From Phycisphaerales bacterium (GTDB taxonomy: Bacteria; Planctomycetota; Phycisphaerae; Phycisphaerales; UBA1924), in contig WFPK01000027.1 of the NCBI GenBank assembly GCA_015487555.1, positions 1-33,476 of the forward strand: DNA of 33,476 bases, in the 5' to 3' direction. The position numbers and the translations under genes were made by a program. This document shows, one piece after another, positions 1 through 33,476 of the stretch. Position 1 is the first letter of the stretch. The number at the start of each line of letters is the position of its first letter. The notes beneath the pieces were generated by a model. The model had not been told where the DNA came from. It worked only from the letters and a program-made list of their open reading frames with translations, and searched no databases.

Positions 1-216
1 GCTAAATATCCATCCCTGGGTCGGCACAATAGGAGCCTAAAGTGAGCAGATGTACCCGGAAGGGCGATTTCTGAGGCGATGGCTGCTCGTTGAGGCATTG
101 GGCTTGAGGTATGGGGGGTGCAACTGAATACCAAAGGTATGGCTTTGGCTTTGCCAACACCAGGGAGCCGTCATGGTTATACATCACGAATCCATACACC
201 ACGAATCAGGAAACAC

Positions 217-1194
217 TTATTTGTGTGCAGCCCGTTCAAGCCGTTCCATGATCGCCGAGCGGATCGCCTGGTCATCTGGTCCATATCCAATCGCAGGCTC
301 CTCGATCCAGATCGCCGATTGACCCTCCCGGTCGGCATCGTGAAGCGCCCGGTAGATCGCGCTGGCGTAGGCGTCGAGCTTTGCAGGCATCGAAATCAAC
401 ACGCCGCCCGCCGGGTGCGATCCGATCGACCAGGCGATGAGCGTCACCGAACCCGTAGCCGACCCCAGCTCGTCGGCAGCGACGAGTTTGGTCGGGGTTC
501 TGGGTTGATAGTGCGAGCCGATCATGCCGGGCGATTTGGCGATCGGGTCGTCGTGCGATTTCGTCACACACGCGACAGGCTGACCGATTGTTTCGCTGAT
601 CGCATGGGCCCCGATGATCCCCGGGCGAAGCACCCGGGCAGTTTCGCCCGAGAGATCGACCACCGTCGATTCGATCCCCGCCCGGCAATGCCCGCCATCG
701 ACGATCATCAGGTCCGCATCGGGGAACCCGTCAGCGACATGCTCGGGGGCGGTGGGGGAGATGCGCCCCGATGGGTTGGCGCTGGGCCCAACGATCGGCT
801 TGCCGAACGATTCGATCAACGCCAAGGCGCACGGATGCTCCGGGCACCGCACCGCCACGGTTGATCCATTGGCACAGACGATTCCGGGTACACACTGAGC
901 CTTGGGCAGCACCATCGTCACCGGCCCAGGCCAATACGCCTTTGCGATCAAATCCGCAGGCTCAGGCCAATGCGCCACCACCGTCTTGGCCATCACAATC
1001 CCCGAGACATGCACGATCAGCGGGTTGGTTGCTGGGCGTCCCTTGAGCGCAAACACCCGCTCGACCGCTTTGGCATCGAGCGCGTTGGCTCCGAGCCCAT
1101 AGACCGTCTCGGTCGGGAACACGACGAGCTTACCTTCGCCGAGCCGATCGACGCCTAAGGCGATCGCGCAGGGCCCTTCGAGAATCTCACTCAT
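217..1194 (-). CDS. tsaC: L-threonylcarbamoyladenylate synthase, long Sua5 type
   Basis: The enzyme makes threonylcarbamoyl-AMP from threonine, bicarbonate and ATP, the first step of t6A37 formation in ANN-decoding tRNAs. The YrdC core is clear: VVFPTETVYGLGA near the N-terminus, KGRPATNPLIVHV, WPGPVTMVLPK, VAVRCPEHP, VGPSANPSGR, and GIESTVVDL followed by VLRPGIIG. At 325 residues it is longer than short TsaC (about 190) and carries the SPGMIGSHYQP linker and a C-terminal Sua5 domain. The ATG at 1194 is chosen because the core motif begins about 25 residues later and the codons upstream are the tail of the preceding gene read in another frame. It overlaps that TolC-like gene by 8 bases, so translational coupling is likely. 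Identification is confident; membership of a true operon is inferred. Confidence 0.93.
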   Translation of the reverse strand: MSEILEGPCAIALGVDRLGEGKLVVFPTETVYGLGANALDAKAVERVFALKGRPATNPLIVHVSGIVMAKTVVAHWPEPADLIAKAYWPGPVTMVLPKAQCVPGIVCANGSTVAVRCPEHPCALALIESFGKPIVGPSANPSGRISPTAPEHVADGFPDADLMIVDGGHCRAGIESTVVDLSGETARVLRPGIIGAHAISETIGQPVACVTKSHDDPIAKSPGMIGSHYQPRTPTKLVAADELGSATGSVTLIAWSIGSHPAGGVLISMPAKLDAYASAIYRALHDADREGQSAIWIEEPAIGYGPDDQAIRSAIMERLERAAHK

Positions 1195-3148
1195 CGCCCA
1201 CTTCCGATTCCGATTCCGATTCTGCTGCCGAATCTGGTTCTGGCACAGGCTCGGCTTGAGGCTCGACCTTGTAGTCCAATGCCGACTCGCCGGGGGCGAG
1301 CTGATTGGCATCGGGCACCACGAAATCAATCCGCGAACGATCGAGCGTTGTGCCCATGGCTTTGTGCAGGTCCACGATCGCGATGTTGTAGTTCACCTGG
1401 GCCAAAGCCTCGGCAATCTCGGCGTTGGCGAGCGAATCTTGCTGATTGAGCTCGAGGTTCAATCGCTCGACCGAATACCCGGCGTTGGTCAGCTCCTTCT
1501 CGACAATCAGCGCCCGCAACGCTTCGCTCTGGGCCACCCGCGAGAGGGTGGATTGTTCGATCAGGGCGTTGTTGGTGACGATGGCGTTGAGCGCGAGTTT
1601 GATTTCAAACACGATATTTTGGGCGCTTTGCCGATAGGCCACGACCGATTGCATCCGTTCGAGTCTGGCTTTGCGATACTCAGCTTCGCCGAGCCGATTG
1701 CCGATGGGCTGTTCGAACCGGATGCCCAGGAGCCAATCATCAATAAATCGGCTCGATCGTGAATCGGAGTAGGCATCCTGGAACGAGTCATTGAGCCCCA
1801 GCATCCGCGCTTGCGCGGTGATATCGAGCTTGGGCTTGCGGAGATTCTTGGCGACCTCCTGGCGGATGGAGGCATCGTCGATCGCAAGCAGGGCGATTTC
1901 CATTTCGGGCCGGGTGGTGATGCCGTTGGTGATCGCATCGAGGAGCGAATAGGAGATCGGTTCGGTGATGACATCATCAGTCGGCACAATCAGCATTTCG
2001 CTGCCCACGGGCAGGCCCGGGTCATTCATCAAGAGTTTGAGCTGATCGCTGGCATTGCGGAGATTTGTTCGCGCCACGAGCAGGTCGGATCGCCGACGCT
2101 CAACCCGCGCCACCGCATCGGCGATCTGGGCCTGGCGCGCATCTTGCACCCGCCTTGCTTTGATATCATCGCGAACCTGAATCCCCCGTTCGAGGAGCTT
2201 GGCGCGGATGATGAGTTCTTTATATCGAAGCACCAGCGTCCAGTACGCTTTTTCCGTCTCGGCGGAGGCTTCGATGAGCGAAGACTTGAGCGAAGCCACG
2301 CTCGAACGCTCGGCGTTGCGGGCGATGTAGACCTCGGCCATATTGGTATCACGCCCGAACCCCTGCATCAAAGGCTGGGTGATGTCGAGCACCATATTCG
2401 AGGTGTTGGCGGGGTTGGGCACCGGTGAGGTTCCAAAGAATGAGCTCTCGATATTGGTATAGTTGATGGCATTGGTGAGCTGGATGGTCCCCCCGGTGGT
2501 GAGCTGGCGCGAAACCCCAGCCGAGGCATCACCGGCCTGCGTGATATTCTGAGCGATCGATGCCGAGCCTGCAAAGGCAAAGCCCGCTTGGGGAATTATC
2601 GAATCCTGATACTGGGCCGATGCAAAGAACAGCCAGTCGAACTGCGCCTGGGCCTGGGTGAGCAGGGTCTGCGAGATGGCGGGGACAAAGCTGGCGATTT
2701 CGACATTGAGGTTGTTGCCCGCAGCCGTCTGGATCGCCTGCTCGAGCGAAAGCCCGATGAGCTTGGTGGGCTGACCCATCAGATCATCGCCAACAAGGGT
2801 CGAGATCGGATCATCGCCATCGGGCGATCTGGCTTTGAGCTCGGCGAGGTACCCGGCAGCCGAAAACTCCCGCTCGATCTGTTCGAGATGATCTTCGCGG
2901 ATTTCGAGCTTGGAGAGATCGAGTTGGGTGCTCAGCTCGCGGGGTGCGGGGTTTTCTTTGGCGTGTTGGAGCTCCATTTCGATCGCCCGGATCATGGCCT
3001 GCTGGAGCTCTTTCTCGCCCTGACGCTCAATCGGCGAAGAACATCCTCCAGGCCCACCAAGGCAAAGCCCAGCTGCAAGGATTGCGCCAATCCCGGTATA
3101 GGCGGTTGACGGGGCGAAGACTCGATGATTGCGTGGATTCATAGCCAT
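1187..3148 (-). CDS. TolC-like outer-membrane efflux protein
   Basis: A 653-residue protein resembling the outer-membrane factor (OEP/TolC) family, the exit duct of tripartite efflux or type I secretion systems. The N-terminus has basic residues, a hydrophobic stretch and then GGPGGCSSP, which could be a lipoprotein site at the Cys, although the usual Leu at -3 is missing. Two long helical repeat regions follow, rich in Ala, Gln and Arg (for example ARQAQIADAVARVERRRSDL), alternating with strand-like segments, as expected for TolC protomers. The C-terminus is an unusual Glu/Ser/Pro tail ending SESESESEVGDE, encoded by a short 6-base repeat. No inner-membrane pump or adaptor lies beside it. 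An in-frame ATG at 3142 is an equally possible start. The gene is divergent from the SH3-like gene, with about 120 bases between them. Confidence 0.85.
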   Translation of the reverse strand: MAMNPRNHRVFAPSTAYTGIGAILAAGLCLGGPGGCSSPIERQGEKELQQAMIRAIEMELQHAKENPAPRELSTQLDLSKLEIREDHLEQIEREFSAAGYLAELKARSPDGDDPISTLVGDDLMGQPTKLIGLSLEQAIQTAAGNNLNVEIASFVPAISQTLLTQAQAQFDWLFFASAQYQDSIIPQAGFAFAGSASIAQNITQAGDASAGVSRQLTTGGTIQLTNAINYTNIESSFFGTSPVPNPANTSNMVLDITQPLMQGFGRDTNMAEVYIARNAERSSVASLKSSLIEASAETEKAYWTLVLRYKELIIRAKLLERGIQVRDDIKARRVQDARQAQIADAVARVERRRSDLLVARTNLRNASDQLKLLMNDPGLPVGSEMLIVPTDDVITEPISYSLLDAITNGITTRPEMEIALLAIDDASIRQEVAKNLRKPKLDITAQARMLGLNDSFQDAYSDSRSSRFIDDWLLGIRFEQPIGNRLGEAEYRKARLERMQSVVAYRQSAQNIVFEIKLALNAIVTNNALIEQSTLSRVAQSEALRALIVEKELTNAGYSVERLNLELNQQDSLANAEIAEALAQVNYNIAIVDLHKAMGTTLDRSRIDFVVPDANQLAPGESALDYKVEPQAEPVPEPDSAAESESESEVGDE

Positions 3149-3271
3149 GCTTCAACGGTAGGTTGGGTAGAATGGGGTGTCGTTGCCCTGCCTCAGAGAA
3201 CCTCGACGATGAGGACGGGTACACTTTGGGGGAGACACGATCCGGATTTGGAACAGCCTTGGAGCTCAGCC

Positions 3272-4663
3272 ATGCGAAAGAACATCCATATGACCAGAAT
3301 CTCGATTACCACTTGTGTCTTCGGGCTTGCCCTTGTTGGGGGCTCGGTGTCCGTATTGGCCGAGTCAACAGGTGCTTTGGGTACCCAAGGCGTTGCTCAA
3401 GATGCTGCTCGGGCCGATTTGCCGCTTCAGATCGTCAAGGCTGACAAGTCTTTTCTCCGCAGCGGCGGCCAGGATATCTTCTACGCCATCGCCGAGCTCA
3501 ATGCCAACACCCCCCTGCAAGCGATCGACACCTCGGGAACCTACACCCAAGTCCTGCTCCCTGACTTCGTCGGTGCCTTTGTGTCCGCCAACGAAGTCGA
3601 AGCCGCTTCAGGTGGAAAAACACTCACTTTGATTGTCGATTCCAAGCTCCTCGCCCCATCGCATTTGTCAGGGCTTGCCGGGGCATGGAAAACGCTCTAC
3701 GACGCCGCTCTGCCGATGGGTACAACGCTCAAAGTGCTCGAAGTGCTCAAGAATGATGCAGGGGTTGTTTTGGGCTATCGCGTCATCGCTCCGACAAGCC
3801 CCTCGGGCGAGTTGCCCGTAGCCTATATCAGATCCGATGCGCTCCGCGACGCCACCGCCGAGGAAATCAGCGCCTTCAAAGCGGGGACCCAGCTCCCATC
3901 AACCAAACCATCGATCAAACCAGCGCCCAAACCAGCGCCCAAACCCGATCCAATTGCGGAAGAAGCGACCGAGCCATCAGCTCGAGATCAGGTCGATCAT
4001 TCGATGATGGACGAGATGGACATGCCCTCGTCCGAGCCCGTCGAGATCGAGAATGCAGCGCCGATCAAGGTCGAGACCGCTTTGGCACCCAAGGGTCGCA
4101 CCGCGCCGAGCGGTCGTGTGAGTGCTTCTGCCCTTGAAGACCTCGAAGCCGCTTTTGATTCGGCCCGCACATTGCCCAAAGCCCAGCTCGATGATGCCCT
4201 CGACGAGCTCTACGCCGAGTTCACCCGCACCCGCGCTCAGGCCCAAGAAGGTTCATCATTGGCTAACGCCCTCGATCAGCGCATCGAGTGGCTCGATATC
4301 CGGATGGAATCGCGCGATCAGCGCCGGGCCATCGCGGCGACCCTGGCAGCCTACGACGCCAAAGCCGATCAGCTCGCCAAAGATATCCAGGCTTGGCAGG
4401 ACGGACGGGCCTACCAGCTCGTCGGGCGCATGGTCACCAGCGCGGTCTACACCGGCGATCGCCTGCCATTGCTCTATCGCATCCAGGCGACCGACCCGGC
4501 AACAGGGGCCCAGCGCACCGTTGGGTATGTCGCCCCCAACGCCGAGCAGGACTTTCGGCATCTTCTGGGCCGAGTCGTCGGCGTCATCGGAAAAACAAAC
4601 AACGATCAATCGCTCAAACTCATCGTCATCGAGCCCGAGCGCATCGATCCCATGCCAGAATGA
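3272..4663 (+). CDS. secreted SH3-like domain protein
   Basis: A 463-residue exported protein. The ATG at 3272 is preceded by GGAG at 3261-3264 and opens a signal peptide with hydrophobic core CVFGLALVGGSVSVLA, cleaved probably after VLA. Residues about 40-115 (LPLQIVKADKSFLRSGG and onward) look like a bacterial SH3 domain; such domains often bind cell-wall or protein ligands. A Lys/Pro linker (KPAPKPAPKP, about residues 210-230) and an acidic segment follow, then a helical region around 285-375 and a second beta-rich domain at about 375-463 (GRAYQLVGRMV, GDRLPLLYRI, LKLIVIEPERI). It probably lies in the periplasm. The FIST gene starts 10 bases downstream, so the two are likely cotranscribed. 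The exact function is unknown; the SH3 assignment is moderately sure. Confidence 0.8.
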   Translation: MRKNIHMTRISITTCVFGLALVGGSVSVLAESTGALGTQGVAQDAARADLPLQIVKADKSFLRSGGQDIFYAIAELNANTPLQAIDTSGTYTQVLLPDFVGAFVSANEVEAASGGKTLTLIVDSKLLAPSHLSGLAGAWKTLYDAALPMGTTLKVLEVLKNDAGVVLGYRVIAPTSPSGELPVAYIRSDALRDATAEEISAFKAGTQLPSTKPSIKPAPKPAPKPDPIAEEATEPSARDQVDHSMMDEMDMPSSEPVEIENAAPIKVETALAPKGRTAPSGRVSASALEDLEAAFDSARTLPKAQLDDALDELYAEFTRTRAQAQEGSSLANALDQRIEWLDIRMESRDQRRAIAATLAAYDAKADQLAKDIQAWQDGRAYQLVGRMVTSAVYTGDRLPLLYRIQATDPATGAQRTVGYVAPNAEQDFRHLLGRVVGVIGKTNNDQSLKLIVIEPERIDPMPE

Positions 4664-4673
4664 CCCAATCCCA

Positions 4674-5969
4674 ATGGCTCAAGAACCAAGCGATGATCTC
4701 GATATGATCAAGATGGTCGCTGCGCTCTCGACGCGCCAAGACCCCATCGACGCGGCGCTCCAGGTCGCCGATCGCATCAAGTCCCAGCTCGGCTCAGCGC
4801 CCGATCTGCTGATGGTCTTTGCAACGCTTCATCATGCCCGAAGGATGGGCATGATCGCTGATACCCTCCGCGATCGGCTCAGCTCGTCGCACATGCTCGG
4901 GATCACCGCATCGGGCGTGATGTCGGGCCCCACCGAGGTTGAGCAAGGGCCGGGGCTCTCGGTTATGGCGTGTCGTTTCCCGGGTGTGGGGATCAATCCG
5001 TTCTGGATCGACCACCTTTCGCCGAGGGATTCGATGGAGACCCGGGCAGCAGCCTTGTCCGATCGCATCGGCGCATCGGAAGACATGAAGGTGACCCTTT
5101 TCTTTGCCGACCCATATTCCGTTCCGATGGTCAACCTGATCCCCGCGCTCAGCGCTGCGCGGATGCAGGTCGTGGCCGAGTCGGGACGAGTGGATCACAT
5201 CGGTACCATCCTCGGGGGCATGGCCTCGGCGGGCAATCGCGCCAATACCAACACCCTGCTCCTCGATGGTGAAATCCGCAACTCAGGGGCGATGGGCGTC
5301 ACACTCTCCGGGCCGATCCAGATCGACACCATCGTCTCGCAAGGATGCCGACCCATCGGGCACCCGATGATTATCACCAAAGCCCGAGGCAATCTCTTGC
5401 TCGAACTCGGAGGCGTCCGGGCGGTCGATGCCATCCGCGAACTCGTTAGCGAGCTCGACGCGAACGACAAGCAGCTCCTTGGCGATGGGTTGGTGATGGG
5501 ACGGGTCATCAATGAGAACAAATCGCACTTTGGGCGAGGTGATTTCCTGATCCGCAACATCATGGGCGGCGACGAGACTTCAGGAGCCGTCGCCGTTGCC
5601 GATCTGGTCCACGCCGGGCAGACTATTCAGCTTCATCTTCATGACGATCAAACCGCCCGCGAAGACCTCTCGCTTTTGCTCGATGGGCAAAGGCTCTATT
5701 CCAAACCCGCCGGTGCTTTGCTGATCTCATGTGCCAGCCGAGGGCATGCGTTCTTTGGGGATTCGGGTCATGATGCTGCAGCGATCACCCATGCGTTCGA
5801 TCAAAAACCCGATGGTGCAAACTTGGCCAAGTCAGGCACCGAGGTCGATCCCCAGGCGGGCATCCCGGCTGCGGGTTTCTTTGCCGCCGGCGAAATCGGC
5901 CCGGTGGATGGACAGGTTTTCCAGCACGGGCACGCTGCCGTCGTCGCCCTGTTCCGCCAGCCGGAGTAG
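4674..5969 (+). CDS. FIST domain sensory protein
   Basis: A 431-residue soluble protein with the FIST_N plus FIST_C arrangement, a ligand-binding sensory module proposed to bind small molecules such as amino acids. Typical features are the N-terminal phrase TLHHARRMGMIADTLRDRL, the run of small residues GITASGVMSGPTEVEQG, VTLSGPIQIDTIVSQGCRPIG in the middle, and the C-terminal SCASRGHAFFG and GFFAAGEIGPV motifs that mark FIST_C. No kinase, GGDEF or methyl-accepting domain is fused to it, so it would act as a stand-alone receptor. The ATG at 4674 lies 10 bases after the SH3-like gene; an ATG at 4704 is a weaker alternative. The family is sure, the ligand and partner are unknown. Confidence 0.88.
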   Translation: MAQEPSDDLDMIKMVAALSTRQDPIDAALQVADRIKSQLGSAPDLLMVFATLHHARRMGMIADTLRDRLSSSHMLGITASGVMSGPTEVEQGPGLSVMACRFPGVGINPFWIDHLSPRDSMETRAAALSDRIGASEDMKVTLFFADPYSVPMVNLIPALSAARMQVVAESGRVDHIGTILGGMASAGNRANTNTLLLDGEIRNSGAMGVTLSGPIQIDTIVSQGCRPIGHPMIITKARGNLLLELGGVRAVDAIRELVSELDANDKQLLGDGLVMGRVINENKSHFGRGDFLIRNIMGGDETSGAVAVADLVHAGQTIQLHLHDDQTAREDLSLLLDGQRLYSKPAGALLISCASRGHAFFGDSGHDAAAITHAFDQKPDGANLAKSGTEVDPQAGIPAAGFFAAGEIGPVDGQVFQHGHAAVVALFRQPE

Positions 5970-6097
5970 CCCGTTCCTTTGGTGTTGCAGCCTCCTTGTG
6001 CGGTATGTCCACTCTGCCAAACTGACAGCCTCATGCACTTTGGGCACCCTGGCGGGGGTGTTTGGGCCCCTGGGGACGAGAATTCGACAAAATGAAA

Positions 6098-6113
6098 TGG
6101 CACGGCAGTTGCA
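6098..6113 (+). promoter_or_regulatory. sigma-54 (RpoN) promoter of dnaK
   Basis: The bases TGGCACGGCAGTTGCA match the sigma-54 consensus TGGCACG-N4-TTGCW at every defined position. The invariant GG (6099-6100) and GC (6111-6112) are separated by exactly 10 bases. The predicted start of transcription is near 6124, giving a leader of about 73 bases to the dnaK ATG. The element lies in the 227-base gap after the FIST gene. No CIRCE operator and no sigma-32 type promoter was seen in this gap. The match is read directly; use by RpoN in the cell is inferred. Confidence 0.82.
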
Positions 6114-6183
6114 ACTCTTGTGCGGAATCACACACATAACCACTCCCCACGAGGCCTCATCAGCCAAAATCGGGGATTGACAG

Positions 6184-6190
6184 AAGGAGG
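6184..6190 (+). promoter_or_regulatory. strong ribosome binding site of dnaK
   Basis: AAGGAGG lies 6 bases before the ATG at 6197. It is one of only two full-length Shine-Dalgarno sequences noticed in the window and fixes the dnaK start. The bases 6187-6193 are complementary, with one G-T wobble, to 6152-6158, so the site could be partly masked in the mRNA. Confidence 0.85.
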
Positions 6191-6196
6191 CTTATC

Positions 6197-8110
6197 ATGG
6201 GAAAAATCATCGGAATCGACCTCGGAACGACCAACTCGGTCGTCGCCGTCATGGAAGGCGACGCGCCCAAGGTGCTTATCAATAGCTCGGGCAACCGCAC
6301 GACCCCGTCGGTCGTCGGTTTCACCGACAAAGGCGAGCGCCTCGTTGGGCAACAGGCCAAGCATCAGCAAGTGACCAACCCAAAGAATACCGTCTTTTCG
6401 ATCAAGCGGTTCATGGGGCGGCGTCACAAAGAAGTATCATCAGAAGAAAAACTTATCCCCTACGAAATCACCGGAGGCCCCGAGGATTTCGTCAAGGTCA
6501 ATGTACGAGGTGAAGAGTTCACCCCCCAGCAAATCTCGGCGATGATCCTCGGCGAGCTCAAACGCACCGCGGAAGATTACCTTGGCGAACCCGTCACCGA
6601 AGCGGTGATTACCGTGCCGGCGTACTTCAACGATGCGCAGCGCCAGGCGACCAAAGACGCCGGCGAGATCGCGGGCTTGAGTGTCAAACGGATCATCAAT
6701 GAACCCACCGCTGCTGCGCTCGCTTATGGGCTCGACAAGCAGGCCAACGAAAAAATCGCGGTCTTCGATCTCGGTGGCGGGACCTTCGATGTCTCGATCC
6801 TTGATGTCGGCGATGGTGTTTTCGAGGTCCTCTCGACCAATGGCGATACCCATCTCGGTGGTGATGACTGGGATCAGCGATTGATCGACTTCATCGCCGA
6901 GGAGTTCCGCAAGTCGGAGGGTGTTGATCTGACCGCCGATGCGATGGCGATGCAACGGCTCAAAGAGGCTGCGGAAAAGGCCAAAATCGAACTGTCGAAC
7001 TCGCAGGAGACCACGATCAACCTGCCGTTCATCACCGCGACCGATGCGGGACCCAAGCATCTCCAGCAGACGCTGAGCCGGTCGAAGTTTGAATCGCTCT
7101 GTGATGATCTCTTCAATCGCGTCAAGGCCCCATGTCTCAACGCGCTCAAGGACGCCGGGGTTGATATCTCCAAGATCGACGAAGTCGTGCTCGTCGGGGG
7201 TTCGACCCGGATGCCCAAAGTCCAGGAAATCGTCAAAGAGCTCTTCGGCAAAGAGCCCAACAAGACCGTCAATCCCGACGAGGTCGTCGCCATCGGCGCA
7301 GCCGTCCAAGGTGGCGTGCTTTCTGGCGATGTCAAAGATGTGCTGCTCCTTGATGTGACACCATTGTCGCTCGGTGTCGAAACCATGGGCGGCGTGATGA
7401 CCAAACTCATCGAACGCAACACCACCATCCCGACCTCGAAGAAGGAAATCTTCTCGACAGCGGCGGACAATCAGCCAAGCGTGCAGATTCATGTGCTCCA
7501 AGGCGAACGAGAGTTTGCCAAGGACAACCGGACGCTGGGGATGTTCGAGCTTGCCGATATTCCGCCAGCGGCAAGGGGCACGCCTCAGATCGAGGTCGAG
7601 TTTGCCATCGACGCCAACGGCATCCTTCAAGTCACCGCGACCGACAAAGGCACGGGCAAGAAGGCCGACATCCGCATCGAGAACTCGGGCGGGTTGGATA
7701 CCGCCGAGATCGACAAGATGAAGGCCGACGCCGAGGCGCACGCTGAGGAAGACAAGAAACGCCGCGAGTTGGTCGATCTCAAGAACCGGGCCGACGGCAC
7801 GATCGCCCAGATCCGCAAAAGCGTCGAAGAGCACGGCGAAAAGGTCACCCCCGAAATCCGTTCCTCGATCGAGGCTGCGATTTCAGGGCTTGAAACCAAG
7901 CTCAAGGACGAGTCGGTCACAAGCCAAGCCATCGAAGCCGGGCTCAAAGAGCTCGAAGCCGCCTCGATGGAACTGGGCAAGGTGATCTACGAAGCAAGCG
8001 CCGCCCAGGCGGGCGATGCATCGGCTGCACCAGAGCCCGAAGCTTCATCGGCTTCGAACGATCCCGATGTGATCGACGCTGAATATGAAGTGAAGGACGA
8101 CGACAAGTAA
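6197..8110 (+). CDS. dnaK: molecular chaperone DnaK (Hsp70)
   Basis: A complete 637-residue Hsp70. The ATPase domain begins [19 protein letters not shown] and carries [43 protein letters not shown] and [12 protein letters not shown]. The interdomain linker and substrate-binding domain follow ([11 protein letters not shown], then [16 protein letters not shown]), and the protein ends in a helical lid with an acidic tail ([14 protein letters not shown]). It folds nascent and stress-damaged proteins with DnaJ and GrpE. Neither dnaJ nor grpE is adjacent, so dnaK stands alone here between its own promoter and terminator. Regulation appears to use sigma-54 rather than the usual heat-shock elements. 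Start and identity are certain. Confidence 0.98.
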
Positions 8111-8137
8111 TCCTTTGCCCAACTCAAACCTTACCAG

Positions 8138-8166
8138 CCCGTCCCGTTTGGGACGGGTTTTTATTT
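8138..8166 (+). terminator. intrinsic terminator of dnaK
   Basis: A perfect 8-base-pair GC-rich stem (CCCGTCCC at 8138-8145 and GGGACGGG at 8150-8157) with a GTTT loop is followed by TTTTTATTT. The stop codon of the convergent zinc-ribbon gene lies inside the T-tract at 8161-8163. It can end dnaK transcription; on the other strand it lacks a long T-tract after the stem, so bidirectional action is uncertain. Confidence 0.92.
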
Positions 8167-9084
8167 GAACTTCGGCCTCGGCAACGCAAGCCCATCACGC
8201 GTCCAGAAAATCGAAAACGGGATGCGGGAGCGAGGCGGGAGCGTCAATATGATGATGCCTCGTGCGATCTTGCGCCCAAGAAAAACACCCAGAAGGATCA
8301 TAGGTAACTGGATGCCCACCGCGACCGGGGTCAGCAGGCTGGCGTACAGCTCTTTGGCGATCTCCGAGGCCTGGAGCGCAAAGAACATCGGAGGTGAGAA
8401 GGAAAAGAACGATAGGACGACAATGAATACACTCGCAACGACGGGAACCATCGCTGCCCGTTTCCGGCTTGCGCCAAGCAAGACAATGCTCCAGAACACG
8501 CCGGTCAAAAACGCAACGATCCAGGCGGGAATCACATACATGAAAGTCGAGCGATCAAACTCCTTCCAAAGCCCGCCGAACTCAGCGACGATTTCATTGA
8601 GGTGCTCGTCTACCCAGTCGCTCGGGACGCTCACCCATTGATAATACGCTTCTGGCGTAGCTGCCCACCCTGCAATGCTTGTCGTCGTTCCGTTTTCCTC
8701 TGCCCATTGGTAGTATGCCTTGCCGATTTCTTTGGCAAGCGGGTCGCCGACTGCGCGCGAGGCGCTGTCGGCGAAGGAGCCAACAATCAGAATCTGTATG
8801 ATGAATGCAAAGAGCAGCGCAATGATCCACACCCCAGCGATCAGCGCCCGAAACCGGTTCACCCAATGCGACATCGTTGGATACGACTGCAACGCCGCGA
8901 CGGTGCCGCACTCGGGGCAACGAGCGATGGGGAGTTGATAGTGTTCCTCTTTGACCACCGCCTGCCCGAAGAGATTGAACCCGCACTTGATGCACGCGCG
9001 ATCGGCGCGGATGCTCTCGATCAAATCGCCAGCGTCGCAGGGCATTGATGGGGTCTGGGTGTGTGTGTCATTTGTTGTATTCAT
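8161..9084 (-). CDS. zinc-ribbon multi-pass membrane protein
   Basis: A 307-residue protein of unknown function. Near the N-terminus CIKCGFNL (Cys 31, 34) and CPECG (Cys 56, 59) form a four-Cys zinc ribbon of the sort common in planctomycete hypothetical proteins. Four hydrophobic segments follow: FRALIAGVWIIALLFAFIIQ, TFMYVIPAWIVAFLTGVFW, VVASVFIVVLSFFSF and VAVGIQLPMILLGVFLG. A long loop between the first two contains AYYQW twice. The ATG at 9084 is preferred because AGGGGAT lies just upstream. The similar gene upstream ends 14 bases before this start, so the two probably form an operon. No catalytic motif is visible. Confidence 0.75.
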   Translation of the reverse strand: MNTTNDTHTQTPSMPCDAGDLIESIRADRACIKCGFNLFGQAVVKEEHYQLPIARCPECGTVAALQSYPTMSHWVNRFRALIAGVWIIALLFAFIIQILIVGSFADSASRAVGDPLAKEIGKAYYQWAEENGTTTSIAGWAATPEAYYQWVSVPSDWVDEHLNEIVAEFGGLWKEFDRSTFMYVIPAWIVAFLTGVFWSIVLLGASRKRAAMVPVVASVFIVVLSFFSFSPPMFFALQASEIAKELYASLLTPVAVGIQLPMILLGVFLGRKIARGIIILTLPPRSRIPFSIFWTRDGLALPRPKFK

Positions 9085-9098
9085 ATCATCCCCTGCGT

Positions 9099-9788
9099 TC
9101 AATACTGCTTTGCCTGCCGTATCCTGATCTTCCGGCGAATCTTGCTTACCCGCTTGCGCGAACTCGTCAAGACCATCCGATTCATGAGTATGCCCAGAAG
9201 CATCCCGGCACTCGCGACGCCGATCATGATGAAAAAAACTTTCGATCGCCCAGCGAGCTCTGCTGTGCTGGGTATTTCGAGGCTCGGATTGAGATCGAGC
9301 ATCCGTCTCATCGAGTCTATCGCCCATCCAACCATGGCATCGAGATAGACGAAAATCGTGCTTGGGATCATCAGTATCAACCACGCGACCCAGAGCTTCT
9401 GGTGGGCATAAATCATCCGGACTACACACCCGCCGAGCATCACCAGGAGCGCAGCCCCAAGCAGGTAATAGGTTTCGTCAGGATCAATCGAACCCAACCC
9501 GCGCAAGTCGCCTCGTCTGTTGGTTAGCACCAATCGCATCGAAAACGACATCCCCGCGATGGTCCCGGCGCTGAGCACCGTCATCACAGTTGTCAGCACA
9601 AGGAGCCGAACCGATCGCATCGCCCGGCGAGTCTCCCGCCAGAACGCCTGATCGGGATGCTTTGTCCGTACACAGGCCAGTTTACATCTCGGACAGACCA
9701 CGATGGGCAAGCGGTAGTGCGGATCAGGCACCGCGCGGATGCGGGCGAGCTCTGTCAGACACGATGGGCAGATGTGTGATCTGGGCAC
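9099..9788 (-). CDS. zinc-ribbon membrane protein
   Basis: A 229-residue protein that opens with a zinc ribbon (ICPSCL at Cys 7 and 10, and CPRCK at Cys 32 and 35) and continues with about four membrane segments (LLVLTTVMTVLSAGTIAGM, YYLLGAALLVMLGGCVVRMI, LWVAWLILMIPSTIFVYL, VFFIMIGVASAGMLLGIL). It ends in a very basic tail (RKRVSKIRRKIRIRQ). The start is GTG at 9788; an in-frame stop lies 36 bases upstream and no ATG intervenes. Layout and size resemble the gene 14 bases downstream, so the two may be diverged duplicates. Function is not known. Confidence 0.72.
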   Translation of the reverse strand: MPRSHICPSCLTELARIRAVPDPHYRLPIVVCPRCKLACVRTKHPDQAFWRETRRAMRSVRLLVLTTVMTVLSAGTIAGMSFSMRLVLTNRRGDLRGLGSIDPDETYYLLGAALLVMLGGCVVRMIYAHQKLWVAWLILMIPSTIFVYLDAMVGWAIDSMRRMLDLNPSLEIPSTAELAGRSKVFFIMIGVASAGMLLGILMNRMVLTSSRKRVSKIRRKIRIRQAKQY

Positions 9789-9930
9789 GCTTTGAGGATA
9801 CCGGATATCGGGGTTCGAGTTTCATCTTCGCTGGGGTTGACTCCCCAGAACTTTAGGCATTTCCTCTCTGTGCCAGTCTCGGGGATGAGGCAGTTGGCCT
9901 TTGTAGATACCAAAAAGAGGTGGAACCCAC

Positions 9931-10866
9931 ATGAATATCAATCGAATCAACCGATCAGCCATCATTGCGATCGCAGCGGGCATGTGCTGCTCGTCGGCCG
10001 CACTCGCCAGCGACACCAACACCAGCGCCCTCGAACGGCTCGAAGCAGCCCGCATCGCCTTTGAAGCTGCCCAAGCCGAGCTCGAAGCTGCCCAGGCCCA
10101 GGTCGCCATGACCACAAGCGCAGGTAAGATCGAAGTCGTCGCCGAGGACGCAACAACCCGAATCCAACCCGAAGCCGAGCCAGAAACCCCCGCCGATCCA
10201 AACTCGTGGGCCGATGGGTGGGACTGGTCAGCCAATGCCGGGCTTGGAGGCTCGTCGGGTAACACCGAGAACTTCAATGCGCGCCTAGCGATCGGAGGGC
10301 AACGCAACACTTCCAAATACGAAACCTCGCTCTCGTTGGCCTACTACTATGGCACATCCGAAGGCACCAAGAACACCGCGCGAGGCGAACTCCATATCAA
10401 AAATGATTGGCTCACCGATGGTAAATGGCGATACTTCGCCCAAGGCGGATACGAATACGATGAGTTCCAGGCATGGCAGCACCGATTCAGTGCAGCAGTG
10501 GGTGTGGGATACGAGTTTATCAAAGATGACAAAACCACCCTCGTCGGGCGTGCTGGTCTGGGTGCTTCGTATGACACGGGCAACAATGCAGACGAAAAAC
10601 TCATCCCCGAAGGGCTCCTCGGGTTGGACTGGACCTACCAGTATTCTCAGAACACCAAGCTCGTCGCCTCGACCACCTACTACCCAAGTTTCGATGACTT
10701 CGGCGAGTTCCGGTGGTACTCAAACGCAGGTGTCGAGGTCGTTCTTGATGATGAAACCGGCATGACTATGAATGCCGGGTTCGAGCACCGCCACGACTCC
10801 GACCCAGGCACAGGAATTAAGCCCAACGATGTGAACTACTACATGGGTGTCGGGTGGAAGTTCTAA
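9931..10866 (+). CDS. DUF481 family outer-membrane barrel protein
   Basis: A 311-residue protein of the DUF481 (salt-induced outer-membrane protein, YdiY-like) family. It has a signal peptide (hydrophobic core AIIAIAAGMCCSSAALA), then a short Ala/Glu coiled coil at about residues 33-60 (LERLEAARIAFEAAQAELEA), then an acidic linker. From about residue 85 it consists of alternating strands rich in Tyr and Trp (WDWSANAGLGGSSGNTENF, SLSLAYYYG, GWKF). The last residue is Phe, as expected for BAM-dependent barrels. AGAGG at 9916-9920 precedes the ATG by 10 bases. The gene is monocistronic, between divergent and convergent minus-strand genes. The coiled coil ahead of the barrel is less usual and may form a trimer or contact peptidoglycan (inference). 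Confidence 0.85.
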   Translation: MNINRINRSAIIAIAAGMCCSSAALASDTNTSALERLEAARIAFEAAQAELEAAQAQVAMTTSAGKIEVVAEDATTRIQPEAEPETPADPNSWADGWDWSANAGLGGSSGNTENFNARLAIGGQRNTSKYETSLSLAYYYGTSEGTKNTARGELHIKNDWLTDGKWRYFAQGGYEYDEFQAWQHRFSAAVGVGYEFIKDDKTTLVGRAGLGASYDTGNNADEKLIPEGLLGLDWTYQYSQNTKLVASTTYYPSFDDFGEFRWYSNAGVEVVLDDETGMTMNAGFEHRHDSDPGTGIKPNDVNYYMGVGWKF

Positions 10867-10888
10867 GCTGATTCCCACAACCAAGCCT

Positions 10889-11386
10889 TCAAAGAGCGGC
10901 CTGCGGGTCGCTCTTTTCTTGCCCACACTCCGGGCAAGGCACATTTTCAGGTAGCCCTTCGAGCGAGTAGCCGCAGTGTTTGCAGGTCCCTGGTATACCT
11001 CCTGCATAGCGAGGGACGAACATCCAGGCGAGCATCGCGCCGACACATACACCAACCGAAGCACCAAACAGCGAGAGCATCGGGTATGAATCTGGCGGAA
11101 AAACACCCGCTGCAACAAATGCACCAATCGCGGCACATCCAAACATCAGCAGCGTTGCGCGTCCAAACTCTACACAAACCACCACCGGCACATACAAAGG
11201 CAAAACGAAGAAAACTCCGATCAACAGCCCGAAGACAAACGCAAAGTCTGAAACATATCCATTGCCAGATATCCCCGCCGAGACTGCTGCGATCATGCCG
11301 GTCAGGATCACACTTGTGAATACCCCCGCAAGAACACGCCACTTGATGCCGAAGTCTTCGGGTTCTGGGATTGTCCTTTGAGCCAA
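10889..11386 (-). CDS. small membrane protein with C-terminal zinc ribbon
   Basis: About 165 residues. Four hydrophobic segments (VLAGVFTSVILTGMIAAVSA, FAFVFGLLIGVFFVLPLYV, LLMFGCAAIGAFVAAGV, LFGASVGVCVGAMLAWMFV) precede a C-terminal ribbon CKHCGYSLEGLPENVPCPECG, a signature often seen in planctomycete proteins. There is no ATG before the first membrane segment. The TTG at 11386 is proposed as start because GGAGG lies a few bases upstream, inside the end of mqnE, and the start is 2 bases after the mqnE stop. This spacing suggests translational coupling to mqnE. Function is not known; a role tied to menaquinone would be guesswork. Confidence 0.65.
   Translation of the reverse strand: MAQRTIPEPEDFGIKWRVLAGVFTSVILTGMIAAVSAGISGNGYVSDFAFVFGLLIGVFFVLPLYVPVVVCVEFGRATLLMFGCAAIGAFVAAGVFPPDSYPMLSLFGASVGVCVGAMLAWMFVPRYAGGIPGTCKHCGYSLEGLPENVPCPECGQEKSDPQAAL
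10891..10918. terminator. putative terminator between convergent genes
   Basis: AAAGAGCG at 10891-10898 pairs with CGCTCTTT at 10909-10916, giving an 8-base-pair stem with a 10-base loop and a T run on the plus strand and A-rich flank on the other. It lies 24 bases after the DUF481 stop and inside the last codons of the convergent zinc-ribbon gene (stop at 10889-10891). Confidence 0.7.
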
Positions 11387-11388
11387 AG

Positions 11389-12801
11389 CTACCCCTCCAC
11401 GCGCCAATCGCGTCCACTCCTCACCACCGGCCGATACAGTGTGTCGCGTTCGATCGGCGTGTACCCCGCCTCCTCGATCGCCCGCTTCAAATCGAGTTCG
11501 GTGGTTTCCTGGTGTGTGCCTTTGCCGACCGCTTTGGTGATGTCGTACCACACCACCGTCCCGTCAATATCGTCGGCCCCCGCTTCGAGCATCACCTGCG
11601 CCATCGGCAGACTTTGCATGATCCAGAACGCTTTGACATGCGGGAAGTTGTCGAGCATCAATCGCGTGATGGCCAGCGTTCGCAGGTTTTCGAGACCCGT
11701 CGGGCCCGGGAGGTTTTCGAGATCGGAGCCATCGGGGAAGAAGGGCAAAGGCGTGATGGTCTGGTAGTACCCGCCCGCAGTTTGATTGGTTTCTTCGGTG
11801 GCCCGGCTCGCCGAGCCGGGGTCTTTATTGGACTTCACAGGCACATCATGAAGACCCGGCTCGGCGAGCCGGGCCACCGGGAGCGTCGCCCCCTCGCCCG
11901 AAAGCGTGATGACCGGCGCACTGATCTGCTCGGACTCGACAATCCCTTGCGCAATGTACCCATCCCCATCGCCCGTATATCCCAAGCGATGCAGCGCCTG
12001 GTCCTGCGATCGGCGCAGAATCTCCATATGGCGCAGGCGTTCGTCTTGTTTATCAACATGCCCATAGAGCATGGTGCAGTTGGTATTGAGTCCCAGTTCA
12101 TGAGCGACAAGATGCACATCGAGCCATTCGTGCGCGCCGATCTTGGACTTGAAGGCTTCCTTGTGCACCCGTTCGTCGAAGACCTCGGCCCCGCCGCCGG
12201 GCAGCGATCCGAGCCCGGCCTCTTTCAATCGCTCGAGCACCCAACGCACGCCGACTTTCGTGTCATCGCGCTTGTAGACCTTGGCGATCCGCGCCAGGTG
12301 CACCAGCTCGACCGCGGTGAACGCTTTGAGATGAACCTGAGGCACGATCTCACGCAGCGCGCTGAGCATCTCGGTGTAGTACGCGAAGGGGAGATATGGA
12401 TTCAACCCGCCGACGATGTGCATCTCGGTCGCGCCCGATTCGAGGGCTTTGTGCCCTTGTTCTTTGATGTAGTCCAGATCACGGGTGTATGCGCCCTCGT
12501 CGCCTTGCTTGCGTGCAAACTCGCAGAACTTGCACGAGAGGGCGCAGACATTGGTGTAGTTGAGGTGCCGGTTGATGTTGTAGTACGCGACGCCCGGATG
12601 CATGCGATCGCGGACGAGCTTGGCGAGCTCGATGACGGACCAGATATCGCGCGTCTCGTAGAGCACGGCCCCATCTTCGAGCGTGAGCCTCTGCCCAGCG
12701 AGGACTTTGGCGCGGATGGATTCGATCGCGGGATCAAGGTTGGGCACAGCGTTGGGAAGGGTCGTGTTCATCGTGTTCATCGTGTTCATCATGGTCGTCA
12801 T
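11389..12801 (-). CDS. mqnE: aminofutalosine synthase (radical SAM), with inserted loop
   Basis: MqnE joins SAM to 3-[(1-carboxyvinyl)oxy]benzoate to make aminofutalosine in the futalosine route to menaquinone. The radical-SAM motif is CALSCKFC (Cys 86, 90, 93, counting from the ATG at 12801), preceded by YYNINRHLNYTNVC and followed by EMHIVGGLNPYLP, typical of MqnE/MqnC proteins. Family members normally read LRxLQDETGGFQxFIPLxF; here LRRSQDQ is separated from TAGGYYQTITPLPFF by about 70 extra residues (roughly 269-341). A palindromic element encodes residues about 308-336 of this loop without breaking the frame. Total length is 470 residues against roughly 370-400 usual. The start is uncertain because a 9-base repeat gives several in-frame ATGs (12801, 12792, 12789, 12780, 12771). 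MqnE is favoured over MqnC, but the two are related. Confidence 0.88.
   Translation of the reverse strand: MTTMMNTMNTMNTTLPNAVPNLDPAIESIRAKVLAGQRLTLEDGAVLYETRDIWSVIELAKLVRDRMHPGVAYYNINRHLNYTNVCALSCKFCEFARKQGDEGAYTRDLDYIKEQGHKALESGATEMHIVGGLNPYLPFAYYTEMLSALREIVPQVHLKAFTAVELVHLARIAKVYKRDDTKVGVRWVLERLKEAGLGSLPGGGAEVFDERVHKEAFKSKIGAHEWLDVHLVAHELGLNTNCTMLYGHVDKQDERLRHMEILRRSQDQALHRLGYTGDGDGYIAQGIVESEQISAPVITLSGEGATLPVARLAEPGLHDVPVKSNKDPGSASRATEETNQTAGGYYQTITPLPFFPDGSDLENLPGPTGLENLRTLAITRLMLDNFPHVKAFWIMQSLPMAQVMLEAGADDIDGTVVWYDITKAVGKGTHQETTELDLKRAIEEAGYTPIERDTLYRPVVRSGRDWRVEG
11797..11878. repeat. double palindromic element inside mqnE (type A)
   Basis: Two arms in inverted orientation, 11797-11825 and 11851-11878, differ by a single extra G and surround a 25-base spacer. 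Each arm is itself a hairpin (GGCTC-GCC-GAGCC with flanking CCGG/CCGG). The outer ends are GGTGGCCCGG and CCGGGCCACC; the inner ends are GGTCTT and AAGACC. The same palindrome occurs singly at 19491-19519 and 30740-30768. The element lies wholly in the mqnE reading frame. Confidence 0.9.
12763..12789 (-). repeat. 9-base tandem repeat at the mqnE start
   Basis: Three exact copies of ATGAACACG (read on the minus strand) encode Met-Asn-Thr three times and place three start codons in frame. Copy-number change would add or remove whole codons and starts without a frameshift. Confidence 0.85.
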
Positions 12802-12861
12802 GCCCAATGCTAGGGGGAGCCGATTGAGTTTTCAGTTTTCTTTGAAATCACATCGGGTCTC

Positions 12862-12954
12862 GGGTGCCACGACTCGCCCGAAGGGCGCAGTCGTGTCTGA
12901 GTTGCAGGAAGGTCCAAGATACGACTGCGCCGAAGACGGCGAGTCGTGGCACCC
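12862..12954. repeat. double palindromic element upstream of mqnE (type B)
   Basis: Arms 12862-12894 and 12921-12954 are inverted repeats: GGGTGCCACGACTCGCC at the outer side, GGCGCAGTCGT at the inner side, with a short variable loop between. Each arm alone folds (CACGACT-CGCCC-GAA-GGGCG-C-AGTCGTG). A weaker match extends inward (GTCGTGTCT against AAGATACGAC). The element fills the gap between the rdgB stop and mqnE on the same strand. No other gene is seen in 12802-12965. Confidence 0.88.
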
Positions 12955-12965
12955 AGCGTGTCGGC

Positions 12966-13616
12966 TCAAAGCTGCATGTCCAAGATCGCTTCGATCATCG
13001 CCTCCACCGCTTTGGCCCGATGCGAGACCGCGTTCTTCTCTGCTGGCGACATCTGGGCACTCGTCCGCTCAAAGTCTGGCCCGACGAGAAACAGCGGGTC
13101 GTACCCGAACCCATTGTCCCCCCGAGGCACCTCGCCGATTTGCCCGATCCGCCCCTCGAAGGCCCCCGCTGTCGATGCGAGCACCTTCCCCGATGGATCG
13201 CTGAGCACCATCGTGCAGGTGAACCGGGCTGATCGCTTCTCATCGGGAATCCCTTCGAGTTCGCGCAGCACCCGCTGAGAGTTGAGTTCGTCGCGCTGCT
13301 CCCGGGTCATTGTCGCTGCCTCGCCGGTTTCCTCGCCATCGAAAGCATAATGCGACGAAATCACCCCGGGTTTGCCCTCCAGGGCATCAATAATTAATCC
13401 CGAATCGTCTGCCAGGCAGTGCATCCCGGTGGCCTGGGCATACGCCAGTGCCTTGATCGTCGCGTTGGCCAGAAATGTTTCGCCATCTTCGATCGGCTCG
13501 TCAAACACCCGGGCGAACGAATCAAGCCCGATAAGATCAATCCCTGAGTCCGCGAAAAGCGATCGAAGCTCATGGACCTTCCCCGGATTCTGGGTTGCGA
13601 AAACGATTGTGGGCAT
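12966..13616 (-). CDS. rdgB: XTP/dITP pyrophosphatase (RdgB/HAM1)
   Basis: A 216-residue house-cleaning nucleotidase that hydrolyses dITP, ITP and XTP to monophosphates and pyrophosphate, keeping deaminated purines out of nucleic acids. Family motifs are intact: IVFATQNPGKVHELRSL at the N-terminus, ALAYAQATGMHCLADDSGL with the catalytic acidic pair, GKPGVISSHYAF, FEGRIGQIGEVPRGDNGFGYDPLF, and SPAEKNAVSHRAKA at the C-terminus. The ATG at 13616 matches the family N-terminus and has AAAGGA about 8 bases upstream; the upstream codons in frame do not belong. It is divergent from the PfkB gene, with 79 bases between the starts. Confidence 0.95.
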   Translation of the reverse strand: MPTIVFATQNPGKVHELRSLFADSGIDLIGLDSFARVFDEPIEDGETFLANATIKALAYAQATGMHCLADDSGLIIDALEGKPGVISSHYAFDGEETGEAATMTREQRDELNSQRVLRELEGIPDEKRSARFTCTMVLSDPSGKVLASTAGAFEGRIGQIGEVPRGDNGFGYDPLFLVGPDFERTSAQMSPAEKNAVSHRAKAVEAMIEAILDMQL

Positions 13617-13695
13617 ATTTGATCCTTTCCCCGATATGGAATCTATGGTATGCTTATCCCAACCCACGAAAGGACTTGCCTAAACTACTTCTCTG

Positions 13696-14898
13696 ATGAA
13701 TCCCATCCATATGCAACAATCCGCCACGCGAACGGACCTGGCCCAAAGCGCCGCCGACGCACTCGAAGCGATCGACAGCGACAAAGCCTTGTCCATGCGC
13801 TCGCTCGTCGGGTTCGACGGGTTCGTCGATTCGATCATCCATGTCGTCGACAAACGCCATTCCATGGCTCACGATGACTACGAACGCATCCATACCATCC
13901 CCGAGTTCGCTGCCCGATGCGGAGCTGCAGCCAACCGATCCGCCAACATCGAACTCGTCATCGTCGATACCCGGTTCGGAGGCAACGGCCCGCTCCTCTC
14001 GAGCGCACTTGGGTCCCTCGGCTCGCCCGTCACCTACATCGGAGCGGTCTCGACCGAAGACGATTGGAAGAAGGTCGATCCGATCTATCAACCATTTGCC
14101 CAGAAGTGTGAACGGGTCATCCCGCTGTGCCCGCCAGGACGCACCGATGCGCTCGAGTTCGACGACGGCAAAATCATGCTCGGCAAGCCCGAATCCGTTC
14201 AACGCGTCACCTGGGAACGCATCAAAGAAGTCGTCGGCATCGAAAAACTCATCGAGATCATCGACGGCGTCTCGCTCATCTCGGTCGTCAACTGGACACT
14301 CGTCGGCGGCGTCCCAGGCATCTGGGAAGGACTCTGCAACGATATCTTCCCACACCTCTCCAATAACCACCAACGACGCATCTTCATCGACCTCTCTGAC
14401 CCGGCCAAACGCACCGATGCCGATATCGTCACGGCGATGAAACTCATTCAACAGCTCCAAACCCACCTCCCCGTCACCCTCGGACTCAACCTCGCCGAGA
14501 GCGGACGCATCGCAGGCGTCATCGGGGCCGAGGTCTATGACGACGAACACAACCGCACATTGACCGAAATGGTCCCCGAAGCAGCCATGACCATCCGCGA
14601 TAAACTCGGGCTCGATTGCGTGGTCATCCATCAGCACACGGGCGCAGGTGGAGCGGATCGCTCGGGTGATGCCTGCTGGTTCTCTGGGCCTTACACCCGC
14701 AAGCCAAGAATCTCGACGGGCGCAGGCGATCATTTCGGAGGCGGGTTCAGCTTTGCCCAGATGGCCGGGCTCCCGCTTGGCGAGTCACTCGCAGCAGCCT
14801 GTGGCGTTGCAGGTGCCTATGTCCGAGATGCAGCAAGCCCATCACGCCCCCGCCTGATCGAGTTCCTCCGCGACCTGCCCGTGCCCGAGACACACTAA
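13696..14898 (+). CDS. PfkB-family carbohydrate kinase
   Basis: A 400-residue kinase of the ribokinase/PfkB superfamily, which phosphorylates a sugar or related alcohol with ATP. The N-terminal part shows LVGFDGFVDSIIHVVDKR and the glycine motif FGGNGPLLSSALGSLG. The C-terminal signature STGAGDHFGGGF carries the catalytic Asp at about residue 345, with the anion-hole GAG just before it. The spacing between motifs and the length exceed those of simple ribokinases (about 310). The substrate cannot be told from sequence. No sugar transporter lies nearby. The ATG at 13696 has only a weak ribosome site; ATG at 13711 is possible. The 168 bases after the gene (14899-15066) hold nothing recognised beyond the likely epimerase promoter. 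Confidence 0.85.
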   Translation: MNPIHMQQSATRTDLAQSAADALEAIDSDKALSMRSLVGFDGFVDSIIHVVDKRHSMAHDDYERIHTIPEFAARCGAAANRSANIELVIVDTRFGGNGPLLSSALGSLGSPVTYIGAVSTEDDWKKVDPIYQPFAQKCERVIPLCPPGRTDALEFDDGKIMLGKPESVQRVTWERIKEVVGIEKLIEIIDGVSLISVVNWTLVGGVPGIWEGLCNDIFPHLSNNHQRRIFIDLSDPAKRTDADIVTAMKLIQQLQTHLPVTLGLNLAESGRIAGVIGAEVYDDEHNRTLTEMVPEAAMTIRDKLGLDCVVIHQHTGAGGADRSGDACWFSGPYTRKPRISTGAGDHFGGGFSFAQMAGLPLGESLAAACGVAGAYVRDAASPSRPRLIEFLRDLPVPETH

Positions 14899-15066
14899 TT
14901 CACAACCCCGCCCACAATCTCGCCCGTAATCCCATTCCACGATCTCACAGGCGCATCGTCCTTTGCCCCTCTGGGCCATATCTGTATCAAGCCATTCCAT
15001 GCAATATCACCGCTGCCCTCAGTGCTCAGAGCCTCCCAAAGGGGATTCGGGTCTAGACTTGCACCC

Positions 15067-16116
15067 ATGAGCGTGCCAACACACCAAGCTGTATCTCTGT
15101 TGCCCACCGGGTTGGCTGAGCAGATCGCAGGGCGACGGGTCTGTGTCACCGGCGGAGCCGGGTTCATCGGCGGGCACTTGGTCGATGCACTCGTCTCTTT
15201 GGGCGCATTGGTCACCGTCATCGACGATCTTTCCAACGCATCGGCCCGGAACATCGCCCAGGCGATGGATCGAGCACCCGATCGTGTCCGATTCATCCAA
15301 GCGAGCATCCTCGATCCCGACGCAATGAGCCGGGCAGTCGAGGGGGTCCAGAGTGTGTTTCATCTCGCTGCTTTGGGATCAGTCCCCATGTCAATCGAAG
15401 ACCCAGCACGCAACTGGGTCGTCAACGCGACGGGTTCGATGCGGGTGCTTCAGGCGGCCCAAAACGCTGGCGCCCAGCGCGTAATCTACTCGGCATCATC
15501 GAGTGCCTATGGCAACAACCCGGATTTGCCCAAGTGCGAATCCATGGCTCCCGAACCCGAGTCACCCTACGCTGCAGCCAAGTATGGCGGCGAATCACTC
15601 ATGCGCTCCTGGGCAGCGTGTTATGGCATCGACACCATCTCGCTGCGCTACTTCAACATCTTCGGCTCGCGCCAGGCGGCCGACTCCGCCTACGCCGCCG
15701 TCATCCCCGCATTCGTCACGCGGTATCTCAATGCCCAATCCCCAATCATCTATGGCTCGGGCGAACAGACCCGAGATTTCACCCATGTCTCCAACGCCGT
15801 CGCTGCCAACCTGCTCGCTGCTGTCGCTGACGAACCGCTCAGAGGGCAGGTCGTCAATATCGGCGCTGGCGTGCGGACATCCATCAACACACTCGCCACC
15901 ATGATCGCTGAGATACTCGGGACGACCGATATCAAGATTCAATACGCGCCCGAACGCGTCGGCGAGGTGCTCCATTCGGTCTCATGTGTCGATCTGGCCA
16001 AAGCGGTGATCGGGTATGAGCCTGCGACCACCCTCGAAACGGGGCTTGCCCAAACCATCGAGTGGTACGCAGGCGAATATGCAAAGCACGCAGCCTCCCA
16101 GAGTGAAGCGTCATGA
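15067..16116 (+). CDS. NAD-dependent nucleotide-sugar epimerase (extended SDR)
   Basis: A 349-residue extended short-chain dehydrogenase of the UDP-hexose/UDP-N-acetylhexosamine 4-epimerase group. VTGGAGFIGGHL (about residues 27-38) binds NAD; SASSSAYGN provides the catalytic Ser, and Y168-xxx-K172 in SPYAAAKYGGE is the active-site pair. SLRYFNIFGSRQ and GEQTRDFTHVSNAV are typical of WbpP/GalE-like enzymes. It probably supplies sugars for surface polysaccharide, but the exact substrate (UDP-GlcNAc, UDP-glucuronate or UDP-glucose) is not settled. The ATG at 15067 is the first Met before the Rossmann motif with sensible spacing. Its stop overlaps the next gene by ATGA. Confidence 0.88.
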   Translation: MSVPTHQAVSLLPTGLAEQIAGRRVCVTGGAGFIGGHLVDALVSLGALVTVIDDLSNASARNIAQAMDRAPDRVRFIQASILDPDAMSRAVEGVQSVFHLAALGSVPMSIEDPARNWVVNATGSMRVLQAAQNAGAQRVIYSASSSAYGNNPDLPKCESMAPEPESPYAAAKYGGESLMRSWAACYGIDTISLRYFNIFGSRQAADSAYAAVIPAFVTRYLNAQSPIIYGSGEQTRDFTHVSNAVAANLLAAVADEPLRGQVVNIGAGVRTSINTLATMIAEILGTTDIKIQYAPERVGEVLHSVSCVDLAKAVIGYEPATTLETGLAQTIEWYAGEYAKHAASQSEAS

Positions 16117-16346
16117 TTGATCGTTCGCTGGGCAATCTGGTGGGTCACCTGACCGATTTCCTCGGCTCGCTCTGGGTGCTCATGTCATTGGCGATTGTGT
16201 CTCAGTTTCAGTTCAAAGGACGATACTGGACCTGGCGAACCGCCACCGCCTTTCCCCAAGGCACACATCCCGAGGGCAAGCTCGGGCTTCTCCGATCCGG
16301 GTTCGAATATGCCCGCTGGGCATGGCGGATTCGCCGATTGCGTTAA
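16113..16346 (+). CDS. small hypothetical membrane protein
   Basis: A 77-residue protein starting in an ATGA overlap with the epimerase stop, which strongly suggests translation from the same message. One probable membrane segment (FLGSLWVLMSLAIVSQF) is followed by a basic, Trp/Arg-rich tail (GRYWTWRTATAF ... ARWAWRIRRLR). No family is recognised. The 157 bases after it (16347-16503) contain TATACT at 16393-16398, a possible -10 box for the next gene without a good -35. Confidence 0.65.
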   Translation: MIDRSLGNLVGHLTDFLGSLWVLMSLAIVSQFQFKGRYWTWRTATAFPQGTHPEGKLGLLRSGFEYARWAWRIRRLR

Positions 16347-16503
16347 TATTGCCGAATTCCTGCGTTTATGACCAGCCGGTGCGGTTTTGTTGTATACTCA
16401 CGCTTGGGATTCATCAAGGGCACTGCGCCCAATGGCCGATCTGAGTCACCAGACCGTGACAGAATCCCAACAGGACAAAGACACCAACCCCGGAGCCCCT
16501 CCG

Positions 16504-16869
16504 ATGAGCAACAATAACTCCAGCACCAGCTCAAACTCGAGTTTCTCGCACGCCTTCCTCCCGGGGCTCATCCTCGGATTGATCGTCGGTGCCGTCGCTG
16601 GTGCCTTCCTCCCCGATTTCCTCAGCGGGTCAAAGCTCCCCAACTTCCAAACCACCCCGGGTCAAGTGAGTCCAGAGGCTCGCAATGGCGACCCACGCAG
16701 CGCTCCAAATGAATACGACGAAGAAACACAGAAGCTGATCGACGAGGCGATGAAAGTGGGTGAGGATGCCAAAGATGACCTCCAAGATGATGCCCAGGAC
16801 ATCATTGATGACCTGGAAAAAGACGCATCGGAGATCACCCCGCCGACAACCGTGCCAAGCGATGGGTAA
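16504..16869 (+). CDS. single-pass membrane protein with acidic tail
   Basis: About 121 residues: a Ser/Asn-rich start (MSNNNSSTSSNSS), one glycine-rich membrane helix (LPGLILGLIVGAVAGAFLPDFL), then a hydrophilic acidic region that is probably helical (LIDEAMKVGEDAKDDLQDDAQDIIDDLEKD). ATG at 16504 has GGAG 8 bases upstream; an in-frame ATG at 16432 would add 24 residues. No known family is recognised. It could be a small anchor or scaffold protein, but that is only a guess. Confidence 0.6.
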   Translation: MSNNNSSTSSNSSFSHAFLPGLILGLIVGAVAGAFLPDFLSGSKLPNFQTTPGQVSPEARNGDPRSAPNEYDEETQKLIDEAMKVGEDAKDDLQDDAQDIIDDLEKDASEITPPTTVPSDG

Positions 16870-16932
16870 ATGCCACAGCCCGAATCAAATACTCAGCATC
16901 GCTGCCGGGTTTGATTGTGCTACCATGATTTG

Positions 16933-17817
16933 ATGCAAGACGATGCCCGCCGACTGATTGCCCAGCATGCCCAAACCGCCAAGCTCATGGGGGTTGATTT
17001 CTTGCCTTTGGGCAATGTGCCCGCTGCGCTCGCTCAGGCAGCATCGGCCTCAAACCCCACCGAACCCACCGAACCCACCGAATCGGCCCAGCCCGGCGGG
17101 CCGAGAGCCCCTCATGCCCCGCCGAGCTTTGAATCTGCTGACCAGCCGGGCGTTTCACCGATTTCTGCGGATGATCTGCAGCAGACCTATGCGCACCTTG
17201 GCGATCCCCAGGCCCGGCTCGATGCGCTGCGGGGCAAGTATGAAGCCGATGCGCCCCATCAGCATTTCAATACTCAGTTCGCCAACATCGTTTTTGGCGA
17301 GGGTAACCCCCAGGCCGACTTGATGTTCGTTGGCGAAGCGCCCGGCGAGCAGGAAGACCTCACCGGCCGTCCATTTGTCGGGCGTGCTGGTCAGCTTCTT
17401 GAGAAGATGATCCAGGCGATGGGGCTTTCGCGCGAGACGGTGTACATTACCAATGTGCTCAAAACCCGCCCGCCGGGCAATGCGACGCCGACGAGTCGGG
17501 AATCGGCGTTGTGCAAGCCGTATTTGATGGAGCAGATCCGGATCATTGAGCCCAAGGTGATCGTCACGCTCGGGCTGCCCGCGACGCAACTTCTGCTCAA
17601 GGTTTCGAGCCCGATGCGTTCGATGCGTGGGCACTGGCACGCGTTGCCCACCGAGGGCAACGCTGAGGGGATGCCTCGAGTCGAGATCATGCCGACCTAT
17701 CACCCAGCCTATCTGCTGCGCTCGTATACAGAGGAGAATCGCCGAAAGGTCTGGTCGGATTTGACGCAGGTGATCGACAAGCTCGGCGAGGCTTCGGGCG
17801 CATCGCGTGTACGCTGA
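16933..17817 (+). CDS. uracil-DNA glycosylase family 4-like, Fe-S cysteines mostly lost
   Basis: A 294-residue protein of the uracil-DNA glycosylase superfamily, which removes uracil from DNA in base-excision repair. Motif A is [17 protein letters not shown] (about residues 134-150) and motif B is HPAYLLR (from His257), both as in family 4. Family 4 enzymes hold a 4Fe-4S cluster with four Cys: a CxxC before the VFGEGNP strand, one in VxKCRPPGN and one in CxPYL. Here the region before IVFGEGNP has no Cys, KCR is KTR (Thr178), and only Cys194 (ALCKPYL) remains. Residues 1-110 form an extra low-complexity Pro/Ala-rich extension. ATG at 16933 is chosen; a TTG at 16915 is also in frame. Confidence 0.82.
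17056..17082 (+). repeat. 9-base tandem repeat in the glycosylase gene
   Basis: Three exact copies of CCCACCGAA encode Pro-Thr-Glu three times in the N-terminal linker of the glycosylase. Length change here would be in frame. Confidence 0.85.
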
Positions 17818-17820
17818 TTC

Positions 17821-18243
17821 CTACAGATACAAATCCAAGACCCGCCCCGTCGCGGGCAGTTGCGCCTGTCGAACCTGCTCGATCTTCACAGCTGCCGGGG
17901 CGATCGGCGTTACGGGTAATACCTCGCCGAGCTTTGGCAAGAGCTTGGCCGAACTACCCGGCTGATAGGTATCGCGTGGGCGGACGATCGCGGGGGGCTC
18001 GGGCGGTTGAATCTTGGGTTTGGGCACCAGATTCTCCGCTTCGAGCATCCGATGGAACGGCATCACCCCAGGAGCAGCTTCGAACCGCTTGGGCATCGGT
18101 ACAATCACCCGCACAGGCATCACCAGATGGGCTGGGTTCACCAATGCGGGATTGAACGAGTTTTCACTTCTTCCGATGCTCATTGCACCAGAACCCGTTG
18201 CATACTTTGTGCCGGGGCGGGCAGGTCCGAAAAGAACCGCCAT
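17821..18243 (-). CDS. proline-rich hypothetical protein
   Basis: A possible 140-residue protein in the gap between the convergent glycosylase gene (3 bases away) and divergent queA. Codon choice resembles its neighbours, with many C or G third positions, and no competing reading frame in this stretch resembles a protein. It is rich in Pro, Val and Ala (EAENLVPKPKIQPPEPPAIV), lacks a signal peptide or membrane helix, and matches no family I know. No clear ribosome site precedes the ATG at 18243; the Met at 18180 is another candidate. Confidence 0.5.
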   Translation of the reverse strand: MAVLFGPARPGTKYATGSGAMSIGRSENSFNPALVNPAHLVMPVRVIVPMPKRFEAAPGVMPFHRMLEAENLVPKPKIQPPEPPAIVRPRDTYQPGSSAKLLPKLGEVLPVTPIAPAAVKIEQVRQAQLPATGRVLDLYL

Positions 18244-18340
18244 GCGTGTTCGGACTCACGAAATGGTTGATTTTGCGATGAGTCGATTGGGTCAGCCTGT
18301 TGCACGGATGCAACGCCGATGGTGCGTATCATCCTCCCCG

Positions 18341-19480
18341 ATGCCCCGCCGACCGATCCATACCGATGAGCTTGATTTTGAGTTGCCCAAAGAACTCATC
18401 GCCACCAAGCCGATCGAGCCCCGGGATCAATCGAGGCTTTTGGTTGTTCATCGCTCGAATCCCGACCGGCTCGAACACCGGGTCTTTGCGGATCTGCCCG
18501 ACTTGCTCGAGCCTGAGGATTTGTTGGTTTTCAACCGCTCGCGTGTCGTCCCGGCAAGGCTCATCGGTGAAAACGCAGCCAATACAGGCGGCGCATTCGA
18601 AGGGCTGTATCTCTCTCCGCTCGAATCAATCGACGATTGCCCGGTCTGGGTCGCGCTGCTCAAAGCCAAACGCGCCAAACCTGGCAAACGCTATCGGCTC
18701 ATCGACGCCAACGGTCAGCCCACCGACATCGTCCTCGAGTTGATCGAAAAGCACGAACCCGAAGGCCCGGGCGCGTGGAAGGTGCGGGTGATCGGATCGA
18801 CGGATTCTACTGAACAGATTCTTGAGCGCATCGGGCACACGCCCTTGCCGCCTTATATTCTCGCCCAGCGCAAAGCCCGCGATGAGCACCCAACCGATGC
18901 TTACGACCGATCGCATTACCAGACTGTGTACGCATCGGATGATGAATCGGGTTCAGTCGCTGCCCCGACTGCCGGGCTGCACTTTACGCCTCGGGTCTTT
19001 GATGCGTTGGTATCCAGGTCTGTGCGCACCGCCGAGGTTGTCTTGCATGTGGGCGCGGGGACATTCAAACCCATCGAGACCGACACCCTCGATGCCCATC
19101 CGATGCACGCCGAGATGTGTTCGATGGGCGATGCGGGCGATTTGTTCCCGCCGAGGGGTTCTGGGCGAACGATTGCGGTGGGTTCGACGAGCGCTCGGAC
19201 GCTTGAGAGCTTCGCGGGGTTATACGAATCGAATCCGGTCTTGCCTCAGACCCATTCCACCCGGATCATGATCTCGCCGGGGTATCGTTGGCGGTGGGTC
19301 GATGGGATGGTGACGAACTTTCATCTCCCTCGGAGCACGCTTTTGGCGATGGTGGCGTCGATGCTCGATGTGCCCGGGGAGGTGGACGGGCTCGAACGCA
19401 TTCGTGCCATTTATGCACAAGCTGTCCACGAACAATACAGATTCTACTCCTATGGCGACGCGATGCTGATCCTGCCTTAG
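18341..19480 (+). CDS. queA: S-adenosylmethionine:tRNA ribosyltransferase-isomerase
   Basis: QueA transfers and rearranges the ribosyl part of SAM onto preQ1 in tRNA, giving epoxyqueuosine at position 34 of Asp, Asn, His and Tyr tRNAs. The 379-residue protein shows the family landmarks in order: LDFELPKELIATKPIEPRDQ, LVFNRSRVVPARL, SVAAPTAGLHF, VVLHVGAGTFKPIE, TIAVGSTSARTLES, THSTRIMISPGY and TNFHLPRSTLLAMV. It is longer than many QueA proteins (about 345) by modest loops. The ATG at 18341 is chosen because LDFELP follows directly; the frame stays open upstream without family sequence. No tgt or queG is nearby. asnS, encoding the charging enzyme of a queuosine-bearing tRNA, lies 10 kb away, probably by chance. 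Confidence 0.95.
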   Translation: MPRRPIHTDELDFELPKELIATKPIEPRDQSRLLVVHRSNPDRLEHRVFADLPDLLEPEDLLVFNRSRVVPARLIGENAANTGGAFEGLYLSPLESIDDCPVWVALLKAKRAKPGKRYRLIDANGQPTDIVLELIEKHEPEGPGAWKVRVIGSTDSTEQILERIGHTPLPPYILAQRKARDEHPTDAYDRSHYQTVYASDDESGSVAAPTAGLHFTPRVFDALVSRSVRTAEVVLHVGAGTFKPIETDTLDAHPMHAEMCSMGDAGDLFPPRGSGRTIAVGSTSARTLESFAGLYESNPVLPQTHSTRIMISPGYRWRWVDGMVTNFHLPRSTLLAMVASMLDVPGEVDGLERIRAIYAQAVHEQYRFYSYGDAMLILP

Positions 19481-19490
19481 ATCGCCCCCC

Positions 19491-19519
19491 GGTGGCCCGG
19501 TTCGCCGAGCCGGGCCACC
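19491..19519. repeat. single palindromic element (type A)
   Basis: GGTGGCCCGG (19491-19500) and CCGGGCCACC (19510-19519) are a perfect 10-base inverted repeat around TTCGCCGAG. It lies 10 bases after the queA stop and 52 bases before murE. It has the same sequence family as the arms inside mqnE. It has no T-tract, so it is not a typical terminator, though the RNA hairpin may protect or separate the messages. Confidence 0.88.
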
Positions 19520-19571
19520 AAGATGTTTTCTACCCAAACCTCCCCGGTTTCGACGATGTAGACTCCATCAT

Positions 19572-21122
19572 ATGAAACTCGATGAGCTGATAGCTGGGAT
19601 GGATGTGCGCTGTGTTGCGGGGGGCGAACACCTTGGCGTCGTGCGTATCTGTGATCTGACCGAGGATTCACGCACCGCCGTCCCCGGGTCGCTCTTCATC
19701 GCCCGATCGGGGACGCAGCTCGATGGCAACCGGTTCATCGAACCCGCGGTCCAATGCGGGTGCGTGGCCGTCCTTTCTGATCGTGAAGAGATTGAGCTCC
19801 CGATGCGATCCAAGGTCGTGGTGCTCGTCGCTGATGATGTCATGCAGGTCGGGGCCCAGCTCGCGGAGCGGTTTTATGGGGAGCCGAGTCGGTCGCTTTC
19901 GATCGCGGGCATTACCGGAACCAACGGCAAGACCACCATTGCTCATCTCGCCCACCAGCTCATCGAAGCTGCGGGGATCCGGTGCGGGTTGATCGGGACG
20001 GTGGAGATTGATGATGGGCGCGAGCGGGCGCGGGCGAGCATGACCACGCCGCCGGCGGTTGAACTGAGCCGAACGCTGGCAACGATGGTCGAGCACGGAT
20101 GCAAAGCAGCGGTGATGGAAGTGTCGAGCCATGCCCTCGATCAATCGCGTGTGGGTGCGATTCGTTTCGATGCCTGTGCCTTTACCAACCTCACCGGCGA
20201 TCACCTCGACTATCACCAAACGATGGCACACTACCGCGATGCCAAAGCCCGGCTCTTCGGGTTGCTCAAGCCCGATGGCATCGCAGCGATCAATATCGAA
20301 GATGACGCAGCCGACACCATGATCCAGGCGTGTCCCAAGAGCGCACAGATCGTGCGCTGCGCATTTGGCGAATCGGTGCGCATCGACGACGAGTCCATCG
20401 CGGGCATGACGCTGACGATGAATACGCCGATGGGCACGATCGAATCGCGCGTGCCGATCTTTGGGCGCTTCAATGTGATGAATGTTTTCCAAGCGGTTAT
20501 CCTCGCGGGGCAGGTTCTTGGGCGAGTAGGAATCTCGATCGAAGATCAACGCCGGGCGATCAATGAAGAGCTTCCTCACCTCACACTCCCCGCTGGGCGA
20601 CTCGAACGGGTTGAATCGTGCGAAGACGATCTGACGGTGCTGGTGGACTTCGCCCATACCGACGATGCGCTCAAGAGCGCGCTGGGCGCGATCCGGTCGG
20701 TGCTCGACGAGGATGCAAAGCTCTGGTGTGTCTTTGGGTGCGGCGGCGATCGGGATCAGTCCAAACGACCACGGATGGGCGCGATCGCATCGCAGCTCGC
20801 CGACGCGGTGGTGATTACCTCCGACAACCCACGCACCGAATCGCCCAATCGCATCATCGACGAAATCATCGCAGGCGTTGATGCAAACGACAAACCCAAA
20901 ATCAGCGTCCAATCCGATCGCGCCCGGGCGATCGGGTATGCGATCGCCCATGCCAGAGCTGGCGATGTGATCCTCATCGCGGGCAAAGGGCACGAGACCG
21001 AGCAGATCTGCCCCGATGCAATGGGAGGCACCCGAAGCGTCCACTTCGACGATTGCGAACATGCCCGGATTGCTTTGCGCCAGCGCAGGCTTGAATCATC
21101 GAACGAGGTGCACGAAGCATGA
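19572..21122 (+). CDS. murE: UDP-MurNAc-tripeptide ligase, meso-DAP type
   Basis: MurE adds the third amino acid to UDP-MurNAc-L-Ala-D-Glu during peptidoglycan precursor synthesis in the cytoplasm. The 516-residue protein has the N-terminal UDP-binding domain (ICDLTEDSRTAVPGSLFIA), the ATP loop GTNGKTT (residues 116-122), EVSSHALDQ RVG-type motif around residue 180, FTNLTGDHLDYH with the DHLDYH signature, and the C-terminal AGKGHE. DNPRTESP at residue 418 matches the DNPR motif that selects meso-diaminopimelate over lysine. The presence of this gene supports a peptidoglycan wall of the Gram-negative type. The stop overlaps murF by ATGA. The ATG at 19572 fits the family N-terminus. Confidence 0.96.
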   Translation: MKLDELIAGMDVRCVAGGEHLGVVRICDLTEDSRTAVPGSLFIARSGTQLDGNRFIEPAVQCGCVAVLSDREEIELPMRSKVVVLVADDVMQVGAQLAERFYGEPSRSLSIAGITGTNGKTTIAHLAHQLIEAAGIRCGLIGTVEIDDGRERARASMTTPPAVELSRTLATMVEHGCKAAVMEVSSHALDQSRVGAIRFDACAFTNLTGDHLDYHQTMAHYRDAKARLFGLLKPDGIAAINIEDDAADTMIQACPKSAQIVRCAFGESVRIDDESIAGMTLTMNTPMGTIESRVPIFGRFNVMNVFQAVILAGQVLGRVGISIEDQRRAINEELPHLTLPAGRLERVESCEDDLTVLVDFAHTDDALKSALGAIRSVLDEDAKLWCVFGCGGDRDQSKRPRMGAIASQLADAVVITSDNPRTESPNRIIDEIIAGVDANDKPKISVQSDRARAIGYAIAHARAGDVILIAGKGHETEQICPDAMGGTRSVHFDDCEHARIALRQRRLESSNEVHEA

Positions 21123-22540
21123 GCAGCCTGAGCTACGAGGATATCCGCATCGCGATGGATGCTCGGTGGGTGATCGAGCCCAAACTCGAAGTGTTCGATT
21201 TCGTAGGCGTCGCCATCGACACCCGCGCGATCGAGCCCGGGCAGCTCTTCTTCGCCTTCGTCGGCGAGCAGGTCGATGGGCATGATTACCTCGAGCACGC
21301 AGCCAAGGCGGGCGCGGGGATGTGCGTCATCACCGATGCGACCAAGGTGCCCGATGGGTTCGAGGTGCCCGTGCTGATTGTCGATGATGCGCTCGAGGCG
21401 ATCACGAAACTCGCTTGGACCTGGCGACAACGATTCAGGGCCAATCAAACCAAGGTCATCGCCATCACCGGCTCCAACGGCAAGACCACCACCTGCCGAC
21501 TCATTCACTCCGTGTGCGCACAAAGCGGGTTATCGTTTGTGTCGCCCAAGAGCTTCAACAACGCGCTGGGCGTGCCGATCACGATCCTCAATACGCCTCA
21601 GGATGCCGACTATCTGGTCGCTGAGCTCGGCACCAGTTCGCCCGGCGAGATCGCCGCCCGATCGGGGCTGATCGAACCCGACATCGCGGTGATTACTTCG
21701 ATCGGCTCTGCTCATCTTGAAGAGCTCGGCGATCGCGGCGGGGTGGCGCATGAGAAATCCCAGATCATCAAGGCTTTGCCCGATGGCGCCCACGCGATCA
21801 TCGTCGGGGGCATCGCCGAGCTCGAATCGGCGATCGAATCGGAAGCGGACCGTGTGCAGATCACCCGCATCGGGACAGAGGTGCCTATCGAGATTCTCGA
21901 AGCGACCGATCGGCACACGAGTTTCACCTTTGCGGGCGAGCCGTTCACGGTGCCGATGCTCGGGGAGCACAATGCGTCGAACGCTTCGCTGGCGGTTGCG
22001 GTGGGGCGAGTGCTGGGGATTGGCGACGATGCGATTCGAGCTCGATTGATGGCGGTCAGTCTCCCCGAGATGCGCTTCGATCGCATTGAAATCCCCACCA
22101 AGACCAAGTCGATCGTACTCTATAACGATGCCTACAACGCGAACCCGGATTCGATGCGGGCGGGCTTGAGGACCTTTGACCGATTGAATATCGAGGGAGA
22201 GAAAATCGCGATTCTGGGCGACATGCTCGAGCTGGGCGTGCACAATGCTGATGAGCACCAGGCATTGGTCGCAGCGTTGATGAAGTATCCTTCGATCGAC
22301 CGATTCATTTTGGTCGGCCCATCGTTTGCTGATGCTGCGAGTCCGAGCGATCGGATCACCGCCTACGCATCGTTCGATGCCCAGGTGATGACGCAGATCG
22401 CCCGTTTGGTTCTTCCGGGCTCGCATGTGCTGCTCAAGGGTTCGCGTGGGATGGCCCTTGAGCGGATCGTGTATATCCTCATCAGCAGCCGAGCTGCCAG
22501 ATCGGCTTCAACTCGAACCAAGGCATGGTTTCAGGCATGA
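21119..22540 (+). CDS. murF: UDP-MurNAc-tripeptide:D-Ala-D-Ala ligase
   Basis: MurF adds D-Ala-D-Ala to UDP-MurNAc-tripeptide, completing the cytoplasmic pentapeptide. The 473-residue protein shows VAIDTRAIEPGQLFFAFVGE, the ATP loop GSNGKTTT (residues 118-125), NNALGVPITIL, AELGTSSPGEIA, GSAHLEELG, the NDAYNANPDSM signature and LGDMLELG near the C-terminus. It starts in an ATGA overlap with murE and ends in one with mraY, so the three genes are translationally coupled. The last 15 residues (SASTRTKAWFQA) are a small family-atypical tail. Confidence 0.96.
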   Translation: MSSLSYEDIRIAMDARWVIEPKLEVFDFVGVAIDTRAIEPGQLFFAFVGEQVDGHDYLEHAAKAGAGMCVITDATKVPDGFEVPVLIVDDALEAITKLAWTWRQRFRANQTKVIAITGSNGKTTTCRLIHSVCAQSGLSFVSPKSFNNALGVPITILNTPQDADYLVAELGTSSPGEIAARSGLIEPDIAVITSIGSAHLEELGDRGGVAHEKSQIIKALPDGAHAIIVGGIAELESAIESEADRVQITRIGTEVPIEILEATDRHTSFTFAGEPFTVPMLGEHNASNASLAVAVGRVLGIGDDAIRARLMAVSLPEMRFDRIEIPTKTKSIVLYNDAYNANPDSMRAGLRTFDRLNIEGEKIAILGDMLELGVHNADEHQALVAALMKYPSIDRFILVGPSFADAASPSDRITAYASFDAQVMTQIARLVLPGSHVLLKGSRGMALERIVYILISSRAARSASTRTKAWFQA

Positions 22541-23724
22541 TTTATATTTTCTTTGAAATGCTGCAATCATGGACTGGTCTTGAGGTGTTCTACAAGCTCT
22601 TTTCGATCTTCGATCAGGTCCAGTTCCGGGCGCTGCTGGCTTCGGGGTTATCGTTTGCGATTGTGGTATTGATGGGCAAACGGGTGATCCGGTTTCTGAT
22701 CTCGATGAAGATCGGCGACGGCGGGGAGACCGACGCTGAGCTTTTACGCGAACATGCAGCAACCAAAGCCAATGTGCCCACCATGGGCGGGGTGTTGATC
22801 GTTGGTGCGATTTTTATCTCGACTATTTTGCTCGCAGACATCCGCATCAACCGGGTCTATCTGGGGCTTTTTACGCTCATCTGGCTTGCGTGTGTTGGTG
22901 GGGCGGACGATTGGCTCAAACTCACCGCTGCACGAAGAGGCACCGGACGCCAGGGGCTTTATTCATGGGAGAAACTGGTTTTTCAGCTCGGTATCGGGAT
23001 GATTGTCGGCTTTTTCGGATATCGGTATGGCGTGCTTGCTGATGGGGTTGATTCGATGGCCCATGTGCTCAACTTGCCCTTCCAGCGCACCTATGACCCG
23101 GGCACCAAGTTCGCTGCCGATGGATTGATTTACCTGAGTATGCCGATTTATATCTTCATCGCGACAATGATGGTCGCAGGGTTGTCCAATGCGGTCAACA
23201 TCACCGATGGGATGGACGGGCTTGCGTCGGGCACTTCGTTGATTATCACCTTTGGGCTTATCTTGCTGGCGCTGATCGCGGGCGATCAGGGGGCTGCCCA
23301 GTATCTCTATGTCCCCTTTGTCCCCTTCACCGACGAGCTGGCAGTGATGGCCGGGGCGATGGGCGGGGCGTGCCTTGGGTTTTTGTGGTGGAACTGTAAG
23401 CCGGCGCAGGTTTTCATGGGTGATACCGGGTCACTGGCTTTGGGGGGGTTGATCGGGTACATCGCGGTGATGATTCGCCAGGAGATTGTCGTGCTCGTGA
23501 TGTGCGGCGTATTCCTTCTCGAAATCGGCTCGGTTGTGCTTCAGGTCGGATGGTTCAAATATACCCGGATCAAAACTGGCACCGGCAGGCGCATCTTCCG
23601 GATCGCGCCCTATCACCATCATCTCCATCAAGGGGGATGGGCGGAGAATCAGGTGGTCAATCGGCTTTGGATTGTTGGGATTCTGCTCACGGTGATCGCG
23701 CTGGCATCGCTCAAGATCCGGTAG
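22537..23724 (+). CDS. mraY: phospho-MurNAc-pentapeptide transferase
   Basis: MraY moves phospho-MurNAc-pentapeptide from UDP to undecaprenyl phosphate, making lipid I at the inner membrane. The 395-residue polytopic protein carries the active-site Asp pair in GGADDWLK (124-125), NITDGMDGLA (Asp224, Asp227), FMGDTGSLALGG (Asp296) and the HHH motif in APYHHHLHQGGW (360-362). The ATG at 22537 gives an ATGA overlap with murF like that between murE and murF; a Met at 22525 is in frame. The usual next genes murD, ftsW and murG are absent: the following gene is convergent, so the division and wall cluster is broken here. Confidence 0.96.
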   Translation: MIYIFFEMLQSWTGLEVFYKLFSIFDQVQFRALLASGLSFAIVVLMGKRVIRFLISMKIGDGGETDAELLREHAATKANVPTMGGVLIVGAIFISTILLADIRINRVYLGLFTLIWLACVGGADDWLKLTAARRGTGRQGLYSWEKLVFQLGIGMIVGFFGYRYGVLADGVDSMAHVLNLPFQRTYDPGTKFAADGLIYLSMPIYIFIATMMVAGLSNAVNITDGMDGLASGTSLIITFGLILLALIAGDQGAAQYLYVPFVPFTDELAVMAGAMGGACLGFLWWNCKPAQVFMGDTGSLALGGLIGYIAVMIRQEIVVLVMCGVFLLEIGSVVLQVGWFKYTRIKTGTGRRIFRIAPYHHHLHQGGWAENQVVNRLWIVGILLTVIALASLKIR

Positions 23725-23743
23725 AGTGCGAAGACACCGGGCG

Positions 23744-26227
23744 CTAGGGCAGCATTACTTTGACGAGTGCTCGCTTGATTGCGCGATAGGTCTCGCCATC
23801 GGTTGGCTCGCCGGTGTTGGTATCGAGCCTTGCCTGGGCGAGTTTTTCCACATGCTTCCAGTATCCAAGGAGCATCGCCCATGCCCAGAAGATCGACCGA
23901 TCCGGATCGTACAGGTTTGTCGGCTCGCTGGTCATTCCGTTGAGCTCGACAATTCCGAATCCTTGGCCACGGGCGAGGGCATCGAGCGATTCGCACCGAA
24001 GGTCAAACCGTCCGATGTCGAATCCACGCCCGCGATCATCCTCGAACCGATCAACGATTGCTTCGATCCGAGCGCTGAGCTCGGGGGTAATCAGGTCCGC
24101 CCCATCGGTAAACTTGGCACCTTGAGCATGGTTTCCCGCGACCCCGAGAGGGATTCGTTGCCCTTGCTCGGGGATGGTGCCGAGTTGATCGCGCAGCCGA
24201 TCGAAGAACATGCGGCTTTGTGCCCGGTAACGCTTGTGCCCGAGAATCAGTTGGCGGATCGCTCGGCGTCCATCACCAATGACCACAGGAAAATGCTTGA
24301 TCGTGATCGCATAGATGAACCCCGACGGGCCCTGGTAGGCAGGGTTGAGAATTGATTCAGTATGGCGAACCCAGAGCACCCCGACCTCCACTTCGCCATC
24401 ATGGCGTTTTTGGATCACAAAGGGCTCGTCGTTCTCCTGGCAGTAGGCGATCAAGTCGGCTTGGGATGAAATCATCTCGACGCCCCGTCCGCATTCGCCC
24501 TGGTCGGGTTTGCAGAATACCGGGAAGCTGCCGAGCATTGCATCATTCTGGACCGCATCAATGGCCGACTCGATCCGCTGTTGCGCATCATCGTTCGATT
24601 CGATAAGCACACAATGCAGCACTGCGGTGTCCTTGGCGCGTCCATCGCCGAGTTTGCGATTGATGTCAATTTTCGATTCGCCCTGCACCCCGCCGTCGCA
24701 GGCGTATCCTGGGTTGGCAGCGGTGATGGCGCGGAGTCCTTTTCCGGAGATGACGCGTTTGAATCCCCACCAGAGGACTGGCAGGTAGACGATTCCTGTG
24801 ACCCAGTATTCGTGGTTGGTGAAACGATTCCACTGTCCTTTGAGCCGTTGGCGTCCTTCCCAAGTAACGATCAGGCGCATCGCAGCCAATATGGACAGGA
24901 GCATTGCAAAGCCGGTCAGGAACCCGATCATGCCCATCCGTTCGGTGAGCGCAAGAGTTGGGTTGCTGGCGATCAATCCAACGATGAATACCGCCAGGAC
25001 ATATGCCAGGCCTCGCACCCATCCCAAGGGGGAGAACGGGCGATCGATCCGGTGGGCCCCGCGCATCAGCCACCATCCCCGCCCGAGCAGCATCCCGAGG
25101 ATCGCGACGCCAAAGTCAACCTCGTGCATCGAAACAAACACCATCGTCAGCGCAAGCCCTCCAATCGTGCCATAGCGCACCATCACGATGATCCCGATGA
25201 GTTGTGCCCACCAGGGGACTGCTCGTATCCATTGGCCAAGTTGATGGAGCAGCGCATCGAATCCGGAGCGGTCTTTGCGCGGGGCGAGGTTGAGATGGTC
25301 TGTCTCGGGCGCGATGCCGGGCACATCATGGCGGGCGAAGAATGCATTGAGATACCCGGCGGTCTCGTCGGCCTGCAGAAACGGTAAAAAGTGCGAAGCG
25401 TCGAGCATGATGAGCTTGGAGGTGGGCATCATCTCATGATGCTGCTCGGCTGCCCAGTCTGCGACGAGAAAATCGTGGCGACCTTGCAAGATCAGCGTCG
25501 GCGTGGTGATTGTCGGCATGATCTTGGTGAGTTCACGCTGATCCGAATCCCAGAACGCTTTGATCCACCCTGTCCGATCCTTGAAGCTGTCGAGGTATCC
25601 AAAGTGGGGGATCAACTCGGGGATCACGCCGAGGGCGATATACCCCGCGCCATACTTCACATGCTCGAAGAAGTACGACCCAGATCCTTCAGTCTCCTGC
25701 GCTCCGATCCCCGCCAGAAGTGTGATTGTTGCGACTCGATCGGGAAACTGATCCGCCATTTCGATGGCTACGCCGCCGCTTGAAGACCAACCAACCACAT
25801 GCACCCGCTCGATGCCAAGTTTGTCAAGCATCTCCATTGCGTACCGGGCCTGCGCTTTGTACGACAGGTCGGGCGCCCATGCGCTTCGGCCATACCCAGG
25901 CAGGTCGGGCGCGATCACCCGCCGATTCTGTTGTGCGATCAGGGGGGCGAGTTTGTCAAACGCCCGGGCATTGCCCGGCGATCCGTGCAATAACAGGGCT
26001 GCTGTCTGCTCGGGCGACTCGTTTTGGGGCAGCCATTGGTCATAAAAGACCCGAACGCCTGAGCCCTGAGCATCGAGTGTTACAAAATCGACTTTGGAAG
26101 CAAGGGCCCCATCCACACCCGACTCGATCGCATACTGGTACACATGCGAAGCGATCAACAGCACCGCATAGAGCACGATGCCTGCGAACCAGGTCGCTTG
26201 TCGGTTTGTGCGTTGCTTACTGGGCAT
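23744..26227 (-). CDS. alpha/beta hydrolase - membrane - ATP-grasp fusion protein
   Basis: An 827-residue protein joining three parts. Residues 14-30 form a membrane anchor. Residues 70-300 are an alpha/beta hydrolase: LLLHGSPGNARAF (oxyanion loop), APDLPGYGRS, nucleophile elbow GWSSSGG (Ser148), acid in GRHDFLV (Asp252) and DASHFLPF (His279). Residues about 340-490 contain some five hydrophobic helices. Residues 500-800 are an ATP-grasp domain: AANPGYACDGGVQGESK, ATP lysine in FCKPDQGECGRGV (Lys573), and metal ligands in FDLRCES (Asp742) and ELNGMTSEPTN (Glu761, Asn763). ATP-grasp enzymes usually form amide-type bonds through acyl phosphates. Substrate and pathway are unknown. The start overlaps the end of rlmN by 11 bases; the end is 19 bases from mraY. 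Confidence 0.85.
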   Translation of the reverse strand: MPSKQRTNRQATWFAGIVLYAVLLIASHVYQYAIESGVDGALASKVDFVTLDAQGSGVRVFYDQWLPQNESPEQTAALLLHGSPGNARAFDKLAPLIAQQNRRVIAPDLPGYGRSAWAPDLSYKAQARYAMEMLDKLGIERVHVVGWSSSGGVAIEMADQFPDRVATITLLAGIGAQETEGSGSYFFEHVKYGAGYIALGVIPELIPHFGYLDSFKDRTGWIKAFWDSDQRELTKIMPTITTPTLILQGRHDFLVADWAAEQHHEMMPTSKLIMLDASHFLPFLQADETAGYLNAFFARHDVPGIAPETDHLNLAPRKDRSGFDALLHQLGQWIRAVPWWAQLIGIIVMVRYGTIGGLALTMVFVSMHEVDFGVAILGMLLGRGWWLMRGAHRIDRPFSPLGWVRGLAYVLAVFIVGLIASNPTLALTERMGMIGFLTGFAMLLSILAAMRLIVTWEGRQRLKGQWNRFTNHEYWVTGIVYLPVLWWGFKRVISGKGLRAITAANPGYACDGGVQGESKIDINRKLGDGRAKDTAVLHCVLIESNDDAQQRIESAIDAVQNDAMLGSFPVFCKPDQGECGRGVEMISSQADLIAYCQENDEPFVIQKRHDGEVEVGVLWVRHTESILNPAYQGPSGFIYAITIKHFPVVIGDGRRAIRQLILGHKRYRAQSRMFFDRLRDQLGTIPEQGQRIPLGVAGNHAQGAKFTDGADLITPELSARIEAIVDRFEDDRGRGFDIGRFDLRCESLDALARGQGFGIVELNGMTSEPTNLYDPDRSIFWAWAMLLGYWKHVEKLAQARLDTNTGEPTDGETYRAIKRALVKVMLP

Positions 26228-27389
26228 TGGCCTCCTGATCGGTTCGGCCTTGTGTCGTCAATGAGATCAGCTTGCGTTTGCGAATCTCTGCGGTGCCGAG
26301 CTGCCCGCACGCCGCCATTGAATCGCGTCCTTTTGTCCGTCGGCAGTTCACGAACACCCCGTGTCGCATCAGCCGATTCACAAACCGATCGATAAGTTCA
26401 TCGCTTGGCGCATCCCAAGGCGAGTCTCTTCGAGGATTGTATGGGATGACATTCAACAACCCGCCGTGCCCTTTGCCTTTTTTCCGCGTTGGATCTTTGA
26501 GGAAAGGGCTCATCCACTCGGCGAGTTCGTCGGCGTGGGTGTCTTCGCTATTGACACCCGGGATGAGCACATATTCGATCATGATTTTGCGCCAGCCTCG
26601 GACCTGGCGCAGTTCAAGGAGCATGGTTTGGAGCGCTTGCATATTCCATTTTTTGTTGATCGGCATGAGCCTTGATCGCACCTCGTCGTTTGATGCGTTG
26701 AGCGACAAGGCGAGCCCGAGCCGTTTCCATCCGGGTTTTTGGACCTGTTCTTTGATCCGTTCGAGCCCGTCGACGCGTCCGACGGTGGAGATGGTGATGC
26801 CGCTCATGGGCAGGGCTGGGCCGTTGCGATCGGTCAGGCAGGCGATGGCTTTGAGGACTTGATCGAGATTGTCCATCGGCTCGCCCATGCCCATGAACAC
26901 GATGTTGTCGATCTTGATGTTTTCGATGAACCGGGCTGCCCACCATTGAGCGACGATCTCGGCTGCGCTGAGCGAGCGGATCAATCCCATCTGGGCCGTC
27001 TCGCAGAAGGTGCATCCCAAGGCACACCCAACTTGCGACGAAACGCAGAGCGTGTGGGTTTTGCGTCCTGATCTGCCGATCATCGGGATGATGACCGATT
27101 CGATATCATCGAAGTCGATTCCGCGGTTGGCGAGCCGATGGTCGGGGTTGGGCAGGCGCTGGACAAACTTGATCGTGGTGCCTTCATTGACTGCTTCTTC
27201 GTGTCTTGTGACAATCGTGGGCAGTGTGATTTTGGCGGGCGGGGATGCAGTTTTTCCATCACGGTAGATCGCCTGGTACGCCGTTTTCGCCCGTCCTGGC
27301 CCGACGCCTTCGCGGGCACACAAAGCCTGGTAGGCATCGAGCGTGAGCCCCATCGGGGAGATCGGGTTGATTTGGTCAGCGATGGCCAT
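26217..27389 (-). CDS. rlmN: 23S rRNA/tRNA adenine C2-methyltransferase
   Basis: RlmN is a radical-SAM enzyme that methylates C2 of A2503 in 23S rRNA and A37 in some tRNAs. The 390-residue protein has THTLCVSSQVGCALGCTFCETAQ with the cluster cysteines 122, 126 and 129, VFMGMGEPMDN, SLNASNDEVRSRLMPINKKW, and the C-terminal MAACGQLGT with the methyl-carrying Cys361. All match RlmN; the resistance relative Cfr shares most of these motifs, so specificity is not absolute. The frame is open upstream to 27494, but those codons are palindromic element, so the ATG at 27389 is chosen; ATG at 27353 is possible. Its end overlaps the fusion gene by 11 bases, which suggests coupled translation. Confidence 0.92.
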   Translation of the reverse strand: MAIADQINPISPMGLTLDAYQALCAREGVGPGRAKTAYQAIYRDGKTASPPAKITLPTIVTRHEEAVNEGTTIKFVQRLPNPDHRLANRGIDFDDIESVIIPMIGRSGRKTHTLCVSSQVGCALGCTFCETAQMGLIRSLSAAEIVAQWWAARFIENIKIDNIVFMGMGEPMDNLDQVLKAIACLTDRNGPALPMSGITISTVGRVDGLERIKEQVQKPGWKRLGLALSLNASNDEVRSRLMPINKKWNMQALQTMLLELRQVRGWRKIMIEYVLIPGVNSEDTHADELAEWMSPFLKDPTRKKGKGHGGLLNVIPYNPRRDSPWDAPSDELIDRFVNRLMRHGVFVNCRRTKGRDSMAACGQLGTAEIRKRKLISLTTQGRTDQEANAQ

Positions 27390-27423
27390 GCCAAGAGGAT
27401 AGACATTGGGACAAGTCCCAACA

Positions 27424-27507
27424 ACGAGTCGCGACCGTGAGGGAGCGGTCTTTCTTGCTTTGGATTTCTGGCGATTCGAAGACCGCTCCCTCACGGTCGC
27501 GACTCGT
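27424..27507. repeat. double palindromic element between SPFH gene and rlmN (type C)
   Basis: A perfect 29-base inverted repeat, 27424-27452 and 27479-27507, around a 26-base spacer. The outer ends are ACGAGTCGCGACCG and its complement; the inner ends are CGGTCTT and AAGACCG. Each arm can fold alone (GACCG, loop TGAGGGAG, CGGTC). It lies 5 bases past the SPFH gene stop and 35 bases before the rlmN start, on the same strand. Confidence 0.93.
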
Positions 27508-27512
27508 CGAGA

Positions 27513-29129
27513 CTACTTCTCATCCTCTGCATCCTTGACCATCTGATCGAGCATGGTGCCGATGAGCGCGACGGTCTCGCTGTTGGATGTGCCATCGCTT
27601 GAACCCGTCACCATCACGCGAGGCGTGATCTCAATCCCATTTTCACCAATCACACGCAAGACCTCGATCATTGCAGCGTTGGCTCTGCCGATCTGATCTG
27701 CGATCATTTTGTATGCGTTGGCTTGGGCGGTGGCTTCGATCTCGATTGCTTCGGCCTGGGCCTTGGCTTCGATGATCCGTTTTTCCTTGTCCTGTTCTGC
27801 GATTTTCACTTCGTACGATGCTGTCGCGAGTCGTTTTTCTTCTTCCGCTTCCTGTGTGGTTTTGGAGAGTTCTTTCTGTTGCATCGCTGCTTTTTGTTGC
27901 TCTTGGAAGGTGATCTGTTCCTGCACCGCGATCTCACGATCCCGCTGGGTGTTGAGGAGTTTGCCGAGGGTTTCTTCGTCACCGACATCACCGATGCGCA
28001 CGCCGGTGATCGTCACGCCCATCCGCGACATCTCATGAGCGATCATTTCGAGGGACTTGGATTCCTGCGTCGAGCGTTGGTTCACATAATCGAGCGCCTT
28101 GACGCCCTCGGCGTTGTTGCGGAAGATCGCCCGTACGGTCGAGTTCAACTTGGCCAACAACGGCTCAATCTCTGAGCCGAGCTTGGCGACCACGATCGGT
28201 GCATTGTGAGGCTCAATCTTATACTCCACGCGCACATCGACCGGGAAGGTGAACCCGTCGCTGGTGCGGACGGTGATTTCGCGTTGCTCGTTGGCAGCTG
28301 CAGCGTTGCGAGCGGAGATGCCTTGCTCGACATATCCCTTTTCGCCTGCGGTGAACCGGATGATGGTTTCGCGTGTCGAGATGATCGACACTGAATATGC
28401 TTTGGTATTGACCGGGTACTTCCCGGGCTGCAACGGCTGGGCCTGAATCCCCTTTTCGCCGGCATCGGCAAGGATCACCGGCTCGTCGGTCTGCCCAACC
28501 TTGACTGATAGCGTGGGCTCGGTCCCGAAGTTGCTCTTGAGCACGGCGACCGCAGCTGGGGGGACTTCGGTTGTGTCGACCATCGTCACTGTGAACAACT
28601 CAGGATTCAGCCGATACTTTCCGGGGGTCAGGACATTGGATTGAGGGCCCTTGCGTCCCTTGCCTGTTGTCAGGAAGAACTTGGGGTCTTCGATCATCTT
28701 CTTGAACTCCGCGTTGGTGACCTCGGGGGCAAAGACCTGCCCGGGATCCAGCGGCAATCCATCGCGTGATTCGACCAATCCAACCTTGTCCGCCGGGATA
28801 TCAACCAGAGGCCTCGTCTCCACATCATAAATCACAGGCCAATACCACAAATGCCAACCCGGTGCCAACACATCGGCCTGCGGGCCCGTCTGTCCATCGG
28901 TTGCCAGAATCATCCCCGGAGGCATCGAAGGGCCCAGCGCGTTCTTCTTCACGATCCCCACCTGAGTCGCCCCGACATACCGGATTGATGAGAGGGCTGT
29001 AGCGACAAAGAGCACCGCGACTCCCAATGAAATCAGCAAAATCCGCAGCGACTTCTGAGGCACACGAAATGCACTCATCACACACATCCCCGCAATAATA
29101 ATTCCTAACAACAGTGCAGCATTCGACAT
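27513..29129 (-). CDS. SPFH/band-7 membrane protein with N-terminal beta repeats
   Basis: A 538-residue protein. Two membrane helices (ALLLGIIIAGMCVMSAF at about 5-21 and ILLISLGVAVLFVATAL at about 30-46) precede three related segments, at about 82-121, 161-199 and 227-254, each with Q-x-x-V/P-L-x-PG-W/K-H/Y and a following strand ending near Val-Glu or Thr-Glu. An SPFH (stomatin/HflK-type) domain follows at about 255-400 (REITVRTSDGFTFPVDVRVEY, MSRMGVTITGVRIGD), then a long Glu/Gln/Lys/Ala coiled coil to about 490 and a short tail. SPFH proteins form membrane-bound rings that organise lipids or proteases. AAGGAGGA at 29133-29140 fixes the ATG at 29129. No NfeD or HflC partner is adjacent. 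Confidence 0.87.
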   Translation of the reverse strand: MSNAALLLGIIIAGMCVMSAFRVPQKSLRILLISLGVAVLFVATALSSIRYVGATQVGIVKKNALGPSMPPGMILATDGQTGPQADVLAPGWHLWYWPVIYDVETRPLVDIPADKVGLVESRDGLPLDPGQVFAPEVTNAEFKKMIEDPKFFLTTGKGRKGPQSNVLTPGKYRLNPELFTVTMVDTTEVPPAAVAVLKSNFGTEPTLSVKVGQTDEPVILADAGEKGIQAQPLQPGKYPVNTKAYSVSIISTRETIIRFTAGEKGYVEQGISARNAAAANEQREITVRTSDGFTFPVDVRVEYKIEPHNAPIVVAKLGSEIEPLLAKLNSTVRAIFRNNAEGVKALDYVNQRSTQESKSLEMIAHEMSRMGVTITGVRIGDVGDEETLGKLLNTQRDREIAVQEQITFQEQQKAAMQQKELSKTTQEAEEEKRLATASYEVKIAEQDKEKRIIEAKAQAEAIEIEATAQANAYKMIADQIGRANAAMIEVLRVIGENGIEITPRVMVTGSSDGTSNSETVALIGTMLDQMVKDAEDEK

Positions 29130-29172
29130 CCGTCCTCCTTCAACGAGACCATGCGCCCCATAAGACGCCTTT

Positions 29173-29178
29173 ATTATA
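29173..29178 (-). promoter_or_regulatory. possible -10 box for the SPFH gene
   Basis: A perfect TATAAT reads on the minus strand 44 bases before the SPFH start, in the 188-base gap shared with divergent asnS. The best -35 candidate (TTGTGC) would need a 19-base spacer, so this is tentative. No promoter for asnS was identified in the rest of the gap. Confidence 0.4.
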
Positions 29179-29317
29179 GGACGCGCACGCCCGAGGCGCA
29201 CAAATCCACTCAAGCGAGCTAACATCATCACCCGCGACCCACTTCTTGGGATGCACGCACGATTTCTTTCACCAGACGACCCACCAGCCTCCCCACCAGA
29301 CCAACCGAGACCCACCC

Positions 29318-30733
<1,416 letters not shown>

Positions 30734-30739
30734 ATCTTC

Positions 30740-30768
30740 GGTGCCCCGGCTCGCCGAGCCGGGCCACC
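30740..30768. repeat. single palindromic element (type A)
   Basis: GGTGCCCCGGCTC (30740-30752) and GAGCCGGGCCACC (30756-30768) are an inverted repeat with one mismatch around GCC. It lies 6 bases after the asnS stop and 29 bases before the metallopeptidase start. It belongs to the same family as the repeats in mqnE and after queA. Confidence 0.88.
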
Positions 30769-30797
30769 CAAGCCACCCAAAGAGCAGTCAGGCCAAT

Positions 30798-32015
30798 ATG
30801 CACCCCCTCTTCCCCATCCTCCTCGCCATCTTCCCCCATTGCCTGCTGCCCATTGCCTATGGCCATTCTTCCGATTCCCCCCTCCCCTCGACCGCTGTCG
30901 AATCCATCCGTGTCCACCAAGTCATCGACGCGATGGAATCGGCCATCCTGAGCGCCGATGTCGGAGCCTACATGGCGCTGGTCGATCCGACCGATCCGTT
31001 CTTTGCGACCGAACAACGCGCCTGGATCACCGATCTCCAGAAACACCCCGTCGATGATGTCGAGATCATCATCGCGTGGAACGAGTCCATCGCTCTCGAA
31101 CCCGATGGCTCAGCCATCGCGCCGATCGAAATCTCCTGGCATGTCCCCGGCGAAGAGCTCGATCGACACTTCGCCTACCAGGCCCGTTTCATCCCCATCG
31201 GCTCGCCCGATGGGCAATGGGCCTTTGCCGGGCGCGCGTGGGAGATCGAGGACATCGAGACCCCGGGTGTTCGTGTGTATGCCGATGCACTCCACGAAGA
31301 CCTGGCCTACCTTGCTTCAGACCGGGTTGTCCATCTCCGCGATCAGATTGCCCAGAACATGGGGATGGGCATGGACTCGGCAACGGCTGAGCATCGAGAG
31401 GTCGTTGTCAAGATTTATCCGGATATGGCTTCGCTTCAGGCTTCGATCTATTTGTCCTACACCGACTCACTCTCAGGCTGGAACGAGCCCGGCGAGTCGA
31501 TCAAAATCCTTGGGCGCGACGACTACACCCAGCGCACCCTCGATCCCCTGCTCGCCCACGAGATTGGGCATGCGGTGAGCTTTGAGTTTGGGGATCAGAT
31601 CAACGCTGCGCCCTGGTGGACGCTCGAAGGCATCGCCGAGGTGGCTTCCGGATTGTTCCGTGATTCCTGGGCATCGAAAAACAAGCGCATCGTCCACATG
31701 GCCAAGAACGACAACCTGCGCGACTGGGCCCTGCTGGCCGACTTCCGAGGCGAAGCCAACAACCACATGCGCCATGTCTATCTCCAAGGCTGGTCGATGA
31801 TCGACTACATCGACCGTACCTTTACCATCGAAAAACGAAACCAGTGGTTCGCTGCGCTGGGTGCTGGCGCATCACTCGACGAGGCCTCGTTGAGCGTGCT
31901 GGGGATGGGTTTCAAAGCCCTCGATCAGCAGTGGCATCAGTCATTATTGGATTGGGAACCTGAGCCCGAACCTGAGCCCGAATCCGAATCTGATCCAGAA
32001 CCTGCTGGGCCCTAA
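30798..32015 (+). CDS. secreted zinc metallopeptidase (HEIGH, MA-type)
   Basis: A 405-residue exported protein. The signal peptide (PLFPILLAIFPHCLLPIAYG) starts at the ATG 30798. Residues about 25-180 form an alpha+beta region resembling an NTF2-like fold (VIDAMESAILSADVGAYMALVDP), which is only a suggestion. The peptidase part carries LAHEIGHAVSF (His254, Glu255, His258) and downstream PWWTLEGIAEVASG with Glu277 as likely third zinc ligand, as in the gluzincin-like peptidase MA group. The C-terminus is an acidic Glu/Pro/Ser tail built on a 12-base repeat. Its stop overlaps the convergent acidic protein gene by 4 bases (CTAA). Substrate unknown; it probably acts in the periplasm or outside. 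Confidence 0.82.
   Translation: MHPLFPILLAIFPHCLLPIAYGHSSDSPLPSTAVESIRVHQVIDAMESAILSADVGAYMALVDPTDPFFATEQRAWITDLQKHPVDDVEIIIAWNESIALEPDGSAIAPIEISWHVPGEELDRHFAYQARFIPIGSPDGQWAFAGRAWEIEDIETPGVRVYADALHEDLAYLASDRVVHLRDQIAQNMGMGMDSATAEHREVVVKIYPDMASLQASIYLSYTDSLSGWNEPGESIKILGRDDYTQRTLDPLLAHEIGHAVSFEFGDQINAAPWWTLEGIAEVASGLFRDSWASKNKRIVHMAKNDNLRDWALLADFRGEANNHMRHVYLQGWSMIDYIDRTFTIEKRNQWFAALGAGASLDEASLSVLGMGFKALDQQWHQSLLDWEPEPEPEPESESDPEPAGP
31956..31979 (+). repeat. 12-base tandem repeat in the peptidase tail
   Basis: Two exact copies of GAACCTGAGCCC are followed by degenerate copies and encode the Glu-Pro-Glu-Pro tail of the metallopeptidase. Slippage by a whole unit would lengthen the tail in frame. 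Confidence 0.8.
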
Positions 32016-33454
32016 GGCTGCTCTGGAAGCGGATGGGTCATCTGATTTTCGATCGGTTCGAGGTTCTCGCCCGGAGCCACCATGCGCGTCGGGGCATGGG
32101 TTGGAACGATCGGCGGGGGCGCGCGGAAGAACATCACATAAATCCACAGCACCATCGCTAGGAACATCGTCCAGATCGCCAGGTACCCGATCGAATCACG
32201 CACCGATGCAGGTTTGGACGCCAGCGGTTTCGAAATCGCCAGCAACCCCTTGGCAACGATCGGCCCACCCTGGGCTTTGATGATCGCCAGGAGCATCAGC
32301 CCTTTGGATTTGCCCACACGCCAGAGTTTCTGCCAGATCGACTCGATCTCGTTGTCGCCGAGCGCATCGTTGGTCTCAAGGGCAGCACTCGCCGATGCCT
32401 TGATCGCATCGGGCACATGGACACTCGCCCGCACCTCGTGGGCCGATTCGGGAGCCTGCGCAGAATCAACAGGATCGCTTTGGACGCTGGAGGATGAGTC
32501 GCTTTGGGATGGTTCTTGGCCCGGGGATGATGGCTCGGTGCTGGTCTCGCCTTCATCGTCTGCGGGGATGGGCTTGGGAATCTCAAGCTGATCGAGGAGC
32601 ATCGCCGGGTCGATCGAATCTTCGAGAGAACTCGAATCGATCATCGCCCCATCGGCATCCTCAAAGTCGCCCATCAACAGCTCGTCACCAATTCCCGCCA
32701 GTGCATCATCAAGATTGCCCAGCAGATCATCCGGTTCATCGAGCTCATTTTGGGACACTTGATCTTGTTGCTCGGCCGATTGGGACTCTTGGATTGGTGC
32801 AGGAGAGGAGCCCTCGGGAGCCGAGACTGGCTCGGCTTCATCCGCGATCTCATCTGTGTCTTCATCAAGCGCATGCACCGGCTCGATCTGCTCGTCGCCC
32901 AATGCATTCACCAAATCCTCGTTGATCGAATCGAGGACCTCCTCTTGGGCTTGAGGCTCGGTCAAAGCGGGTTGGTCATCATCTGCCCCAGACTCGAGCA
33001 TGTCCTCGTCGAGCAGCTGACCAATGCTCTCTTCGAGCAAGGATTCGGCACTCTGCGAAACCGCATCAAGTGCATCGAGCGTGTCGTCACCGATCGACTC
33101 TGGTTCCGACTCTGGTTCCGACTCAGTCTCCGCTTCTGGTTCAGTTTCTGATTCGGCTTCTGATTCGGCTTGAGACTCGGCTTGGGTTTCTGGTTCTGGC
33201 TCGTCATCAGCGGCCGGCTCGGGCGGCTCGGGTGTCGTTCCATCGTCCGAAATCAACCCCATCGAATCGGGGGCAGGGTCGGGTTGTTTCTCAAAGTGTG
33301 CGCACGAGGCATCAATCTCGTCGAGCAGCGCGTCGATCGAGTCGCTCAGATCAAGTTCCTGAGGATCAGATTGGGGGTCTTCCTGGTCCAATACACAGCG
33401 ATGATCGGGAATTTGCGACCCAAACTCAAGAGATATCGGCCGTAATCTTGCCAA
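32012..33454 (-). CDS. large acidic protein with C-terminal membrane anchor
   Basis: At least 480 residues, unusual in composition. Residues 1-340 are dominated by Glu, Asp, Ser, Pro and Gln, including a stretch of Glu-Ser/Glu-Pro/Ala repeats at about 80-120, and are probably mostly disordered with short helices (LDLSDSIDALLDEID, LLGNLDDALAGIGDELL). A basic helical part (SIWQKLWRVGKSKGLMLLAIIKAQGG) precedes one membrane helix at about 421-443 (YLAIWTMFLAMVLWIYVMFF) and a short Pro-rich tail. The bulk should lie in the cytoplasm (inference). The start is not settled: TTG at 33454 is the first start codon, but the frame stays open to the window edge, so the gene may begin outside. No family is recognised. 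Confidence 0.7.
   Translation of the reverse strand: MARLRPISLEFGSQIPDHRCVLDQEDPQSDPQELDLSDSIDALLDEIDASCAHFEKQPDPAPDSMGLISDDGTTPEPPEPAADDEPEPETQAESQAESEAESETEPEAETESEPESEPESIGDDTLDALDAVSQSAESLLEESIGQLLDEDMLESGADDDQPALTEPQAQEEVLDSINEDLVNALGDEQIEPVHALDEDTDEIADEAEPVSAPEGSSPAPIQESQSAEQQDQVSQNELDEPDDLLGNLDDALAGIGDELLMGDFEDADGAMIDSSSLEDSIDPAMLLDQLEIPKPIPADDEGETSTEPSSPGQEPSQSDSSSSVQSDPVDSAQAPESAHEVRASVHVPDAIKASASAALETNDALGDNEIESIWQKLWRVGKSKGLMLLAIIKAQGGPIVAKGLLAISKPLASKPASVRDSIGYLAIWTMFLAMVLWIYVMFFRAPPPIVPTHAPTRMVAPGENLEPIENQMTHPLPEQP
33096..33131 (-). repeat. 12-base tandem repeat in the acidic protein gene
   Basis: GACTCTGGTTCC occurs twice in a row (plus-strand reading) followed by a degenerate third unit GACTCAGTCTCC; related units with GATTCGGCTTCT continue to about 33190. 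They encode Glu/Ser/Pro runs. Confidence 0.8.
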
Positions 33455-33476
33455 TACATTTTCCCGACACCCAACC

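Follow-up and report, generated by a model that had tools for sequence, protein, structure and literature searches.

A conserved fusion of alpha/beta hydrolase, membrane region and ATP-grasp ligase in Phycisphaerales, with relatives in ornithine-lipid operons

In Agrobacterium, the MprF-type lysyl-PG synthase and flippase LpiA and the periplasmic hydrolase AcvB/VirJ are encoded by genes of one operon, and, in the account given of them, an aminoacyl lipid is made inside the cell, moved, and cleaved outside, which makes this sequence of events a real design (PMC13135905). An ATP-dependent amide-forming enzyme and an enzyme of alpha/beta-hydrolase fold likewise act on aminolipids in Singulisphaera (OlsH-OlsI; PMC12493201), while the C7orf58-type proteins of animals carry an esterase and an amino-acid ligase in one chain and are predicted to modify cell-surface polymers (PMC2824669). 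The window analysed here (the whole stretch of DNA, 33,476 nucleotides from a Phycisphaerales bacterium) encodes a protein in which an alpha/beta hydrolase, a membrane region and an ATP-grasp ligase are joined (Table 1), and which, in the scheme proposed below, would resemble LpiA-AcvB in combining synthesis inside, transfer, and hydrolysis at the outer face by an alpha/beta hydrolase that is anchored or exported. It differs from LpiA-AcvB by possessing an ATP-grasp ligase instead of a tRNA-dependent transferase and a VTT domain instead of the MprF flippase, by its single chain and by its link to an aminolipid pathway; neither the VirJ nor the MprF model of Pfam matches the window protein (E 0.01). 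OlsH, on the other hand, is an adenylate-forming enzyme of the GH3 type without relation to ATP-grasp, and the OlsH-OlsI pair is presented without a membrane transport domain in PMC12493201 (the words ATP-grasp, DedA, flip and transport are absent from its main text), whereas the C7orf58-type PC-esterase/ATP-grasp proteins are described in PMC2824669 as animal proteins with a GDSL/SGNH-like esterase, a TTL-type ligase and no VTT domain. Within the open-licence literature searched, we found no paper on the fusion family, nor one linking ATP-grasp with VTT, ornithine lipid with DedA, or TANGO2 with ATP-grasp; the parts are of known kinds, and their combination and pathway link appear to be undescribed there.

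The open frame in which an earlier note on this DNA (made from its letters alone) had recognised a joined hydrolase, membrane part and ligase is present as one entire ORF in 18 of the 20 other genomes of the window's genus (one genome of the genus, G012, has a fragment only, and another, G001, has two copies), and fusions of 870-1,140 aa are found more widely, from the same family and order to remote members of the phylum. The ligase itself was detected in 34 of 294 phylum genomes (E 1e-10). The fusion is conserved, and an artefact (i.e. a sequencing frameshift or chimera joining two genes) is ruled out by its recurrence across genus, family and order. The same note had described one membrane-anchored chain with two intact active sites, and this picture is borne out by a Ser-Asp-His triad present in order in 53 of 54 fusions (single residues in 53 to 54; identical fusion sequences and loci L047-L129 are left out of this count) and by eight ligase residues kept in all 147 sequences, near-copies included. 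Conservation at these positions rules out a degenerate enzyme domain in homologues as far as hydrolase and ligase are concerned, and degeneration is accepted for the VTT part. In a 56% complete genome of the same genus (G008, locus L022) the ligase is a 393-aa ORF, with no hydrolase within 1.5 kb upstream.

Table 1. Features of the fusion gene and its immediate neighbours, numbered along the window
Feature	Position	Strand	Support
Whole fusion gene, 827 aa (P0001)	23744..26227	-	orthologues found
AGGAGG ribosome-binding site of the fusion gene, within the rlmN 3' end	26231..26236	-	read from sequence
N-terminal transmembrane anchor, aa 11-29, Lys/Arg ahead of the segment	26141..26197	-	hydropathy; family-wide charge bias
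Alpha/beta hydrolase domain, about aa 70-300	25328..26020	-	Pfam PF00561, PF12697; AlphaFold model poor there
Ser148, nucleophile	25784..25786	-	kept in 53/54 fusions
Asp252 of hydrolase	25472..25474	-	kept in 54/54 fusions
His279 of hydrolase	25391..25393	-	kept in 54/54 fusions
Membrane region, aa 330-468, shortened putative VTT/DedA remnant	24824..25240	-	hhalign profile chain
ATP-grasp ligase domain, about aa 474-805	23813..24808	-	
Lys573, predicted ATP-binding	24509..24511	-	147/147 sequences
Asp742, Glu761, Asn763, predicted metal/ATP ligands	23939..24004	-	each 147/147 sequences
rlmN, upstream, 11-base overlap with the fusion	26217..27494	-	TIGR00048
mraY, convergent, incidental neighbour	22525..23724	+	TIGR00445, above cut-off

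By its fold and its Lys, acidic and Asn ligands the ligase belongs to the ATP-grasp enzymes, and the nearest solved folds are those of amino-acid amide ligases (cyanophycin synthetase, ArgX/LysX and RimK). The relation is a distant one, with 19% identity to cyanophycin synthetase/RimK-type ligases and a score of 24.1 bits for the window protein against NF010623 (cut-off 877); cyanophycin synthetase moreover carries a Mur-ligase-like part that the window protein does not have. It is established that amide formation by ATP-grasp ligases of this group proceeds via acyl phosphates (PMC8762209). The name D-Ala-D-Ala ligase, under which Salinivibrio relatives are filed, is not supported, as no Ddl model stands among the best 25 of the 40 NCBIfam families matched by the window protein; 22 relatives together match 11 Pfam families, none of which is a Ddl model either. 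A search for separate homologues of each half and their gene neighbours, which the earlier note had advised, retrieved separate genes in Paracoccus (ligase, hydrolase and VTT adjacent in 5 of 6 loci) and in Vibrionaceae (VTT and ligase adjacent), with ornithine-lipid genes nearby in many relatives, while VTT and ligase form a single gene in Azospirillum and others. Scanning of named genomes yielded 451 relatives, of which the best 80 were kept (79 distinct); within these best 79, a VTT::ligase fusion occurs in 23 loci and a VTT domain is present in the locus in 42. The threefold hydrolase-VTT-ligase fusion is the form found in the window's phylum.

The segment ahead of the ligase is matched by PF09335 (VTT/DedA) in relatives (L045, L039, L042 and L025; 55.1 bits in L045, cut-off 33.9), and this Pfam model has no match in the window protein. 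The VTT motifs Glu-Asp, Gly-Asp and Arg-x-x-Pro-Gly, of which E17, D50, R98 and P101 are invariant in 18 VTT rows, are not found in the alignment of the window's genus, where about 60-80 VTT residues are missing (the Arg-x-x-Pro-Gly stretch included). Direct comparison of the genus with VTT by hhalign is weak (73.8% over 46 columns); since a profile chain nevertheless runs from the genus to intermediates (97.6%) and from these to VTT (95.4%), a decayed VTT domain is the best reading of the membrane region of the window protein. None of 20 genus rows (0 of 19 genus loci) carries the VTT label, which is present in 15 fusions from family and order and wanting in 6 family fusions outside the genus. 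The tree requires three label changes, one of them at L037 (whose ligase is an ORF of its own), and does not single out a history in which the VTT signature was lost once or twice. Two other VTT genes (C53) are present in the window's own genome, but as most relatives have them too, they carry no weight for compensation by a VTT protein encoded elsewhere.

Of 54 fusions, 52 have a hydrophobic segment ahead of the hydrolase, and since 50 of these 52 carry more positive charge on the N-terminal side of this segment than on its C-terminal side, the hydrolase is predicted to face outside; the ligase, because it needs ATP, should face the cytoplasm. The separate Paracoccus hydrolases, in which no N-terminal membrane segment was found by hydropathy, do not fit an outside position. 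To the question of whether both active sites face the same side, the predicted answer is that they lie on opposite ones, and editing in one shared pocket is thereby disfavoured, with making inside, moving and acting outside being more likely. Structure prediction of the full chain by AlphaFold was successful in part, as the ligase was modelled well and the hydrolase remained at pLDDT <50 because only 4 of 42 alignment rows cover it; the model is thus silent on the hydrolase fold and on inter-domain contacts. Membership of this domain in the alpha/beta hydrolase superfamily is given by the ordered triad, together with a score of 75.1 bits for the window protein against a member of the Pfam clan (cut-off 25.8).

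Three unrelated sets of ornithine-lipid genes (OlsB-OlsA, OlsF and OlsI-OlsH) contain or flank the fusion, or its separate parts, in relatives. The operon examples were labelled with custom profiles built from our own seeds and a selection was checked against NCBIfam, where no Ols match reaches the equivalog cut-off, so that an amino acid other than ornithine is allowed for. The fusion stands in a row with OlsB and OlsA, in the order OlsB-OlsA-fusion, in six loci (L208, L211, L200, L207, L209 and L213), a row that a DinB gene interrupts in L204; the gaps are of -4 to 11 bases in L208 and L211 (distant phylum members), and the NCBIfam matches in the three loci checked have E values of 4e-39 to 7e-41 (OlsB) and 4e-37 to 8e-42 (OlsA). 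Of the 23 phylum genomes that bear the ligase and belong to other orders than the window's, 21 were used to assess linkage (G164 and G190 were excluded as weak, 43 bits, E 4.1e-11). PF13444 (OlsB/OlsF) was found in 19 of these 21, in 16 of them no more than 5 kb from the ligase and in G340, G316 and G235 on another contig; it is absent from G095 (GH3 only) and G290 (neither). By chance, such 5-kb linkage would be expected in well under 1% of genomes (one 10-kb target per about 4.3 Mb). Inside the order, OlsF (E 1e-117 to 2e-122 by NCBIfam in the three loci checked) is within 5 kb of the ligase in 8 of the 12 genomes having both, the others carrying it on another contig (G040, G060) or at a distance of 46 kb (G045) or 10 kb (G057). 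The order OlsI-OlsH-DinB-NRDE-fusion was observed in L149, L034, L030 and L193, and OlsI-OlsH stand near the fusion without DinB/NRDE labels in L028, L032 and L046 (L214 is without the OlsI label); of the 21 genomes that belong to the same family but not to the genus and have both GH3 (OlsH) and the ligase, 7 carry the two within 5 kb of each other, as does G038 of the order.

Similar arrangements extend to other phyla. In Ca. Hydrogenedentota (L116), DinB, NRDE, VTT::ligase, OlsB, OlsA and an anchored hydrolase form a single run, and in Vibrio chagasii (L128) VTT, ligase, DinB, NRDE, a DoxX-like gene and OlsF are all on the same strand. As for Vibrio cholerae, its second OlsF (VCA0646) is reported to close a putative four-gene operon (PMC12186959). 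The pair of DinB-family and NRDE/TANGO2-family genes recurs beside the fusion in the window's phylum (e.g. L149 4855-6232), in Vibrionaceae and in L116. Among 61 related genomes, GH3 or PF13444 is present in 47 of 48 ligase-bearing ones (the exception being G020, of the genus) and in 8 of 13 ligase-free ones (G012, with its fragment, was scored ligase-free), a co-occurrence whose Fisher p of 0.001 is optimistic, the genomes being related; since 8 of the 13 have an aminolipid gene, the ligase is dispensable for the basic lipid. Other neighbours were seen as well: a DUF1989 gene directly ahead of the ATP-grasp gene (L109, L127, L079, L080, L087, L088 and L093), where a guanidine-type small molecule may feed the ligase; a YqcI/YcgG gene ahead of this pair in L109 and its cluster; and a PF14518 iron-containing redox enzyme with a class I methyltransferase adjoining the ATP-grasp gene in L048 (3025-4879), L047, Komagataeibacter and Gluconacetobacter.

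The fusion stands outside an ornithine-lipid operon in the window and its genus, and inside it in many relatives. It adjoins rlmN in all 19 same-genus loci; rlmN is also near the fusion in four family loci (L027, L029, L035 and L036), and a band-7 gene is found ahead of rlmN (window 26217-29315) in 9 of 19 genus loci. None of the 19 genus genomes with both GH3 and the ligase has the two within 5 kb of each other. The window's own genome holds an OlsI-OlsH-like pair on another contig than the fusion (C33, L180), in which the OlsH-like gene (NF052613, E 1e-101) is beside an alpha/beta hydrolase; DinB and NRDE were not found at that place, and PF05742 has no match across this genome. Directly ahead of the pair are genes for an ABC transporter ATPase and an FtsX/MacB-type permease (L180 9601-11937), and same-sized genes precede it in L181 and L182.

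The best explanation of these observations is an aminolipid head-group ligase joined to a transbilayer module and a periplasmic hydrolase, with a presumed substrate, and we consider the chances about even that the protein is a member of an aminolipid (ornithine-lipid type) pathway acting after lipid synthesis. Such a role is less certain for the window's own gene, since in its genus the gene has left the operon. In the scheme we propose, the cytoplasmic ATP-grasp domain would convert a carboxylate into an acyl phosphate and link the head of an N-acyl amino-acid lipid, through an amide bond, to a second amino acid or an amine; because the first amide is already the work of OlsB, OlsF or OlsH, the ligase domain is likelier to make a further one in the head group. 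Two-residue lipid heads are chemically known (PMC10191378, PMC12493201). The VTT/DedA domain, in the relatives that retain it, may then assist passage of the product through the inner membrane (the VTT-derived region of the window's genus has lost its signature and is probably an anchor), and the anchored serine hydrolase at the outer face would dismantle or remodel the product. Both the VTT/DedA descent of the membrane region and the presence of relatives in ornithine-lipid operons had been missed by the earlier note.

Gene order in the window would in itself suggest an enzyme of cell-wall editing that partners MraY and the Mur ligases, given that mraY and two Mur ligase genes adjoin the fusion there. 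This order is shared by just 1 of 19 same-genus loci, against 19 of 19 for rlmN, and among the genes that recur beside the fusion elsewhere no wall gene is prominent; to the extent that gene order can decide, we reject the cell-wall reading and regard it as highly improbable, the mraY adjacency being incidental, as had been suspected. Thus, of the earlier interpretation, the two intact sites, the anchor and a lipid-linked amide as the likely target (now backed by the operon context of relatives) have stood, and the wall-linked target is not supported. A change of role in the window's genus, where the protein would have left the aminolipid pathway, deserves more weight, although we deem it unlikely: the fusion is out of the operon and beside rlmN throughout the genus, and its membrane domain has lost the VTT signature, yet the catalytic residues of both enzymes are invariant in the genus and OlsI-OlsH is kept.

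The hydrolase domain could, alternatively, be an OlsI-like O-acyltransferase that adds or swaps a second acyl chain and hydrolyses nothing, since the Singulisphaera OlsI is described as an O-acyltransferase with an alpha/beta-hydrolase fold (PMC12493201). We hold this to be rather improbable, as a separate OlsI-like gene accompanies the fusion in all seven loci with a labelled OlsI-OlsH pair listed above, OlsF or OlsA performs the acyl-transfer step elsewhere, and the predicted outer-face position would be one without acyl-CoA and acyl-ACP. Furthermore, the OlsI model NF052614 is neither among the best 25 of the 40 NCBIfam families of the window protein nor among the 24 NCBIfam rows of the L149 fusion, and the OlsI label that our custom profile put on fusions reflects shared superfamily only. 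Even the OlsI-like gene of the window's genome obtains 61 bits against NF052614 (equivalog cut-off 385), and a recent copy of OlsI is not supported as the origin of the domain, another alpha/beta hydrolase of this genome (C25) being nearer to the window protein (1e-5) than the OlsI-like gene is (7.6e-4). It is also conceivable, though unlikely, that the operons reflect joint regulation, in an envelope-stress programme common with aminolipids, of an enzyme that handles another lipid or a soluble amino-acid conjugate. Neighbours do vary, with DUF1989 and YqcI/YcgG, or the redox enzyme and methyltransferase, in some Proteobacteria without OlsB/OlsF in view, and OlsB or OlsF is within the fetched DNA (some contigs being short) in 19 of the best 79 of 451 relatives, with neither seen at the Azospirillum and Komagataeibacter loci within the scan DNA; the linkage to three non-homologous aminolipid routes and the 4-base gene overlaps argue against such joint regulation and for the aminolipid pathway.

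An extended form of the aminolipid reading, which we advance tentatively and hold to be possible though short of probable, is that one polypeptide would run a full aminolipid cycle, in which the ligase builds an undescribed or orphan two-residue head, the VTT domain carries it and the hydrolase resets it; this would be an MprF/AcvB-like arrangement assembled from unrelated parts and spread across several phyla, with a decayed-transporter version in the window's genus. If so, the head could be of taurine-ornithine or another dipeptide type. The new element here is gene context, by which the family is linked to three unrelated aminolipid routes, and the fusion family is a concrete candidate for how such aminolipids cross the inner membrane.
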